A stretch of DNA of 64,000 nucleotides, from NCBI GenBank assembly GCA_003327435.1, contig QOQV01000006.1:1-64000 (forward strand). Direction: 5' to 3'. The notes beneath the pieces are model-generated. The model did no database searches. It saw only the letters and a list, made by a program, of their open reading frames with translations, and was not told the DNA's origin. A program made the position numbers and the translations under genes. Each line of letters begins with the position of its first letter. Within the stretch, counting starts at the first letter, position 1. Below, in pieces: positions 1-64,000 of the stretch. The DNA is from Ignavibacteriota bacterium (GTDB lineage: Bacteria; Bacteroidota; Ignavibacteria; UBA10030; BY39).

Positions 1-2
1 TA

Positions 3-197
3 AATCGTGGTGGAGAGGTTAAGTTGAGGATATACAATGTAGTTGGACAATTAATCTCGACGCTTGTAGATGCAAATCAGAGAGCAGGGATGTACGAAGC
101 AATCTGGGATGCACGTAAATATCCGAGTGGAATATATTACGCAAAGCTTGAAACAGAAGGATTTGTGGCAGTGCAGAAACTTGTATATATCAGGTAG
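3..197 (+). CDS. T9SS sorting domain, 3' end of a truncated gene
   Basis: The reading frame is open from the window edge and ends at TAG 195-197. It encodes about 64 residues with the hallmarks of a type A T9SS C-terminal sorting domain: the 'LRIYNVVGQLISTL' strand, a 'GMYEAIWDA' segment, 'PSGIYYAKL' and a final 'VQKLVYIR'. In this family the domain targets a signal-peptide-bearing protein through the type IX translocon and is removed or used for surface attachment. The catalytic or binding part lies upstream of the window, so the function of the full protein is unknown. The stop overlaps by 8 bp the end of the convergent small membrane protein gene. Confidence 0.85.
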   Translation, partial: NRGGEVKLRIYNVVGQLISTLVDANQRAGMYEAIWDARKYPSGIYYAKLETEGFVAVQKLVYIR

Positions 198-477
198 TTT
201 TCTTTCGCTCTCTTTTTATATAGGCGTAGTAGAATATTGATTCCAGAATTGTTAATAACGTTAACGACATTTGATCCCTGTCAAACCAGGGTGCAAGTCC
301 AGCTTTTGTAAAAAAGAAACTAATAATAACCGTTGCAACTGACCAGCCAACAGCAAACACTATTGCCATAAAACCAACCGATAAAAATGCTTCGGATAGT
401 CCTTCCTCCTGCCAGCGTTTTGTGAATATTGCAGTGGCTGCAAGAAGATGAATGTAAAATATAAATACAGCAATCAT
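190..477 (-). CDS. small membrane protein, unknown function
   Basis: A 95-aa protein with about three hydrophobic segments (roughly residues 1-18, 28-55 and 68-86) and a basic C-terminus (YIKRERKKTT), so probably an inner-membrane protein with a cytoplasmic tail. I do not recognise a family. Its ATG lies three bases after the stop codon of the sugar transferase gene, so the two are very likely translated from one mRNA. A role in envelope polysaccharide production is suggested only by this neighbour. The 3' end overlaps the convergent T9SS gene. Confidence 0.6.
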   Translation of the reverse strand: MIAVFIFYIHLLAATAIFTKRWQEEGLSEAFLSVGFMAIVFAVGWSVATVIISFFFTKAGLAPWFDRDQMSLTLLTILESIFYYAYIKRERKKTT

Positions 478-480
478 TGA

Positions 481-1896
481 TTAATATGCATCCTTTCCAA
501 ATAAAATTGCTTTTAATGTTTTCAGAATAATTTTGATATCAAAAGCCATCGACCAGTTTTCAATGTAATATAAATCGTACTTTGTTCGTTCTTTAATTGG
601 TGCCTGACCTCTTAGACCGTTCACCTGTGCCCATCCAGTTATTCCAGTTTTTAGCAAATGTCTGTCCAGATACTTTGGAACCACATCTTTAAATTGTTCC
701 ACAAAATAAGGTCTTTCAGGTCTTGGACCAACAACACTCATATCACTTTTGAGCACATTTATAAATTGAGGTAGTTCATCTAAACTGGTACGTCTGAGAA
801 TTCTTCCAATTTTTGTGGTTCTTGGATCATCTTTCTTTGCCCAAACTGGTCCTGTATTTTTTTCAGCATCAACATACATTGTTCTGAATTTATAAACTGT
901 AAAAGTTTTACCATCTAAACCAACCCGTTCCTGTTTATAGATTATTGGACCTTTTGAAGTGAATTTGATTAACAATGCAATTACTATGAATATTGGAAGA
1001 GTAATTAACAAAATAAGTAAGGAAAAAATTATATCGAAACTTCTTTTTAAGATTCTCCCCCATGTTGTAATGGAAATACCCTTAAGCTTGAGTAAGGGAA
1101 TACCATCAAGTTCTTTGACTTTAAGTGAGCTGGTCATTAAATCAAGTACATTTGGGATCAACATCATCTCAACATTGATACCTTCAACTTTGTCGAGAAG
1201 ATAATATAGTTTTGAATGCTCTTCTGGTTCAAGTGAGATAAATATCGTTTTATGCTTTCCACAATTGATTGATTGTATCAGATCGTCTATGGTTCCTAAA
1301 TAATGTAATCCATTTAAATAATTTTCGTTACGATTATCAGAATAATATCCTGATAATTTGTATCCTAACAACTTCGTAGATAATATTTTTTTAAAAAGCA
1401 AATCTGCAGAATCGTTGCTACCAAAAATTACTGCTTCTTTAAGTTGCTTACCTTTTTTATACAATTTTTTCTGAATAAGGTATACTATTAATCTATCTAT
1501 AACCAGAAATAATATTCCTGAAATCCAGAGCGATACTACAACGAATCTTGAATATGAAACTTCTCTATAAAAGAATGCTATTCCTATGATGATAAGTAAT
1601 CCTAAAGTAACCGCTTTGATAATCGTAATAAAATCTTCAGATGGGAGTGCAGTCCGATGGGGCGTATACATTTTATATGAATGTAAAATCAACAACCAGA
1701 TTGGTATTATAAAAAGTGAAGTAACAAAATAAGTTGAGAATGGTGGAATTTCTTCACCGACTCTGAAGATCATTAAAAAATCTGTATGGAATCTTAGCCA
1801 GTATGAAAATAGGAAAGCAGCTTCTATAGCAATAATATCCAAAATTAAAGATATTGAGGGAAGTAGCAAATCATCGTATTTTCTTTTCTTTTCCAT
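481..1896 (-). CDS. undecaprenyl-phosphate sugar phosphotransferase (WcaJ/exopolysaccharide type)
   Basis: A 471-aa polyprenyl glycosylphosphotransferase. It would transfer a sugar-1-phosphate from a nucleotide sugar to undecaprenyl phosphate, the first membrane step of exopolysaccharide or O-unit synthesis. The N-terminal ~145 residues contain several membrane helices. A nucleotide-binding-like segment follows (AVIFGSNDSADLLFKK). From about residue 280 comes the bacterial sugar transferase domain: KRSFDIIFSLLILL membrane hairpin, KQERVGLDGKTFTVYKFRTM, the RRTSLDELPQFINVL motif, VVGPRPERPYF and KTGITGWAQVNGLRG. The donor sugar cannot be read from sequence. Only one small membrane gene follows, so the rest of any polysaccharide cluster is elsewhere. 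A promoter ends so close to the ATG that the mRNA may be almost leaderless. Confidence 0.93.
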   Translation of the reverse strand: MEKKRKYDDLLLPSISLILDIIAIEAAFLFSYWLRFHTDFLMIFRVGEEIPPFSTYFVTSLFIIPIWLLILHSYKMYTPHRTALPSEDFITIIKAVTLGLLIIIGIAFFYREVSYSRFVVVSLWISGILFLVIDRLIVYLIQKKLYKKGKQLKEAVIFGSNDSADLLFKKILSTKLLGYKLSGYYSDNRNENYLNGLHYLGTIDDLIQSINCGKHKTIFISLEPEEHSKLYYLLDKVEGINVEMMLIPNVLDLMTSSLKVKELDGIPLLKLKGISITTWGRILKRSFDIIFSLLILLITLPIFIVIALLIKFTSKGPIIYKQERVGLDGKTFTVYKFRTMYVDAEKNTGPVWAKKDDPRTTKIGRILRRTSLDELPQFINVLKSDMSVVGPRPERPYFVEQFKDVVPKYLDRHLLKTGITGWAQVNGLRGQAPIKERTKYDLYYIENWSMAFDIKIILKTLKAILFGKDAY

Positions 1897-1907
1897 TTAC
1901 CGCAAAA

Positions 1908-1936
1908 AATATAATGAATTCGACAGGAATTAACAA
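1908..1936 (-). promoter_or_regulatory. promoter of the sugar transferase gene
   Basis: On the minus strand TTGTTA (1936-1931), a 17-bp spacer and TATATT (1913-1908). Transcription would start near 1901, only about 5 nt before the ATG at 1896. No Shine-Dalgarno sequence precedes the start, which fits a leaderless or near-leaderless message. Confidence 0.55.
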
Positions 1937-1977
1937 TTTTTTTTAATATTAAAATATTAAATTTTCTGATTTTTTAC

Positions 1978-2006
1978 TTGCTTTCAATATAATGTATGTT
2001 TATATT
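1978..2006 (+). promoter_or_regulatory. promoter of the 457-aa T9SS protein gene
   Basis: TTGCTT (1978-1983), 17-bp spacer, TATATT (2001-2006). It is divergent from the minus-strand promoter at 1908-1936. A good ribosome binding site AAGGAG (2030-2035) precedes the ATG at 2042. Confidence 0.5.
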
Positions 2007-2041
2007 GATATCAGTGAATTAATAATGAGAAGGAGTTCGCC

Positions 2042-3415
2042 ATGAAAAAAATATTTATAATGATTACTTTCCTTTTAATTTGTTATTCAATTAATGTAAT
2101 ACCCAATGATGTAAAGTACAGGACCTTTACACAAAGCTCGCTTTCAGATAAACCAAATAAATTGAAGGAATATGCAAGTAAATGGTGCTATCAATTAACA
2201 AACAAAAATAGTTCTTTACAAACAGTTAATGGGCTTCGATTGGTTTTTAGTGCAAAAGTTAAAAGTATTAGTGATCCGGGACCGTTCACAAACATATCGG
2301 GCTTAGGAACTAAAACTGTAGATTTGACAGGGGCGATTATTGATAGTGGTCAGGTTGTTAACATATGTGGAATTGGGGAGAAGAAACAGATGACGATGGT
2401 AAAGTATGTATGGCTGAAGGATGGAGAAAAAATAGGCAAAGCAATGAACCCGCCTCCACCTACTTTGTATCAGCAATTGTTACCAATGCCAAATTTTGGC
2501 TGGGCAAGATGGTTGATATATGCAAATGCATATACAGCCAGAGGTGGTTTATTAATAGGTGTTGAAAGGTTAGATAGTCCGATGACTTATGGCTGGTTAC
2601 ATTATATGAATGGTGCGGTAACACGGGAAGCTTTCCCGCATACTGGTATTCCAAGAGGATTTGATACTTGGGGAAAGAACGGACATACACAACAACCATT
2701 TATCGGACCAAAGAAAAATTTTAAGGTGTGGAAACATGATAATCATTTACTTGGAGAAGTTCATGCGCTGAAACTTGCTGTAACTGCAAATGACATTGGA
2801 TTGACAGAGCCAGATACACCACATACCGCACTCGGAGATTTAATATTTAATGACTTAACTACTCCAACAAATCCATTTAATGGGAGAACTATTCGAGAGA
2901 TTCTACTTCATGCAGATTCAGCATTAACAATGTGGACATGGTATCCAGCAGGATATCATATATGGCTTGATTCAATTATTTCCATGATTAATAGCGCTTT
3001 TACTGGAGAAATGGATACTGTTTCAACTCTTCCTCTTAAGATTAAAGTAGCCGTTGCTTTATCTGATATTCCATTCCTTCATCCCAATACATTGATAAAG
3101 CGGAATATTCTAAATAGGACAAATATTGTCGCACTTCCAGAAACTCCAATGCTTTATCAAAACTATCCCAATCCTTTTAATCCGAATACTACAATAGAGT
3201 TTTACCTGCCACAGGATGCTATTGTAAGTTTAAAGATTTACGATTTACTTGGTAAGGAAGTTGCTAACTTATTGAAAAATAAGCAGTTAGAAGCAGATCA
3301 TCATACGATAGATTTTGATGCATCAGAACTACCGTCTGGAGTTTATTTTTATAAATTGGATGTAATGGGTGAAAGTCATTATTATGAAGTCAAGAAGATG
3401 ATTTTATTAAAATAA
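2042..3415 (+). CDS. secreted T9SS protein carrying the shared ~330-aa module
   Basis: A 457-aa protein with an N-terminal signal peptide (about residues 1-20) and a T9SS sorting domain from about residue 376 (MLYQNYPNPFNPNTTIEF to the final KKMILLK). Between them, residues ~22-370 form the module that also sits at the C-terminal end of the three giant proteins downstream. Shared landmarks are 'VKYRTF', 'VNICGIG', 'LLPMPN', 'PRGFDTW', 'LGDLIFND' and the 'TGEMDTVSTLPLK' segment, which matches 'AGPIDTVSTKPFV' in the next gene. Here the module makes up nearly the whole mature protein, so it can stand alone. I cannot assign it to a known family and no catalytic motif is obvious. Two Cys residues (KWCYQL and VNICGIG) could form a disulfide. 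It precedes the giants in the same orientation. Confidence 0.8.
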   Translation: MKKIFIMITFLLICYSINVIPNDVKYRTFTQSSLSDKPNKLKEYASKWCYQLTNKNSSLQTVNGLRLVFSAKVKSISDPGPFTNISGLGTKTVDLTGAIIDSGQVVNICGIGEKKQMTMVKYVWLKDGEKIGKAMNPPPPTLYQQLLPMPNFGWARWLIYANAYTARGGLLIGVERLDSPMTYGWLHYMNGAVTREAFPHTGIPRGFDTWGKNGHTQQPFIGPKKNFKVWKHDNHLLGEVHALKLAVTANDIGLTEPDTPHTALGDLIFNDLTTPTNPFNGRTIREILLHADSALTMWTWYPAGYHIWLDSIISMINSAFTGEMDTVSTLPLKIKVAVALSDIPFLHPNTLIKRNILNRTNIVALPETPMLYQNYPNPFNPNTTIEFYLPQDAIVSLKIYDLLGKEVANLLKNKQLEADHHTIDFDASELPSGVYFYKLDVMGESHYYEVKKMILLK

Positions 3416-3441
3416 TTTTCTAATAAAAATAGTTAAAACTA

Positions 3442-3470
3442 TTGACTTCAACCAAAAGTTTTTATATATT
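3442..3470 (+). promoter_or_regulatory. promoter of giant gene 1
   Basis: TTGACT (3442-3447), 17-bp spacer, TATATT (3465-3470). Both hexamers, the spacer length and the bases just after the -35 (TTGACTTCAACCA) are nearly the same in front of giant gene 2 (TTGACTTCGACCA at 10547). Predicted 5' leader is about 110 nt. Confidence 0.6.
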
Positions 3471-3516
3471 TAAAACAAAGAAGTAGTGAACTTATCGCTT
3501 CGGAACTACACTCCTG

Positions 3517-3535
3517 TTGTAAAAATAACTTTGAC
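3517..3535 (+). promoter_or_regulatory. 19-nt leader element shared with giant gene 2
   Basis: TTGTAAAAATAACTTTGAC lies 73 nt before the ATG of giant gene 1. The same 19 nt occur 74 nt before the ATG of giant gene 2. It falls inside the predicted 5' leader. Its last bases plus the next one (TTGACA 3531-3536) could also be the -35 of a second tandem promoter with a weak TTTAAT -10 at 3555. Which reading is right cannot be decided here. Confidence 0.4.
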
Positions 3536-3589
3536 ATTGATTTAAAATTTAAAATTTAATTAATCACAAATCAAGAAAGGGGTTATAAT

Positions 3590-6500
3590 ATGAAACATTG
3601 GTATAGCTTTGTTATCATATTAGTTGTAACATTTTTATTTTTTGGAACAACAACAGCACAGGATGAACAGGAAAGATGGTCAGTTCCAATTACGAAGTTA
3701 AAACCAACTGGTGAAACAGTTCAGCAACCTGTTTACAAAGAGTACATACCTTCCACAGAGTATAGAACATACGATACAAAATCGGGGAAAGTGATTGTTG
3801 GTCCTAATATAAGAATGCATCCGACAACTTATACAACTCAAAGTGAGATGGCGGTTTCACTTCATCCAACTAATCCAAATATTGTTTTTTCTGGTTCAAA
3901 TGCTGCAGGATATCCAACAGTGAACTGGATCAGTCAGGGATGGTATATTACAACCAATGGTGGCGCTACCTGGTTTGGAGGTGATACATTACCACCGCAT
4001 CAAATGGCGGGAATGTCAAACTATACATCTGATCCGGTAACAGCCATTGATTTAAATAACAATATATATTTCAACACAATTTTATATAGTAGCACAACCG
4101 GTGATATTGTTGTTTCAAGATCATCTAACTGGGGGCAAACCTGGACACCCTTTACAGCATTACCAGATCCAGGAGTCGATGAGGATAAAAACTGGATGGC
4201 AGTAGATATAGATCCAGGCAGTCCTTATGCTGGCAATATTTATGTCGCCTATACAGATTTTAACTCATCCGGTTCAGCATATCGTAGAGTGAGATATGCC
4301 AGATCAACAAACCAGGGAGCTTCATTTACTCCGAATCCAACGATAAATATTAGTGGTAATTCTAATTATCTTGATCAGGGTGTAAATATAACTACCGGTC
4401 CTAATGGTGAAGTTTATATATGCTGGACGAATTATATATCAAGTGCTCTTACCTCAAGTAATGTTGGATTTACAAGATCAACTGACGGAGGAGTAACATT
4501 TTCGACTCCGAGTTATGCAGCAACAAATGTTGCCGATATTCGAGGAACACTTGTGAAAGGTGGTAACTCAATCAGAGTTAATAGTTTCCCATTTATTGCT
4601 GCTGATAGAAGTAATGGTCCATATAGAGGGCATATTTATATAGTGTACCCAGCAAAAAATCCAACCAGGCCCGATATTTTCATTGTTAAATCATCCAATG
4701 GTGGTGTAAGCTGGACAGCACCAACAAGGGTCAACCAGGCTGATAATAATCTGGATCAATGGTTCCCATCAGTAGCAGTTGATCCTGCAACAGGTTTTGT
4801 TTATGTGGTATATTATGATAGCAGAAATTTCCCAGCTAATGATTCGGCTCAGGTTTATCTATCTCGCTCGACCGATGGTGGACAAACTTTTGAAGATATC
4901 CTTGTTAGTGATCAAGCATTTTTACCAAAGTCAATTTCTGGTCTCGCATCTGGTTATATGGGCGACTATATTGATGTGAAGGCACTGAACGGAATTGTAT
5001 GGCCTGTATGGAATGATAACCGAACCGGTTACCATCAAGCTTATACAGCAAAAGTTATATTCGGTCCTACTATTACACATACACCACTACCAAATACTGA
5101 GAATTTAAGTGGACCTTATACGGTAACCGCCGAAATTACCAGTTCAATTCCTCTTGATCCTAATAAAATAAAAGTTTACTGGGGAAGAACCGGCACAATA
5201 ACTGATTCTGTATTGATGACAAATACTGGAGGGGATATCTGGACAGCAAATATTCCTGGTAATGGCTTACCTGCGACTTACAAATATTACATATATGCCG
5301 CTGATAATATGGGTGGATTTTCCACAAGTCCACCAGGAGCTCCAAGTTCTGTCCACGAGTTTGAAGTTGGTATAGATAATACGCCACCAACAGTTGTTTC
5401 GTCACCACTGCCAGATCAATATCGAGAAACCTGGCCTGCAAAAGTCAGTGCAACAGTTACCGATAACATTGGAATTGATTCAGTATGGGTAGAATGGAAA
5501 AAGAACGATGAAGCTACTATTTATAAATTTAGATTAGATAATGTTAGTGGGAATTTATATGAAGGTTACTTTAATATAGATTCCTCCTTCTTTGCTGTAG
5601 GAGATTCAGTTTTATATATTGTTTATGCACAGGACAATTCATCAAATCATAATATTGGTTTTACACCACCAAGTGGTTATTATAAATTTAATTTTATTCC
5701 TGATACAGATTTTCCAATTGTAACTCATACACCACTTCGTAACCAACCGGAAATTCGCTGGCCTGCAAGTGTAAAGGCGGTTGTAACTGATAATTTGGGT
5801 GTGGATTCCGTTTGGGTCGAATATTATCTTAATGAACCAGTAAATACAGGAAAATTTTATCTGATAAAAACTACTGGTAATAATTATGAAGCATTATGGG
5901 ATTTGGATACAACACAAATTCAAGTTGGTGATTCAATCTTTTATAAGGTTGTGGCACGCGATATTTCTAATAATCAGAATGTTACATACAATCCTACTAC
6001 TGGAGAGCATAAATTCTATATAATAAGTACAAAAGGATTGGTTCTTGTAGTAGATGATGATGGCACTACTGAAAAGAATGAAAAAGGTGGCGAAGATGTA
6101 GATCCAGCTCTGAAAGGTGTAACAGGAAGATTGATTCAAAGAACCCTTACTGAAGTTGGATATATTGTAGACACTGTTTCATTTGCCATTCATAATCCTG
6201 CGGTTTACCCTGATTATGATATAGTTGTCTGGACAGGTGGAACAAAGGGAACCGGTGTGTTTGGAGATGTAGCAAAGCGTGATGCATTGCGTGCAAGAGT
6301 TGCATCTGGTGGAAAAGTATGGGTCGAAGGTGGTGAAGTAGGATATGTTTATCGCTGGCAGACAACAGAATTGGATAAGAATTTCCGTCAACAGGTATTA
6401 CACGATAGTAGCTGGTTGAGTGATGTTACATCGTCGAGCCTTGTAATTACACAACCAACGCATCCAATCTTTACAACACCAAATCCGATAAGTTCGCCCA

Positions 6501-9500
6501 TTGCATTTACAGGGACATCCATATATTCACGAGATGCAGTACGGTTAATGCCTGGTGATCCGGGTGCTTACAAAATCGCAGGTTGGTCAACCTATACCAC
6601 TCAAGGACCAGATACCTGTGGAATAATTGTATTTGATAACAATCCTAACCCGTTGAGTGCGCAGATAGTGTTTATGACATTTGCATTGAATTCTATTACA
6701 GACACAGTTGTTGCTAAGAAGCTAATTGAGAATACAGCTGAATTTTTAATGACACCTGAAGCCCCACCAAGCGGTGCAGTAGTGGGAACGGTTACATTAA
6801 CGGGAACTTCGGATTACAGCGGGGTTAATGTACAATTGATCGGTTTCAATTATAATCAGACACAGGTTACAGGTACGACGGGTGAATTTTCATTCACAGG
6901 CCTTTATCCTGGAAATTATACAATAAAGGTATGGAAAAGTGGGTATTATCCAACATTGATACAGGAACCAGTTGTGGTTGGTACCGGTATAGTTACACTT
7001 AATTATACACTTGATCCGATTCTTCCGGCAACTGTCACCGGTGTAGTAACCTTACAAGGTACAACTAATTATAGTGGTGTCTCGGTTGAGATAGTTGGAC
7101 AGGGTTTAAGTACTTTAACAAATACACTTGGTGAATATACGATTACTGGCATTACACCAGGAAATATTAAAGTAAAGGTTAAAAAATCCGGCTGGAAAAC
7201 AGCAGTTAAGGATACTTCTGTTGGTAATGGTAGCACATTGAATTTGAATTTCTATCTTGAAGTTACACCTGGAAATATTCTTGTTGTTGATAACGATGAC
7301 TTTGCTTCAAGAATTCGTCCACCTGATGATATGCGCTCAGGTGAACAACCGGATACTATTGCTCTGGGTGGTTCCTCCAGATTATTCTACAACACATTAA
7401 CAGAAGCTGGCTATAATGTGGATCTGGTTGCTGCAACCTCGGTGGATACATCAAGTTTTGTAAGTTATGATGTTGTGATATGGTCGTGTGGACGCGCTGG
7501 AACCGTAATTGATAATCAAACCTGGCGAACTGCTCTTATTAATCGTGTAAATAACGGATTACCTGTCCTCATTGAAGGTGGTGATGTAGCTTACTATTAT
7601 AGAGTATCTGGAGGTAGAGATCCAGTTTTCCGTTCAACAGTTCTTCGTATTGCAGATTGGTTGTCGGATTCACCTGGTAATCTATCGCTCGAAAATCCAA
7701 CTCATCCGATTGCAACTACACCATATACTCTGCCACCATCTTATACTTTTGATGCTATTGCAGGACTATATGATAAAGATGGTGTAAATCCACTGCCTGA
7801 TGCTCAGGTGATTTATGGTTGGACAAGTGCTACAAATTATAAAGGTATACTTGCTTATGGAACAAATCCGTCTTATGGTGTTGGTGCTTTCTTCCCGATG
7901 AATATTAATAATATTGCCAAAGCTGAATCCACACACGCTAAGAATTTAATTATAAATACAATTAATTTCCTGAAACCACCACCACCAAGCTCCATCAGTG
8001 GTATGAAATTTAACGACCTCAATGGCAACGGTGTAAAAGATGAAGGTGAACCACCACTTGCTAACTGGAAAATTAAACTAACAGGTACTACAACTAAATC
8101 TACATTCACTGATGAAAATGGAAACTACTCATTTACTAACTTGATGATGGGAACATATACTATAAGTGAATCACTACAGGTCGGCTGGGTACAAACTTAT
8201 CCATCAGGTGGAAGTTATACTGTCGTGCTTGCCAGTGGTATAGATACTTCAGGATTTAATTTTGGTAATATGCAACTCAACTCGATCAGTGGAATGAAAT
8301 TTAATGATTTAAATGGTAATGGTATAAAAGATGAAGGTGAAGTTGGACTTGCTGGATGGAAGATTTATCTCTCCGGTGCAAAGATTGATTCTACATTGAC
8401 AAATACAAATGGTGAATATTCATTTAATAATCTTATGTTAGGTAGTTATACCATCAGCGAAGCTTTACAACCTGGATGGTTACAAACTTATCCCGCATCT
8501 CCAGGTATTTATGAAGTCACCTTCACTGAAGGAGGAACATTTGTAACGGAGAAAGATTTCGGAAATTATCAACTTGCTTCAATCAGTGGTATTAAGTTTG
8601 ACGATATTAATGCCAATGGTGTAAAAGATGAAAATGAACCAGTAATAGAAGGCTGGAAAATTTATCTGAATGGTAATGCTGATTCAGTTTTAACAAATGA
8701 AAATGGCCAATTTAGCTTTAGTGGGTTAACATTAGGGACTTATGTAATAAGTGAGGAGTTACAGCCAGGTTGGGTTCAAACATATCCAGCTTCCCCCGGA
8801 ACACATACTATTAATATTAACTCCGGTGGTATGAATGTTACAGACAAAGATTTTGGTAACTTTAAACTTGGTTCGATCAGTGGTATGAAGTTTAATGATT
8901 TAAACAATAATGGTTTAAGAGATGCAGGAGAACCTGGAATTGATAACTGGAAAATTTACTTGTCTGGTGCTAAAAATGACTCTACTCTGACAATGCTTGG
9001 TGGACAGTACTCGTTCGATAATCTAATGCAGGGTGTTTATGTTGTGAGTGAGGAAGTCCAAACCGGATGGGTACAAACAATGCCAGCTTCTGGCAATTAT
9101 ACAATCGAGATTCTTAGTGGTGTCAATTCAGCAGGAAATGATTTTGGTAACTTCTTCCCAGCTGACACTGTAAAATATCGAACATTTGTTTCTGATAGTT
9201 TGGCACAGGCAAAACCAGTTAAGATGAAACCTGATAAAGTTAAATTCTGCGCATCATTTACAAATTCAAGCATACTTGCTGATGGGATTAGAATCAAATT
9301 TGATCAAATTGTAAACTTCACTGATATTGATGGTTTCACTAGTGCTATTACAATTGATGGTGGGAAAACATGGGACTTAAGAGGCAGATACATCTATAAT
9401 GGCGAGCAGGTAACAGTATGCGGTATTGGAAATAAGGGTAAAAATATTAAGATCGCTGGCTGGTGGTGGATTGTTAGCGGTTCACCTACAGATAAACGCG

Positions 9501-10468
9501 ATGGTTTTGTACCACCTGGACAGCAACTATTATTACCAATGCCAAACTGGGCAAATGCAAGAATTGAAACATTCAACAAATTTACAGGTGGTATAATTCT
9601 TGGCAATGGAATGGTAATTGGTAAAGCAGTACCTGAGAGCGCCACAACATACGGTTGGGTCCGAATAAAGAAGCAAGCCGATATGTACAAGAGCATCAAA
9701 GACAAATCAGGTTATCATACGAAACCACCACGCGGATTTAATACTTTTGAAAATAGTAAGCCATTTATAAAAGAGCAGAAAAATTTACCACCATCCAAGC
9801 ACAACAATAAGCTCTTTGCAGAAGCACTGACACTAAGATTTAACATTATAGCAAGTTCAGTAGGTATAATCCCACCAGGGATTGGTGAATTAGTTTACGA
9901 TGACGGGACTGCTAATCCATTGAATGGCTTAACAGTAGCACAAATAGATTCTCTGGTAAATCATAGACTAACATTCTATAAGAATATATCTGCAGATGAA
10001 TTTGCCAACTTCTATACAACGATTAAAGCAATAAACGAAGCGTTCGCTGGACCTATTGATACTGTTTCTACAAAACCATTTGTACTTACAGGTATTCGTC
10101 AATTAAGAGATGTACCATATTTGAAAGTATCAGAATTACCGCCGTTTAGGATGATTACCTCAGCTGAACCAGTCTTACCACCTGAAAGGTATCGTTTAGG
10201 TCAAAATTATCCTAATCCGTTTAACCCAACAACTACGATAGAATTTGATTTGCCTGAGGAGGGTTTGGTAACTCTGAAAGTGTACAATTTACTTGGACAG
10301 GAAGTAGCAACACTGCTTGAGAATGAAGATTTTGGCGAAGGTTCGCAAGAAATTACGTTTGACGCTGCTGGTTTTGCCTCTGGTGTATATTTCTATCGTA
10401 TTATTGTTAAGGATTATGAAGGGATTGTGAAGTTCCAATCCATTAATAAAATGGTTCTATTGAAATAA
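3590..10468 (+). CDS. giant mosaic T9SS surface protein 1 (2292 aa, Asp-box propeller, SdrD-B repeats)
   Basis: Signal peptide residues 1-24. Residues ~60-500 look like a sialidase-type beta-propeller with at least five Asp-box-like motifs (STDGGVTFST, SSNGGVSWTA, STDGGQTFED and others). Catalytic sialidase residues are not evident, so it may be only structural or sugar-binding. Three Ig-like modules follow (~500-810). A 'LVVDDDG' module occupies ~816-1060, two carboxypeptidase-regulatory-like beta-sandwiches ~1064-1225, and a second 'LVVDNDD' module ~1226-1465. Four SdrD-B-like repeats (each starting I-S-G-x-K-F-[ND]-D) span ~1467-1857. The shared ~330-aa module is ~1858-2190, and the sorting domain ends the protein (NYPNPFNPTTTIEFDLP). 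It is likely exported through T9SS and displayed at the surface, perhaps for adhesion or polymer binding. The start is supported by GAAAGGGGT upstream. Part of its DNA is identical to giant gene 3. Confidence 0.9.
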   Translation: MKHWYSFVIILVVTFLFFGTTTAQDEQERWSVPITKLKPTGETVQQPVYKEYIPSTEYRTYDTKSGKVIVGPNIRMHPTTYTTQSEMAVSLHPTNPNIVFSGSNAAGYPTVNWISQGWYITTNGGATWFGGDTLPPHQMAGMSNYTSDPVTAIDLNNNIYFNTILYSSTTGDIVVSRSSNWGQTWTPFTALPDPGVDEDKNWMAVDIDPGSPYAGNIYVAYTDFNSSGSAYRRVRYARSTNQGASFTPNPTINISGNSNYLDQGVNITTGPNGEVYICWTNYISSALTSSNVGFTRSTDGGVTFSTPSYAATNVADIRGTLVKGGNSIRVNSFPFIAADRSNGPYRGHIYIVYPAKNPTRPDIFIVKSSNGGVSWTAPTRVNQADNNLDQWFPSVAVDPATGFVYVVYYDSRNFPANDSAQVYLSRSTDGGQTFEDILVSDQAFLPKSISGLASGYMGDYIDVKALNGIVWPVWNDNRTGYHQAYTAKVIFGPTITHTPLPNTENLSGPYTVTAEITSSIPLDPNKIKVYWGRTGTITDSVLMTNTGGDIWTANIPGNGLPATYKYYIYAADNMGGFSTSPPGAPSSVHEFEVGIDNTPPTVVSSPLPDQYRETWPAKVSATVTDNIGIDSVWVEWKKNDEATIYKFRLDNVSGNLYEGYFNIDSSFFAVGDSVLYIVYAQDNSSNHNIGFTPPSGYYKFNFIPDTDFPIVTHTPLRNQPEIRWPASVKAVVTDNLGVDSVWVEYYLNEPVNTGKFYLIKTTGNNYEALWDLDTTQIQVGDSIFYKVVARDISNNQNVTYNPTTGEHKFYIISTKGLVLVVDDDGTTEKNEKGGEDVDPALKGVTGRLIQRTLTEVGYIVDTVSFAIHNPAVYPDYDIVVWTGGTKGTGVFGDVAKRDALRARVASGGKVWVEGGEVGYVYRWQTTELDKNFRQQVLHDSSWLSDVTSSSLVITQPTHPIFTTPNPISSPIAFTGTSIYSRDAVRLMPGDPGAYKIAGWSTYTTQGPDTCGIIVFDNNPNPLSAQIVFMTFALNSITDTVVAKKLIENTAEFLMTPEAPPSGAVVGTVTLTGTSDYSGVNVQLIGFNYNQTQVTGTTGEFSFTGLYPGNYTIKVWKSGYYPTLIQEPVVVGTGIVTLNYTLDPILPATVTGVVTLQGTTNYSGVSVEIVGQGLSTLTNTLGEYTITGITPGNIKVKVKKSGWKTAVKDTSVGNGSTLNLNFYLEVTPGNILVVDNDDFASRIRPPDDMRSGEQPDTIALGGSSRLFYNTLTEAGYNVDLVAATSVDTSSFVSYDVVIWSCGRAGTVIDNQTWRTALINRVNNGLPVLIEGGDVAYYYRVSGGRDPVFRSTVLRIADWLSDSPGNLSLENPTHPIATTPYTLPPSYTFDAIAGLYDKDGVNPLPDAQVIYGWTSATNYKGILAYGTNPSYGVGAFFPMNINNIAKAESTHAKNLIINTINFLKPPPPSSISGMKFNDLNGNGVKDEGEPPLANWKIKLTGTTTKSTFTDENGNYSFTNLMMGTYTISESLQVGWVQTYPSGGSYTVVLASGIDTSGFNFGNMQLNSISGMKFNDLNGNGIKDEGEVGLAGWKIYLSGAKIDSTLTNTNGEYSFNNLMLGSYTISEALQPGWLQTYPASPGIYEVTFTEGGTFVTEKDFGNYQLASISGIKFDDINANGVKDENEPVIEGWKIYLNGNADSVLTNENGQFSFSGLTLGTYVISEELQPGWVQTYPASPGTHTININSGGMNVTDKDFGNFKLGSISGMKFNDLNNNGLRDAGEPGIDNWKIYLSGAKNDSTLTMLGGQYSFDNLMQGVYVVSEEVQTGWVQTMPASGNYTIEILSGVNSAGNDFGNFFPADTVKYRTFVSDSLAQAKPVKMKPDKVKFCASFTNSSILADGIRIKFDQIVNFTDIDGFTSAITIDGGKTWDLRGRYIYNGEQVTVCGIGNKGKNIKIAGWWWIVSGSPTDKRDGFVPPGQQLLLPMPNWANARIETFNKFTGGIILGNGMVIGKAVPESATTYGWVRIKKQADMYKSIKDKSGYHTKPPRGFNTFENSKPFIKEQKNLPPSKHNNKLFAEALTLRFNIIASSVGIIPPGIGELVYDDGTANPLNGLTVAQIDSLVNHRLTFYKNISADEFANFYTTIKAINEAFAGPIDTVSTKPFVLTGIRQLRDVPYLKVSELPPFRMITSAEPVLPPERYRLGQNYPNPFNPTTTIEFDLPEEGLVTLKVYNLLGQEVATLLENEDFGEGSQEITFDAAGFASGVYFYRIIVKDYEGIVKFQSINKMVLLK
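6182..6342 (+). repeat. 161-bp block identical to 23832-23992
   Basis: The 'LVVDDDG' module of giant gene 1 contains 161 consecutive bases identical to giant gene 3 at an offset of 17650. Flanks diverge to a mosaic of short identical runs and synonymous changes, as expected after duplication and later gene conversion. Confidence 0.9.
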
Positions 10469-10473
10469 TCAAT

Positions 10474-10516
10474 TTACCGCCCCCGTATGAATTTTAACCC
10501 ATACGGGGGGGTAAAA
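10474..10516 (+). terminator. rho-independent terminator after giant gene 1
   Basis: A GC-rich inverted repeat starts a few bases after the stop codon: CCCCCGTATG (10480-10489) pairs with CATACGGGGG (10500-10509), with extra partial pairing outside. It is followed by an A/T-rich tail (GTAAAAAAATTTTT). The palindrome may terminate in both directions. Confidence 0.85.
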
Positions 10517-10546
10517 AAATTTTTAACAATTTTTTAACAAAAACGC

Positions 10547-10575
10547 TTGACTTCGACCAATTATTTCATTATATT
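10547..10575 (+). promoter_or_regulatory. promoter of giant gene 2
   Basis: TTGACT (10547-10552), 17-bp spacer, TATATT (10570-10575). It matches the giant gene 1 promoter in both hexamers and in the adjoining TTGACTTC-ACCA stretch. It comes directly after the terminator of giant gene 1, so the second giant has its own transcription start. Confidence 0.65.
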
Positions 10576-10633
10576 TTTTTCAGGATTATTGAAAGTGCAG
10601 ATAACGCTTCCCGAATAAAATTTAAAGAGTTCT

Positions 10634-10652
10634 TTGTAAAAATAACTTTGAC
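10634..10652 (+). promoter_or_regulatory. 19-nt leader element shared with giant gene 1
   Basis: Second copy of TTGTAAAAATAACTTTGAC, 74 nt before the ATG at 10708, inside the predicted ~125-nt leader. The flanking leader bases are otherwise poorly conserved between the two genes. The alternative reading is a tandem -35 (TTGACT 10648-10653) with TAAATA at 10672. Confidence 0.4.
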
Positions 10653-10707
10653 TTAGAAATTAATTTATTAATAAATAAAAAATAACAATAATCCATAAGG
10701 AGGAGTT

Positions 10708-13700
10708 ATGAAAAAATTATTATTAGTTGTTATTGCAATATTAATTGCATCAACAATTGGTTACGCGCAGCTATCGGGGACAAAGTACATTCCTGGAGAT
10801 TATTCAACAATAGCTGCAGCTATAGCGGATTTAAACACACAGGGTGTCGGCAGCGGTGGAGTGACTTTTAATGTAGCGGCCGGACATACGGAAGTATTAA
10901 CAGGAAGAATTGATCTAACAGCAACAGGTACTGCAAGTGATCCAATTATATTTCAAAAATTCGGTACAGGTACTAACCCACTTTTAACGGCATATACCGG
11001 AACTTCTACACCAGGTAGTGCGACACCAGATGGCATGTGGGCATTAGTTGGAGCGGATTATGTTACAATAGATGGGATAGATTTATATGATCCAAACACA
11101 TCCAATCCTCAAACAATGGAGTATGGATATGGGTTATTCAAATCATCTGCTACAAATGGATGTCAATATGTAACAATTAAAAACTGTATAATCACATTAA
11201 ACCGAGTAAATAATGCAACGGGTTCAGGACCTATGCCTGACGGTTCAACAGGAATATTGGTTGTTAACTCAATTCCAATAGCTGCAACAACCGCATTAAC
11301 AATTACCGCAGCGAGTGGTTCAAATTCATTTAACGCATTTTATTCTAACACAATCCAAAATTCAAATAACGGGATTGTTCTAATGGGTTTTGCCGCAACT
11401 GTAGGAGTAGGTCCAAATCCTGATCCTGGTACATTCTTTGGTGATTTGGGAAATGATATAGGTGGAAATTCTGTATCTACTGGAAATGTAATAAAAAATT
11501 TTGGTGGTGGTGGTAGTTCAAATCCATCTGCAGGTATAAGGGCAAATAATCAATGGAGTATTAATATATCCTATAACACGATCAATAATAATGATGGTGC
11601 TGGTGTAAACCACGCAACAACATTAAGAGGCATATTTGCTCAAGCTGGAACAAGCGCTAATGCAAATATAAACTATAATAATATTAGTATCCAATCAGGT
11701 GCAACAACATCTTCTTGTTGGGCAATTGATAATGGTATAGGTTCAACCGCTGCAGGAAATACAATCAACATCAATAACAATATTATCAGAGTGGGATATC
11801 CTACAGCAACAACAGGTGTATATACTGCCATTAACAATTCAGCAACTGCTGCAACGGTGAATATTAACTATAATGATATAAGTCAAATTACAGGTGTTGC
11901 CTTTGGAGGAACTGGTACACATGTGATGATTGAAACTGGTTCGCCAACCACAGTATATACAAATAATAATAATATTCATGATATTTCAAGAAACGGTACA
12001 AGTGGATCATGGCGTGGTATAAAAACTACCTCACCAACAAATTGGATTTGTAATAATAATTTGATTGAAAATTTGAGCTGGACTGCAACAACATCAACTG
12101 GAGGTTTTGACGGAATATATAGTTTCAGTTCAGCAGTTAATGTCACTGCCAATGGTAATATTATTAGAAATATTTCTACACCTACTACAGGTACTTTAAC
12201 CGGTATACGTGAATACGGGACTGCAGGTAATAAAATTTTCCAGAATAACCAGATATATAATTTCTTTACAACCTCAGGTGGTGCTGGTGGTGCAACACTT
12301 AATGGTATATGGACATCCACTGGTAATATAGAGATAAGTAATAATAAAATTTATAGTTTAAATTCCACTGGTACAACAGGTGGCACTGCAGGAACTATTT
12401 ATGGAATTCAAGTTACAGGCGGTACACTTATATCAATTTTTAAAAACAATATTTATGATCTTTCAACAATGCGTACTGGTTCTCCAACAGCTCCTGTATT
12501 GGCTGGTATACATGCAACTTCTGGAACAACTACATATATTTACAATAATTTTATATCTGACTTGAGAACACCTGCTTTAAGTTATACTGAAGCTTTGCGT
12601 GGTATAAGCATAGCTAATACAACATCTGGGAATACTTATGGAGTATACTTTAACACAATTTTCTTAAATGCTACAAGTACAGGAACGACATTCGGAACTT
12701 CAGCTATTTTTGCAAATACATCTCCCACAGTAGATATGAGGAATAATATAATTATTAATACATCAAGTCCAGCTGGTACTGGCTTGACAGTTGCTTATCG
12801 TAGAAGCTCTACTACTTTAACAACTTACGCTTCCACTTCGAATAACAATGCATTCTATGCTGGAACACCAGCAGCAAATAGGTTAATTTTTTATGATGGT
12901 ACGAATTCTGATCAAACGATAACTGCTTATAAAACTCGTGTTGCACCAAGGGATGGATCTTCATTCTCTGAAAATGTGCCATTTGTGAATTCAACCACCC
13001 CACCATACGATTTACATATTAGCACCACAACTCCTACTCAAACGGAAAGTGGTGGCAGTGCGATTACTTCTCCAATTACAATCAATGACGACTACGATGG
13101 AGATACCCGTGCATCAATTCCTGATGTAGGTGCAGATGAGTTCTACGGTGTAGGCCTGGATTTAAGCCCACCTGTAATTGCTTATACACCTCTTGGTAAT
13201 AGCTCAAACACTATTTCCAGAACATTCTCAGGTGTTGTGATTACTGATGCTAGTGGTGTTGAGACAACCCCGGGGTTAAGACCTCGTGTATATTTTAAAC
13301 GCTCAACAGATGCAAATACATTTAACGACAATACAAATGCAACCGATGGCTGGAAGTATGCTGAAGCTCAAGGAACTGGCGGCTCACCATTCAGTTTTGT
13401 ATTGAATTATTCATTACTGTACACTGGTGGCGTTCCATTAGGACCAGGAAGTGTTATCCAGTATTTTGTGGTCGCTCAGGATATTACGCCTACACCGAAT
13501 GTTGGAATTAATTCTGGAATCTTTGCCGCACAACCATCAAGTGTTGATTTAACTTCTGCTGCCTTCCCGATTACAGGTACAATTAATAGCTTTAATATTG
13601 TGCAAGCTTTCAGTGGAACATATTCAGTAGGTACTACTGGTACATATCCAAATCTGACGGGTGCTGGTGGTTTCTTCGTTGCTGTTAATGGCGGAGTTGT

Positions 13701-16700
13701 TTCCGACAATATTATAGTTCAAATAGTTTCTGATTTAACTGAAGATGGTACAAATGCCCTCAATCAGTGGGTTGAAGAAGGGGCCGGAAATTATACAATG
13801 ACCATTGTATCAGTAGATGCTGTCGAAAAATTAATCTCTGGTAATGTTGCCAATGGGATGATTCGATTAAACGGTGCCGATCGAGTTACAATTGATGGAA
13901 GAGTGCTCGGTAGTGGGAAATACCTGAGATTCAGAAATACAAACACATCTAATCCAACGTTCACATTTATCAATGGTGCTGTGGATAATGTTATTAGGGA
14001 CTGCTACATTGAAGGTGCTTCAACCACCTCATCAAATGGGGTTGTTTTCTTCAGTACAGGTGATAATATTAATAATACTTTATTAAATTGCGATATAAGA
14101 GATAGAAGCGATGCAGCTGGTAGGCCTTATAATAGTGTATACTTCGGGGCTCTGACAAACCTAAATAATAAGATTAAAAACTGTAATTTATATGATTTTA
14201 CAAATTATGCGGTATATATATCATCTGCAACTGGAACCTTAATTGAATCCTGTGATATTTATACGACAACAGCATCTACCGCATCTTCAGTATACGGTTT
14301 TTATGTTGCGAATACAGGAGCCTCAGTTAAGACAACAATTACAAAAAGTAAAATACACGATTTAAACGGTTCCAGTACTGCAACAATTAAAGGAATTTAT
14401 ATCGCTGGTGCAAGTGGTGTCAGCACCCTTCTATCAATTGAGAATAACTTTATTTATCTATCACCAACAACAACTGGACTAATTGATGGTATTGATTATT
14501 ATGGTTATACAGCAAATTCTTTAGATATCTATTTTAACTCTATTTATATTGGTGGTTCATTAACATCCGGGTCTAATTCAAGTTACGCAATTAGAAAACG
14601 AGATGCTGCAACCAATTTCAATATTAAGAATAATATTTTATTTAATGCTCGAACAAATGCTGGTGGAACCGCAAATCATTATGCAATATATGTTAGCAAT
14701 ACGACTGGTACACTTGCATTTAATTACAATGATTATTTTGTTAATGGTACAGGTGGAGTTTTAGGCTACTGGAGTACTGCAAATCAAAATACTCTTGCTG
14801 ATTGGCAAACAGCAAGCGGTCAGGATGCTAATAGTATTTCTGGAAATCCAAAATTTGTAAGTGCTAACGATTTGCATATTGATGTGTATCAAGCATCACC
14901 AGTAAGCAACGCAGGTATATCAATAGCTGGAATCAATGAGGATATAGATGGCGATTTGAGGCAGTCACCGCCTGATATAGGCGCCGATGAGTTTACCGGT
15001 GTTCCACCTGATGCATTTTCGCTACTGACGCCAACTAACGGGGCAACAAATGTTCCTCTTAACGGTGATTTGACGTGGGAAGTTTCCCAATACGCACAAA
15101 CCTATGATGTTTACCTCGATAAAGTTGATGCTACTACTCTTGTCAGTGCTGATCAAACAGCTACTATTTATTCATATACGAATTTAGATCCTAACTCGGT
15201 TTATTACTGGAAGGTAGTAGCAAAGAATGGCAATGGTACAACTCAAGCCACAGGTTCACCATGGTCTTTTACTACTGTTGCACTGCTACCGCCAAATTCA
15301 CCATCTGATTTAACAATATCAAACATTACAACTGATGCGATGGATTTGAGCTGGACCGATAACTCAAATGATGAACTTGGATTCTATATCTATAAATCAA
15401 CTGATGGTTCTACATTTACACTTGTAGATTCAGTTAATGCTGATGTAATAAATTATACAGGTCCTGCTTCACGTTCATTGAGTCCAAATACAAGATATTG
15501 GTGGAGGGTAACTGCTTATAATGCTAATGGTGAAAGCGCACCAACAAGCGCAAACGCTTTTACACTTGCATTAACACCAGGTGCTCCAACACTATCGAAT
15601 GCAACAATGACAACGATGCTGGTGATTCTGGATCCAGCAGGTAATCCCGCTGCAACTCAATTTGCTGTAAGGGTAGTTTTTGGAGCTACAACAAAGTATA
15701 TGAATACAGCTGGTGCCCTTGTTGATAATCCAGTTTGGGGTACTTATGCTAACTTTGGTGGTGCTGCAGGTAAAACACTAACCGGACTTTCACCGATAAC
15801 TACATATACAATAGATGTGAAAGCCAGGAACGGTGCAAATATTGAAACCGATTTTGGACCGAGTTCAACTTTAGCAACAACCGGAACACCATATCCTGTT
15901 GTTGAAGGATTTGAACTTACAACCTTCCCGCCAACAGCATGGTTGGTTGAAAACACAAACGGTGATGCCAAAACCTGGGTAAGAACAACCAGCAATGTCC
16001 GTTCAGGTGTTGGTGCAGCGATGTATCCATATAGCATAACTCTCCCTGCTGACGACTGGTTGTTTACATTACCATTAACGATGGAAGCTGGTAACAAATA
16101 TAGATTAACATATTATTACAGAGCATATTCTGCAAGTTATCCTGAAAAGATGAAGGTTATGTTTGGTACTGCACAAAATTCCGCATCAATGACTGATTTA
16201 CTTGCAGATCATACAAGTATTACAAATACAACTTATCTGGGTAATTCGGTTGTGATAACTCCACCTGCAACTGGAATATACTATGTTGGTTTTTATGCTT
16301 ATTCAGCAGCAAATATGTGGAACCTGTATATAGATGATATTATGATAGAGGTAATGCCACAGAAGGATATCGAAGTTGTTGCTGTTAATTTATCTGCTCC
16401 ACCATATTATGTTGGCCAACCAATTACCGTCTCAGCACAGATAAGAAACAATGGTACAGAAGCAGATCCGACTACCGTTCCATTAACCTATAAAATTGGC
16501 TCTGCACCTGATTATCAGGGAGATGGTGTTGGTGAACTCTTCACACCAAGCTGGGCATCGAATATGGCTACTGTAACATTTACAGTACCATATACTCCAG
16601 GTTCTACAGGCAATGTTACAATTTTTGTAAAATCATTCTATACTGGTGATCAGGTTCCAGCAAATGATGCAAAATCAAAATCTGTTAAGGTCTTGCCTGC

Positions 16701-19700
16701 TGGCGCTTTATTCGAGGATTGGACTGATGTTAATGCACTTGCGAGGTGGAAAGTCGTGAATAATGATGGCGGCGCACAAACCTGGAGACGTGCTACTGAA
16801 AAATTCCTGTCCTCACCCGCATCTGCAGGTTCTGATTATGAATCATCAACATTGAAGAATGATGACTGGTTAATAACTCCAAAACTTTCTGTCATTGCAG
16901 GTGATAGCCTTACCTTCTGGCATAGTGCAAGAAGTACATCCTTCCCTGAAAGCTTGTATGTTAGATTATCAACTGTGGGGAATAATCCATCGGATCCCTG
17001 GATCGACCTGCTCGCAATCAAGGATGCGACTACTGACTGGAAATATAAATCAGTGGATTTAACTCCGTGGGCTGGTCAAAATGTATGGATCGCCTTCGTT
17101 AATCGAGGATTAGATCAATATACTATTTATATTGACGACATAACTGGACCGGCGCTTTATATTCCAGAATATGATCTCGCATTTACTGATTTTTATCAAT
17201 CATCTGGTTTACCAACTCCAAAAGTTGACAAGATTTCTGATAGAGAAGTATGGATGATGAATGAATCAATAGAAGAAAAACCAATCGCAACACTTGCAGA
17301 TAAAGGAATTGTAGAGTTGCGTGAATCAGAAATCAGCAAGACAATTGTGTATCCAAGTAATTCCTTGCCGTCACTTGATAAGAAACTTAATCCAATTGAT
17401 GTAAAAGCTGAAATTACAAATGTTGGAAAAAATCCAGTTGCATATACACTCGATTGGAATGTAAGTGGTGCTGCACAACCAACTTACATTGGCCCTTCAG
17501 TTGATTCAGCAGCAACTCATATTGCAAATCTCACATTTAACCCGACTGCTCGTGGAACATTCCTTACATCTGGAGCCATTACCGTAACAGGTGACGAGAA
17601 TCCAGGTAACAATACAAACTACTTTAGAATGCGCGTATATCCAGATGATTTCGCACGCACAATTTATGATCGTGGTGATAATGTTGTTGATACCTGGGTT
17701 GGTTGGGGAAGTGCAACTCTACCAATGAAAGCAGGTGTAAGATTTACAGCACCAAATACTATGCGCCTTGCTGGAGTTGACTTTATCTACAGAACTGAAT
17801 CGGTTGTGAGTGGTGATATTATTGTAACAGTTAGAGGTGCAGGTGATTCATTGACTGGTCCTGGACCTGTGCTGTACTCCAAGATATTTAATGCAGCCGA
17901 TTACTTTACCGGTGCAGGTGATTATGTAACATTCCCATTCGACGATAATGCACCAGTAATTGCCGGTGGTTCTGATTACTGGATCACGATAAAAATGCCT
18001 GCTGGTATATTATATCCTGGTGCTGTACATAATAACGGCTTCACTTCTGGTAGAAGCTTCTATGAAGGCGCAATAGATCAAGATACAACGAAATGGTATC
18101 CACTTGTAATAACAACAGAACGTGCCTGGGTAATGCGTTCATACTTTGTTGCACCACCAAACTCAATTGCCGGTGTGAAGTTTAATGATCTAAATGGCAA
18201 CGGACAAAAAGATGAAGGTGAACTAGGTCTCGAAGGCTGGTACATCAGCTTGAATGGTCCTGTGAACGATGTAAAAGTTACAGGTCCTGATGGTAGTTAC
18301 TACTTTGGTGATTTACCAGATGGAGAATATTTAATTACCGAAGATAATCAGGCAGGATGGATTCAAACAATGCCTGCAGCTCCTGGTTCATACACTGTTG
18401 CTGTAAGTGGTGGTATGAATGTAACAGGTAAAGATTTCGGTAACTTCAAGCTTGGCAAGATCAGCGGTTACAAGTGGGAAGATTTAGATGGTGATGGTGT
18501 ATGGGATGCCGGTGAACCTACAGTACCAAACTGGCAGATTACTCTCTCAGGTCCAGTCTCTGGATCAACATATACCGACGAAAATGGTTGGTATGTATTT
18601 GAAAACTTAACGGTTGGTGAGTATACTGTTTCTGAAATTATTCCCTCTGGATGGTTCTTTACCTATCCAACTCCAAATCAACATGTAGTAAATATTTCCT
18701 CAGGTACTGAAATTAATGGAGGCGGTGGTATTGCCGAAGTACCTAACTTTGGAAATGCAAGGTATGGAACAGTGTCAGGTGCGAAGTTCTGGGATCGTAA
18801 CAATAACGGGATTAGAGATGTTGGTGAAGCTGGTTTAGCAAACTGGACTATAATCTTGACAGGAGATCATACAATACAACGCTCAACAGAAACAGATTCT
18901 TTTGGTAATTTCTTGTTTGAGAATGTTGTACCTGATAATTATGTATTATCGGAGGTACTAAAACCCGGTTGGACTATGACGACATCACCTGCTCCGTTTA
19001 TGGTATCAAGTGGCTCGGTTGTAACAGATAAATTATTTGGTAATTTCCTGAATGTGGATATCACAAAATACCGTAGCTTTGTCCCAGAAGATCTTGTTGC
19101 ACTCGACTCTAAGGGTAAAGTTCCAAAGGCAGTAAAACGTAAACCAGTAGGCGCTTACTGGGAATTTATGATAATTAATCCAAAGGAATATCCACTCACA
19201 CTGTTGAATATCCAGTTCAAGAACGATGTAAGAGAAATTGTCGAAGCTGGTAGTTTCAATGTCAGCGGTGCTAAGAAGGACTTCATGTTATCTGATGCAG
19301 AATTGGCACCTGGCGATACATTGGTTGTAAAAGGATATTCACTCAAAGGAAAACCACAGGAAATTAAGAAATTGTGGTATGGACCAAAGACAAGTATTCC
19401 AGCAACAAGCATTTTACCTGTATATCAATATCTTGAATTACCACAACCTACATGGAGGAATATGATTGACGAAATATTCACCGAAGGTGGCTTCACTGAT
19501 GATGGTGGATTACTTGTTGGTCAGAAAGGTGATCCAAAGAAAATTGGCTGGGTATTGATTACAAAATCTGGTGATGTTGTAAAATCACTCTACAATAAAG
19601 GAATACACAATGCAGGACCAAAATTCTTCAGAACATTTGATAATAACAAACCGTTCTTGAAAGAGCAAAAGAGCTTACCACCTACAAAACAGAATAATAT

Positions 19701-20364
19701 GTTATTTGCAGAAATTGTAGCAGCGAAGCTTGCAATTGCAGCAAGTAAGTTAGGAAAGATTCCAGCAGGATATGGAGATTTAATCTTCATCGATGATGAC
19801 CCAACATGGCATCCATTCAATAATATGACGGTTGAAGAAATTGTGGATTCAATCAGCAACGCTATGAATACATTTGAAGGAGATTCAGCTGATTATTATA
19901 GGATTCTCCGTAAACTGAACACTGCATTTGCAGGACCAATTGATACCGCTGAGTTTGCAACAAGGACCGTGTTGAAAGGTGTCAAGCCACTCGCTGAAGT
20001 GCCTTACCTGTTTGCAAATCCTGATGGTAAAGTATCTAAGATCGAACCTAAACCTATTGTGTATAGTGAAATTCCAAGCTCCTTTGAATTGTCACAGAAC
20101 TATCCTAACCCATTCAATCCAAGTACAACGATTGAATTCACACTCCCAGAGGATGCAATTGTGACACTCAAAGTGTACAATGTACTTGGACAGGAAGTTG
20201 CAACATTGATCGATAATGAACTTTACACAGAAGGATTGAACGAAGTTGAATTCGATGCTGGTAAACTTTCCTCAGGTGTATACTTCTACCGATTAGTTGC
20301 CGAAACTCTTGGCGATTCACCAATGAAATACTCACAAGTCAAGAAGATGGTCCTGATGAAGTAA
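10708..20364 (+). CDS. giant mosaic T9SS surface protein 2 (3218 aa, two beta-helix regions)
   Basis: Signal peptide residues 1-21, preceded by a strong AAGGAGG site (10697-10703). Residues ~24-805 and ~967-1430 are two right-handed parallel beta-helix regions rich in Asn/Thr/Gly and recurring 'NNNI' and 'IYNN' turns. Both end in the phrase 'D-x-GADEF', typical of T9SS-exported beta-helix proteins. An Ig-like module separates them. Fibronectin-III-like modules follow (~1435-1730), then two cleaved-adhesin/MAM-like modules (~1729-1885 and ~1997-2150; 'DDWLFTLPL', 'NDDWLITPKL', 'YIDDI') alternating with CARDB-like modules, and an uncharacterised module to ~2480. Three SdrD-B-like repeats (~2486-2785), the shared module (~2785-3115) and the T9SS sorting domain complete it. 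No enzyme motif is clear. A scaffold or adhesin for polysaccharide or particles is a reasonable guess. Confidence 0.9.
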   Translation: MKKLLLVVIAILIASTIGYAQLSGTKYIPGDYSTIAAAIADLNTQGVGSGGVTFNVAAGHTEVLTGRIDLTATGTASDPIIFQKFGTGTNPLLTAYTGTSTPGSATPDGMWALVGADYVTIDGIDLYDPNTSNPQTMEYGYGLFKSSATNGCQYVTIKNCIITLNRVNNATGSGPMPDGSTGILVVNSIPIAATTALTITAASGSNSFNAFYSNTIQNSNNGIVLMGFAATVGVGPNPDPGTFFGDLGNDIGGNSVSTGNVIKNFGGGGSSNPSAGIRANNQWSINISYNTINNNDGAGVNHATTLRGIFAQAGTSANANINYNNISIQSGATTSSCWAIDNGIGSTAAGNTININNNIIRVGYPTATTGVYTAINNSATAATVNINYNDISQITGVAFGGTGTHVMIETGSPTTVYTNNNNIHDISRNGTSGSWRGIKTTSPTNWICNNNLIENLSWTATTSTGGFDGIYSFSSAVNVTANGNIIRNISTPTTGTLTGIREYGTAGNKIFQNNQIYNFFTTSGGAGGATLNGIWTSTGNIEISNNKIYSLNSTGTTGGTAGTIYGIQVTGGTLISIFKNNIYDLSTMRTGSPTAPVLAGIHATSGTTTYIYNNFISDLRTPALSYTEALRGISIANTTSGNTYGVYFNTIFLNATSTGTTFGTSAIFANTSPTVDMRNNIIINTSSPAGTGLTVAYRRSSTTLTTYASTSNNNAFYAGTPAANRLIFYDGTNSDQTITAYKTRVAPRDGSSFSENVPFVNSTTPPYDLHISTTTPTQTESGGSAITSPITINDDYDGDTRASIPDVGADEFYGVGLDLSPPVIAYTPLGNSSNTISRTFSGVVITDASGVETTPGLRPRVYFKRSTDANTFNDNTNATDGWKYAEAQGTGGSPFSFVLNYSLLYTGGVPLGPGSVIQYFVVAQDITPTPNVGINSGIFAAQPSSVDLTSAAFPITGTINSFNIVQAFSGTYSVGTTGTYPNLTGAGGFFVAVNGGVVSDNIIVQIVSDLTEDGTNALNQWVEEGAGNYTMTIVSVDAVEKLISGNVANGMIRLNGADRVTIDGRVLGSGKYLRFRNTNTSNPTFTFINGAVDNVIRDCYIEGASTTSSNGVVFFSTGDNINNTLLNCDIRDRSDAAGRPYNSVYFGALTNLNNKIKNCNLYDFTNYAVYISSATGTLIESCDIYTTTASTASSVYGFYVANTGASVKTTITKSKIHDLNGSSTATIKGIYIAGASGVSTLLSIENNFIYLSPTTTGLIDGIDYYGYTANSLDIYFNSIYIGGSLTSGSNSSYAIRKRDAATNFNIKNNILFNARTNAGGTANHYAIYVSNTTGTLAFNYNDYFVNGTGGVLGYWSTANQNTLADWQTASGQDANSISGNPKFVSANDLHIDVYQASPVSNAGISIAGINEDIDGDLRQSPPDIGADEFTGVPPDAFSLLTPTNGATNVPLNGDLTWEVSQYAQTYDVYLDKVDATTLVSADQTATIYSYTNLDPNSVYYWKVVAKNGNGTTQATGSPWSFTTVALLPPNSPSDLTISNITTDAMDLSWTDNSNDELGFYIYKSTDGSTFTLVDSVNADVINYTGPASRSLSPNTRYWWRVTAYNANGESAPTSANAFTLALTPGAPTLSNATMTTMLVILDPAGNPAATQFAVRVVFGATTKYMNTAGALVDNPVWGTYANFGGAAGKTLTGLSPITTYTIDVKARNGANIETDFGPSSTLATTGTPYPVVEGFELTTFPPTAWLVENTNGDAKTWVRTTSNVRSGVGAAMYPYSITLPADDWLFTLPLTMEAGNKYRLTYYYRAYSASYPEKMKVMFGTAQNSASMTDLLADHTSITNTTYLGNSVVITPPATGIYYVGFYAYSAANMWNLYIDDIMIEVMPQKDIEVVAVNLSAPPYYVGQPITVSAQIRNNGTEADPTTVPLTYKIGSAPDYQGDGVGELFTPSWASNMATVTFTVPYTPGSTGNVTIFVKSFYTGDQVPANDAKSKSVKVLPAGALFEDWTDVNALARWKVVNNDGGAQTWRRATEKFLSSPASAGSDYESSTLKNDDWLITPKLSVIAGDSLTFWHSARSTSFPESLYVRLSTVGNNPSDPWIDLLAIKDATTDWKYKSVDLTPWAGQNVWIAFVNRGLDQYTIYIDDITGPALYIPEYDLAFTDFYQSSGLPTPKVDKISDREVWMMNESIEEKPIATLADKGIVELRESEISKTIVYPSNSLPSLDKKLNPIDVKAEITNVGKNPVAYTLDWNVSGAAQPTYIGPSVDSAATHIANLTFNPTARGTFLTSGAITVTGDENPGNNTNYFRMRVYPDDFARTIYDRGDNVVDTWVGWGSATLPMKAGVRFTAPNTMRLAGVDFIYRTESVVSGDIIVTVRGAGDSLTGPGPVLYSKIFNAADYFTGAGDYVTFPFDDNAPVIAGGSDYWITIKMPAGILYPGAVHNNGFTSGRSFYEGAIDQDTTKWYPLVITTERAWVMRSYFVAPPNSIAGVKFNDLNGNGQKDEGELGLEGWYISLNGPVNDVKVTGPDGSYYFGDLPDGEYLITEDNQAGWIQTMPAAPGSYTVAVSGGMNVTGKDFGNFKLGKISGYKWEDLDGDGVWDAGEPTVPNWQITLSGPVSGSTYTDENGWYVFENLTVGEYTVSEIIPSGWFFTYPTPNQHVVNISSGTEINGGGGIAEVPNFGNARYGTVSGAKFWDRNNNGIRDVGEAGLANWTIILTGDHTIQRSTETDSFGNFLFENVVPDNYVLSEVLKPGWTMTTSPAPFMVSSGSVVTDKLFGNFLNVDITKYRSFVPEDLVALDSKGKVPKAVKRKPVGAYWEFMIINPKEYPLTLLNIQFKNDVREIVEAGSFNVSGAKKDFMLSDAELAPGDTLVVKGYSLKGKPQEIKKLWYGPKTSIPATSILPVYQYLELPQPTWRNMIDEIFTEGGFTDDGGLLVGQKGDPKKIGWVLITKSGDVVKSLYNKGIHNAGPKFFRTFDNNKPFLKEQKSLPPTKQNNMLFAEIVAAKLAIAASKLGKIPAGYGDLIFIDDDPTWHPFNNMTVEEIVDSISNAMNTFEGDSADYYRILRKLNTAFAGPIDTAEFATRTVLKGVKPLAEVPYLFANPDGKVSKIEPKPIVYSEIPSSFELSQNYPNPFNPSTTIEFTLPEDAIVTLKVYNVLGQEVATLIDNELYTEGLNEVEFDAGKLSSGVYFYRLVAETLGDSPMKYSQVKKMVLMK

Positions 20365-20387
20365 AATCAATTTATCTTAGTTGATAA

Positions 20388-20420
20388 ATGTAGAGGCGGT
20401 TTATATAACCGCCTCTACAT
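20388..20420 (+). terminator. rho-independent terminator after giant gene 2
   Basis: A perfect 14-bp stem: ATGTAGAGGCGGTT (20388-20401) pairs with AACCGCCTCTACAT (20407-20420) around a 5-nt loop, followed by AATTTTGTTT. It isolates giant gene 3 from giant gene 2. Confidence 0.92.
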
Positions 20421-20498
20421 AATTTTGTTTATACTTCGACTTAAGTCCTGGTATAAACAGCTAATTAACAATATTAAAAAAATCTTAGGAGTTAAAAA

Positions 20499-23400
20499 AT
20501 GAAAAATTTGGTAAAACTAATTACTTGTGCAATTTTAATAATTGCATTTTCTCTTACTGCATATACTCAAAATGTTGATAAAATGAGCGTTAGGAATAAT
20601 TTGAAGATTAAAAATCCAATTGTTCCAGCTGAAGCTTATCATGAGTCAGATATAAAATTTGGGCCTGGAATGGGCACACCTGAACAAATTGCCCGTCAGT
20701 TTTTACAGGCAAATAGACAAAAATATAAGATGAAAGCAAATCTGACAGATATAGCATTATCGTATATACAGGAAAGCCCTGCAGGTTACCATGTGAATTT
20801 CAACCAAACTTACAATAATATTCCAATTTATCAATCTGATATGGTTGTAAGTATTGATAGAAAAAATTATGTTGAATTTTTTGCTTCAAATTATAAATCG
20901 GCATTTGAACCACCAGAAACTACAGTCCCCCAACTTACTGCCAATGATGCGTTGCAAATTGGAAATAATTATCTGGGAGTTAGTGGAACATTGCTTGGTC
21001 CTCCAAAATCGGATTTAATGATACTCGTGGATAATGGACAGGGAAGATTGACTTATCGAGTAGTTATTACAACTACAGAGCCAATGGGTGATTGGGAGAT
21101 ATTTGTTGATGCTATCACAGGTGAAGTTATAAGTGTTAATGACATGATTGTCTATCATCAGGATCCACAAATTACAAAAACTCAGCAAAAGAAACCTGAC
21201 TTTCCAGCACTCGCTAAATTGTTGCCAACTTTACCTGTAAAACCACAGATACAGGAAATTGTTAATAAAATTTCGGCAACAAATATTTATAATAACATCG
21301 CAAAGTTACAGGCATTTAAACCTCGTTACGCTGGTTCTGCTCAGGGAAGAGATTCACTCGCAGCCACAAGAGATTGGATAATAGCACAAATGCAATCCTA
21401 TGGTTACACTGACATTGTTCAGCATAATTTTACCTATAATGGAAATACGCTGCAAAATATTGTGGTCACAAAAACTGGTTCTCGATTCCCCGATACAATG
21501 ATCGTTTTAGGTGGTCATTATGATGCAGTATCAGTATCTCCGGGTGCTGATGATAACGGTTCGGGTGTGGCTCTAATGCTTGAAGTCGCCAGAGTTTTAG
21601 CAGATAAAAAACTTGAATACACAGTGAAATATATTTTCTTCTCTGCAGAAGAACAGGGTTTGATTGGAAGTCAAGCATATGTTCAAAATGTTGCAGTGCC
21701 TAATAATCATCAAATAAAGGTAATGATTAATGCAGATATGATTGGATACAGCGGTGGGCAGGATACTGTACGTGTTGAACGAGATACAGATAATAGTCCG
21801 TCAGGTAACAATGCTGCATCCGCAGCATATACTGATACTCTGGCTGCATTAACGGAATTGTATTCAACATTGAAAACAAAAATTACAAGTGCTTATGGTA
21901 GCGATTATTTATCGTTTGAAGATGCAGGATATGTTATTACTGGATTTTTTGAAAACATAGAAAACCCACATTACCATCAAGCAAGTGACTCAATACAATA
22001 TTGTGACATAAATTATATTTCACAAATTACAAAAGGTGCGGCTGCAGGTATTGCTTATTTTGCAAAGTTAATGAGTGGAAGTGGTTTTGTATTTGATCCA
22101 GATCCCCTAACAACCGCAAAAGCTACATATGGTACAGGTGGATATGTTGATAACAACGATGCTGATCATCCAGATCTGAATAATCAGAGGTTTTTAGTCC
22201 CACTAAACGACTTAACATTTAGTGGAGGTCTATATCGGTTGCAGGGTCCTTATGTTACTATCAGCGATTTTGAATCTCCAACGATCGCACCAGCAACTGC
22301 AGCTCACCCTGATTCCTTCAGATTTACTCGCTCTCAGGATGGATTTGAAGATGTTATGGTATACTACCATATTGATAAAACTCAAAGATGGATACAATCA
22401 TTAGGATTTACTAATATCCAGAATTTATCAATTCAAGTTGATCCACACGGTCTGAGTGGTGATGATAATTCACATTATATTCCTTCTACAAACCAGATAG
22501 CTTATGGTGATGGAGGTGTTGATGATGCAGAAGATGCTGATGTAATTTTACATGAATATGGTCATGCAATCCAGCAGGCAAGTAAACCTGGATGGTCGGG
22601 TTCTGGTCAACAAGGCGCACTTGGAGAAGGATTTGGTGATTACTGGGCTGAAAGCTACAGCCGCTCATTAAATTATTGGTTACCAACTGAAGCACCTTAC
22701 TTCTGGGTGTTCGATTGGGATGGACATAATCCTTTCTGGGCTGGTAGAGTTTTAAATTATACACCTCTCTATCCCGGCGGTTTAACTGGAGCGATTCATA
22801 CTGATGGTCAGATGTGGTCAACTGATTTAATGAAAATCTGGAATGAAATAGGCAGAGAAGTAACCGATAAACTTGTGCTCCAGAGTCATTTCTATATGCC
22901 AGCCAGTGGTGCAACGATGACTATGAACGCAGATGCAGTTATCCAGGCGGATAGGAATTTATACGGGGGTGCTCATGTACCGGTATTGGTCTATCACTTT
23001 GGTCAAAGAGGTTATATAAATCCAGCCAACTATGTTCCAAATATTGTGCACACACCTCGCGGTGATAGTGAAAATCCATGGGGTCCTTATCCAGTGACCG
23101 CTCTTGTGTATGCTGGTGGGTCACCATTGGATTCAAATGGAATAAAAGTTTTCTGGGGTAGACACGGTGCAATAGATGATTCGATTCAGATGGTTCCTTC
23201 TGGAAATCCGAATGAATGGACTGCAAATATTCCCGGTAATGGTGATTCAGCAACTTATAGATATTACATCTATGCAAAAGATCAAGCCGGTGGATTTGCC
23301 ACACATCCTACAAATGCACCAACTAATTTTCACCAATTTTATGTTGGGCAGGATATAACTCCACCTGTTATTGTTCATACGCCGCTTCGCAATCAACCTG

Positions 23401-26400
23401 AAATTCGCTGGCCCGTAAATGTTAAAGCTACCGTAACTGATAATCTCGGAGTTGATTCTGTATGGGTGGAATTTACTTTATTGAGAGGTCCTTTGAGTGG
23501 TAGTTTCGAACTATTAAATACCTCAGGCAATTTCTATGAAGGTCTCTTCCCACTTGACACCACACAAATTGAGGTTGGTGATACAATTCAATACAAAATA
23601 TATGCAAAAGACTTATCAGCACTTGGCAACATAACAACTAACCCACCAACTGGATACCATCAATTTATGATTATAAGTACTAAAGGTATTGTACTTGTGG
23701 TGGATGATGATGGCACTGCTGAAAAGAATGAAAAAGGTGGTGAGGATGTAGATCCAGCTCTGAAAGGTGTAACAGGAAGATTAATACAACGAACACTTAC
23801 AGATGCTGGTTATATTGTTGACACTGTTTCGTTTGCCATTCATAATCCTGCGGTTTACCCTGATTATGATATAGTTGTCTGGACAGGTGGAACAAAGGGA
23901 ACCGGTGTGTTTGGAGATGTAGCAAAGCGTGATGCATTGCGTGCAAGAGTTGCATCTGGTGGAAAAGTATGGGTCGAAGGTGGTGAAGTAGGTTACTACT
24001 ATCGATATCAAACAACAGAGATAGATAAGAATTTCCGTCAACAGGTATTACACGATAGTAGCTGGTTGAGTGATGTCACTTCATCGAATCTTGTAATCAC
24101 CCAACCAACGCATCCAATATTTACGACACCAAATCCGATAAGTTCGCCCATTGCATTTACAGGGACATCCATATATTCACGAGATGCAATGCGGTTAATG
24201 CCTGGTGATCCAGGTGCTTATAAAATTGCAGGCTGGTCTGTTTATACCACCCAGGGACCAGATACCTGCGCAATGATTGTGTACGACGATAATCCGAATC
24301 CGTTAAGTGCACAGATTGTGTTTATGCCGTTTGCATTAGGTTCTATAACAGATACAATTGTTGCAAAACAATTAATTGAAAATACAGCAGAATTTTTGAT
24401 GACACCAGAGCTACCTCCAACCGGTGCAATTAGTGGAATTGTACAATTAACAGATGTAACCGATTGGAGTGGTGTGAAAGTCAAAATACAGGGGTTAACC
24501 CTATCTAAATTAGATTCAATGATTACTGCTTCCGATGGAGCTTATAGCTTTGCTGGACTCTATCCAGGAACATATAGAATCACAGTTTCAAAATCAGGAT
24601 ATTATCCAACATCAATGAGTAGAGATACCACCGTTGGAGTTGATCCTATCACTGGCTTTAACTTTGTACTAACACCGATTATTAATGCAAGCGTATCTGG
24701 ATATGTCACACTTGCTGATACGACTGATTATAGAGATGTCTTGGTTTCTATTGTTGGACAGAGTTTGAGCTATTTAACGGATTCAACTGGGTATTATGAG
24801 TTTAATAATGTCATTCCTGGTAATATAACTGTCCGAGCTATAAAACCAGGTTATAGAACTGCCTCTAAAGATACATCGGTTGGTAACGGTGAAAGCATTA
24901 CTGTTAATTTGCATCTTGAAGTTGAAACAATACTTGTTTATGAAACTTTTGAGACCACACCGGTTGATGGAGTTCCAACAGGTTGGACCAGAATAGATGT
25001 AAATGGTGATGGAAATACCTGGAAAACCGTTTCGGATGCAACTTATAATATTACTCCTGGAGGTACAAAAGGCATTAAATATACATATAACTCTACGAAT
25101 GCTGCTAATGATTGGTTAATTAGCCCAGAGTTAACTCTTGCTGGAGGTGTACCACATCGGGTTACATTCTGGTATAGAACCAATTCCACAACATATATAG
25201 AGAAGATCAAAGTTGCTTGGGGAACCTCACCAACCCCGGCAAGTTTGACTAATATTATCTGGCAAAAAGAAGATATTGCCAATACTACATTCATAAAAGC
25301 TCAAACTACATTGGTTGTTCCAACCACTGGAACATATTATGTCGGCTGGCATGTATATTCAGCCGCTAACCAATATAATCCAGGTTTGGACGATATAAAG
25401 ATTGAAGTTGCACCTGCAAGCGATGTTGGTGTTTCGAAACTCTGGGTTGAAGGTGCAATGGAAGTCAAAGATTTATTCAAGCAACCTGATGCAAAAGAAC
25501 TTGAAGCGATACGCGAAGCAGAAATTCGCGAAGCAGAAGTTGCTGGTAAATCTGCAACACCTTCTGAATATGTACCATGGATTCAACCAGAAGAGTGGTT
25601 CAATAATGGATTTGTTGCAGCAAAGACCGATAGTTTTGTAATTCTTGCTGAGATAACAAACCACGGAACTGCTGCACAAACAATGTTTGATATTGGTTGG
25701 AGAATCGGAACAAATGATCAAACTCCTATAACTTATACAGAAACTATTAATCCTGGTGCAAAAGATACAGTAAGATTGGTATGGTATTCACCAAGTGTAG
25801 GTATACATAACGTATTAGCATATACAAACCTTGTAAATGATGCCGATAGAAGCAACGATACTGCAAAAACAGTCATAAATGTACCACCTCCAGGAATGAT
25901 TTTGAGCGAATCATTTGAAGGTGGCACAACACTACCACCTGGATGGAGTACTGCAGATGTAACAGGAACGGCAGCAAACTGGACTGTGCAGGTTGGAACC
26001 GGAACATATCCATCAGCTCCTCCTTATCATGGCAGTAATCATATGAAGTTCAACTCATTTTCAGCATCAGCTGGTAATCAGGAAAGATTGACAACAAAAC
26101 GTCTATCACTACCAGCCGGTGGAGTTAGGATGACTTTCTGGATGTATCATGATCCAGGATATTCAACAAATTATGACTCGATAACAGTTCAAGTTACAAC
26201 TGGAGATAGTGTAACAGGACCATGGACTAGGTTGGCAAACTTTATCCGTTACTCAACAACCACTGGTTGGAGAAAAGATAGTGTTGATTTAACTCCTTGG
26301 TCCGGACAACCCAAAGTGTTTGTTAGTTTCCTTGGCACCAGCCGTTATGGAAATAATATGTATCTGGATCTTGTTGAAGTATTTCCATATACTGTTACCG

Positions 26401-29400
26401 ATTTCTTAACAGTAACATATCCAAATGGTGGTGAATGGTTCGTGGTCGGACAACAGTATAACATCACCTGGAGCCAGTATGGTGCAACAACGGTAAAGAT
26501 TGAGTATTCAACAAATAACGGTGCATCCTGGATTACAATTACACCAAGCACACCAGCAAAAACAATTGATTATAATCCGAAACTTGAAATAAAGGGCTAT
26601 GCAGATAAAGATGATGGAGTAAGTAAAGGTAGTTATCTCTGGACGGTTCCAAATACACCAACAACTCAAGCATTGATTAGAGTAACTTGCAATGAAAACC
26701 CATCATTGACAGATGTGAGCGATGCAGTATTTACAATTTCAACTGAACAACCACCTCAACCACCAGGATGGACTGTGCAAACAAGTGGTATAACAACTGC
26801 TTTGTATAGTGTAAAAGCCGTTAGTGACCAAGTTGCCTGGGCTTGTGGTGCAAGCGGTAGGGTATTACGTACAACTAATGGTGGAACCAACTGGACTATA
26901 GTTACCAACCCATCAACTTTTGATAATCATAATATCGAGGCAATTGATGCAAATACAGCTTTTGTTTGTGCCAGTGGAACTGATGATGCAAGAATTTATA
27001 AAACAACTAATGGTGGTTCTACCTGGACAATGGTTTATCAATCCACCGCAACTGGTGCATTTATGAATTTTGTGAAAATGTTTGATGCTAATAATGGATA
27101 TGCACAGGGTGATCCAATTGGTTCTCCATTGAAATTTAACTTACTTAAAACTACAGATGGTGGTAATACCTGGATACCAGCTGCAGATCTTCCACCAGCA
27201 TCATCAACCGAATACGGCTGGAATAACTCTCACTTCTGGTATGGAAATTCTTACGGATGGTTTGGCACAAATAATTATAATGTTTACTATACTACAAACG
27301 GTGGCGTATCATGGAATTCGGGTTCAACTCCATTATTGGAAATTCCTTCTATCTTCTTTAAGAATACTTCTACGGGTTTGGCTGGAACAAATGCTGCAAG
27401 TAATGCAACTCCGACTATAGCACTATCAACCAATGGTGGAGCTACCTGGGCAAACATTAGCTCAACGTTAACTGGCCGAGCATATGGAATGGATGGTACA
27501 GGTGATAAAGTTTGGGTAACTTCCGCTTCGAATATAATTCGTACAACCAATTTTGGAACTACCTGGTCAACTTCATATACTGGTTCAGGTACCTGGTATC
27601 ACCTCTCATTCAAAAAAGTTGGTAATCATATTCATGGATGGGCAGTTAGCAGTACAGGTGGTATTGTTAAGTATTATGAATTTGAACCTCCAACCGGTGC
27701 TACAATTTCAGGCGTTAAATTTAATGATCTTAATAAAAATGGAATTAGAGATGAAGGTGAACCCGGACTTGAGAATTGGAAAATCAGATTAATCGGTGAA
27801 AGTTCAGTTGATTCTACATTTACTAATTCTGAGGGTAACTATACATTTTCTAATGTATCACCCGGAACATATACTATAGTTGAAGAATTACAATCAGGTT
27901 GGGTACAAACCGCTCCCGAAGATGGATCTTATAATATAACAGTCAATTCCGGTGAAAATATTACTGGAAAAGATTTTGGTAACTTTAAACTTGGAATTAT
28001 CAGCGGTGTCAAGTTTGAAGATTTAAATGGTAACGGTATTAAAGATAGCGGCGAACCCGGTCTTGAGGGATGGACAATTCAAATTAATGGTGGTAACGAT
28101 GTATTGACTGCTTCCGATGGAAGTTATAGCTTTGAAAATCTTGATCTTGGGACCTATGTAATAAGCGAAGTTCTCAAGACTGGTTGGATACAAACAATGC
28201 CTCCAAGCCCCGGAACATATACAATCCAAATCACAAGTTCAGGTCAGGTATTTGATGACAAACATTTTGGTAACTTTAAACTTGCAAAGATTTCCGGAAC
28301 AATCTGGAGAGATTACAATCGCGATGGTGTGGTTGATATAGGCGAACCACGACTTGAAGGTGTTACAGTGAATCTTGAAGGTCAGAATCCAGCAAATAAT
28401 CAGACTACTGTTTCTTTAACTGATGGATACTATGAATTTTATGCTGCTAATGATGAATACACATTGAGTGGTGTCCCACCAACTGGATTGTATCAAACCT
28501 ATCCTTCTGGTGGTTTACCATATTCAGTCTCGGTTACAACAAGTGGTCAAGAATTTTCAGGTAAGGATTTTGGCTTTAACAGCACAATTGACCAGACCAA
28601 GTTCACGACATTATCATACGATTCAATCGCTGCATTGGTTAATGGTAAAGTACAAAAAGCCCTCAAGAAAAAACCTGTAGGAGCATATTGGGAATTTAAG
28701 ATTGTAAACGATAAACCAGGCGCTGTTGCTGAAGTTCATATAGAATTCAGTGGCGATGTAAAAACAATATTAACCCATACCCCATTTGCAGTATATGGTG
28801 GCGAGAAGAAAAAGTATTACCTAACAGGTGGTTCATTGGCTTCTGGTGATACATTGATAATAAAAGGTAGGAGTTTAAAAGGTAAACCACAGATTATTAA
28901 GAAACTCTGGCTTGGACCTATTACAGGTACTCCAAAGACAAATATTAATCCAACGTATCAGTATCTTGAATTACCTAACCCGAATCATGCTAATATTATC
29001 GAAGAAATATTCAAAGAAGCCAATTATACAACTACTGGTTTTGTAATTGGTAAGGTACTTTCGGATCCTAATGCGGGTGGTTGGGTGAAGATGACAAAAG
29101 CTTCGGATGTTATGAAATCGGTTAGAGATAAAACTGGTATACACACTGGTGGACCTAAGTTCTTTGACTTGTATGGTGGAAAGGCATTTGTGAAAGAAAA
29201 GAAGACAGTTCCACCAAGCAAACACAATAATAAATTGTTTGCAGAGGTACTTGCATTTAAACTTAATATTGCTGCAAGTATGCTTGGTAAGACACCTGAA
29301 GGATTCCCGGATTTAATTTACTATAATCCTGGAAATATTCTGCATGATAGTTCAATGATTCAAATTGCTAACTATGCTGATAAGTATTTGACTTATGGTT

Positions 29401-29891
29401 CAGGTAATGGTGTTAATCTTTATGATGTGATTAAATCTATAAACGAGGCATTTGCAGGACCAATTGATACAGTTAGCTTTGGAACACGAATTGTACTGAA
29501 AGGAAATAAGGCATTGGCTGATGTTCCATTCCTGCGTGCACCTGAATCTGGTAAAATCTCCAGGATTGAACCCATTGTCAAAGAACATGTATATGTTCCA
29601 TCGGAATTCCAGTTGCAACAGAACTATCCTAACCCGTTCAACCCAACAACAAGTATTGAATTTACATTACCTGAAGATGCAGTTGTAACACTCAAAGTAT
29701 ACAATTTACTTGGTCAGGAAGTTGCTACACTTGTCGATCGAGAAATTTATACTGAAGGAGTGAACGAAATTACATTTGATGCTGGAAGATTGCCATCGGG
29801 TGTATATTTCTACTCGCTTGTTGCTGAAGGTCTGGATGAAGAAAATCCAGTTACCTACCGTCAAGTTCGCAAGATGATTCTAATGAAGTAA
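20499..29891 (+). CDS. giant T9SS protein 3 (3130 aa) with M28 and M36-like metallopeptidase domains
   Basis: Signal peptide 1-23. A fungalysin/thermolysin-type propeptide (FTP-like) spans ~55-220. An M28 aminopeptidase-like domain (~262-525) has the full zinc set: H340 (GGHYD), D351 (GADDNGSG), E384-E385 (SAEEQG), D413 (NADMIG) and H493 (HQASD). A second zinc peptidase of M36-like appearance follows (~530-845), with H685-E-Y-G-H689 and E710 in GEGFGDYW. Then come two Ig-like modules, one 'LVVDDDG' module (~1063-1305), two carboxypeptidase-regulatory-like modules, two cleaved-adhesin-like modules, and a propeller with Ycf48/BNR-like repeats (~2090-2400; 'TTNGGTNWTI'). Three SdrD-B-like repeats, the shared ~330-aa module (~2697-3030) and the T9SS sorting domain end it. 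It is probably a secreted or cell-surface protein-degrading enzyme with binding modules. AGGAG precedes the ATG. Confidence 0.93.
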   Translation: MKNLVKLITCAILIIAFSLTAYTQNVDKMSVRNNLKIKNPIVPAEAYHESDIKFGPGMGTPEQIARQFLQANRQKYKMKANLTDIALSYIQESPAGYHVNFNQTYNNIPIYQSDMVVSIDRKNYVEFFASNYKSAFEPPETTVPQLTANDALQIGNNYLGVSGTLLGPPKSDLMILVDNGQGRLTYRVVITTTEPMGDWEIFVDAITGEVISVNDMIVYHQDPQITKTQQKKPDFPALAKLLPTLPVKPQIQEIVNKISATNIYNNIAKLQAFKPRYAGSAQGRDSLAATRDWIIAQMQSYGYTDIVQHNFTYNGNTLQNIVVTKTGSRFPDTMIVLGGHYDAVSVSPGADDNGSGVALMLEVARVLADKKLEYTVKYIFFSAEEQGLIGSQAYVQNVAVPNNHQIKVMINADMIGYSGGQDTVRVERDTDNSPSGNNAASAAYTDTLAALTELYSTLKTKITSAYGSDYLSFEDAGYVITGFFENIENPHYHQASDSIQYCDINYISQITKGAAAGIAYFAKLMSGSGFVFDPDPLTTAKATYGTGGYVDNNDADHPDLNNQRFLVPLNDLTFSGGLYRLQGPYVTISDFESPTIAPATAAHPDSFRFTRSQDGFEDVMVYYHIDKTQRWIQSLGFTNIQNLSIQVDPHGLSGDDNSHYIPSTNQIAYGDGGVDDAEDADVILHEYGHAIQQASKPGWSGSGQQGALGEGFGDYWAESYSRSLNYWLPTEAPYFWVFDWDGHNPFWAGRVLNYTPLYPGGLTGAIHTDGQMWSTDLMKIWNEIGREVTDKLVLQSHFYMPASGATMTMNADAVIQADRNLYGGAHVPVLVYHFGQRGYINPANYVPNIVHTPRGDSENPWGPYPVTALVYAGGSPLDSNGIKVFWGRHGAIDDSIQMVPSGNPNEWTANIPGNGDSATYRYYIYAKDQAGGFATHPTNAPTNFHQFYVGQDITPPVIVHTPLRNQPEIRWPVNVKATVTDNLGVDSVWVEFTLLRGPLSGSFELLNTSGNFYEGLFPLDTTQIEVGDTIQYKIYAKDLSALGNITTNPPTGYHQFMIISTKGIVLVVDDDGTAEKNEKGGEDVDPALKGVTGRLIQRTLTDAGYIVDTVSFAIHNPAVYPDYDIVVWTGGTKGTGVFGDVAKRDALRARVASGGKVWVEGGEVGYYYRYQTTEIDKNFRQQVLHDSSWLSDVTSSNLVITQPTHPIFTTPNPISSPIAFTGTSIYSRDAMRLMPGDPGAYKIAGWSVYTTQGPDTCAMIVYDDNPNPLSAQIVFMPFALGSITDTIVAKQLIENTAEFLMTPELPPTGAISGIVQLTDVTDWSGVKVKIQGLTLSKLDSMITASDGAYSFAGLYPGTYRITVSKSGYYPTSMSRDTTVGVDPITGFNFVLTPIINASVSGYVTLADTTDYRDVLVSIVGQSLSYLTDSTGYYEFNNVIPGNITVRAIKPGYRTASKDTSVGNGESITVNLHLEVETILVYETFETTPVDGVPTGWTRIDVNGDGNTWKTVSDATYNITPGGTKGIKYTYNSTNAANDWLISPELTLAGGVPHRVTFWYRTNSTTYIEKIKVAWGTSPTPASLTNIIWQKEDIANTTFIKAQTTLVVPTTGTYYVGWHVYSAANQYNPGLDDIKIEVAPASDVGVSKLWVEGAMEVKDLFKQPDAKELEAIREAEIREAEVAGKSATPSEYVPWIQPEEWFNNGFVAAKTDSFVILAEITNHGTAAQTMFDIGWRIGTNDQTPITYTETINPGAKDTVRLVWYSPSVGIHNVLAYTNLVNDADRSNDTAKTVINVPPPGMILSESFEGGTTLPPGWSTADVTGTAANWTVQVGTGTYPSAPPYHGSNHMKFNSFSASAGNQERLTTKRLSLPAGGVRMTFWMYHDPGYSTNYDSITVQVTTGDSVTGPWTRLANFIRYSTTTGWRKDSVDLTPWSGQPKVFVSFLGTSRYGNNMYLDLVEVFPYTVTDFLTVTYPNGGEWFVVGQQYNITWSQYGATTVKIEYSTNNGASWITITPSTPAKTIDYNPKLEIKGYADKDDGVSKGSYLWTVPNTPTTQALIRVTCNENPSLTDVSDAVFTISTEQPPQPPGWTVQTSGITTALYSVKAVSDQVAWACGASGRVLRTTNGGTNWTIVTNPSTFDNHNIEAIDANTAFVCASGTDDARIYKTTNGGSTWTMVYQSTATGAFMNFVKMFDANNGYAQGDPIGSPLKFNLLKTTDGGNTWIPAADLPPASSTEYGWNNSHFWYGNSYGWFGTNNYNVYYTTNGGVSWNSGSTPLLEIPSIFFKNTSTGLAGTNAASNATPTIALSTNGGATWANISSTLTGRAYGMDGTGDKVWVTSASNIIRTTNFGTTWSTSYTGSGTWYHLSFKKVGNHIHGWAVSSTGGIVKYYEFEPPTGATISGVKFNDLNKNGIRDEGEPGLENWKIRLIGESSVDSTFTNSEGNYTFSNVSPGTYTIVEELQSGWVQTAPEDGSYNITVNSGENITGKDFGNFKLGIISGVKFEDLNGNGIKDSGEPGLEGWTIQINGGNDVLTASDGSYSFENLDLGTYVISEVLKTGWIQTMPPSPGTYTIQITSSGQVFDDKHFGNFKLAKISGTIWRDYNRDGVVDIGEPRLEGVTVNLEGQNPANNQTTVSLTDGYYEFYAANDEYTLSGVPPTGLYQTYPSGGLPYSVSVTTSGQEFSGKDFGFNSTIDQTKFTTLSYDSIAALVNGKVQKALKKKPVGAYWEFKIVNDKPGAVAEVHIEFSGDVKTILTHTPFAVYGGEKKKYYLTGGSLASGDTLIIKGRSLKGKPQIIKKLWLGPITGTPKTNINPTYQYLELPNPNHANIIEEIFKEANYTTTGFVIGKVLSDPNAGGWVKMTKASDVMKSVRDKTGIHTGGPKFFDLYGGKAFVKEKKTVPPSKHNNKLFAEVLAFKLNIAASMLGKTPEGFPDLIYYNPGNILHDSSMIQIANYADKYLTYGSGNGVNLYDVIKSINEAFAGPIDTVSFGTRIVLKGNKALADVPFLRAPESGKISRIEPIVKEHVYVPSEFQLQQNYPNPFNPTTSIEFTLPEDAVVTLKVYNLLGQEVATLVDREIYTEGVNEITFDAGRLPSGVYFYSLVAEGLDEENPVTYRQVRKMILMK
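23832..23992 (+). repeat. 161-bp block identical to 6182-6342
   Basis: Partner copy in giant gene 3 of the identical stretch in giant gene 1. Same reading frame and same position within the 'LVVDDDG' module. Confidence 0.9.
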
Positions 29892-29918
29892 GAATCAAAA
29901 TAATTTGTTTTTGTTCCC

Positions 29919-29949
29919 AATCCCACAGTTTGAAAAGAACTGTGGGATT
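29919..29949 (+). terminator. rho-independent terminator after giant gene 3
   Basis: AATCCCACAGTT (29919-29930) pairs with AACTGTGGGATT (29938-29949) around a 7-nt loop, followed by a long T run. A textbook intrinsic terminator. Confidence 0.95.
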
Positions 29950-30562
29950 TTTTTTCTTTCTTCAGTACCTACCGCATTATTTTTAAAAATTTTTATTTAT
30001 TAGAAAATTCAGTTTATCAATATGCTTCTAACTTATTAAGTAATAATAAGTTATGAATATTTCTGAAATGGACTTCATTGAAAAATTTTGTCTTTATTAA
30101 AAATTATGCTTAGATTTAAAATGGATATTAACTTGAATTAAAATCAACTGATATTGGTTGTAGATACCAATATCGAAAAATAAAATTATTTTTATAATAA
30201 GAGTTCTTTGATAAAATGCGGGAGATAATTGTCATATTACCCTATTAAGATGTAGGGTTAGGATATTTATATAATCAGTCTGGGAATTTAGATTACATCT
30301 CATCACTCATTATGGTAATATGACTCATGTAAAATTGTATTAATATAGAAAATTTAAATCCTTCCCATATCATAGACATAAATATCATTGGTTGTCAAGT
30401 TATATCCTACTTCTTAAAACATTCCATTATTCCTCTTTGTAGTAATCTATTAATTAACAATTACCTCTTCAAAAGAAAAATCGACTTCAAATCCTGCATA
30501 GTCCTGATAATAATAGTTTTTGTATTTGTTAAATTTTTAATAAAAAAATAGGAGATAAAAAA
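29950..30562. other. 613-bp intergenic region without a gene
   Basis: No convincing coding frame in this very AT-rich gap. It holds a 9-bp hairpin (GATATTGGT 30150-30158 / ACCAATATC 30166-30174, 7-nt loop), a larger nested inverted repeat at 30231-30324, and TCGACTTCAAATCCTG at 30481-30496, which resembles sequence upstream of the giant genes. The ribosome binding site of the next gene (AGGAG) is at its end. I could not place a convincing promoter for that gene. Confidence 0.6.
30231..30324. other. nested inverted repeat, possible structured leader or small RNA
   Basis: GTCATATTACC (30231-30241) is the exact complement of GGTAATATGAC (30314-30324). Inside it AGATGTA (30248-30254) pairs with TACATCT (30294-30300). 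The two collinear stems would give a forked hairpin of about 94 nt, more than 230 nt before the next start codon. The stems are AT-rich and no conservation can be tested here, so an RNA, a double operator site and chance are all possible. Confidence 0.3.
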
Positions 30563-32569
30563 ATGAAACCTTTATTTTGTTTGATTATGCTTTTGGGATT
30601 ATCTTTGAGCACACAATTAACAGCTCAGGTCCCAAACAAGATTTCATATCAGGGACTATTGACGACATCCTCTGGTACACCTGTTCCAGATGGAAGTTAT
30701 GATTTAACTTTTAAAATATTTAATGTTTCGACAGAAGGTAGTGCTTTGTGGACAGAAAATCATAATGGTGTTGCGGTTCAGCATGGAACATTCAATGTTT
30801 TTTTAGGTTCAGTAACACCATTCAATATTTCTTTTAATCAAACATTGTTTGTGGAAATAACAGCTGTATCTGGACCAGGAATCTCTTCACCAATAACATT
30901 CACACCACGCTCTGAACTTTTAAGTTCACCATATGCATTTTCTGTTATTGGTATTCAATGTTCAGCACCCGGAGCTTTTGCGAATGCTGCTGGAACTGAA
31001 AATATTTCTGAAGGAAATTACGCAACAATAGGTGGAGGGTGGGCTAATCATGTCAGTGGTGTCATATCTACTATTGCTGGTGGTGAACGTAATGTTGCAA
31101 GTGGCAATTGGGCAACAATAGGTGGTGGATATAGGAATAAAGCAAGTGGAAATTTCAACTCTACCGTATCTGGTGGGTATTATAATACTGCCGCAGGATC
31201 CTATGCTACTGTTGGTGGTGGAAGATACAACAACGCCCGCGGAGATTATTCTGTGGTTGGAGGTGGTGGTGGGCTGGATGCTGATTCAAATTCCGCAATG
31301 GCTGACTATTCGGTAATTTCAGGTGGTAAAGGAAACTACTCAAATGGAATGGGTTCTGTAATTGCAGGTGGTTATAGTAATTCTGCAAGCGGTAATAGAG
31401 CAGTAGTTGGTGGCGGAGAAAAAAATTTTGCCTTAGGAGACAATTCTGTGGTGTGCGGTGGATATTATAATAGTGCTTCCAATAGCTATGTTACGGTGAG
31501 TGGAGGATATTTTAATTCTGCCAACAGTTATGGTGCATTTATAGGTGGTGGTACCAATAATTCAGCAACTGGAATGAGAGCAACAGTTGCTGGAGGTTGG
31601 GAAAACAATGCAAATGCTGAAAGAGCAACTATCGGAGGTGGATATCTCAATACAGCAAGCGGATTAAATTCGACTATTCCCGGTGGAAGGGAAAATGTTA
31701 CATCTGGTAGTTATTCTTTCGCTGCAGGTCGACAAGCAAAAGCTAACCATGATGGCGCATTTGTATGGGCGGATAATACAACTGTAGATTTTGCTTCTAC
31801 AGGAACTAATCAATTCCTAATTCGTGCTAGTGGAGGATTGGGATTGAATACAAATAGCCCTGAAGGCATGTTTGATATGAGACCGGGTACATCATTAGGC
31901 CTTGTTATCCAGAGCTCAACCGGGATTAACTCAGATGATATTGTCATAAAGCGTCCTGGTACTTTATCTGGTTCGAATGTTCGTTTTACTTTATCTGAAA
32001 GAAGTACTAATAATGCTTTGTGGCTGTATGGATACGATGGTTCATCATATAAAAATTTTATTAGTTTCGATTATGCAACCAATAAAATTATGTGCCCTGC
32101 AAATACTGGTATGGCATTAACTATTGATAATAATAATTTGCGCGTAGGAATAGGTATTTCTTCGCCCTCTGTTACATTGGATGTAGGAGGTTCGGTAATG
32201 GTTAGGGATTTACCAACTGGGTCGGGTACAACAATAGTTCAGCTTTATTCGGGTATATTGGGACGTTTATCATCGAGTTTACGCTATAAAACCAATGTAG
32301 TTGACCTATCGTCTGATTCTAAAGTTTTAAATTTAAGACCAGTAAAATTTCAATGGAAAGATTCCGGTAAAGAAGATATCGGTTTAATTGCAGAAGAGGT
32401 GGATGAGGTGTTGAAGGATTTAGTAATATATGATGAAGAAGGAAAACCTGATGCTGTAAAGTACGACCGTATTTCAATTTATTTAATTTCAATTGTCAAG
32501 GAACAACAAAAAAGAATTGAAGAACTGGAAAAGCAAATTAAATCGATAGGAAAAAATTTAGAACAGTAG
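30563..32569 (+). CDS. secreted fibre-like protein with head repeats and S74 chaperone domain
   Basis: A 668-aa protein with signal peptide (1-21, ending AQVPNKISYQG). The first ~120 mature residues match the N-terminal module of the 937-aa protein downstream (ISYQGxL...PDGxYxxTF...W-T-E). Residues ~146-390 are ~15-residue repeats of the form [TV]xGGxxNxAxG, resembling the beta-roll head repeats of trimeric adhesins. The last ~100 residues (~569-668) resemble the S74 intramolecular chaperone of endosialidases and tail spikes: 'SSLRYKTNV', 'RPVKFQW', 'DIGLIAEEV', then a coiled coil (KEQQKRIEELEKQIK). It is probably a trimeric surface fibre. It has no T9SS tail, so its export route past the outer membrane is unclear. 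The usual S-D-x-R-x-K autocleavage motif is altered here (S571-S572-L-R-Y-K). Confidence 0.8.
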   Translation: MKPLFCLIMLLGLSLSTQLTAQVPNKISYQGLLTTSSGTPVPDGSYDLTFKIFNVSTEGSALWTENHNGVAVQHGTFNVFLGSVTPFNISFNQTLFVEITAVSGPGISSPITFTPRSELLSSPYAFSVIGIQCSAPGAFANAAGTENISEGNYATIGGGWANHVSGVISTIAGGERNVASGNWATIGGGYRNKASGNFNSTVSGGYYNTAAGSYATVGGGRYNNARGDYSVVGGGGGLDADSNSAMADYSVISGGKGNYSNGMGSVIAGGYSNSASGNRAVVGGGEKNFALGDNSVVCGGYYNSASNSYVTVSGGYFNSANSYGAFIGGGTNNSATGMRATVAGGWENNANAERATIGGGYLNTASGLNSTIPGGRENVTSGSYSFAAGRQAKANHDGAFVWADNTTVDFASTGTNQFLIRASGGLGLNTNSPEGMFDMRPGTSLGLVIQSSTGINSDDIVIKRPGTLSGSNVRFTLSERSTNNALWLYGYDGSSYKNFISFDYATNKIMCPANTGMALTIDNNNLRVGIGISSPSVTLDVGGSVMVRDLPTGSGTTIVQLYSGILGRLSSSLRYKTNVVDLSSDSKVLNLRPVKFQWKDSGKEDIGLIAEEVDEVLKDLVIYDEEGKPDAVKYDRISIYLISIVKEQQKRIEELEKQIKSIGKNLEQ

Positions 32570-32651
32570 AATAACGAATGAAAAATAAAGATTTATGAAA
32601 TACTTCAACAGTAAAATATAGAAAATTATATAACCAACTGGAGATTTTAAA

Positions 32652-33182
32652 ATGAAAACATCCTGCATAATTCTAATAATGTTTATGGTTGGCTCATTTA
32701 TTCTAAGTGGATATTGCCAGCAAACCAAAGTAACCTGGTACTCATTAAATATGGGTTTTGCTGAAGCAAAGGCAAGCAACACAATTGTAAAATCCATAGC
32801 GGGCCAAAACTTCGTTGGTTCATTGAGATACGGTGATAACGTCATTGAATCGGGATTCCTGGTTGATACACTATTCCGGAGTCTATTGGTGGGTGTTCAA
32901 GAAGAATTACAAATGCCATCTGTTTTTGAACTCCATCAAAACTACCCCAACCCATTTAATCCGAATACAACCATCAGATTCGAAATTCCGAAAACAACTC
33001 ATGTGACATTAAAAATCTATAACGTACTTGGTCAGGAAGTGGCTGAGTTGGTAAATGAAGAGATGAAACCAGGGACTTATAATATAAATTGGAATCCTTT
33101 GAATATCGCAAGTGGTATTTATTTGTATCGATTGAAAGCTGATGATTTTTTAAAAACAAATAAAATGATCTTATTAAGATAA
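32652..33182 (+). CDS. small T9SS-sorted secreted protein
   Basis: A 176-aa protein: signal peptide (~1-22), about 60 residues of mature sequence ('VKSIAGQNFVGSLRYGDNVIESGFLVD') and a full T9SS sorting domain from ~residue 93 (VFELHQNYPNPFNPNTTIRF to KMILLR). The short mature part resembles the N-terminal part of the 480-aa protein at 40031 ('LSMGQPSV...VLEGGFLPG'). Function unknown. The three T9SS genes in a row here are separated by only about 35-40 bp and look like an operon. Its sorting domain shares a 51-nt identical stretch with the gene at 34839. Confidence 0.75.
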   Translation: MKTSCIILIMFMVGSFILSGYCQQTKVTWYSLNMGFAEAKASNTIVKSIAGQNFVGSLRYGDNVIESGFLVDTLFRSLLVGVQEELQMPSVFELHQNYPNPFNPNTTIRFEIPKTTHVTLKIYNVLGQEVAELVNEEMKPGTYNINWNPLNIASGIYLYRLKADDFLKTNKMILLR

Positions 33183-33216
33183 TTCACTATTTTTACAAAA
33201 AATCAATAAGGTATTT

Positions 33217-34797
33217 ATGAAAATTATATTAATGTTTTTTGCCCTCTCAGTTTTCTTTTTCACCAGTTTATACTCACAAAACAATACTGCGTGGATAAGA
33301 ACACTAGATGGTCCCTTTAATTATTGGGACGAATCAAAAGTAATAGCTGTAGATGATTCTGGTAATGTTTATTCTTCTGGTTTCACTATAGTTGGTGGTA
33401 ATTATATCTGCGATTTTATGACAGCCAAATACGATAATTTCGGAAATCTCAAATGGGTTAAAACCCTAGATTGGTTTTCTTATGATGTAGGAGAGAATAT
33501 GCTGCTTGGTAAAGATGGAAACATAATTATTTCCGGAACAGACGAGGGTGTTTTTACTCTCTTAAAATATTCTCCCGGTGGAGATTTATTATGGAAGACA
33601 TATTCCCCGGGACACATCAGAAATAGCATTGTACTTGACGACAGTGGGAATATTTATTTAGCCGGTCAGCAGGATTACAAAAGTGTTTTAGTAAAATTTA
33701 ATTCCGATGGAGTTAAACAATGGGAGAGAATTTATTCGGGTCCCGCAGAGAACTTTGCTCGTACTTCTTCGCTTACAAGAGATAAAGCTGGATTTATTTA
33801 TATCGCCGGGTGTACCAATACATTTACAGGTAACAGTATTCTCTTAATGAAATATAACCCCAGCGGTGATACAATCTGGACAAAAATATGGGGAGATAGT
33901 CTTGATGGAAACGAAATTAGTGCAATCACCGCTGATAATTTTTGTAATATTTATATAGCAGGATATACCTCTAAAAATTTTCAACCGATAAATCCCATTG
34001 TTCTTAAATATGATTCAAGTGGAACTTTGTTGTGGTCGATATCTAACAATCCAGCTGGCAGCAGAAGCGGTCAGTGGAAAAAAATTTCACTAGATAAGAA
34101 TAACAATGTTTATTTAGCAGGAGATGCTGAAATACCCGGTCATCGTTGGGATTTTATAATTTCTAAATTTAACACTGATGGTGATTCAATCTGGACAACA
34201 ACTTTTAATGGTACGGCGAATAACAATGATTACCTCTACGATATGATTATGGATAACTCGACCAATATTTACTGCACAGGTGGTGCCTTTGATTTGTTTG
34301 GTGGTTGGAATTGTGTGACTATTATGTACGATTCTTCCTGTCAACAGAGAGCCATTCAAAGATTCAACGGCAATGGAAATAGTGAGGATGAAGGGTTTTC
34401 GATTGCATTAGATAAATGGAATAATGTATTTGTAGGGGGAAGAACTTTGGATTCTGTCAACAGCTTCGATTATTTGCTAATAAAGTATGGCGAAAATTTA
34501 ACTGAAATAAAAGAATCAAAGACTAATCAACCTAATAAATTATCACTTTACCAAAACTATCCCAACCCCTTCAATCCAAGCACAACAATTAAATTCAAAA
34601 TTCCTAAAACAACTCATGTGACATTGAAAATCTATAACATACTTGGACAGGAAGTGGCCGAGTTAGTAAATGAAGAAATTAAACCAGGAGTTTATAATAT
34701 AAATTGGAATGCTTCGAATATCGCAAGCGGTGTTTATTTTTATAGATTAAAGGTGGGTGATTTTATTAAAACAAACAAAATGATTATAACAAAATAA
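33217..34797 (+). CDS. T9SS-sorted beta-propeller protein (SBBP-like repeats)
   Basis: A 526-aa protein with signal peptide (1-20) and about eight repeats of ~50 residues of the form 'DxxGNxYxxGxT...DFxxxKYxxxGxxxW', as in SBBP/beta-propeller proteins (e.g. 'VDDSGNVYSSGFT', 'LDDSGNIYLAGQQ', 'LDKNNNVYLAGDA'). A T9SS sorting domain starts at ~residue 445 (LYQNYPNPFNPSTTIKF). No catalytic motif is visible. Such propellers usually serve binding or unknown roles on the cell surface. It is the middle gene of a tight three-gene T9SS group. Confidence 0.8.
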   Translation: MKIILMFFALSVFFFTSLYSQNNTAWIRTLDGPFNYWDESKVIAVDDSGNVYSSGFTIVGGNYICDFMTAKYDNFGNLKWVKTLDWFSYDVGENMLLGKDGNIIISGTDEGVFTLLKYSPGGDLLWKTYSPGHIRNSIVLDDSGNIYLAGQQDYKSVLVKFNSDGVKQWERIYSGPAENFARTSSLTRDKAGFIYIAGCTNTFTGNSILLMKYNPSGDTIWTKIWGDSLDGNEISAITADNFCNIYIAGYTSKNFQPINPIVLKYDSSGTLLWSISNNPAGSRSGQWKKISLDKNNNVYLAGDAEIPGHRWDFIISKFNTDGDSIWTTTFNGTANNNDYLYDMIMDNSTNIYCTGGAFDLFGGWNCVTIMYDSSCQQRAIQRFNGNGNSEDEGFSIALDKWNNVFVGGRTLDSVNSFDYLLIKYGENLTEIKESKTNQPNKLSLYQNYPNPFNPSTTIKFKIPKTTHVTLKIYNILGQEVAELVNEEIKPGVYNINWNASNIASGVYFYRLKVGDFIKTNKMIITK

Positions 34798-34838
34798 AGA
34801 AAATTGATTTAAATTATTTTTTATTATAAAGAGGAATT

Positions 34839-36686
34839 ATGAATAATAAAAAAGATAACGGTTATCTGTCCATTCTTATTTTAACCAGTCTTTTATTTAT
34901 AACCGAAACAATTATCGCCCAGCCACTTTACATAAAAGTTTCTCAGTTAAAGATTACGGCATCGGACTCACAACCATTTGATTTCTTTGGAAGATCTGTG
35001 GCTTATTCCGGTAATACAGTTATGATTGGCGCAACGGGTAAAAACAATTTTAAAGGTGCAGTCTATGTTTTTGAATTTGATGGTAAAAATTGGAATGAAA
35101 AACAAATACTGACTGACCCTGATGAGATAAGCGGAGAATATTTTGGAAATTCAATAGACATTTCAGAAAAAAGGGCTGTTATTGCAGGTTATGGAAGGGA
35201 TGTGGTACTGATTTATGAATATATCGAAGGTAACTGGATTTATAGACAGACCATATCCAGACAAACATCAAGCGGGTATTTTGGAAGTTCGTTATTTTTG
35301 AAAGACGACAAATTAATTATCGGTGAAGAAGGAACGGTCTCAACCGATTATGGTTATACTCATTTATATCAGTACAACCCTGATAATTTACAATGGGAAT
35401 TTGTAAAAACTTTTCAGGGTAATCGGAAGTTCGGATATTCAGTCGCTATTTCAAGTTTTAATACCTACTTAATCAGCGATTATTTCTCCCCACCCGGTTC
35501 AGCATCAGGAATTGTATCGGCTCATAAATGGAATGGAAACGATTGGGATTCCATTATTTTTGCACCTCCGGATTCTGTATCTGGAGATAACTTCGGATAT
35601 CAAATTTCAACATCAGCCAGCAAAGTTTTTATCGGTGCCCCGGGATGCGACAAAAATCCATATCAAGGTATTGGTGCCGTATATTATTTTGAGAATGACG
35701 GCTTAAACCTCACACAAATCCAAAAAATATATCCTGATAGTTTAATCATTATTGGTGGTGGTTTTGGTTCTTCATTGGGTTCTGGAACGAAAAGAATAGT
35801 CATCGGATGTGCGGGTGAAAATGGTGATGCGCCGGTATATTTATATGATTCTACATCTTCAGGCTATACATTTAAAAACGCAATTTTACCTGAGTTTGCA
35901 TCAACTGATAATGGATTCGGTTCATCAATTGATGTTTCAACAAACGATTATTTTGTAGTCGGAGCACCGGGCGAAAACACACAACGGGGCGCAGCATATT
36001 TTTTCACGCCTTATTTTTTAGGAAATGCATATGACTTAGATTTTTATGGCGGAATCTTTTCTTCAGGAAATGTTAGCATTGATACCGTTACAATCAGCAT
36101 TTCAGAACTCCCCCCAGGATACGAAAATCAGTATACATATTCCTGGTTATTAAATTCAGGGGACTCACTAGTATTTGATGGTGGATATGTCGGTAGTGAA
36201 ATAACCAAACTTTCTAAAAAAACTTTTTCCAGACTTTGCTGGTTAAAAAGAAATGATCAAAATAGTCCGTGGGAATATATCGGTGGCGAACTCACCGGAA
36301 ACTACCTGAAGAGTACAATTCCTTTTAACAACTCCTGCCAATTAGTACTCGTTGATTCCGTAGGAACTTCCGGGGTAAAAGAAGAAAATACTATGCAGTT
36401 TGATTTCGCATTGCACCAAAACTACCCCAACCCATTCAATCCAAATACAACAATCAGATTCGAAATTCCGAAAACAACTCATGTGACATTAAAAATCTAT
36501 AACATACTTGGTCAGGAAGTGGCTGAAATGGTGAATCAAGAACTGAAACAAGGGGTTTATAACGTGAAATGGAATGCCTCTAATTTTGCAAGTGGTGTGT
36601 ATGTTTACAGATTAAAAGCTGGTGATCCTTCCACAATCTCAGGACAGAATTTTATTTCTGTTAAAAAAATGCTGTTAGTAAAATAA
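34839..36686 (+). CDS. T9SS-sorted FG-GAP/integrin-like propeller protein
   Basis: A 615-aa protein with an N-terminal hydrophobic export signal (~10-28). Residues ~45-405 contain FG-GAP-like blades: recurring 'FGxSxxxSGxxxxIGA...GAVYxF' units such as 'FFGRSVAYSGNTVMIGATG' and 'FGSSIDVSTNDYFVVGAPG'. A beta-sandwich-like segment follows, then a T9SS sorting domain from ~residue 520 (ALHQNYPNPFNPNTTIRF to KKMLLVK). FG-GAP propellers bind ligands or Ca2+ in other proteins. The ligand here is unknown. Last gene of the three-gene T9SS group. Confidence 0.8.
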   Translation: MNNKKDNGYLSILILTSLLFITETIIAQPLYIKVSQLKITASDSQPFDFFGRSVAYSGNTVMIGATGKNNFKGAVYVFEFDGKNWNEKQILTDPDEISGEYFGNSIDISEKRAVIAGYGRDVVLIYEYIEGNWIYRQTISRQTSSGYFGSSLFLKDDKLIIGEEGTVSTDYGYTHLYQYNPDNLQWEFVKTFQGNRKFGYSVAISSFNTYLISDYFSPPGSASGIVSAHKWNGNDWDSIIFAPPDSVSGDNFGYQISTSASKVFIGAPGCDKNPYQGIGAVYYFENDGLNLTQIQKIYPDSLIIIGGGFGSSLGSGTKRIVIGCAGENGDAPVYLYDSTSSGYTFKNAILPEFASTDNGFGSSIDVSTNDYFVVGAPGENTQRGAAYFFTPYFLGNAYDLDFYGGIFSSGNVSIDTVTISISELPPGYENQYTYSWLLNSGDSLVFDGGYVGSEITKLSKKTFSRLCWLKRNDQNSPWEYIGGELTGNYLKSTIPFNNSCQLVLVDSVGTSGVKEENTMQFDFALHQNYPNPFNPNTTIRFEIPKTTHVTLKIYNILGQEVAEMVNQELKQGVYNVKWNASNFASGVYVYRLKAGDPSTISGQNFISVKKMLLVK

Positions 36687-36832
36687 TTTAACACAGGTGC
36701 GACTTAAGTTCATTGAATGATCTCGGTGGAATGTGAATCGCACATATAAATAAAGTAGTTTTACTGTACAAATATAAAATTGGACATAAAGCAATCAATT
36801 AATAACCAATAAAATATTTCGACGAGGATGTC

Positions 36833-39646
36833 ATGAAAAAACAAAATCTACTTTTTGTTATACTACTTTTATCTCTTTGCTCCTTGCTAAGTATAGCCCA
36901 AATCCCGCGTACAATTTCTTATCAAGGTGTGCTAACTGATAGTTTGGGAAACCCAAAACCTGATGGCATGTACACATTCACATTCAGGTTATACGATGTA
37001 AGCACAGGCGGCAGTGCAATCTGGACTGAGATTAAAGATGTATTGGTTAAGCGTGGTTTATTTTCCACAATTCTTGGTGACCAAACATCCTTTGAACCGA
37101 ATGTAAAATTCGATAGACAATACTGGCTCGGTATAAAACCTGGTGCAGAACCTGAACTCCCGCAACGGATTCCTTTAACGTCAGTTGGTTACAGTTTAAA
37201 TTCTCTAAAGTCAGATACGGCTGAATTCGCAAAATCCGCATCACCACAGCTATATGTGGATAGTGCTCGGATTGCTGGAATGGTTCCTGATAACTCGATT
37301 ACAAGTCAAAAAATACTTGACGGCATAATCCAGCGAGAAGATGTTCAATCAATATTTAAATCACCTTATGCCGATACGTCTGATTATGCAAAGTCGGCGC
37401 CACCTGGTGGAAGTGCTGGCGGTGATTTAACTGGAACTTATCCTAATCCGACGATTACCGCAAATGCTGTAACAACGGTCAAAATTGCGGATAGTTCTGT
37501 AACAGGAGCAAAGATTGCCCATGGTCAAGTTGTTAAAAGTCTGAATTCATTGACTGATAATATAACTTTATCAGCGACAGGTGGAGCAACTATCATATCA
37601 AGTGGTGATACAATTATTATTAATGCCGGAAGTGGTGGCGGTGGTACAGGAATTCAAGGGGTTCAAAACACAAACAATACACTCGATATCATTAATCCTA
37701 ATGGTCCAACAGCAACAATTAATGTAAAGAATGCAGGCATCACTTCTACTCAAATTGCAGATAATGCAATCACTTCATCTAAAATCCTGGATGGAACCAT
37801 AGAGCGAGCTGATGTTCAGTCAACTTTTAAGGCACCTTATGCTGATACATCTGATTTTGCAAAAGCAAGCTTAGGGGTGTGGAATCTCACAGGGAATGCA
37901 GGTACAACTGCAGGAACTAATTTTGCTGGAACTACAGATAACCAGGCATTTGATATACGTACAAATAATGTATTAAGAACCCGTATTACCACAAAAGGAC
38001 AAATAGAAACATACAATACAGGGGAATCCGTTTTTTTGGGTGAAGGTGCCGGTGCAAATGATGATTTATCTAATAATCAAAATTTATTTGTCGGTTATCA
38101 AGCAGGTTTTTCCAACACCACAGGATACTCAAATACCGCCAACGGGTATAAGGCACTTTATTCCAACACCACAGGATCCAACAATACAGCTAACGGATTT
38201 CTGTCGCTTACCTACAACACAACAGGAACCTTCAATACCGCCAATGGATATCACTCACTTCATTCCAACTCTACAGGAGCCTGGAATACCGCCAACGGAG
38301 GATGGGCGCTTAATTCTAACACTACAGGAATTTTAAACACCGCCTACGGATTTGGAGCGCTCTTTTACAATACCACAGGAGGCAACAATACCGCCAATGG
38401 AGTTGAGGCGCTTTATTCAAATGTTGCCGGTTCAAATGCTACTGCCGTGGGATATGGCGCTATGCGTAATGCAAATAACACGGCAACTCCATTTACTAAT
38501 TATAACGTTGCTGTTGGTTATGAGGCACTAAGAGGTTCCTTAACTGCTTCTGATAATACAGGCAATGCTAATACTGCTCTTGGCTATCAAACGCTTTATT
38601 TCAACACCACAGGTGACGGCAATACTGCTAACGGATGTCAGTCGTTTTATTCCAACACCACTGGAGACTACAATACCGCCAGTGGATATCAGGCGCTTTA
38701 TTCCAATACTACAGGATCCTACAATACCGCCAATGGAATGAATGCGCTTTATTCCAATACTACAGGATCCTACAATACTGCGAATGGAATGAATGCGCTT
38801 TATTACAATGTCGCCGGATCAAATGCTACTGCAGTAGGATATCGTGCTATGCGTTATGCAAATAACTCAGCAACTCCATTTACAAATTATAATGTTGCTG
38901 TTGGGTATGAGGCACTAAGAGGTTCTACAACACCTGCTAATAATACTGGCAATTATAATACTGCTCTTGGCTATCAAACACTTTATTCCAATGCCACAGG
39001 AAGTGCTAATACCGCCAACGGACTTCAAGCACTTTATTCCAATACCACAGGTTACAGCAATACTGCCAATGGATATCAGTCGCTTTATTCCAATACCACA
39101 GGAAATTACAATACCGCTTTAGGATGTAATACTTTTTACTCCGGAACAGAATACAGCAACTCAACAGCACTGGGTTATAATGCTGCTATTACAGCCAGTA
39201 ACCAAGTAAGAATTGGAAATTCTTCCGTTACCAGTATAGGCGGTCAAGTAAACTGGACTACACTTTCAGATGCAAGATTTAAAAAAAATGTAAATGAAAA
39301 CCTTCCGGGTTTGGATTTCATTATGAAATTGCGTCCAGTTACTTATTATTTAGATGTGAATGCAATAGCATCATTCTTAAAAACTCCTGATAGTCTACGT
39401 TTAAGGGAAAGTGAAGCTGTTAAAAGCAGAATGCTACAAACGGGCTTTGTTGCGCAGGAGGTAGAAAAAGCTGCACAAGAACTTGGCTACGACTTCAGCG
39501 GTATAGACAAACCAAAAAATGAAAATGATTACTATGGCTTGCGTTATGCAGAGTTTGTTGTGCCGCTTGTAAAAGCCGTACAAGAACAGCAGAAAATTAT
39601 TGAAGCACTGCAAAAAAGGATTGAAGAATTAGAAAAGCAAAGGTAA
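36833..39646 (+). CDS. large fibre-like protein with 17-residue repeats and S74 chaperone domain
   Basis: A 937-aa protein: signal peptide (1-22), the same N-terminal module as the 668-aa fibre protein (IPRTISYQGVLTDSLG), then a Gly/Ser/Asn-rich region with two 'DGxIxRxDVQSxFKxPYADTSD' units resembling phage and adhesin stalks. Residues 424-783 are exactly 20 tandem repeats (16 of 17 residues and 4 of 22; NTTGxxNTANGxxALYS). The S74-type domain starts at S812-D-A-R-F-K, with the canonical autocleavage Ser and Lys present, followed by 'LRPVTYYL', 'TGFVAQEVEKAA', 'GLRYAEFVVPLVKAVQEQQ' and a coiled coil. The protein probably trimerises and releases its chaperone by self-cleavage. There is no T9SS tail. 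Ligand or role unknown; surface attachment is plausible. Confidence 0.82.
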   Translation: MKKQNLLFVILLLSLCSLLSIAQIPRTISYQGVLTDSLGNPKPDGMYTFTFRLYDVSTGGSAIWTEIKDVLVKRGLFSTILGDQTSFEPNVKFDRQYWLGIKPGAEPELPQRIPLTSVGYSLNSLKSDTAEFAKSASPQLYVDSARIAGMVPDNSITSQKILDGIIQREDVQSIFKSPYADTSDYAKSAPPGGSAGGDLTGTYPNPTITANAVTTVKIADSSVTGAKIAHGQVVKSLNSLTDNITLSATGGATIISSGDTIIINAGSGGGGTGIQGVQNTNNTLDIINPNGPTATINVKNAGITSTQIADNAITSSKILDGTIERADVQSTFKAPYADTSDFAKASLGVWNLTGNAGTTAGTNFAGTTDNQAFDIRTNNVLRTRITTKGQIETYNTGESVFLGEGAGANDDLSNNQNLFVGYQAGFSNTTGYSNTANGYKALYSNTTGSNNTANGFLSLTYNTTGTFNTANGYHSLHSNSTGAWNTANGGWALNSNTTGILNTAYGFGALFYNTTGGNNTANGVEALYSNVAGSNATAVGYGAMRNANNTATPFTNYNVAVGYEALRGSLTASDNTGNANTALGYQTLYFNTTGDGNTANGCQSFYSNTTGDYNTASGYQALYSNTTGSYNTANGMNALYSNTTGSYNTANGMNALYYNVAGSNATAVGYRAMRYANNSATPFTNYNVAVGYEALRGSTTPANNTGNYNTALGYQTLYSNATGSANTANGLQALYSNTTGYSNTANGYQSLYSNTTGNYNTALGCNTFYSGTEYSNSTALGYNAAITASNQVRIGNSSVTSIGGQVNWTTLSDARFKKNVNENLPGLDFIMKLRPVTYYLDVNAIASFLKTPDSLRLRESEAVKSRMLQTGFVAQEVEKAAQELGYDFSGIDKPKNENDYYGLRYAEFVVPLVKAVQEQQKIIEALQKRIEELEKQR
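38102..39181 (+). repeat. tandem 51-bp repeats (20 units) within the fibre gene
   Basis: Twenty in-frame units: sixteen of 51 bp and four of 66 bp, which sum exactly to 1080 bp. Units at about 38695-38797 are almost identical in DNA. A higher-order duplication is visible: the four-unit block starting at unit 7 (GSNATAVGY, AMRN, ALRG, TLYF) recurs at units 14-17. This suggests recent expansion by unequal exchange and a length-variable fibre. Confidence 0.9.
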
Positions 39647-40030
39647 ATTGAATTAAATGATTATCACGAAGTGACCCCATTCTGGGGAAAGATTGAAAAC
39701 TTTGCGGACTCTGCGTCTTGGCGAGAAATAAATATCACGCAAAGACACCAAGTTTGTAATGGCTCAAAAGAGAAATTAATGATTCTTAACAAATGAACAA
39801 TAACGAAGTAAATAAGTGAAAAATTCAACATTCAATGTTCGTTGTTCGTTACTCGATATTCAACTTGAACAAACGAACATTTGAATAACGAATGAAGAAG
39901 GAAAGACTATGAAAATTTCAACATTTAGCATTCGATATTCAAAATTCGTTATAAAGGGTAGAAAATATGAATAACTCATGAAGGATAACGAATACTGCAT
40001 TAAATAATAGTAAAATAAGGAGATAAAAAA
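39647..40030. repeat. 384-bp intergenic region made of short dispersed repeats
   Basis: No gene is evident. Left part: 'TTTGCGGACTCTGCGTCTTG' (39701-39720) and, inverted, 'CGCAAAGACACCAAG' (39738-39752), two versions of one motif. Right part: many variants of AATAACGAAT and its complement ATTCGTTATT (39790, 39840-39893, 39925-39952, 39984), also seen at 32570. An imperfect inverted repeat joins ATTCAATGTTCG near 39830 to CGAACATTTGAAT near 39874. These look like non-coding spreading repeats. AAGGAG at the end serves the next gene. Confidence 0.6.
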
Positions 40031-41473
40031 ATGAAACAGTTAATATTCTCCGCATTCGTCGGAATAATTTTAATTTTTACAGCATTTGACTTTCTGAACA
40101 CTCAAACTCACCAGCATCCCTGGTATGTAATAGATAATGGTGGCGGTAAGTCGACAGGTGGTGAATTATTACTCTATTTATCAATGGGTCAGCCCTCAGT
40201 TCAAAAAATGACTTATCTGGATACTGGAATGGTACTTGAAGGTGGTTTTCTGCCTGGCTTGCGGAATATTTCAGGTACATATACCACTGTTAACATCATC
40301 GTATCATCTGGCTGGAATATGATTTCTGTGCCTTTGAGGGTTAATGATTTAAGAAAATCAGTTTTGTTTCCTGATGCTGTGTCATCAGCATATGGGTATT
40401 TTGCTGGCTATCAGGTTCGGGACACACTTAAAAATGGAATCGGATACTGGCTAAAATTCCCTTTAGATGCACAACTTCCAGTTGTTGGCACAGGTATAAT
40501 CAGTGACACTATTGATGTAAATGGAGGGTGGAATATTATTGGTACAATTTCATATCCATTACTGTTATCTGATATAACTCCTATACCACCGCTGGAATTA
40601 AAATCGCAGTTTTTTGGATATAGCGGCACTGGTTATTATACAGAAGATACATTAAAACCTGGATTTGCATATTGGTTGAAGGTAAATCAATCGGGTAAAA
40701 TTATAATAAATGGTGGGTCTGTATTAAAGTCAGAGGTGGGGACATTTGTACTGAATAAGGCAAATGTATTAGAAAATATCGAGACCTTATCAAAAAAATA
40801 TGGATTTAATAAACTAATCTTTAAATGTACAAATCAACAGGAACGAACTCTATATTTTACAGATAAGTCGGTAGATGTAGATTTAGATAAGTATGAGCTA
40901 CCGCCTGTTCCACCGTCGAATGTACTTGATGTCAGGTTTAAATCTCAGAGAAATTTAGAATATGTAAATGGTGAGCAATCCTTCGATATTAGATTAAATG
41001 GTATAGAATATCCAATGAATGTGAGCTATGATATCAAAAGCAATGATGGAATAGAATATAATTTGGTTATTATTTTTGAAGGTGATAAAGGATTAAATGA
41101 AAATATAATTGAATTGCGAGAAAATTCTGGTGAAATTGTGCTTGGTAAAGAACTGATAGGAATGAAATTAATAGCCAGAACAAAGAAAAATATAGAATTG
41201 CCCGAAGAATATGCGTTATATCAGAATTATCCAAATCCATTTAATCCAACTACAAAAATAAGATATGATTTACCGGTAAGTACAAAAGTCAAGCTGACCA
41301 TATACAATGTGCTTGGTCAGGAGCTTGTTACATTGGTTGACGAAATGAAATCGGCAGGTCGTTATTCAGCAGAGTGGAATACTGAGGGATTTGGTGTAGC
41401 GTCCGGTTTGTATTTTGTTAAGATGCAGGCAGGAAGTTTTACAGATGTAAAGAAAATGATTTTGATGCGTTAG
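40031..41473 (+). CDS. T9SS-sorted protein with 'GWN...ELPPVPP' module
   Basis: A 480-aa protein with signal peptide (1-25), a short segment like the 176-aa T9SS protein ('GGELLLYLSMGQPSVQ...VLEGGFLPG'), then a module at ~90-390 shared with the nuclease-like protein at 60221. Shared landmarks are 'SGWNMISVPL', 'GIGYWLKF', 'GGWNIIGTIS', 'GFAYWLKV' and 'YELPPVPPSNVLDVRF'. The T9SS sorting domain starts at ~residue 397 (LYQNYPNPFNPTTKIRYDLP to KKMILMR). Function unknown. The bases around its start codon (AGGAGATAAAAAAATGAAAC, 40018-40037) are identical to those of the fibre gene at 30563, which suggests copied 5' ends. Confidence 0.8.
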   Translation: MKQLIFSAFVGIILIFTAFDFLNTQTHQHPWYVIDNGGGKSTGGELLLYLSMGQPSVQKMTYLDTGMVLEGGFLPGLRNISGTYTTVNIIVSSGWNMISVPLRVNDLRKSVLFPDAVSSAYGYFAGYQVRDTLKNGIGYWLKFPLDAQLPVVGTGIISDTIDVNGGWNIIGTISYPLLLSDITPIPPLELKSQFFGYSGTGYYTEDTLKPGFAYWLKVNQSGKIIINGGSVLKSEVGTFVLNKANVLENIETLSKKYGFNKLIFKCTNQQERTLYFTDKSVDVDLDKYELPPVPPSNVLDVRFKSQRNLEYVNGEQSFDIRLNGIEYPMNVSYDIKSNDGIEYNLVIIFEGDKGLNENIIELRENSGEIVLGKELIGMKLIARTKKNIELPEEYALYQNYPNPFNPTTKIRYDLPVSTKVKLTIYNVLGQELVTLVDEMKSAGRYSAEWNTEGFGVASGLYFVKMQAGSFTDVKKMILMR

Positions 41474-41522
41474 TAATAAAAAGGGGAAAAGTAGAAATAC
41501 TTCTTCAGTGAGATTTTAATTG

Positions 41523-41595
41523 TAGCGCTAACGGGATTCGAACCCGTATTACCGCCTTGAGAGGGCGGTGTCCTAAACCCTTAGACGATAGCGCC
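41523..41595 (-). tRNA. tRNA-Glu (CTC)
   Basis: A 73-nt cloverleaf on the minus strand. Acceptor GGCGCTA pairs with TAGCGCT (a G-U at the first pair), anticodon stem CCGCC/GGCGG with loop CTCTCAA giving anticodon CTC, and T-loop TTCGAAT. The discriminator is A and no CCA is encoded. It lies 7 bp downstream of tRNA-Gln and is probably processed from the same transcript. Confidence 0.95.
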
Positions 41596-41602
41596 AGATT
41601 TG

Positions 41603-41675
41603 CTGCCCGGCCAGGACTCGAACCTGGACTACCTTGATCCAGAGTCAAGTGTGTTGCCAATTACACCACCGGGCA
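41603..41675 (-). tRNA. tRNA-Gln (CTG)
   Basis: A 73-nt cloverleaf on the minus strand. Acceptor TGCCCGG/CCGGGCA, anticodon stem CTTGA/TCAAG with loop CTCTGGA giving anticodon CTG, T-arm CCAGG-TTCGAGT-CCTGG, discriminator G. First tRNA of a two-gene unit with its own promoter just upstream. Confidence 0.95.
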
Positions 41676-41688
41676 ATATTCAATTACG

Positions 41689-41717
41689 AATATAATTAAT
41701 TCCTAAATTATAATCAA
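41689..41717 (-). promoter_or_regulatory. promoter of the tRNA-Gln/tRNA-Glu unit
   Basis: On the minus strand TTGATT (41717-41712), 17-bp spacer, TATATT (41694-41689). The predicted start near 41682 lies about 7 nt before the mature tRNA-Gln 5' end. Confidence 0.65.
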
Positions 41718-41720
41718 ACC

Positions 41721-41749
41721 TTGTTATTCTGCTTTTTTTTTGCTAATAT
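41721..41749 (+). promoter_or_regulatory. promoter of the purC-like gene
   Basis: TTGTTA (41721-41726), 17-bp spacer, TAATAT (41744-41749), back to back with the tRNA promoter. The GTG start at 41783 is about 27 nt after the predicted transcription start. Confidence 0.5.
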
Positions 41750-41782
41750 TATAGGTGTAATAATCAATGCTTCTTTTAAAAA

Positions 41783-42484
41783 GTGAAAAAAGAACAAAAA
41801 ATAGATACATTTCAGGAAAATACATTCGTTCTTAAAGAACATAGTGATTCAAGTGTTGTTCAAACATTTGTTCATAGATCCAAAATTCCAAAATCTAAAG
41901 CTGATCAAATTTCTGCTTTGCGTGCAGAAATATCTGCTTACCTGTTTGATTATCTCTCTAAATACCAGATTCCCACTCATTACATCAAAAAATTATCAAA
42001 GAATCAATTGAATGTTTTGAAGACACAAGCCATTCCTGTGATAGTTCGAATATACAATTTTATCAACTCAATTTTTAAAATAAATTTTATGGTACAGGAG
42101 GGGGCTCCACTTATGTTCCCTGTAATCGAAAATTATTACTTAAATCCAGAGTTTCATAAAATAATAATTAACGAAACCCACATTGCAGGATTAAATATTA
42201 TTCCCTTAGAGGATTTTAGATCTATTAATAAACTTGCCCTTAAAGTTAACGCTTTACTTAGACCATTGTTTGAAAGAAGAAATTTGATTTTATCAGAAAT
42301 TGAATTGGAATGTGGAAGATTTAAAAATAAAATACTGGTTTGTGGTGAATTATCACCTGTTACATTCAAGGTATGGAATAAAAGTGCAAAAAATAAAATT
42401 GACTTCGATTATTTCAATTTTCAAGGCGATAATGTTTATGAACAGTACAATGAATTTAAAAAACGGTTAATTCCGGGGTCATAA
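41783..42484 (+). CDS. purC: SAICAR synthase-like protein (PurC family, divergent)
   Basis: A 233-aa protein of normal PurC length. PurC joins aspartate to CAIR with ATP in purine synthesis. Recognisable parts are 'ISALRAEISAYLFDYLSKYQIPTHYI', 'IPVIVRIYNF', 'EIELECGRF', 'GELSPVTFKVWN' and the C-terminal 'VYEQYNEFKKRL'. Several family signatures are weak: the N-terminal G-K-x-K nucleotide loop is replaced (ENTFVLKEHSDSS), the substrate loop R-N-x-A-A-G-S reads RIYNFINS, and G-D-E-x-S-P reads C-G-E-L-S-P. It may be a fast-evolving PurC or a paralogue with altered activity. An in-frame TAA just upstream makes GTG 41783 the first usable start, since the next ATG would delete half the protein. purS and purQ nearby support a purine role. 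Confidence 0.7.
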   Translation: MKKEQKIDTFQENTFVLKEHSDSSVVQTFVHRSKIPKSKADQISALRAEISAYLFDYLSKYQIPTHYIKKLSKNQLNVLKTQAIPVIVRIYNFINSIFKINFMVQEGAPLMFPVIENYYLNPEFHKIIINETHIAGLNIIPLEDFRSINKLALKVNALLRPLFERRNLILSEIELECGRFKNKILVCGELSPVTFKVWNKSAKNKIDFDYFNFQGDNVYEQYNEFKKRLIPGS

Positions 42485-42499
42485 TGTAAGGAGAGTGCT

Positions 42500-43168
42500 T
42501 TGCTTACCAAATACGGTATAGATGTTTTAATAATTGTTTTTGTATTTACAATTATACTAATACTGGTTTCTTATTTTTTTGTGAAACCTCAGTTCTTGAA
42601 ATACTTAATCATAAGTATAAGTTTAATCTTTTTGATTTTTTCACTTTACTTTTTTAGAGATCCGGAGCGAAAAACACCGGATAATACCGATTATATAATC
42701 GCTCCCGCTGATGGAAAGATCATTGCAATTAAGGAAGTTTATGAAGATGAATTTTTAAAATCTGATGCTATAATGCTTAGTATTTTTATGTCGCCTTTGA
42801 ATGTTCATGTTAATAGATTTCCGATTAATGGCAAAGTTGAATATTTTAAGCATATTGATGGGAAGCACCTTGTCGCATTTGCAGATAAATCTTCAGAGTT
42901 AAACGAAAGGACTTTAATCGGAATTGAAGGTAAAAATGGGAAAGTTTTCTTTAAACAAATAGCCGGTATCATTGCCAGAAGAATTGTGGCAGATGTAGAA
43001 GTTGGCTCATATGTAAAAGCAGGAGATAGATTTGGAATGATAAAATTTGGTTCAAGAGTTGATATATTTATACCCAAGGTTAATGTTTCTGTCTTAGTTA
43101 AATTAGGTGATAAAACATATGCTGGCGAAACCATCTTAGCAAAATTCTTACAAAAGGAGAAAATATGA
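42500..43168 (+). CDS. psd: phosphatidylserine decarboxylase proenzyme (short type)
   Basis: A 222-aa membrane-associated proenzyme that makes phosphatidylethanolamine from phosphatidylserine. Two N-terminal membrane helices (~8-28 and 34-52) precede the catalytic part: 'FFRDPERKTP', 'APADGKI', 'IFMSPLNVHVNRFPINGKV', and the self-cleavage site G184-S185 in 'IKFGSRVDIFIP', which yields the pyruvoyl group. The TTG start is supported by AAGGAGA at 42488-42494. The ATGA overlap with pssA shows coupled translation, and PssA makes the substrate of this enzyme. Confidence 0.95.
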   Translation: MLTKYGIDVLIIVFVFTIILILVSYFFVKPQFLKYLIISISLIFLIFSLYFFRDPERKTPDNTDYIIAPADGKIIAIKEVYEDEFLKSDAIMLSIFMSPLNVHVNRFPINGKVEYFKHIDGKHLVAFADKSSELNERTLIGIEGKNGKVFFKQIAGIIARRIVADVEVGSYVKAGDRFGMIKFGSRVDIFIPKVNVSVLVKLGDKTYAGETILAKFLQKEKI

Positions 43169-43929
43169 AAATAACTAGAGCAGTTGTGCCAAGTTTGTTC
43201 ACTGTTTTAAATATGTTCTGCGGTTTCTTTTCAATTATACATTCAAGTAAATCACAATATGAAACCGCTGCCTGGTTAATAATCCTTGGGGCTATCTTTG
43301 ATGCTTTTGACGGTATTATGGCTCGAATTACAAAATCTTCAAGCAAATTTGGAGTTGAATTTGACTCGCTGTCCGACTTAATCACATTTGGTGCGGCTCC
43401 TTCGTTTTTGGTGTACAATATTTACTTTAACTCACTTGAAGGCTTGGGAATCTTAATTAGCTCAATGTTACTAATATTTGGCGGGATTCGTCTCGCTAGA
43501 TTCAATGTACAACTTGTTGGTTTCGATAAAGATTACTTTAAAGGATTACCTATTCCTGCTCAGGCAATAATGATATCAACATTTGTACTCTCATATTATA
43601 CTGAAATTGGTGGGATAATTGGTTGGAAAGCAACAGCACTATTTGTATTGGTCGTTTCATTGTCGCTGTTAATGGTGAGTAATTTCAAATATGATACACT
43701 ACCTAAATTCACACGAAGAAATATAAAAGAGCAACCGATTAAATTTGCTGTTTTTGTTGCTGCATCGGCAGTTGTTGCAGTAACAGGAGGTAGAGCGATA
43801 TTTCCATTGTTTCTTCTTTATACTTTATCAGGTGTAATCCGTTATGTTATAAGTTCCTCAAAAAAAATACTTCATATACATAAAAAGTCGGAAGAATCTG
43901 AAGCTGAAAATTCAGGTATTGATATATAA
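43165..43929 (+). CDS. pssA: CDP-diacylglycerol-serine O-phosphatidyltransferase
   Basis: A 254-aa integral membrane enzyme that makes phosphatidylserine from CDP-diacylglycerol and serine. The CDP-alcohol phosphotransferase signature D-G-x2-A-R-x8-G-x3-D-x3-D is complete in 'DGIMARITKSSSKF' + 'GVEFDSLSD'. About seven hydrophobic helices are present. Translationally coupled to psd by a 4-bp overlap, so the two consecutive steps to phosphatidylethanolamine are made together. Confidence 0.95.
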   Translation: MKITRAVVPSLFTVLNMFCGFFSIIHSSKSQYETAAWLIILGAIFDAFDGIMARITKSSSKFGVEFDSLSDLITFGAAPSFLVYNIYFNSLEGLGILISSMLLIFGGIRLARFNVQLVGFDKDYFKGLPIPAQAIMISTFVLSYYTEIGGIIGWKATALFVLVVSLSLLMVSNFKYDTLPKFTRRNIKEQPIKFAVFVAASAVVAVTGGRAIFPLFLLYTLSGVIRYVISSSKKILHIHKKSEESEAENSGIDI

Positions 43930-43943
43930 GTTATGGAGAAAAA

Positions 43944-44192
43944 ATGTATTTAGCTAAAATTAATGTTGTATTGAAGAAATCGATACTGGATCCGCAGGGG
44001 CAAACCATACTTCACGCACTCGAGAATTTAAATTATAATACAGTTAAAGAAGTTAGAATTGGAAAATACATTGAAGTAAAAATAGATGTCGAAGATCAAT
44101 CAACTGCCGAAAATATAGTAAATGAAATTTCAAAAAAATTGTTATCAAATCCGGTTATGGAAAACTATTACTTTTCTTTAGAAAAATTATAG
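43944..44192 (+). CDS. purS: phosphoribosylformylglycinamidine synthase subunit PurS
   Basis: An 82-aa protein with the PurS pattern: 'KINVVLKKSILDPQGQTILHALENLNY' followed by 'VRIGKYIEVKI' and a C-terminal 'LLSNPVMENYYFSLEKL'. PurS bridges PurQ and PurL in the FGAM synthase complex of the multi-subunit type. purQ follows after 132 bp. purL is not in the window. A promoter-like TATAAT at 44261 may serve purQ separately. Confidence 0.93.
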   Translation: MYLAKINVVLKKSILDPQGQTILHALENLNYNTVKEVRIGKYIEVKIDVEDQSTAENIVNEISKKLLSNPVMENYYFSLEKL

Positions 44193-44324
44193 ACTTGATT
44201 TGTGATGAAAGTGTTTGAATTGTTCAGTGTTTGCTGGTTAATGCTTTTCTAATTTGAGAGTATAATAATTTACATAAATATAAAAAATTTAAATATGTTA
44301 AAACCTCTTTCTCATCGGGATTAA

Positions 44325-45038
44325 ATGATTGTAACTAAAAAGCTTAATGTAGGAATTGTAGTTTTCCCTGGTTCAAATTGCGATCAGGATTGTTTCTATG
44401 TATTTGATGAGATATTAAAGCAAAATGTAAAATATATCTGGCACAAGGAATCAATTCTTGGGAAAGTTGATCTGATAGTTTTACCTGGTGGATTTTCTTA
44501 CGGTGATTATTTGAGATGTGGTGCCATCGCAAGATTCTCACCTGTTATGAGATCAGTAGTGGAATTTGCTGAAAGCGGAGGTTATGTTCTTGGAATTTGT
44601 AACGGATTTCAGATACTTTGTGAAGCTGGACTTCTTCCTGGGGCTTTATTGAAGAATAAATCTCTAACTTTTATATGTGATACAGTCAATTTAAGAGTTG
44701 AAAATAATAAAACGTTTTTTACAAGCGAGTATAATCAATCGGAAATAATTCGAATTCCGATTGCTCATGGTGAAGGCCGATATTTCGCTGATGAAAAAAC
44801 AATCAATGAACTTGAAGCAAACAGTCAGGTCGTATTGCGGTATTGTTCACCCGATGGTCGAGTAGACGATGATTTTAATCCAAACGGCTCATTGAATAAT
44901 ATTGCTGGAATAATTAATGAAAGAGGAAATGTTTTTGGTTTAATGCCTCATCCAGAGAGAGCGTCGGATACAATTCTAAGAAATGTGGATGGAAGAAAAA
45001 TTTTTGAATCCATAATAAAAAATTTTATATTTAGATAA
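44325..45038 (+). CDS. purQ: phosphoribosylformylglycinamidine synthase subunit PurQ (glutaminase)
   Basis: A 237-aa class I glutamine amidotransferase that supplies ammonia to PurL in purine synthesis. Visible motifs: '[12 protein letters not shown]' start, oxyanion strand '[17 protein letters not shown]', nucleophile elbow 'GICNGFQIL' with the catalytic Cys, 'PIAHGEGRY', and the His-Glu pair in 'MPHPERA'. Normal length for the small PurQ form that works with PurS. Confidence 0.96.
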
Positions 45039-45064
45039 GATTAATAAAAGTAAAGGTATTATTT

Positions 45065-45274
45065 ATGTTTGGAAACTTAGGCACGACTGAAATATTGCTT
45101 ATTTTGTTGTTTATTTTGATATTCTTTGGTGCAAAAAAAATCCCAGATTTTGCACAAAGCCTGGGGAAGGGCATCAGGGAATTTAGAAAAGCTGCTCGCG
45201 ATATCCAGTCAGATATCGAATCAGCTAAAGATACAGACAAGATAGAAAATAAGAAAGAAGATAAAGATTCGTAA
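45065..45274 (+). CDS. tatA: Sec-independent translocase subunit TatA/TatE family
   Basis: A 69-aa protein with one N-terminal membrane helix ('TTEILLILLFILIFFGAKKIPDF'), the FG hinge, the amphipathic helix 'AQSLGKGIREFRKAARDIQ' and an acidic/basic tail. It forms the pore-like part of the twin-arginine system that exports folded proteins. No tatC is adjacent. It sits 26 bp after purQ. Confidence 0.93.
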   Translation: MFGNLGTTEILLILLFILIFFGAKKIPDFAQSLGKGIREFRKAARDIQSDIESAKDTDKIENKKEDKDS

Positions 45275-45375
45275 ACCTGCGATCAACTCATCTCATATTT
45301 ATCGCTTTTTTGATCTTTCAGTAAAGAAATTTTTGTTTTTACTAATAAATGTCAAATTAAATTTTTAAAAATCGT

Positions 45376-46458
45376 ATGAGCATATTAGTCGATAACACAA
45401 CTCGTTTGGTTGTACAGGGTATAACAGGTGGAGAAGGAACTTTTCATACTTCACAAATGATTGCATATGGTACTAAGGTTGTTGCTGGTGTAACACCAGG
45501 AAAGGGTGGTATGATGTATCGTGGCACTGACAAAGATCAATTCGCCCATCCAGTTCCAGTCTTTAATACCGTTTATGATGCAGTCAAGAATGAGGGTGCA
45601 AATACATCTGTAATTTTTGTACCTTCAGCTTTCGCTTCTGATGCAATTAAGGAAGCCGCTGAGGCAGGTATTAAATTAATCGTATGCATAACCGAAGGTA
45701 TTCCCACAAAAGATATGATTACGGTAAAGGAATATCTAAATCAGAAATCTGTTAGGTTGATAGGGCCTAATTGCCCGGGAATTATTTCTCCAGGTAAAGC
45801 AAAAGTTGGTATTATGCCAGGTTTTATTCACACTCCAGGTAATGTAGGCGTAATATCCCGTAGTGGAACACTAACTTATGAAGCTGTCTGGCAGTTAACC
45901 GAAAGAGGAATTGGTCAATCCACTTGCATAGGAATTGGTGGAGACCCGGTTATTGGTACTCAGTTCGTTGATGCTTTAAGATTGTTCAAAAACGATCCAG
46001 AGACAGAAGCAATTATAATGATTGGTGAGATTGGAGGAAGCGCTGAAGAGGAAGCTGCTGAGTATGTAAAATTAGAGTTCGATCGGCCTGTAATTGGATT
46101 TATTGCGGGTAGAACTGCACCACCCGGAAGAAGAATGGGGCATGCTGGTGCGATTATTTCTGGTGGTAAAGGTACTGCTACGGAAAAAATGGAAGCAATG
46201 AGAAATGCAGGGATAATCGTCGTGGAGAATCCTGCGTTAATCGGTGAAACAGTTAAAAAGGTGCTTTCAAAATATAGCGGGAAAAAAATTGTTACAGTAC
46301 CCAAAAAAGTGAATAAGAAAAAAGCTCAACCCAGAAAGATGAGTGCAAAACTAAAGAAATTATACACGGAACAAATAGCTAAATCTAAGAAAAGTAAAAA
46401 AACTAAGAGCAAAGTTAAGAAAATTAAAAAATCCAAAAAGATAAATAGAAGGAGATAA
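45376..46458 (+). CDS. sucD: succinyl-CoA ligase alpha subunit with lysine-rich C-terminal tail
   Basis: A 360-aa protein. Residues ~1-290 are a complete alpha subunit: CoA-binding '[20 protein letters not shown]', '[11 protein letters not shown]', '[10 protein letters not shown]', '[10 protein letters not shown]', and the phosphohistidine H256 in '[17 protein letters not shown]'. The enzyme forms ATP or GTP while converting succinyl-CoA to succinate in the TCA cycle. The last ~65 residues are an unusual extension with about half Lys/Arg (e.g. '[20 protein letters not shown]'), not found in typical ~290-aa SucD. sucB/sucC is not adjacent. ndk starts 2 bp after the stop. Confidence 0.95.
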
Positions 46459-46460
46459 GA

Positions 46461-46886
46461 TTGAAGGAAAGAACTCTTGCAATTTTAAAACCAGATTGTG
46501 TAAGAAAAAATTTAACTGGTCAGATAATAGCTCGTATTGAAGCTGCAGGTTTTAAAATATTAGGTATCAAAAAGGTTAGGATGACAAAAGAAACTGCCGG
46601 TGCTTTTTATGCTGTGCATAAAGGTAAACCATTCTATGACGGTTTAGTTGAGTTTATGAGTTCAGGTCCTTGTATACCGATGGCGCTTGAAAAAGATAAT
46701 GCAGTGGTGGATTTTAGAAATCTAATAGGTGCAACAGATCCTAAAGATGCCGCGCCAGGAACAATTCGTAAAGATTATGCTGATAACAAAGGAGAAAACA
46801 TAGTTCACGGTTCAGATTCACCTGAAAATGCTAAGATAGAAATATCTTTCTTCTTTTCTGAAAAAGAATTGTTAGAAAATCTGTAA
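46461..46886 (+). CDS. ndk: nucleoside-diphosphate kinase
   Basis: A 141-aa enzyme that balances nucleoside triphosphates through a phosphohistidine. '[15 protein letters not shown]' is the N-terminal signature, and catalytic H116 lies in '[12 protein letters not shown]'. TTG start with AAGGAG at 46449-46454, inside the 3' end of sucD. Close coupling to sucD makes sense because a GTP-forming succinyl-CoA ligase feeds Ndk. Confidence 0.97.
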
Positions 46887-46906
46887 GTTCTTTCATATAA
46901 AATCAG

Positions 46907-47437
46907 ATGCTTAAGAAATGGAAAAAAATTAATCAGATTAAGGAAATTTCCAATAAATGGTGGACTTATATAATTGATGAAGTTGAGTTACCTGATGGTA
47001 AGATGGGTGAATATCATTATGTACATACTAACGGTTCAAGTATGATAATTCCTGTCTTAGACAATGGCAATATTTTGATGGTGAATCAGTATCGTTATCT
47101 TAAGGCTCGCGAAAGCCTTGAATTCCCCTGCGGTAGTGTCAAGGATGGATCAACTTATGAAGAAACAGCAACTCATGAACTTGCTGAAGAAGCCAATGTT
47201 GAAGCCGAGGTGATAGAATATGCAGGTACATTTAATCCATATAATGGCGTAACTGATGAGATGTGTCAGGTTTATATTGCCCGTAATCTGAAAAAGAAGG
47301 TTTTACCACCCGATGAAACGGAGGAATTTGAAATTTTTGCTTTTCGAAAAGATGAAATTGATTCGAAAATTCAATCAGGTGAAATATGGGATGGTATGTC
47401 GATAGCTGCCTGGATGCTTGTTAGAAATAAAATTTAA
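46907..47437 (+). CDS. Nudix hydrolase, ADP-ribose pyrophosphatase-like
   Basis: A 176-aa Nudix protein. The Nudix box is present from G in 'CGSVKDGSTYEETATHELAEEANV', with His in place of the usual Arg before the first helix Glu. An upstream 'NQYRYLKARESLEFPCG' matches ADP-sugar pyrophosphatases of the NudF type. It probably hydrolyses ADP-ribose or related nucleotide sugars. Its stop is one base before the ATG of the next gene. Confidence 0.88.
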   Translation: MLKKWKKINQIKEISNKWWTYIIDEVELPDGKMGEYHYVHTNGSSMIIPVLDNGNILMVNQYRYLKARESLEFPCGSVKDGSTYEETATHELAEEANVEAEVIEYAGTFNPYNGVTDEMCQVYIARNLKKKVLPPDETEEFEIFAFRKDEIDSKIQSGEIWDGMSIAAWMLVRNKI

Positions 47438-47438
47438 T

Positions 47439-48686
47439 ATGAAATACCTATCAGTTCTCTTAATCTTTATATATTTTTCTACTTTTTCATATGGGCAAGA
47501 TTCTGCACAGGAATTTAAGTTTGGTGCAGATGTTTTTTTTGCTAAGTATTTTTACCTGATTGAAGGTGAAAGAGTAGGAGTAATCTGTAATCAAGCATCC
47601 GTCTTACGAAATGGTGTCCATATTGTAGATTCATTACTGAGAAGGAATTCTAACATTATTGCACTTTTTAGTCCTGAACATGGAATCCGGGGAGAATATC
47701 AGGCAGGAGTCAAGTTTTCGGATGAAAAAGATTCAATTACAGGTTTGAAAGTATATTCATTATATGGAAAAACGCAGAAGCCAACAAAACAAATGTTGGA
47801 GAACATTGATGTTCTGATTTTTGATTTACAGGATATTGGAAGCAGATTTTATACATACACGATAACTATGTTTTACGCAATGCAGGCAGCAGCAGAAAAT
47901 GGTAAAAAATTTATCATTCTTGATCGCCCTAATCCAATTAATGGTGTTGAGATTGAAGGTCCGGTTCTGAATTTAAAACTAAAATCGAATGTAGGAATTT
48001 TTCCAGTTCCTGTTCGTCATGGTATGACTATCGGTGAGATTGCTAAAATGATTGTAGGTGAAAAATGGTTAGGTAATAATTTAAATTTATCTCTCAATGT
48101 AATCCCAATGGAAAATTGGAATAGAGAGAAGTATTTTGATGAATTGCAATTGAGTTGGATATCGCCTTCACCTAATATAAAAAGTATTTCAAGTGCAATA
48201 ACATATCCTGGGGTTTGTTTTCTTGAAGCAACGAATGTATCAGAAGGTAGGGGAACAGATTTGGCTTTTCAAATTTTTGGTGCTCCATGGATTAATTCAG
48301 ATAAGCTATCATCTGAATTGAATAAATTAAATCTACCTGGTGTAGCATTCAAACCTTTTGAGTTCATTCCATATTCAGAGGAAGGAACAAAATATAAATT
48401 CAAATATGCAAATCAAAAGTGTTATGGAGTTTTTTTAGATATTCAGGACAGAAAAATTTTTAAACCTGTGCAAACGGGCTTAAACATTATTTTTATTCTT
48501 TCCAGATTGTATCCTGATATGTTTGAGATAGATTATAATTTTTTAAGTAAATTAGTTGGTATTAAGATCAATCCGAATATGATAAAAAACGGAAGTATTT
48601 TGAAATATGGTAAAGGTATTGAGTCAAAAAAGCTTCAAAATTATAAAAATATGCGCAAAAAGTACCTGATTTATACGCATTTTTAA
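47439..48686 (+). CDS. DUF1343/NamZ-type exo-N-acetylmuramidase-like protein, secreted
   Basis: A ~415-aa protein of the DUF1343 family, whose studied member NamZ (GH171) removes terminal N-acetylmuramic acid from peptidoglycan fragments. I choose ATG 47439 over an upstream TTG at 47418 because it gives a clean signal peptide (MKYLSVLLIFIYFSTFSYG). Motifs: 'VGVICNQASVLRNGVHIVD', 'FSPEHGIRGEYQAG', 'DVLIFDLQDIGSRFYTYTITM', 'ILDRPNPINGVEIEGPVL', 'PVRHGMTIGEIAKM' and 'SPSPNIKS...YPGVCFLEATNVSEGRGT'. Likely periplasmic wall recycling. It follows the Nudix gene directly. Confidence 0.88.
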   Translation: MKYLSVLLIFIYFSTFSYGQDSAQEFKFGADVFFAKYFYLIEGERVGVICNQASVLRNGVHIVDSLLRRNSNIIALFSPEHGIRGEYQAGVKFSDEKDSITGLKVYSLYGKTQKPTKQMLENIDVLIFDLQDIGSRFYTYTITMFYAMQAAAENGKKFIILDRPNPINGVEIEGPVLNLKLKSNVGIFPVPVRHGMTIGEIAKMIVGEKWLGNNLNLSLNVIPMENWNREKYFDELQLSWISPSPNIKSISSAITYPGVCFLEATNVSEGRGTDLAFQIFGAPWINSDKLSSELNKLNLPGVAFKPFEFIPYSEEGTKYKFKYANQKCYGVFLDIQDRKIFKPVQTGLNIIFILSRLYPDMFEIDYNFLSKLVGIKINPNMIKNGSILKYGKGIESKKLQNYKNMRKKYLIYTHF

Positions 48687-48797
48687 AATATTTACAGAAA
48701 TTTCAATAAATTATTGATTTTCTTTATAAAATTCATTAAATTAAAGCGATTTTCTATAGTGTTCTCAATAAATAATAAATTTGAAAATCCCATTATT

Positions 48798-50762
48798 ATG
48801 TGGGATAAATTAAAATATTCGTTAAGAAAAGTTGATGGCTTCTTTTTATTGATAGGTGTGTTGTCGGTAATCATCTTATACTTAACGAAAAGTAATGATT
48901 TAAAATTTTATTCGTTAACTGTATTATTAGCATCAGTTATATTTTTTTTATTAAGTCAAAGAAGCAAAATAGATGAACTTTCAAGTGGGTCAGAAACTTT
49001 TTTTAAATATTTTAGAAAAGAATTTTCAGAGGAAGAAAAAATGAAGAAAATTGTTTTCGATGATTTGCAGGCTGAAAAAGGCGGGAAGTTTGTAGTAACA
49101 GAAGTTTACGATGAGTCACAGATTAACAAGCCATCCAAACCGACAATAAACGCGCCCAAGGAGAAAGCGATGGAGAACACCTTACCAAAATCGAAACAAA
49201 AATCTGAAAATATACAACCGGAATTTAACATAGCAGATTTTTTTGATTTGAATTTTGATTTATCAAAAAATAGTCCTGACCCACGTTCTGAGTTTGATTA
49301 TTTGTTAAATAAAATTTTATCGGTAATTAAGGAAGTAACATTTGCACATACCGTTGCTTTTTTCTGGGCGAATCGCGAAAAACAACAAATGGTATGCGAA
49401 GAAAAGGTTACAAATAGCCAGAATTTCTTCACAACAAGAAAATTCCCAATTGGTCACGATATCGTTAGCAAAATAGCCCTACAATCAAAACCAGAGATTA
49501 TTTCAAGGGTAAATCCGACTTCCGAAGCGGAATTGTTTTTATATTATACCGAACCACAGTTCATAAAATCTTTTGTTGGTGTGCCGGTATTTTTTAAATC
49601 GCAAGCAACAGAAAACCCAATCGAAGAGGCTGTGGCTGTTATCGCAATAGACAGTAAAACCGAAGAAGCATTCGGATATGAAACTCTCCTTTTATTAGGT
49701 CAATTTACAAAGCTTATTTCTGGTATAATTAAAAGTTATACCGATAAATACGACTTACTTCTGGATGCTGAATTGCTAAATGCAATTCACAGATTGCAGG
49801 CAAAGATAAAGACCGATTTAAAACCTTCAACTGTGGCAAATGCCCTTATTGAAGAAAGCGCAAAATTACTTAAATGGGATTTCATAAGTATTGTAATGCA
49901 GGATGAAATAAAACAGACATGGATTGTGGATAAAGTCCGTAATCGAAATAATGAAATTTATATCCACTCCGGTACATATATTGATTTTGATGAAAGTTTG
50001 CTCGGAAAAGTAATAAAAAGTAATACCCATGAATTAGTAGAAAACCTGGACACTTTTACTGGGTGTAGATATTTTCAGAATGAAAAAATAAACAGTCAGG
50101 GGTCTTTTGTAGCCATTCCAATAAGTTCCATAAATAAATGCTACGGTGCCCTGTGTGTTGAAAACAAAGATAAGTATAGTTTTTCAAAACAGGATATAGA
50201 AGTTTTATATAGATTAGCTGAAAATGCTGCTTCTGCGCTTGAAATTTATTATATGTCCAAGCTAATAGATGAATATGTAATTGTGGATGAACTGACAGGT
50301 GTATATTCACAGAAGTTTTGGCTGGAAAAATTTAACGATGAGCTAACTCGTTCAGAAGATTTTGCGGAAGATTTATCGCTTATAATTATCAGTATAGATA
50401 AAACTCAGGAATTGATTGATCGATATGAACAAGCAGGGTTAAATCAATTGCTTGTTACTTTATCCCGTGTAATTCGTACAAGTGTACGTCCATATGATTT
50501 GGTAGGTAGGCTTGATCAAAATAGATTTGGCGTGGTACTGGTCAAAACTCCTGCAAACGAAGCATATCTATGGGCTGAAAAAATCAGAAAAATAATTACA
50601 GGAATGGTTATAACAATCGATACCAAAAGTTTTTTTATAACAGTAAGCATGGGTGTATGCGGTGCTATACAGGGTAGTACTCAAGAGGAACTTATTAAAA
50701 ACGCCAACCTCGTACTGCAAAAAGCCATCGATAGTGGTGGCAATACAATAAGAGTTTTTTAA
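48798..50762 (+). CDS. membrane-bound GAF sensor with degenerate GGDEF domain
   Basis: A 654-aa protein from ATG 48798, which directly precedes 'WDKLKYSLRKVDGFFLL'. An in-frame TTG at 48714 would add 28 residues. Two membrane helices (~15-33 and 41-58), a charged linker, then two GAF-like domains (~155-310 and ~320-480). A C-terminal domain starts at 'DELTGVYSQKFWLEKF', as in diguanylate cyclases. The active-site loop, normally R-Y-G-G-D-E-F, reads R-L-D-Q-N-R-F (~residue 570), so cyclic-di-GMP synthesis is very unlikely. The domain may bind a nucleotide or act as a scaffold. Signal sensed unknown. Confidence 0.82.
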   Translation: MWDKLKYSLRKVDGFFLLIGVLSVIILYLTKSNDLKFYSLTVLLASVIFFLLSQRSKIDELSSGSETFFKYFRKEFSEEEKMKKIVFDDLQAEKGGKFVVTEVYDESQINKPSKPTINAPKEKAMENTLPKSKQKSENIQPEFNIADFFDLNFDLSKNSPDPRSEFDYLLNKILSVIKEVTFAHTVAFFWANREKQQMVCEEKVTNSQNFFTTRKFPIGHDIVSKIALQSKPEIISRVNPTSEAELFLYYTEPQFIKSFVGVPVFFKSQATENPIEEAVAVIAIDSKTEEAFGYETLLLLGQFTKLISGIIKSYTDKYDLLLDAELLNAIHRLQAKIKTDLKPSTVANALIEESAKLLKWDFISIVMQDEIKQTWIVDKVRNRNNEIYIHSGTYIDFDESLLGKVIKSNTHELVENLDTFTGCRYFQNEKINSQGSFVAIPISSINKCYGALCVENKDKYSFSKQDIEVLYRLAENAASALEIYYMSKLIDEYVIVDELTGVYSQKFWLEKFNDELTRSEDFAEDLSLIIISIDKTQELIDRYEQAGLNQLLVTLSRVIRTSVRPYDLVGRLDQNRFGVVLVKTPANEAYLWAEKIRKIITGMVITIDTKSFFITVSMGVCGAIQGSTQEELIKNANLVLQKAIDSGGNTIRVF

Positions 50763-50797
50763 ATTACAATAACACAAAAAAAGGAGAACAATAAAAA

Positions 50798-50992
50798 ATG
50801 GCAAAAGCTCAATCATTTGCTGAAAAAGCTGCAAAAGCTGGAAAATTAAAATATAAAAAATGCCCAAAGTGCGATAATATGATGGAACCATATCTTGTCG
50901 TTACAGGTGAACTGAGCCCATCTGGAACCTGGAAATTTAATCAACGTCGTGTGAAAGTATGTAAATGTAACGAAAAAGAGGTTTTTGCATAA
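50798..50992 (+). CDS. small zinc-ribbon-like protein, unknown function
   Basis: A 64-aa basic protein with an Ala/Lys-rich N-terminus and C22-x2-C25 plus C55-x-C57, spaced like a small zinc ribbon or rubredoxin-like knuckle. 'WKFNQRRVKVCKCNEKEV' closes it. AAGGAG (50781-50786) supports the start. It lies between the GAF protein and deoB. I know no function. DNA, RNA or ribosome binding is possible from its charge. Confidence 0.7.
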   Translation: MAKAQSFAEKAAKAGKLKYKKCPKCDNMMEPYLVVTGELSPSGTWKFNQRRVKVCKCNEKEVFA

Positions 50993-51006
50993 TCTGAGAG
51001 CCTGAA

Positions 51007-52200
51007 TTGATTCCAAAAATTCTTGTTATCATCCTCGATGGGGTAGGGGTCGGTGAACTTCCTGATGCATATTTGTATAATGATCAGGGTAGTAATACGC
51101 TTGGTAATATTTCTAAAGTTGTAAAAAATTTCGGCCTTAATAATTTGCAAAAAATGGGCATTGGAAATATTATTTCAATAGACTCAATACCTGCAACTGA
51201 AATTCCAATTGCTCATTTTGGAAAAATGGCTGAAAAATCAAAGGGTAAAGATAGCACGACAGGCCATTGGGAACTGATGGGACTTGTAACTGAAAAAGAA
51301 TTTCCAACTTATCCATCAGGTTTTCCAGAAGAATTACTTGATAAATTTTTAGAGTTTAACTCTCTAAATGGTTATCTTGGTAATAAACCAGCATCTGGAA
51401 CAGAAATTATAAAAGAACTTGGAGAGAAACATCAACAAACTGGTTATCCAATTGTTTACACATCTGCTGATTCGGTTTTCCAGATTGCTGCACACGAAGC
51501 GGTAATTCCCCTTGAACGGTTATACGAAATTTGTAAAGTTACAAGGATTCAAGTTTGTGTTGGAGAACACTCGGTAGCTCGTGTTATTGCAAGACCGTTT
51601 TTAGGTGAACCAGGAAATTACTATAGAACTCCTAATCGAAAGGATTTTTCTCTAAAGCCAAATGGAAAAACATTGCTTGATATCTTATATGAAAATAATA
51701 TCTTAACCATCGGAATCGGTAAGATTGAGGATTTATACGCGGGTATGGGGCTGAGACATATAGTTCATACCAAATCAAATCTTGAAGGAATTAAGGCAAT
51801 AATTCAGGAAAGCCGTAAAGTCGCAAACGGTTTAATTTTGGCAAATTTGGTGGATTTTGACCAATTATATGGTCATCGTAATGATCCTGAAGGTTTTGCT
51901 AAGGCTTTGGAAGAATTTGATGCAAAATTACCTGAAATAATTGAAACTTTAAACAGTTCAGATTGGTTAATAATCACAGCAGATCACGGGAATGACCCAA
52001 TTACTCCCAGTACGGATCATTCCCGGGAATATGTACCAATTCTGGTGTATAACAAAAATATTAAAACTGGAAAGAATATTGGTATTAGAAAAACTTTCGC
52101 CGATTTAGCCAAAACAATTGGAAACCTTTTTGGTCTAAATACTCAACTCAATCAGTTGAGCGGAGAAAGTTTTTATCATTTAATAAAAAGTGAGAATTAA
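51007..52200 (+). CDS. deoB: phosphopentomutase
   Basis: A 397-aa enzyme of the alkaline phosphatase superfamily. It interconverts (deoxy)ribose-1-phosphate and (deoxy)ribose-5-phosphate in nucleoside breakdown. Metal and active-site motifs: '[13 protein letters not shown]', phosphothreonine loop '[13 protein letters not shown]', '[13 protein letters not shown]', '[17 protein letters not shown]', '[21 protein letters not shown]'. TTG start chosen because it begins the conserved N-terminal strand. Two microcompartment vertex genes follow at once, which hints that nucleoside sugars may feed an encapsulated pathway. Confidence 0.96.
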
Positions 52201-52202
52201 AA

Positions 52203-52478
52203 ATGGTATTAGGAAAAGTTGTTGGAACAGTTTGGGCAACAAGAAAAGATGAAGAGCTTGTTGGCTTCAAATTTCAGATAGTTAAACATATTGGTCTGGA
52301 TTATAAACTAAAAGATACATTTGTGGTAGCTGTAGATACTGTACAGGCTGGAATCGGCGATATTGTATTGGTCTGCAGCGGTAGTTCAGCGCGACAGACG
52401 ACATTGACAAAGAACAAACCAGTTGATGCAGTCATAATGGCTGTTGTTGATAAGCTCGATATTGAGGAAGAAAACTAA
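52203..52478 (+). CDS. EutN/CcmL-family microcompartment vertex protein 1
   Basis: A 91-aa protein of the BMC-P (EutN/CcmL) family, whose pentamers cap the vertices of bacterial microcompartments. Hallmarks: 'LGKVVGTVWATRKDEELVGFKF' at the start, 'VAVDTVQAGIGDIVLVCSGSSAR' and 'KPVDAVIMAVVDKLD'. It begins 2 bp after deoB and its stop overlaps the start of a second family member. No hexameric shell gene is in the window. Confidence 0.92.
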   Translation: MVLGKVVGTVWATRKDEELVGFKFQIVKHIGLDYKLKDTFVVAVDTVQAGIGDIVLVCSGSSARQTTLTKNKPVDAVIMAVVDKLDIEEEN

Positions 52479-52768
52479 TGTTCTTTGCAAAAGTAATAGG
52501 AACAATCTGGGCTACTCGCAAGGATCCCAATACGGTTGGATTCAAGTTGCAACTAATTCAACCGTTAAATACACATCGTGAAAAAGCTGGAGATCCAATT
52601 ATTGCTGTTGATACAGTTGGTGCAGGACCTGGAGAAACTGTTTATTATATTACTGCCCGGGAAGCTGTAATTCCTTTACCAACTGAGCTTGCACCTATTG
52701 ATGCCACAATTGTAGGAATAGTTGATCGTATAGATGTTCATAAAAATTTTATAAAGAGTCAAAATTAA
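52478..52768 (+). CDS. EutN/CcmL-family microcompartment vertex protein 2
   Basis: A 96-aa BMC-P paralogue: 'FAKVIGTIWATRKDPNTVGFKL', 'IIAVDTVGAGPGETVYYITAREA', 'PIDATIVGIVDRID'. The ATG shares one base with the preceding stop (TAATG), so the two vertex proteins are translationally coupled. They differ clearly in sequence and may form mixed or separate pentamers. Confidence 0.92.
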   Translation: MFFAKVIGTIWATRKDPNTVGFKLQLIQPLNTHREKAGDPIIAVDTVGAGPGETVYYITAREAVIPLPTELAPIDATIVGIVDRIDVHKNFIKSQN

Positions 52769-52782
52769 TAAGAGGTAAATAA

Positions 52783-53643
52783 ATGGCAAAAATTGCAATA
52801 AAAGCTTATAGCAACCGAGAAAGTCAATCTCTTGAAAAATATTTACAGGAAATTGGAAAAGTTGATCTTCTAAGCCAAGAAGAAGAGATTGAACTCGCTC
52901 GTAGAATTAAAAAAGGTGATCAAAAAGCACTTGAAAAGCTTACCAAAGCTAATCTGCGCTTCGTAGTAAGCGTTGCAAAGCAGTATCAGAACCAGGGTTT
53001 ATCTCTTGGAGATTTAATTAATGAAGGAAACCTTGGATTGATCAAAGCTGCTAAAAGGTTCGATGAAACTCGTGGATTTAAATTTATTTCTTACGCAGTC
53101 TGGTGGATAAGACAGTCAATTCTGCAAGCGTTAGCTGAACAATCTCGTATTGTTCGACTCCCGCTAAATAGAGTCGGAGCGTTAAATAAGATAGGCAAAG
53201 CTTTCAGTACGCTTGAACAGGAGTTTGAACGAGAACCCAGTGCAAGTGAACTCGCACAGGAACTTGATATGTCTGCTTACGAAATTGCTGATACGTTGAA
53301 AATCTCTGGCAGGCATGTTTCAATGGATGCACCTTTTGTTCAGGGCGAAGATAGTAGATTAATTGACGTGATGCAGGACGAAAGAAGTCCAATGCCCGAT
53401 CATGAACTGATAAAGGAGTCTTTGGCAAAAGAAGTTGAAAGAGCTCTCAATACTCTTTCAGATCGTGAAGCAGAAGTTATCCGACTTTACTTTGGTCTCG
53501 GTAGAGAGCATTCTCTGACGCTTGAAGAAATTGGGGAAAAATTTGCATTAACACGTGAACGTGTACGCCAAATTAAAGAAAAAGCCATCAGAAGATTGCG
53601 ACACACTTCAAGAAGCAAACATCTTAGAGCATATTTAGGCTAA
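52783..53643 (+). CDS. rpoD: primary RNA polymerase sigma factor (SigA/RpoD, short form)
   Basis: A 286-aa sigma-70 factor. Region 1.2 '[20 protein letters not shown]', region 2 '[42 protein letters not shown]' with '[13 protein letters not shown]' for -10 recognition, region 3, and region 4 '[29 protein letters not shown]' for the -35. No region 1.1 or long spacer, as usual for the Bacteroidota/Chlorobi group. The TTG/TATATT promoters found here are presumably read by this factor. A strong terminator follows. Confidence 0.96.
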
Positions 53644-53652
53644 GAAGTAATT

Positions 53653-53678
53653 AAGCCCCTTTTCCAGAAGGGGCTTTT
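53653..53678 (+). terminator. rho-independent terminator after rpoD
   Basis: AAGCCCCTT (53653-53661) pairs with AAGGGGCTT (53668-53676) around a 6-nt loop, followed by TT and AT-rich sequence. The next gene begins only 8 bp later, leaving no room for a promoter. Confidence 0.92.
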
Positions 53679-53685
53679 AATTTAT

Positions 53686-54312
53686 ATGGATATGGAAAAA
53701 AAATTTTTATTCATTCTAACATATATCATACTAATATCAATATTCTCCTACCTATTTGCAGGTTGTTCAGGTAGCCAGCCAAGATTTAAATCTAAAGAGG
53801 ATTATTCCGAACCTGAATCAAAAATTAACAAGGAGTATCGTTTTTCCAGTGATATCGTAAAAGAAGAAACTGCTGAAGATGATCGTAAAGTGGACATTAA
53901 TTCAATCAAAGAAAATATTAACAGATATAATCTGGATAAATCTCAGCGCAATAAGGTATTGTTAAATGTATTGAGTATGATTGGAACGCCATATTCATTA
54001 GGTGGAAAGGATGAAAATGGAATAGACTGTTCTGGATTTTCAAGAAAAATATATGAAAGTTCATTTGGAATTCAACTTCCACCTTCGACAGAAGAGCAAT
54101 ACAGGTTGGGTATAAGTGTTAGTGATTCTGAACTGGAATTTGGTGATCTGGTTTTTTTTAACACAACTGGCAGAATACCATCTCATGTTGGAATATATCT
54201 GGGAGATAATCTCTTCGCTCACGCAAGCGTTTCTTATGGAGTTACGATTTCTTCCCTTTATAGTTCATACTACAAAAAAAGATATATTGGAGCAAGGAGA
54301 ATCCTGAATTGA
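53686..54312 (+). CDS. NlpC/P60-family lipoprotein (cell-wall peptidase)
   Basis: A 208-aa lipoprotein: signal with lipobox L-F-A-G-C27. The C-terminal NlpC/P60 domain (~95-208) has the Cys-His-His triad: C115 ('GIDCSGF'), H167 ('PSHVGIYLG') and H179 ('LFAHAS'). Such enzymes cut gamma-D-Glu-diaminopimelate bonds in peptidoglycan stems. It starts immediately behind the rpoD terminator with ATG at both 53686 and 53692. It probably depends on readthrough. Confidence 0.9.
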   Translation: MDMEKKFLFILTYIILISIFSYLFAGCSGSQPRFKSKEDYSEPESKINKEYRFSSDIVKEETAEDDRKVDINSIKENINRYNLDKSQRNKVLLNVLSMIGTPYSLGGKDENGIDCSGFSRKIYESSFGIQLPPSTEEQYRLGISVSDSELEFGDLVFFNTTGRIPSHVGIYLGDNLFAHASVSYGVTISSLYSSYYKKRYIGARRILN

Positions 54313-54314
54313 TT

Positions 54315-54342
54315 TTGTTTTTAAGTAATTAGAATGTATATT
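54315..54342 (+). promoter_or_regulatory. promoter of the def operon
   Basis: TTGTTT (54315-54320), 16-bp spacer, TATATT (54337-54342). Predicted leader is only about 10 nt before the ATG at 54359, and no Shine-Dalgarno sequence is visible. Confidence 0.45.
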
Positions 54343-54358
54343 TTTCTAAAAAAAGTAT

Positions 54359-54916
54359 ATGGCAATTTTACCTATATATTTAGATGGAACAGAACCACTT
54401 AGAAAGAAAGCAAAACCAGTTAAAGAACTGGATTTAAATACAATTGCGCTTATAAAAGATATGTTTGATACAATGCATGCTGCAGACGGTATCGGGTTAG
54501 CTGCTAATCAAGTCGGTGTTTTAAAACGAATAATTGTTGTAGATATCTCTGGTTTAGAAGAAACAAAAGATATAAAACCGTTTGCACTTATTAACCCAGA
54601 AGTTATTAAAGAGTCAGGAAAGTGTGCGATGGAAGAAGGATGCCTGAGCATTCCATCAGTGCGCGCTGAAGTTGTTCGTCCCGAAAGGATAACAGTAAAG
54701 TATAGAGATACAAACTTTAAGGAACAACAGCTTATAGCAGAAGGAATTCTGGCAAGAGTAATATTACATGAGATAGATCATTTAAATGGTGTGCTTTTTA
54801 CTGATTATGTTCCTAAATCTAAACTAAAAGAATACAAAGACACACTCGAAAAAATAAAGTCTGGTGAGATAGAGACCAGATATCCTGTTGTTACCAACCA
54901 AAAAGTTGTACTATAA
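54359..54916 (+). CDS. def: peptide deformylase
   Basis: A 185-aa metalloenzyme that removes the formyl group from new proteins. All three motifs are intact: 'GIGLAANQVG', 'EEGCLSIP' with the metal-binding Cys, and 'HEIDHLNG' with the two His and catalytic Glu. It is followed by fmt, the enzyme that adds the formyl group, in the common def-fmt order. Confidence 0.97.
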   Translation: MAILPIYLDGTEPLRKKAKPVKELDLNTIALIKDMFDTMHAADGIGLAANQVGVLKRIIVVDISGLEETKDIKPFALINPEVIKESGKCAMEEGCLSIPSVRAEVVRPERITVKYRDTNFKEQQLIAEGILARVILHEIDHLNGVLFTDYVPKSKLKEYKDTLEKIKSGEIETRYPVVTNQKVVL

Positions 54917-54934
54917 ACAGAAAGCATAATTCAG

Positions 54935-55858
54935 ATGCGAATTGTATTTATGGGAACGCCAGAATTTGCGGTTCCTAGTCTGAAAATTCTACTGGAAAAT
55001 AGTTATGATATTGCTGCAGTTGTCACCGCTCCCGATAGGCCACAGGGTAGAGGACAAAAACTTGATTTCTCTCCTGTAAAAAAATATTCTCTCGAAAAAA
55101 AAATAAGAATTTTACAACCGGAAAAATTAAAGGATCCGGAATTTGTTTCTACATTAAGAGCAATTTCTCCAGATTTAATTGTTGTTGTTGCGTTTAGAAT
55201 ATTACCTTCTGAAGTTTTTAAGTTGCCACCACTTGGTACATTCAACCTTCATGCTTCACTTTTACCGAAGTATCGGGGGGCAGCACCAATTAATTGGGCT
55301 ATAATTAATGGTGAGAAAGAAACAGGTGTTACAACTTTTTTCATCGAGGAATCTGTTGATACAGGAAACATAATCCTGCAAGCTCGTGTACCAATTGGTG
55401 AAAACGAAACAGCCGGTGAGTTACACGATAAACTTGCTGAAATTGGAGCTGAAATAGTTTTACATACAGTAAGATTAATCGAGATGGGAAAAGTTCAACC
55501 CAAACCTCAGGATAACTCGATGGCAACTCCTGCACCCAAAATATTTAAAGAAAATTGTCGAATCGATTGGAATAAGTCGGCAACTGATATTCACAATCTT
55601 GTGCGGGGTTTGTCACCATCGCCAGGAGCATTTACATATTATGATGATAAGGTATTAAAAATATACAGAACATTACCACATAATCAACAATCAAATCAAG
55701 AACCAGGTACAATTGTTATGGCAGAAAAAAAATTGATAGTTGCCACAATTTCAGGTGACATTGAAATCTTAGAACTACAATTAGAAGGAAAACGCAAACT
55801 TACAGCTGAAGAATTTTTAAGAGGTTCAAGGATACAAACCGGTCAAAAATTTCTATGA
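54935..55858 (+). CDS. fmt: methionyl-tRNA formyltransferase
   Basis: A 307-aa enzyme that formylates initiator Met-tRNA with 10-formyl-THF. Motifs: 'MGTPEFAVPSLKILL', 'TAPDRPQGRG', catalytic 'FNLHASLLPKYRGAAPINWA' (Asn, His) and 'SVDTGNI' (Asp), then the OB-like C-terminal domain. Its last bases overlap the next gene by 4 bp. Confidence 0.97.
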   Translation: MRIVFMGTPEFAVPSLKILLENSYDIAAVVTAPDRPQGRGQKLDFSPVKKYSLEKKIRILQPEKLKDPEFVSTLRAISPDLIVVVAFRILPSEVFKLPPLGTFNLHASLLPKYRGAAPINWAIINGEKETGVTTFFIEESVDTGNIILQARVPIGENETAGELHDKLAEIGAEIVLHTVRLIEMGKVQPKPQDNSMATPAPKIFKENCRIDWNKSATDIHNLVRGLSPSPGAFTYYDDKVLKIYRTLPHNQQSNQEPGTIVMAEKKLIVATISGDIEILELQLEGKRKLTAEEFLRGSRIQTGQKFL

Positions 55859-56373
55859 TTGAAAATATCAAAACTAAAAATAGCATTCAAGAAGCCATTA
55901 TAATTATTATAATTTCAATTGTTTTATCATTTATTTATAATTTGTTTTCACCTAAAAGTATTCCATTAATCAAAGAAGTTGATCAAATTGAGTATATATC
56001 TGATCAGGAACTATTTCAAAACATACATTATGATTCATTAGAGCATAAGAGCGTAACTACAAAACAAATGTTAGATTTGATCAATAATCGGAATGCTATA
56101 ATATTAGATGCACGGAATGCAGAAGCATATAGAAAGGGTCATATCCCCAATGCTATAAACATTCCTTTTCTCGATGTATTTAATTTTGTTGATAAACTTC
56201 AGATGATACCTCGCGACACTTTGATAGTGGTTTATTGTGAAGGTGTTAATTGTGAATTAAGTCACCATTTATCTGAGTTTATGAGAGGAATGAATTTTAC
56301 AAGAATATTACATTATGCTGGTGGATATGAAGAATGGATTAAAAATAAGTTACCAGTAGAAAAAACTGATTAA
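55855..56373 (+). CDS. membrane-anchored rhodanese-domain protein
   Basis: A 172-aa protein with one N-terminal membrane helix (~16-33) and a rhodanese domain (~70-165): 'ILDARNAEAYRKGHIPNAINIPF' and the active-site loop 'VVYCEGVNC' with the catalytic Cys. Such domains carry sulfur or sense thiol state. Substrate unknown. ATGA overlap with fmt suggests co-translation. The loop is close to the standard six-residue rhodanese loop. Confidence 0.87.
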   Translation: MIENIKTKNSIQEAIIIIIISIVLSFIYNLFSPKSIPLIKEVDQIEYISDQELFQNIHYDSLEHKSVTTKQMLDLINNRNAIILDARNAEAYRKGHIPNAINIPFLDVFNFVDKLQMIPRDTLIVVYCEGVNCELSHHLSEFMRGMNFTRILHYAGGYEEWIKNKLPVEKTD

Positions 56374-56379
56374 AATGAT

Positions 56380-57081
56380 ATGAGAACAACTCTGGAAAGG
56401 AAAATTTTAATAGTTGATGACGAAAAGGATATTGTTGATCTGTTAAAATATAATCTGGAGAAAGAAGGATACGAAGTGATAACTGCCCTTGATGGGCAAA
56501 CAGCAATTGAATATTCATCGCAAAATCCGGATCTGATATTATTAGATGTAATGCTACCCGAAGTGGATGGATTTGAAGTAATAAAAATGATAAAAAAACA
56601 AAAAGATACTGAAAATATCCCTGTAATATTTCTCACAGCTAAGGGTTCAGAAATAGACGAGGTTTTAGGTCTTGAGTTAGGAGCTGATGATTATATTGTT
56701 AAGCCAATAAGTATACCGAAATTACTTGCTCGTGTAAAGACTGTTCTTAAAAAATATGGGAGTAGAAAGGAGATTACTTCAACTAAAAAAACGATTAAAA
56801 TTGGAGTTTTGGAAATTGATCCAGTAAAATACCGGGTATTTATTGATCAAAAAGAAATATTTTTCCCAAAAAAAGAATTTGAATTGTTATATTATCTTGC
56901 ACAGAACACTGGAAAAATTTTAACAAGAGAAAATATATTAAATTCAGTTTGGGGTTCTAATGTTTATATTGTTGATAGAACGATAGATGTTCATATCAGG
57001 AAGATTCGTGAAAAAATGGGGAAGTACGGGGATTATATTGAAACCATCAAGAGCGTGGGTTACAGAATGAAGGAATTATAA
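56380..57081 (+). CDS. response regulator, OmpR/PhoB family
   Basis: A 233-aa regulator: receiver domain with acidic pair DD14-15, phosphoacceptor D56 ('LILLDVMLPEVDG') and conserved Lys ('DDYIVKPIS'), then a winged-helix DNA-binding domain ('FPKKEFELLYYLAQNTGKILTRENILNSVWG', 'RTIDVHIRKIREKMG'). Closest in style to PhoB. Its stop overlaps the kinase start (TAATG). Target genes unknown. Phosphate control is the usual role of this pair. Confidence 0.93.
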   Translation: MRTTLERKILIVDDEKDIVDLLKYNLEKEGYEVITALDGQTAIEYSSQNPDLILLDVMLPEVDGFEVIKMIKKQKDTENIPVIFLTAKGSEIDEVLGLELGADDYIVKPISIPKLLARVKTVLKKYGSRKEITSTKKTIKIGVLEIDPVKYRVFIDQKEIFFPKKEFELLYYLAQNTGKILTRENILNSVWGSNVYIVDRTIDVHIRKIREKMGKYGDYIETIKSVGYRMKEL

Positions 57082-58514
57082 TGAAATTCCATATCAAAAT
57101 TTATCTTGTATTGGTTGGGATTTCAGTTATTATACTTCTTTGTGCTGGTTATCTAGTTTCGATTGAATTAAAATCTTATGTTCTGGAAAGGATAAATTAT
57201 GAATTGGATACACAAATTGAACAGTTTGAATATATTTTATCAAATTCTTCAAACATTAATTTCTCTTATAGCCATTATCAGAGGTTATCTGAATTAGGTA
57301 ATTTGAGGTTGACATTAATTTCTACTGATGGAACTGTGATATTTGATTCTAAGATTGATTCAAGTAAAATATCAGAAGTTGAGAATCACATAACAAGACC
57401 TGAAATAATGGAAGCATCAAAAATCGGGAGAGGTCAAATCATTCGAAAAAGTAAAACATTAAACCAGGAATTTGTATATTTAGCTAAAAAGCTTGATAAT
57501 GTTATTAAACTTGAAGGGATAGATAAAGATATACGATATATTCGTGGAAGTTTGTCGTTGGCAAAAATGAATAATCTAATTACCTCAATTCAGACCAAGT
57601 TTTTTTATGTGAGCGGAATAATTCTCTTTGTAATAGTATTTATAACTTACTTTATTTCAAAGCTACTTATAAAACCACTTCATGAAATTTTATCAGCCGC
57701 AGAAGATGTAAAAGATGGAGATCTTGAAAGAAGGATTACTATCAGTACAAAAGATGAATTTGGTAAATTATCAAAAGCCATTAACGCTATGGTAGAAAAA
57801 TTGAAGGAGGATCTTTTGCAAATGAAAAAACTTGAACGTGTAAGAACAGAATTCTTAGGGGATGTATCACATGAACTTAGAACTCCTATTTTTACAATTC
57901 AAGCTTCATTGGAAACTCTATTGAATGGTGCTATTTATGATGAATGTGTTAATAGGGATTTTCTTAACAAAGCGATGCAGAGTGCAAAACGACTTGATGC
58001 ACTGCTGTCTGATTTAATCGAAATTTCTCGTATTGAATCTGGTGACATGAGAATGAATTTAAATCATTTTGATATAAATGAACTTATTACTCAAACTGTT
58101 AATGAAATGCAACCACATTGTTTACAAAAAAATATTACACTGAAAAAAAAATTTGATAGTGAATTTAATCAAGTTTACGCAGATAAAGATAAAATAAAGC
58201 AAGTATTAATAAACCTTATTGATAATGCGATTAAATATTCCCCTAATGAAAGTGAAATAGTAGTTGCTGCTGAGAATGTTGATAATGGAGTAAAAGTTTC
58301 TGTTATCGATAGTGGTTGCGGTATTCCAGCAGAACATATCCCACACATATTTAAGCGTTTTTACCGTGTTGATAAAGCACGATCCCGTGAAGTTGGAGGC
58401 ACTGGACTTGGTCTTGCCATTGTAAAGCACATTATAGAAGCTCATGGAAGCAAAATTAATGTTGAAAGTCAGGTAGGTAAGGGGAGCAATTTCTACTTTA
58501 TTCTCTCAAAATAG
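57081..58514 (+). CDS. sensor histidine kinase, PhoR-like
   Basis: A 477-aa kinase: two membrane helices (~7-27 and ~173-196) enclosing an extracytoplasmic sensor of ~145 residues, a HAMP linker ('KLLIKPLHEILSAAEDVKDGDLERRI'), HisKA domain with H264 in 'GDVSHELRTPI', and an ATPase domain with N-box 'INLIDNAIKYSP', 'DSGCGIP', 'RFYRVDKARSREVGGTGLGLAIVKHIIEAHG'. It phosphorylates the upstream regulator. The signal is unknown. The 290 bp after it contain no gene, only AT-rich sequence and the promoter at 58743. Confidence 0.94.
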   Translation: MKFHIKIYLVLVGISVIILLCAGYLVSIELKSYVLERINYELDTQIEQFEYILSNSSNINFSYSHYQRLSELGNLRLTLISTDGTVIFDSKIDSSKISEVENHITRPEIMEASKIGRGQIIRKSKTLNQEFVYLAKKLDNVIKLEGIDKDIRYIRGSLSLAKMNNLITSIQTKFFYVSGIILFVIVFITYFISKLLIKPLHEILSAAEDVKDGDLERRITISTKDEFGKLSKAINAMVEKLKEDLLQMKKLERVRTEFLGDVSHELRTPIFTIQASLETLLNGAIYDECVNRDFLNKAMQSAKRLDALLSDLIEISRIESGDMRMNLNHFDINELITQTVNEMQPHCLQKNITLKKKFDSEFNQVYADKDKIKQVLINLIDNAIKYSPNESEIVVAAENVDNGVKVSVIDSGCGIPAEHIPHIFKRFYRVDKARSREVGGTGLGLAIVKHIIEAHGSKINVESQVGKGSNFYFILSK

Positions 58515-58742
58515 CATTTTTATAGCAATTTATTATCCCTATAACGCAAAAATAAAAATTCCATCCTTTGTTCTCCCTCTACCATCTTATATTAAACTTA
58601 CTATTACTAAAATATTGAGATAAGAGGCGGATCTGAGAGAATAATAAAATAGGATTATTGATTTTTTCTCTAAGCAATTTAGGGCACTATTTTACATGAA
58701 ATTCAATTATGGCTTCACTCGAGCCTGTGTCATATATGATGT

Positions 58743-58771
58743 TTGTTAATGAGATTAATTTATTTTATATT
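58743..58771 (+). promoter_or_regulatory. promoter of the MauE-like gene and ECF sigma unit
   Basis: TTGTTA (58743-58748), 17-bp spacer, TATATT (58766-58771). Start codon at 58805, leader about 27 nt. It could drive the MauE-like gene and, with a 27-bp gap, the ECF sigma and anti-sigma genes. Confidence 0.5.
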
Positions 58772-58804
58772 TTTATATAATGAGATGATTAATCACAAAA
58801 TTCA

Positions 58805-59215
58805 ATGAAAAAATTTTTATTTTACATTTTTCGATATTTTATTGGAATTGTTTTTATAATCGCCGCAATTCCAAAAATTGAAGACCCGGCGGCTTTTGCA
58901 AAGTCAATAGAAGGATATCAGTTTCTTCCAACATTTTTAATTAATATTACTGCGCTTTTGATCCCATGGATTGAGTTGTTGGTTGGTATCTCTATCATAA
59001 TTGGTTTTTTCCTAAGAGGAACAAGTTTGTTGGCAATAATACTTTTTTCTTCATTCAGCATCTTAATAGGCATTTCATTATTACGCGGTTTATCTATTGA
59101 TTGCGGTTGTTTTGGAAATTTAGGGAGTCCATTAACATATTCAAGATTAATTGAAGACCTAATTTTACTTTTATTTTCTACTTATGTTTACCATATAGCA
59201 AGAAAAAGTGTGTGA
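58805..59215 (+). CDS. MauE/DoxX-like membrane protein
   Basis: A 136-aa protein with four hydrophobic helices and the 'SIDCGCFGNLGSPLTYSRLIEDL' segment typical of the MauE/DoxX-related family. The Cys pair suggests thiol-disulfide exchange, as proposed for MauE. Precise role unknown. It precedes the ECF sigma gene by 27 bp and may be its partner in envelope redox stress, which is inference. Confidence 0.83.
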   Translation: MKKFLFYIFRYFIGIVFIIAAIPKIEDPAAFAKSIEGYQFLPTFLINITALLIPWIELLVGISIIIGFFLRGTSLLAIILFSSFSILIGISLLRGLSIDCGCFGNLGSPLTYSRLIEDLILLLFSTYVYHIARKSV

Positions 59216-59242
59216 TATTTATTAATTTAATCAAAACAGAAA

Positions 59243-59833
59243 ATGGTAGAATTAGATAAAAACATAGAGATAGAACTTATAAACAGAGCAAAAAAAGGTG
59301 ATGAACGTGCATTTACCGAACTTGTCCGCCGTTACGAAGATATGGTTTATAGTTTTTCATACAAAGTTTGTCGCGATAGGGAAAAGGCAACAGAAACATT
59401 GCAGGATACTTTTGTTAATGTTTATAGGAATCTTTCAGCATTTAAGGGTAAATCCAAATTTTCTACCTGGTTGTATAGCATAGTTGCAAATAATTGTTTG
59501 ATGAAGCACAGAAAAAGCAAACTTGATGAAATCTGGGTTTCTTATGATGAACAAAAATCTGAAGATTTTGAACCCTTAGAATTTCCAGCTTTAGATAAAT
59601 CTCCAGCTGAACTACTTATTGATAAGGAGTTACAGGAAAAGTTGGATAAAGCAATTTTAATGCTTCCACCTGATTACAGAATTGTATTTATATTAAGAGA
59701 TATCGAGGGTAGATCCATTGAAGAAACTGCAAAGATACTGAAATTATCAATACCTGCAGTCAAATCAAGATTAAGAAGGGCAAGAATATTTTTAAGGGAT
59801 GAATTGAATAAATATTTTTCTAAACATGACTGA
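59243..59833 (+). CDS. ECF-type RNA polymerase sigma factor
   Basis: A 196-aa sigma factor with only regions 2 and 4: 'ERAFTELVRRYEDMVYSFSYKV', 'TETLQDTFVNVYRNLSAFKGKSKFSTWLYSIVANNCL', and helix-turn-helix 'DYRIVFILRDIEGRSIEETAKILKLSIPAVKSRLRRAR'. It directs RNA polymerase to a stress or envelope regulon. The 8-bp overlap with the next gene, a zinc-finger anti-sigma, indicates the classic sigma/anti-sigma pair. Confidence 0.93.
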   Translation: MVELDKNIEIELINRAKKGDERAFTELVRRYEDMVYSFSYKVCRDREKATETLQDTFVNVYRNLSAFKGKSKFSTWLYSIVANNCLMKHRKSKLDEIWVSYDEQKSEDFEPLEFPALDKSPAELLIDKELQEKLDKAILMLPPDYRIVFILRDIEGRSIEETAKILKLSIPAVKSRLRRARIFLRDELNKYFSKHD

Positions 59834-60089
59834 TTGTAAGCATATACATAAATTTATTTGTGAGAATTTAGATGAGAATTTAAATTCAGCAGCCTGTATT
59901 ACAATAAAAAAGCATTTGGAAAATTGTTCTAAATGTAGGACCTATTTGAATTCCTTAAAGACCACAATTTTATTATATAAAAAACAAGACAGTCCTAAGT
60001 TAAAATTTAGTATAAGCAAACAAGTATTGAAACTAATAAAGTCTCAAAAACAGGGCAAAAATACAAAGAAATCAAATAAATGTAAATAA
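59826..60089 (+). CDS. small soluble zinc-finger anti-sigma factor
   Basis: An 87-aa protein with a zf-HC2-like pattern: C4, then H28 (LENC... segment 'IKKHLENCSKCRTYL') followed by C-x2-C. In known anti-sigmas this H-x3-C-x2-C binds zinc and holds the sigma factor. There is no membrane helix, unlike many ECF anti-sigmas, so it should act in the cytoplasm. The C-terminus is strongly basic. Function inferred from motif and overlap with the sigma gene. Confidence 0.8.
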   Translation: MTDCKHIHKFICENLDENLNSAACITIKKHLENCSKCRTYLNSLKTTILLYKKQDSPKLKFSISKQVLKLIKSQKQGKNTKKSNKCK

Positions 60090-60152
60090 CTGAGGAATGA
60101 ATCTTTTCTTTGAGGTAAGCATCACATTATTAAGGAAAATGTTCCTAAAATT

Positions 60153-60181
60153 TTGATTTTTTCATAAAAATCAAGTATTTT
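60153..60181 (+). promoter_or_regulatory. promoter-like site before the secreted nuclease-like gene
   Basis: TTGATT (60153-60158), 17-bp spacer, TATTTT (60176-60181). It coincides with an inverted repeat (TTGATTTTT 60153-60161 / AAAAATCAA 60166-60174), so it might instead be an operator or a weak terminator of the anti-sigma unit. Confidence 0.35.
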
Positions 60182-60220
60182 AAAGTAGGTTTTTAATTAA
60201 ATAATATAAGGAATACGTAT

Positions 60221-63200
60221 ATGCGCCGCCTCCCGAGCGCTAAAATAATATACAAATTTTTATTTATTCTCCTTGTTCTTGTAAATTTTTCACAAAGTCA
60301 AACAGATACTCTAACCATAGCAACTTATAACCTGCTGAATTATCCTGGGACGGATGCAACAATCCGAAATCCGTATTTTCGGGCAGTCGTGCATTCAATG
60401 AAACCTGATGTATTATTTGTCCAGGAAATGACCAGCCAGACGGGTGTTAATACATTCCTGAATGATGTGATGAATAAATACCAACCAGGTCTTTACTCAA
60501 GTGTACCCTTTAACGATGGTCCTGATACCGATAATAGCTTTTTCTACAGGTCGGATAAAGTAACGTTTCTTGGAGCATACTATATAAACACTGCTCTAAG
60601 AAGAATTGCTGAATATACATTCCGTCATAATCTTAGCGGAGAAATTATAAGGGTTTATTCTGTACATCTAAAAGCGTCACAGGGGTACGAACAGGATAGA
60701 TTAGCAGAAGCAACTATACTTAGAAATTACCTGAATAATTTATCAGCGGGAACAAATTTTATTGTAGGCGGGGATTTTAATATTTATACAAGTTCGGAAC
60801 CTGCATTTCAAAAACTTATCGGTAGTGAGTCAGATAATGATGGCAGATGTTTTGACCCTATTAATGCTGTTGGAGATTGGAGTAATAACTATGCATTCCG
60901 ATTTATTCATACTCAATCTCCCAGAGTTAGAGCTTTTGGCGGTGGTTCAACTGGCGGCATGGATGATAGATTTGATATGCAACTTATTTCGGAGAGCATG
61001 TTGGATAATATAATTGTATCCTCATACAAGGCATATGGTAACGATGGAAATCATTTCAACGATTCAATTAATCGATTACCAAATTATGCTGTTCCAGATA
61101 GTGTGGCAAATGGTTTACATTATGCATCGGATCATATTCCAGTAGTTGCAAAGTATGTTTTTACAAGTATGTTTGCTTTTAATTTAGTTAGCCCAGCAAA
61201 TAATTCTATACAGCAACCTGTTACAGGCCAATTATTGTGGAACAAATCAATCGGTGCAACTAATTATGATGTTTACCTTAGTACAAACAATCCACCAACA
61301 ACAATTGTAAGTTCAAATCAAACTGATACAGTTTTCAATTATTCCAATCTTATCTACAATACAAAATATTACTGGAAGGTTGTGGCAAAAAATGGAAGCA
61401 CTACATTAGAAGCTACTGGCTCTCCTTTTAATTTTACTACGATTGTACCAGCACCTCCAAGTTCATTTAATCTATTAACTCCAGCTGATAATTCTACAGA
61501 GCAACCACGGTCTGGATATTTATCCTGGAGTTCATCTTCAACAGCTAATACCTATGATGTGTATCTTGATACAATAGCTAATCCGACAACAATAGTAAGC
61601 TTAAATCAAACAGGATTATCATATTTTTATCAAAACTTGCTTGCTAACACTACATATTACTGGAAAGTGGTTGCTAAAAATGAATTTGGTTCTACTCAAG
61701 CGTCTAATTCACCCTGGAAATTTACAATTGCAAATGTACCACTTGCACCAACGAATTTGGTTGTAGACATTAAATCCTTTAATCAAATCCACTTACAATG
61801 GCAGGATAATTCAAATAACGAATTAGGTTATAGGGTCTATAGATATATTGGCTCAGGCAAAATCAATGTAAGTGGTGATTTACCTCCTAACACAACAAGT
61901 TTTCTGGATACTGGTCTCATACCCAACACTCAATATTTATATGAAGTGCTTGCTTACAATGAACAGGGCGAGGGTAATTTTGCAACAACAGAAACTTTTA
62001 CACATGCGCAGTCACCGTCGATAATGGATAAATATCCATATAGTACAAACTCAATATATTTAAATATCGAACCGAAAAATAACCCGTCTTATACTTTATT
62101 TGCGATAATGGCAACGGATGATACTTTAAATGAATATTTTGTACAAAATGATGGAAATCTTGGTCCTGCTAAGTACTGGCAAACCCTGAATAGCTGGTAT
62201 AGTAACGGTCCTATAAAAATTCTGAATTTGCCATCAGGAGTTTTATTTTACCTAAAAATATTTGCAAAAAATCAAGAAGATATTGAAGTCTCGTCTGAAT
62301 TTGATACTATCTCGACACAAATATTTTCTGTTGCAGCGAATGTTAATAAGGGATGGAACTTGGTTTCTGTTCCTGTCAAGCGCGGAGATATGAGAAAAGT
62401 TACAATTTTCCCGGACGGATCTTCCAGAACATATGCATTCGAAAATGGTTACATTGCTAAGGACACTCTCGAAAATGGTAAAGGTTACTGGCTGAAATAT
62501 AGCACAGCTATGAATATCGAACTTTCTGGAACACAAATTCTTGTTGATACATTCTTCTTGAGCCCTGGCTGGAATTTGATTGGTTCAATATCCAACCCTG
62601 TTGCTTTAAATCAATTAATTCAGGTACCAGAGAATTTAATTGTTTCAAATTTATATGCTTATGGTGATGGTTATCTATTTGCAGATACGATATTACCAGG
62701 TTTAGCGTATTGGTTAAAAGCCAATAGTGAGGGTTACCTGATTTTAGACGCTAATTACAAACAAAAAACAAAATCTACTTTTTATAATTTAGATTTTTCT
62801 AATTTAAATCAAATAACATTAAGTGATAATAATGGCAAAAAACAAACACTATATTTCAGCAGTAACCCAGAAAGTAATACTGAATTTTTTGAGCTACCAC
62901 CAGTTCCACCAGGTGATGCCTTCGATGCAAGATTTGAACCTTCATCAATTTTAGTTTCCTTTTTTGAAAAAAATGAGCATAAAATATTATTGCAATCCAC
63001 TGATAATGTATTGAATGTACGATGGAATATAAACGACGGAAAAGTTTATAAATTATTAGACAAGTCAGGAAATATCGATATAAGTATGATTGCTTCTGGG
63101 GCAACTCAAATTAATTATGGAAACACTAATAAGCTGTACCTTAAAGTAAATAAATCAGCTATTAAATCATCTGAAATCATGCAGTTCGAATTAATGCAGA

Positions 63201-63442
63201 ACTATCCAAATCCATTCAATCCAACCACAGTAATAAGTTACTCCATTCCTGATGAAGCGCTTGTGACTTTGGAAATTTATGATGTACTTGGGAGTAAAGT
63301 TGCAACTCTCGTAAATGAATTAAAAACTGCTGGAAATTATAACATTAATTTTGATGCATCCAATCTTTCTGGTGGAATTTATTTTTACAGGTTAACTGCC
63401 GGGAAGTATTCAAGCTTTAAAAAGATGGTTCTCATAAAGTAA
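60221..63442 (+). CDS. T9SS-sorted endonuclease/exonuclease/phosphatase-family protein
   Basis: A 1073-aa secreted protein. Signal peptide ~1-26, then an EEP-fold catalytic domain (~28-315) with the expected residues: 'IATYNLLNY' (Asn), 'VLFVQEM' (Glu, metal), 'VYSVHLKAS' (His), 'VGGDFNIY' (Asp, Asn) and 'ASDHIPVVA' (Asp-His). Three fibronectin-III-like modules (~316-605) follow, then the 'GWN...ELPPVPP' module also found in the protein at 40031, and a T9SS sorting domain (~985-1073, NYPNPFNPTTVISYSIP). It could degrade extracellular DNA or hydrolyse phosphodiesters of lipids or sugars; the family does not tell which. The N-terminus may start a few residues later, since MRRLPSAKIIYKF is longer than a usual n-region. 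Confidence 0.9.
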   Translation: MRRLPSAKIIYKFLFILLVLVNFSQSQTDTLTIATYNLLNYPGTDATIRNPYFRAVVHSMKPDVLFVQEMTSQTGVNTFLNDVMNKYQPGLYSSVPFNDGPDTDNSFFYRSDKVTFLGAYYINTALRRIAEYTFRHNLSGEIIRVYSVHLKASQGYEQDRLAEATILRNYLNNLSAGTNFIVGGDFNIYTSSEPAFQKLIGSESDNDGRCFDPINAVGDWSNNYAFRFIHTQSPRVRAFGGGSTGGMDDRFDMQLISESMLDNIIVSSYKAYGNDGNHFNDSINRLPNYAVPDSVANGLHYASDHIPVVAKYVFTSMFAFNLVSPANNSIQQPVTGQLLWNKSIGATNYDVYLSTNNPPTTIVSSNQTDTVFNYSNLIYNTKYYWKVVAKNGSTTLEATGSPFNFTTIVPAPPSSFNLLTPADNSTEQPRSGYLSWSSSSTANTYDVYLDTIANPTTIVSLNQTGLSYFYQNLLANTTYYWKVVAKNEFGSTQASNSPWKFTIANVPLAPTNLVVDIKSFNQIHLQWQDNSNNELGYRVYRYIGSGKINVSGDLPPNTTSFLDTGLIPNTQYLYEVLAYNEQGEGNFATTETFTHAQSPSIMDKYPYSTNSIYLNIEPKNNPSYTLFAIMATDDTLNEYFVQNDGNLGPAKYWQTLNSWYSNGPIKILNLPSGVLFYLKIFAKNQEDIEVSSEFDTISTQIFSVAANVNKGWNLVSVPVKRGDMRKVTIFPDGSSRTYAFENGYIAKDTLENGKGYWLKYSTAMNIELSGTQILVDTFFLSPGWNLIGSISNPVALNQLIQVPENLIVSNLYAYGDGYLFADTILPGLAYWLKANSEGYLILDANYKQKTKSTFYNLDFSNLNQITLSDNNGKKQTLYFSSNPESNTEFFELPPVPPGDAFDARFEPSSILVSFFEKNEHKILLQSTDNVLNVRWNINDGKVYKLLDKSGNIDISMIASGATQINYGNTNKLYLKVNKSAIKSSEIMQFELMQNYPNPFNPTTVISYSIPDEALVTLEIYDVLGSKVATLVNELKTAGNYNINFDASNLSGGIYFYRLTAGKYSSFKKMVLIK

Positions 63443-63447
63443 AGCAT

Positions 63448-63924
63448 ATGAGTAAAAAATATATAATATTTATTCTGATACTTGCTATAATCGGTTCTTG
63501 TAAGAAGAAATCAGAATTAGAAAATTTGATTCCGGAGAATCTTGGAGATCTAAAACTTAGCAGGAGTGAATCTACAACTGAATTTTTTTTTAAAAGTTTA
63601 ATTCCAAATGGAATGCAACCAGCAATGGGTTTGAAAGCTGAGTATTCTAACGGAGAATATTCAGCTGATTTGTATTTATTATCATACAAAGATACTTTAA
63701 GTGCGATTACAGCATTTCATCATTTAATGAGGGGAGTACGAGCGGATACAATTAATTATAAACATATTGTGCCGAGGTTTGATCAAAATATGTTTTTTAT
63801 TATGGCACTTAAAGAGGAACGACTAAATTACTTTTTCACAAAATCAACTTATGTTTACTGGTTAAATTGTGAAAAGAAATCAGGTGAAAATCTAATTGGA
63901 TATCTCCTAAAGTCACATCGTTGA
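63448..63924 (+). CDS. small lipoprotein, unknown function
   Basis: A 158-aa protein with a lipoprotein signal ending I-I-G-S-C18 followed by KKK. The mature part contains 'ADLYLLSYKDTLSAITAFHHLM', an alpha/beta pattern, and no motif I recognise. It starts 6 bp after the nuclease-like gene, so the two are probably co-transcribed. No gene is visible in the remaining 76 bp of the window. Confidence 0.7.
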   Translation: MSKKYIIFILILAIIGSCKKKSELENLIPENLGDLKLSRSESTTEFFFKSLIPNGMQPAMGLKAEYSNGEYSADLYLLSYKDTLSAITAFHHLMRGVRADTINYKHIVPRFDQNMFFIMALKEERLNYFFTKSTYVYWLNCEKKSGENLIGYLLKSHR

Positions 63925-64000
63925 TAATTATTTATAATCTTCTTATATTTAAGGTAAATTTACAACAATCTAAAGTATTTTATATTATTGTAAATTAATA

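What the first reader, a model, noticed from the sequence alone, without database searches (positions are those of the whole stretch)
51007..52768. Two microcompartment vertex proteins coupled to phosphopentomutase, no shell hexamer nearby
BMC-P genes normally occur in loci with BMC-H shell genes and an aldehyde-producing enzyme. Here two coupled BMC-P genes follow deoB by 2 bp. Deoxyribose-5-phosphate made by DeoB can be split to acetaldehyde by DeoC, a known microcompartment substrate in planctomycete-type loci. This may be a satellite locus of a nucleoside-sugar compartment, or the pentamers may have another job.
Basis: partly seen in the sequence, partly recalled or inferred. Interest (0 to 1): 0.6.

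Follow-up and report, generated by a model that had tools for sequence, protein, structure and literature searches.

The report
Vertex genes of a DNA-sugar organelle
Two genes for the corner pieces of a bacterial protein organelle sit directly behind a nucleoside-sugar gene, and the remaining shell genes and tagged enzymes are scattered over the same genome, so this looks like one piece of a dispersed compartment that breaks down the sugar of DNA, which would give a job to a known organelle type of unknown function.

Summary
In detail: deoB (51007-52200), BMC-P1 (52203-52478) and BMC-P2 (52478-52768) are genuine and tightly coupled, with no BMC-H/T gene on the contig. The same genome carries, elsewhere, two BMC-H, one PduT-like BMC-T beside a PduS/RnfC-like gene, and a third BMC-P. 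It also encodes an acetylating aldehyde dehydrogenase with a C-terminal encapsulation peptide (EP), a DeoC with an N-terminal EP-like extension, and a second RpiB fused to a EutQ-N-like domain. In 149 genomes of the class these features follow BMC-P: AldDH in 51/56 BMC-P genomes against 1/93 others, deoB in 41/56 against 4/93, tagged DeoC in 49/52 sampled against 1/36. deoB lies within about 1 kb of the BMC-P pair in 36 of 41. The best reading is a satellite operon of a dispersed deoxyribose-phosphate metabolosome. Its architecture is the published FRAG type (scattered genes, BMC-P triplet, function unknown); its enzymes are the two signature enzymes of the SPU type. So it is a new variant of a known kind. 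DeoB has no tag and probably makes the substrate outside the shell. No experiment has been done; shell assembly and encapsulation are inferred from sequence.

The parts
51007..52200 (+). deoB, phosphopentomutase (397 aa, TTG start); no encapsulation-peptide-like extension at either end; probable cytosolic supplier of 2-deoxyribose-5-phosphate
   Evidence: NCBIfam NF003766 510 bits, TIGR01696 463 bits; termini examined; conserved upstream of BMC-P1
52203..52478 (+). BMC-P1, microcompartment vertex (pentamer) protein, 91 aa
   Evidence: PF03319 1.7e-28; PDB 5v74/6mzx 2e-20; relatives up to 98% identical in 51 loci of the Bacteroidota group and Calditrichota
52478..52768 (+). BMC-P2, second vertex protein, 96 aa, overlaps BMC-P1 by one base; 40% identical to BMC-P1
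   Evidence: PF03319 1.6e-26; PDB 5v74 3e-13; identity
50798..50992 (+). conserved 64-aa cysteine-bearing protein of unknown function, 14 bp upstream of deoB; context only, not a shown part of the compartment
   Evidence: No Pfam hit; found at the same place in most Ignavibacteria loci
52783..53643 (+). RpoD/SigA-family sigma factor (286 aa) just downstream of BMC-P2, possibly the same transcription unit; context
   Evidence: Sigma70 regions 1.2-4; best NCBIfam hit RpoD NF004208 304 bits, below that model's cut-off; neighbour kept in most Ignavibacteria loci but not in the Rhodothermia loci

Best explanation
deoB-BMC-P1-BMC-P2 is a satellite operon of a metabolosome whose genes are scattered over the genome. 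The shell would be built from two BMC-H, one PduT-like BMC-T and three BMC-P paralogues. Nucleoside phosphorylases release 2-deoxyribose-1-phosphate, and untagged DeoB converts it to 2-deoxyribose-5-phosphate in the cytosol. [quoted passage not shown] A dedicated RpiB is attached through a EutQ-like N-terminal domain, and the PduS-like flavoprotein may pass electrons through the BMC-T. Shown here: the genes, their families, the conserved extensions, the deoB linkage and the strong co-occurrence. Inferred: shell assembly, encapsulation, flux direction, and the use of DNA or nucleosides as substrate.
For: Other shell genes in the same genome: two BMC-H (C17), PduT-like BMC-T next to a PduS/RnfC-like gene (C19), third BMC-P (C7). 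DeoC (TIGR00126, 281 bits) with an 80-aa N-terminal extension MENSEIERIIQLVLKDY.... Acetylating AldDH (TIGR02518, 651 bits, above cut-off) ending GITEEEVERIIREFSKR; the same kind of C-terminus in 30 of 30 rows read, its own included. A second RpiB whose residues 1-60 match EutQ (NF012001, E=1.2e-6; hhalign 96%); that domain is in all 33 long-copy genomes read, 32 of them BMC-P-positive, and in none of 8 BMC-P-negative genomes with long frames. Class survey: AldDH 51/56 with BMC-P vs 1/93 without (p=7e-33); deoB 41/56 vs 4/93 (p=2e-19); DeoC extension 49/52 vs 1/36 (p about 3e-20). Of the three BMC-P genomes without the DeoC extension (G065, G119, G096), G065 and G119 carry different BMC loci, PVM-like and EUT. 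G085 of the same class holds a compact locus rpiB(EP)-deoC(EP)-BMC-P-AldDH(EP)-BMC-H. Pyrimidine- and purine-nucleoside phosphorylases are present.
Against: No PduL (PF06130) in the genome; another phosphotransacylase and an alcohol dehydrogenase were not searched for. deoB is absent from about a quarter of the BMC-P genomes, including families f5 and f19. The genes are scattered, so shared regulation is not shown. Fisher tests ignore relatedness of the genomes. EP calls rest on sequence pattern and hydrophobic moment, without a structure. Co-occurrence of BMC-H/BMC-T across the class was not tested.
Confidence: 0.8

Rival explanations
1. deoB is next to the BMC-P genes only through inherited gene order around the sigma-factor operon; the compartment has another substrate.
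For: The GGDEF-o64-deoB-P1-P2-sigA block is shared by many Ignavibacteria, and 12 loci keep sigA without a detected deoB. Some BMC-P families lack deoB.
Against: In 8 loci, several of them Rhodothermia, deoB stays upstream of the BMC-P pair although sigA is not adjacent. deoB presence tracks BMC-P across the class. The independent DeoC, RpiB and AldDH extensions point to the same pathway.
Confidence: 0.12
2. The compartment mainly runs in the opposite direction or as an acetaldehyde/NADH sink: AldDH reduces acetyl-CoA and DeoC/RpiB condense the aldehyde into sugar phosphates, as proposed for Atribacteria.
For: DeoC and acetylating AldDH are reversible by established enzymology; the idea is stated for Atribacteria BMCs in PMC6281690. 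A PduS-like electron-transfer protein is present.
Against: deoB and nucleoside phosphorylases fit a catabolic supply of deoxyribose-5-phosphate. No flux data exist either way.
Confidence: 0.1
3. The two pentamer proteins have a job outside a microcompartment.
For: They are encoded far from any hexamer gene, and the multiplicity of BMC-P paralogues is called unexpected in the literature (PMC8217296).
Against: BMC-H and BMC-T genes are in the same genome, and EP-tagged cargo enzymes co-vary with BMC-P presence.
Confidence: 0.03

Closest known systems
FRAG bacterial microcompartments (Sutter et al. 2021, PMC8217296)
   Same: Shell genes scattered over several genomic places, a set of three BMC-P, occurrence in Ignavibacteriae and relatives, an AldDH
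   Different: FRAG was described without an obvious signature enzyme and without assigned function. Here tagged DeoC and RpiB and a deoB linkage supply both.
SPU (sugar-phosphate-utilization) microcompartments (PMC4207490, PMC8217296)
   Same: Both SPU signature enzymes, DeoC (pfam01791) and RpiB (pfam02502), plus an AldDH, carry targeting-type extensions; same proposed use (DNA degradation products)
   Different: SPU signature enzymes lie with the shell genes. Here they are dispersed among unrelated genes, RpiB carries a EutQ-like rather than an EP-type extension, PduL is absent, and deoB shares an operon-like unit with vertex genes.
HO microcompartment (Haliangium ochraceum; PMC8217296)
   Same: BMC-P triplet; some HO genomes carry an EP-tagged DeoC elsewhere, and type I HO has a satellite with two BMC-P and an aldolase
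   Different: HO has a recognised main locus, and no deoB linkage is described in the texts read.
EutQ shell-cargo linker of Eut microcompartments (PMC12487888)
   Same: The RpiB N-terminal domain matches EutQ residues 1-60, which cover the H1/H2 region shown there to bind the shell
   Different: In EutQ it is joined to a cupin domain with acetate kinase activity; here to RpiB. Shell binding of the RpiB version is untested.

Membership tests
FRAG BMC | Shell genes at several separate genomic places | tested here: met
   C17, C19, C7 and C22, each well inside its contig or with unrelated neighbours; draft assembly
FRAG BMC | BMC-P triplet (grey + orange clade + one other) | tested here: inconclusive
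   Three PF03319 genes, 33-47% identical to each other; clade colours not assignable without the published trees
FRAG BMC | Occurs in Ignavibacteriae and related phyla | tested here: met
   Closest loci are labelled Ignavibacteria, Chlorobi, Bacteroidota
SPU BMC | DeoC-type aldolase as cargo | tested here: met
   DeoC with EP-like N-terminal extension; encapsulation itself not tested
SPU BMC | RpiB-type isomerase as second signature enzyme | tested here: met
   Second RpiB with EutQ-like N-domain, L321
SPU BMC | Signature enzymes clustered with shell genes in one main locus | tested here: not met
   DeoC on C8, RpiB on C12, AldDH on C15, BMC-H on C17; so it works like SPU but is not filed as an SPU locus
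Metabolosome core | Acylating aldehyde dehydrogenase with targeting peptide | tested here: met
   TIGR02518 above cut-off, C-terminal EP-like helix conserved in 30/30
Metabolosome core | Phosphotransacylase of PduL type | tested here: not met
   No PF06130 match; Pta-type not searched
Metabolosome core | Alcohol dehydrogenase for NAD regeneration | not tested
BMC satellite locus | Contiguous shell genes of one class only, with other shell genes elsewhere in the genome | tested here: met
   Only PF03319 here, PF00936 elsewhere
BMC satellite locus | A non-satellite locus with both shell classes exists in the genome (Axen et al. 2014) | tested here: not met
   No place in this genome holds both PF00936 and PF03319, as expected for the FRAG type

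The most novel reading that the evidence does not exclude
FRAG compartments of the Ignavibacteria group are dispersed, constitutively made deoxyribose-phosphate metabolosomes in which RpiB, through a EutQ-like N-domain, doubles as the shell-cargo linker, and in which a conserved cysteine-rich segment of DeoC (CKDGxCxDxLCVVHNK) adds a regulatory or metal-binding step.
Probability: 0.3. Interest if true: 0.7.

Novelty: new variant of a known kind. Interest (0 to 1): 0.62.

Why it matters
Sutter et al. 2021 listed FRAG microcompartments as enigmatic, without an obvious signature enzyme. The evidence here names candidate missing enzymes (tagged DeoC, RpiB and AldDH, found far from the shell genes) and a substrate supplier (deoB beside the vertex genes), so the function becomes directly testable in cultured relatives. 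It also shows that cargo of dispersed compartments can be found by looking for targeting extensions that co-vary with shell genes, rather than by gene neighbourhood.

Tried and rejected
The PF01791 hit on C16 was first taken as DeoC; it is a class I fructose-bisphosphate aldolase. The genes found between deoB and BMC-P in many relatives were expected to be deoC; they are instead a two-gene pair, the second weakly VapC/PIN-like. Three other aldehyde dehydrogenases in the genome (C18, C22, C16) score as ordinary, non-acetylating members of the superfamily and show no EP-like end by eye in their translations. Pfam gives no named family for the RpiB or DeoC extensions.

Full report
OBSERVATION. 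The window holds deoB (51007-52200), BMC-P1 (52203-52478) and BMC-P2 (52478-52768) on the + strand, with a 2 bp gap and a 1-base overlap. Profiles confirm phosphopentomutase and two full-length EutN/CcmL proteins, and both BMC-P match solved vertex proteins. A 64-aa conserved ORF lies 14 bp upstream and an RpoD/SigA-family sigma gene about 14 bp downstream, so co-transcription with the sigma gene is likely but not shown. No BMC-H/T gene lies on this contig.

THE REST OF THE GENOME. The genome (2.63 Mb, 23 contigs, 98.6% complete) has two adjacent BMC-H genes on C17, a tandem-domain PduT-like BMC-T directly behind a PduS/RnfC-like gene on C19, and a third BMC-P on C7. An acetylating acetaldehyde dehydrogenase (TIGR02518, 651 bits, cut-off 620) on C15 ends in GITEEEVERIIREFSKR; an acetate kinase gene lies nearby. 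DeoC (TIGR00126, 281 bits) on C8 begins MENSEIERIIQLVLKDY, an amphipathic stretch followed by a cysteine-rich segment, 80 residues before the aldolase domain. Besides a normal RpiB on C16 there is a second RpiB on C12 with a 67-residue N-terminal domain. A pyrimidine-nucleoside phosphorylase and two purine-nucleoside phosphorylase family genes are present. PduL is absent.

IS THE deoB LINKAGE SPECIFIC? A scan of one genome for each of 84,980 species with BMC-P1 gave 51 loci with 62% identity or more, labelled Ignavibacteria, Kryptonia, Melioribacteraceae, Rhodothermia, Calditrichota and the like. deoB lies upstream of P1 in 35 of 48 testable loci. In 8 loci the sigma gene is not the next neighbour while deoB is kept, so inherited order around the sigma gene does not explain the link everywhere. 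In 12 loci the sigma gene is kept but deoB is not detected, so deoB is not obligatory.

DO THE ENZYMES FOLLOW THE SHELL? In 149 genomes of the class (counted): BMC-P in 56; acetylating AldDH in 51/56 vs 1/93 (p=7e-33); deoB in 41/56 vs 4/93 (p=2e-19), within about 1 kb of the BMC-P pair in 36 of the 41 by the coordinates. DeoC N-termini were read from 90 loci: the long extension is in 49 of 52 BMC-P genomes and 1 of 36 others (the script also counted a second DeoC copy of G065 among the negatives, and one locus was cut by a contig end). The one exception on the negative side, G139, is 78% complete and its genus-mates have BMC-P. On the positive side, G065 and G119 carry other compartment types (PVM-like and EUT) and G096 has a divergent DeoC. 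A BMC-P-negative genome inside an otherwise positive family (G053 in f2) also lacks the DeoC extension, which argues against a purely phylogenetic effect, although the Fisher values themselves ignore relatedness. The AldDH C-terminal peptide is present in 30 of 30 loci read. The RpiB N-domain is present in 33 genomes examined (32 BMC-P positive plus G139) and in none of 8 BMC-P-negative genomes with long reading frames.

LINK TO A KNOWN COMPARTMENT TYPE. In G085, of the same class, rpiB, deoC, BMC-P, AldDH and BMC-H lie in one compact locus with EP-like extensions on all three enzymes, which is the published SPU arrangement. Its DeoC extension shares the cysteine motif and the GAxR segment with the dispersed DeoCs. 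SPU is defined by pfam01791 and pfam02502 and proposed to use DNA degradation products; FRAG is defined by scattered shell genes and a BMC-P triplet and was reported without a signature enzyme (PMC8217296; PMC4207490). The present system has FRAG architecture and SPU enzymes. No paper found in the held library links phosphopentomutase with a BMC, and none found describes this function for FRAG; the library holds open-licence papers only, and supplementary files were not readable.

MECHANISM. Phosphorylases give deoxyribose-1-phosphate; DeoB, which carries no tag, gives deoxyribose-5-phosphate outside the shell; DeoC and AldDH, targeted by their peptides, convert it inside to glyceraldehyde-3-phosphate and acetyl-CoA, keeping acetaldehyde confined. 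The RpiB N-domain matches EutQ residues 1-60. In Salmonella EutQ the H1/H2 part of that region binds the shell and H3/H4 binds cargo peptides (PMC12487888), so RpiB may be attached to the shell the same way. Steps shown: gene content, families, conserved extensions, linkage, co-occurrence. Steps inferred: assembly, encapsulation, direction of flux, substrate. A reversed role as proposed for Atribacteria (PMC6281690) is not excluded.

LIMITS. Draft genomes; no structures of the extensions; BMC-H/T co-occurrence, Pta and alcohol dehydrogenase not surveyed; BMC-P clades not assigned; no expression or localisation data.

Noticed in passing
window 50798-50992: Small conserved 64-aa protein with several cysteines upstream of deoB, kept in most Ignavibacteria loci (34-94% identical) and without a family assignment.
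   Followed up: partly
L018:3534-4271, L017:7252-7973 and equivalents in about a dozen loci: A two-gene pair between deoB and BMC-P1 in many relatives; the second is weakly VapC/PIN-like (E=2.5e-4), the first has no family.
   Followed up: partly
window 60221-63442: Secreted protein with an endonuclease/exonuclease/phosphatase domain and a type IX secretion sorting tail; it could be an extracellular nuclease, which would fit DNA use, but this is untested.
   Followed up: partly
window 2042-36686: A run of large secreted proteins (up to 3218 aa); the one checked carries SdrD-like repeats and a type IX sorting domain.
   Followed up: no
L008:9964-10599: The second BMC-H of this genome carries a long C-terminal tail (about 120 residues beyond the BMC domain) of unknown role.
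   Followed up: no
L286:15380-15781: In the compact SPU-type locus, a 133-aa protein joins a EutQ-N-like domain (hhalign 95%) to an EP-like C-terminal helix, a candidate shell-cargo linker.
   Followed up: partly
L103-L132, L163-L189 (DeoC N-termini): Cysteine-rich segment CKDGxCxDxLCVVHNK between the EP-like helix and the aldolase domain of DeoC, degenerate in some families; function unknown.
   Followed up: partly
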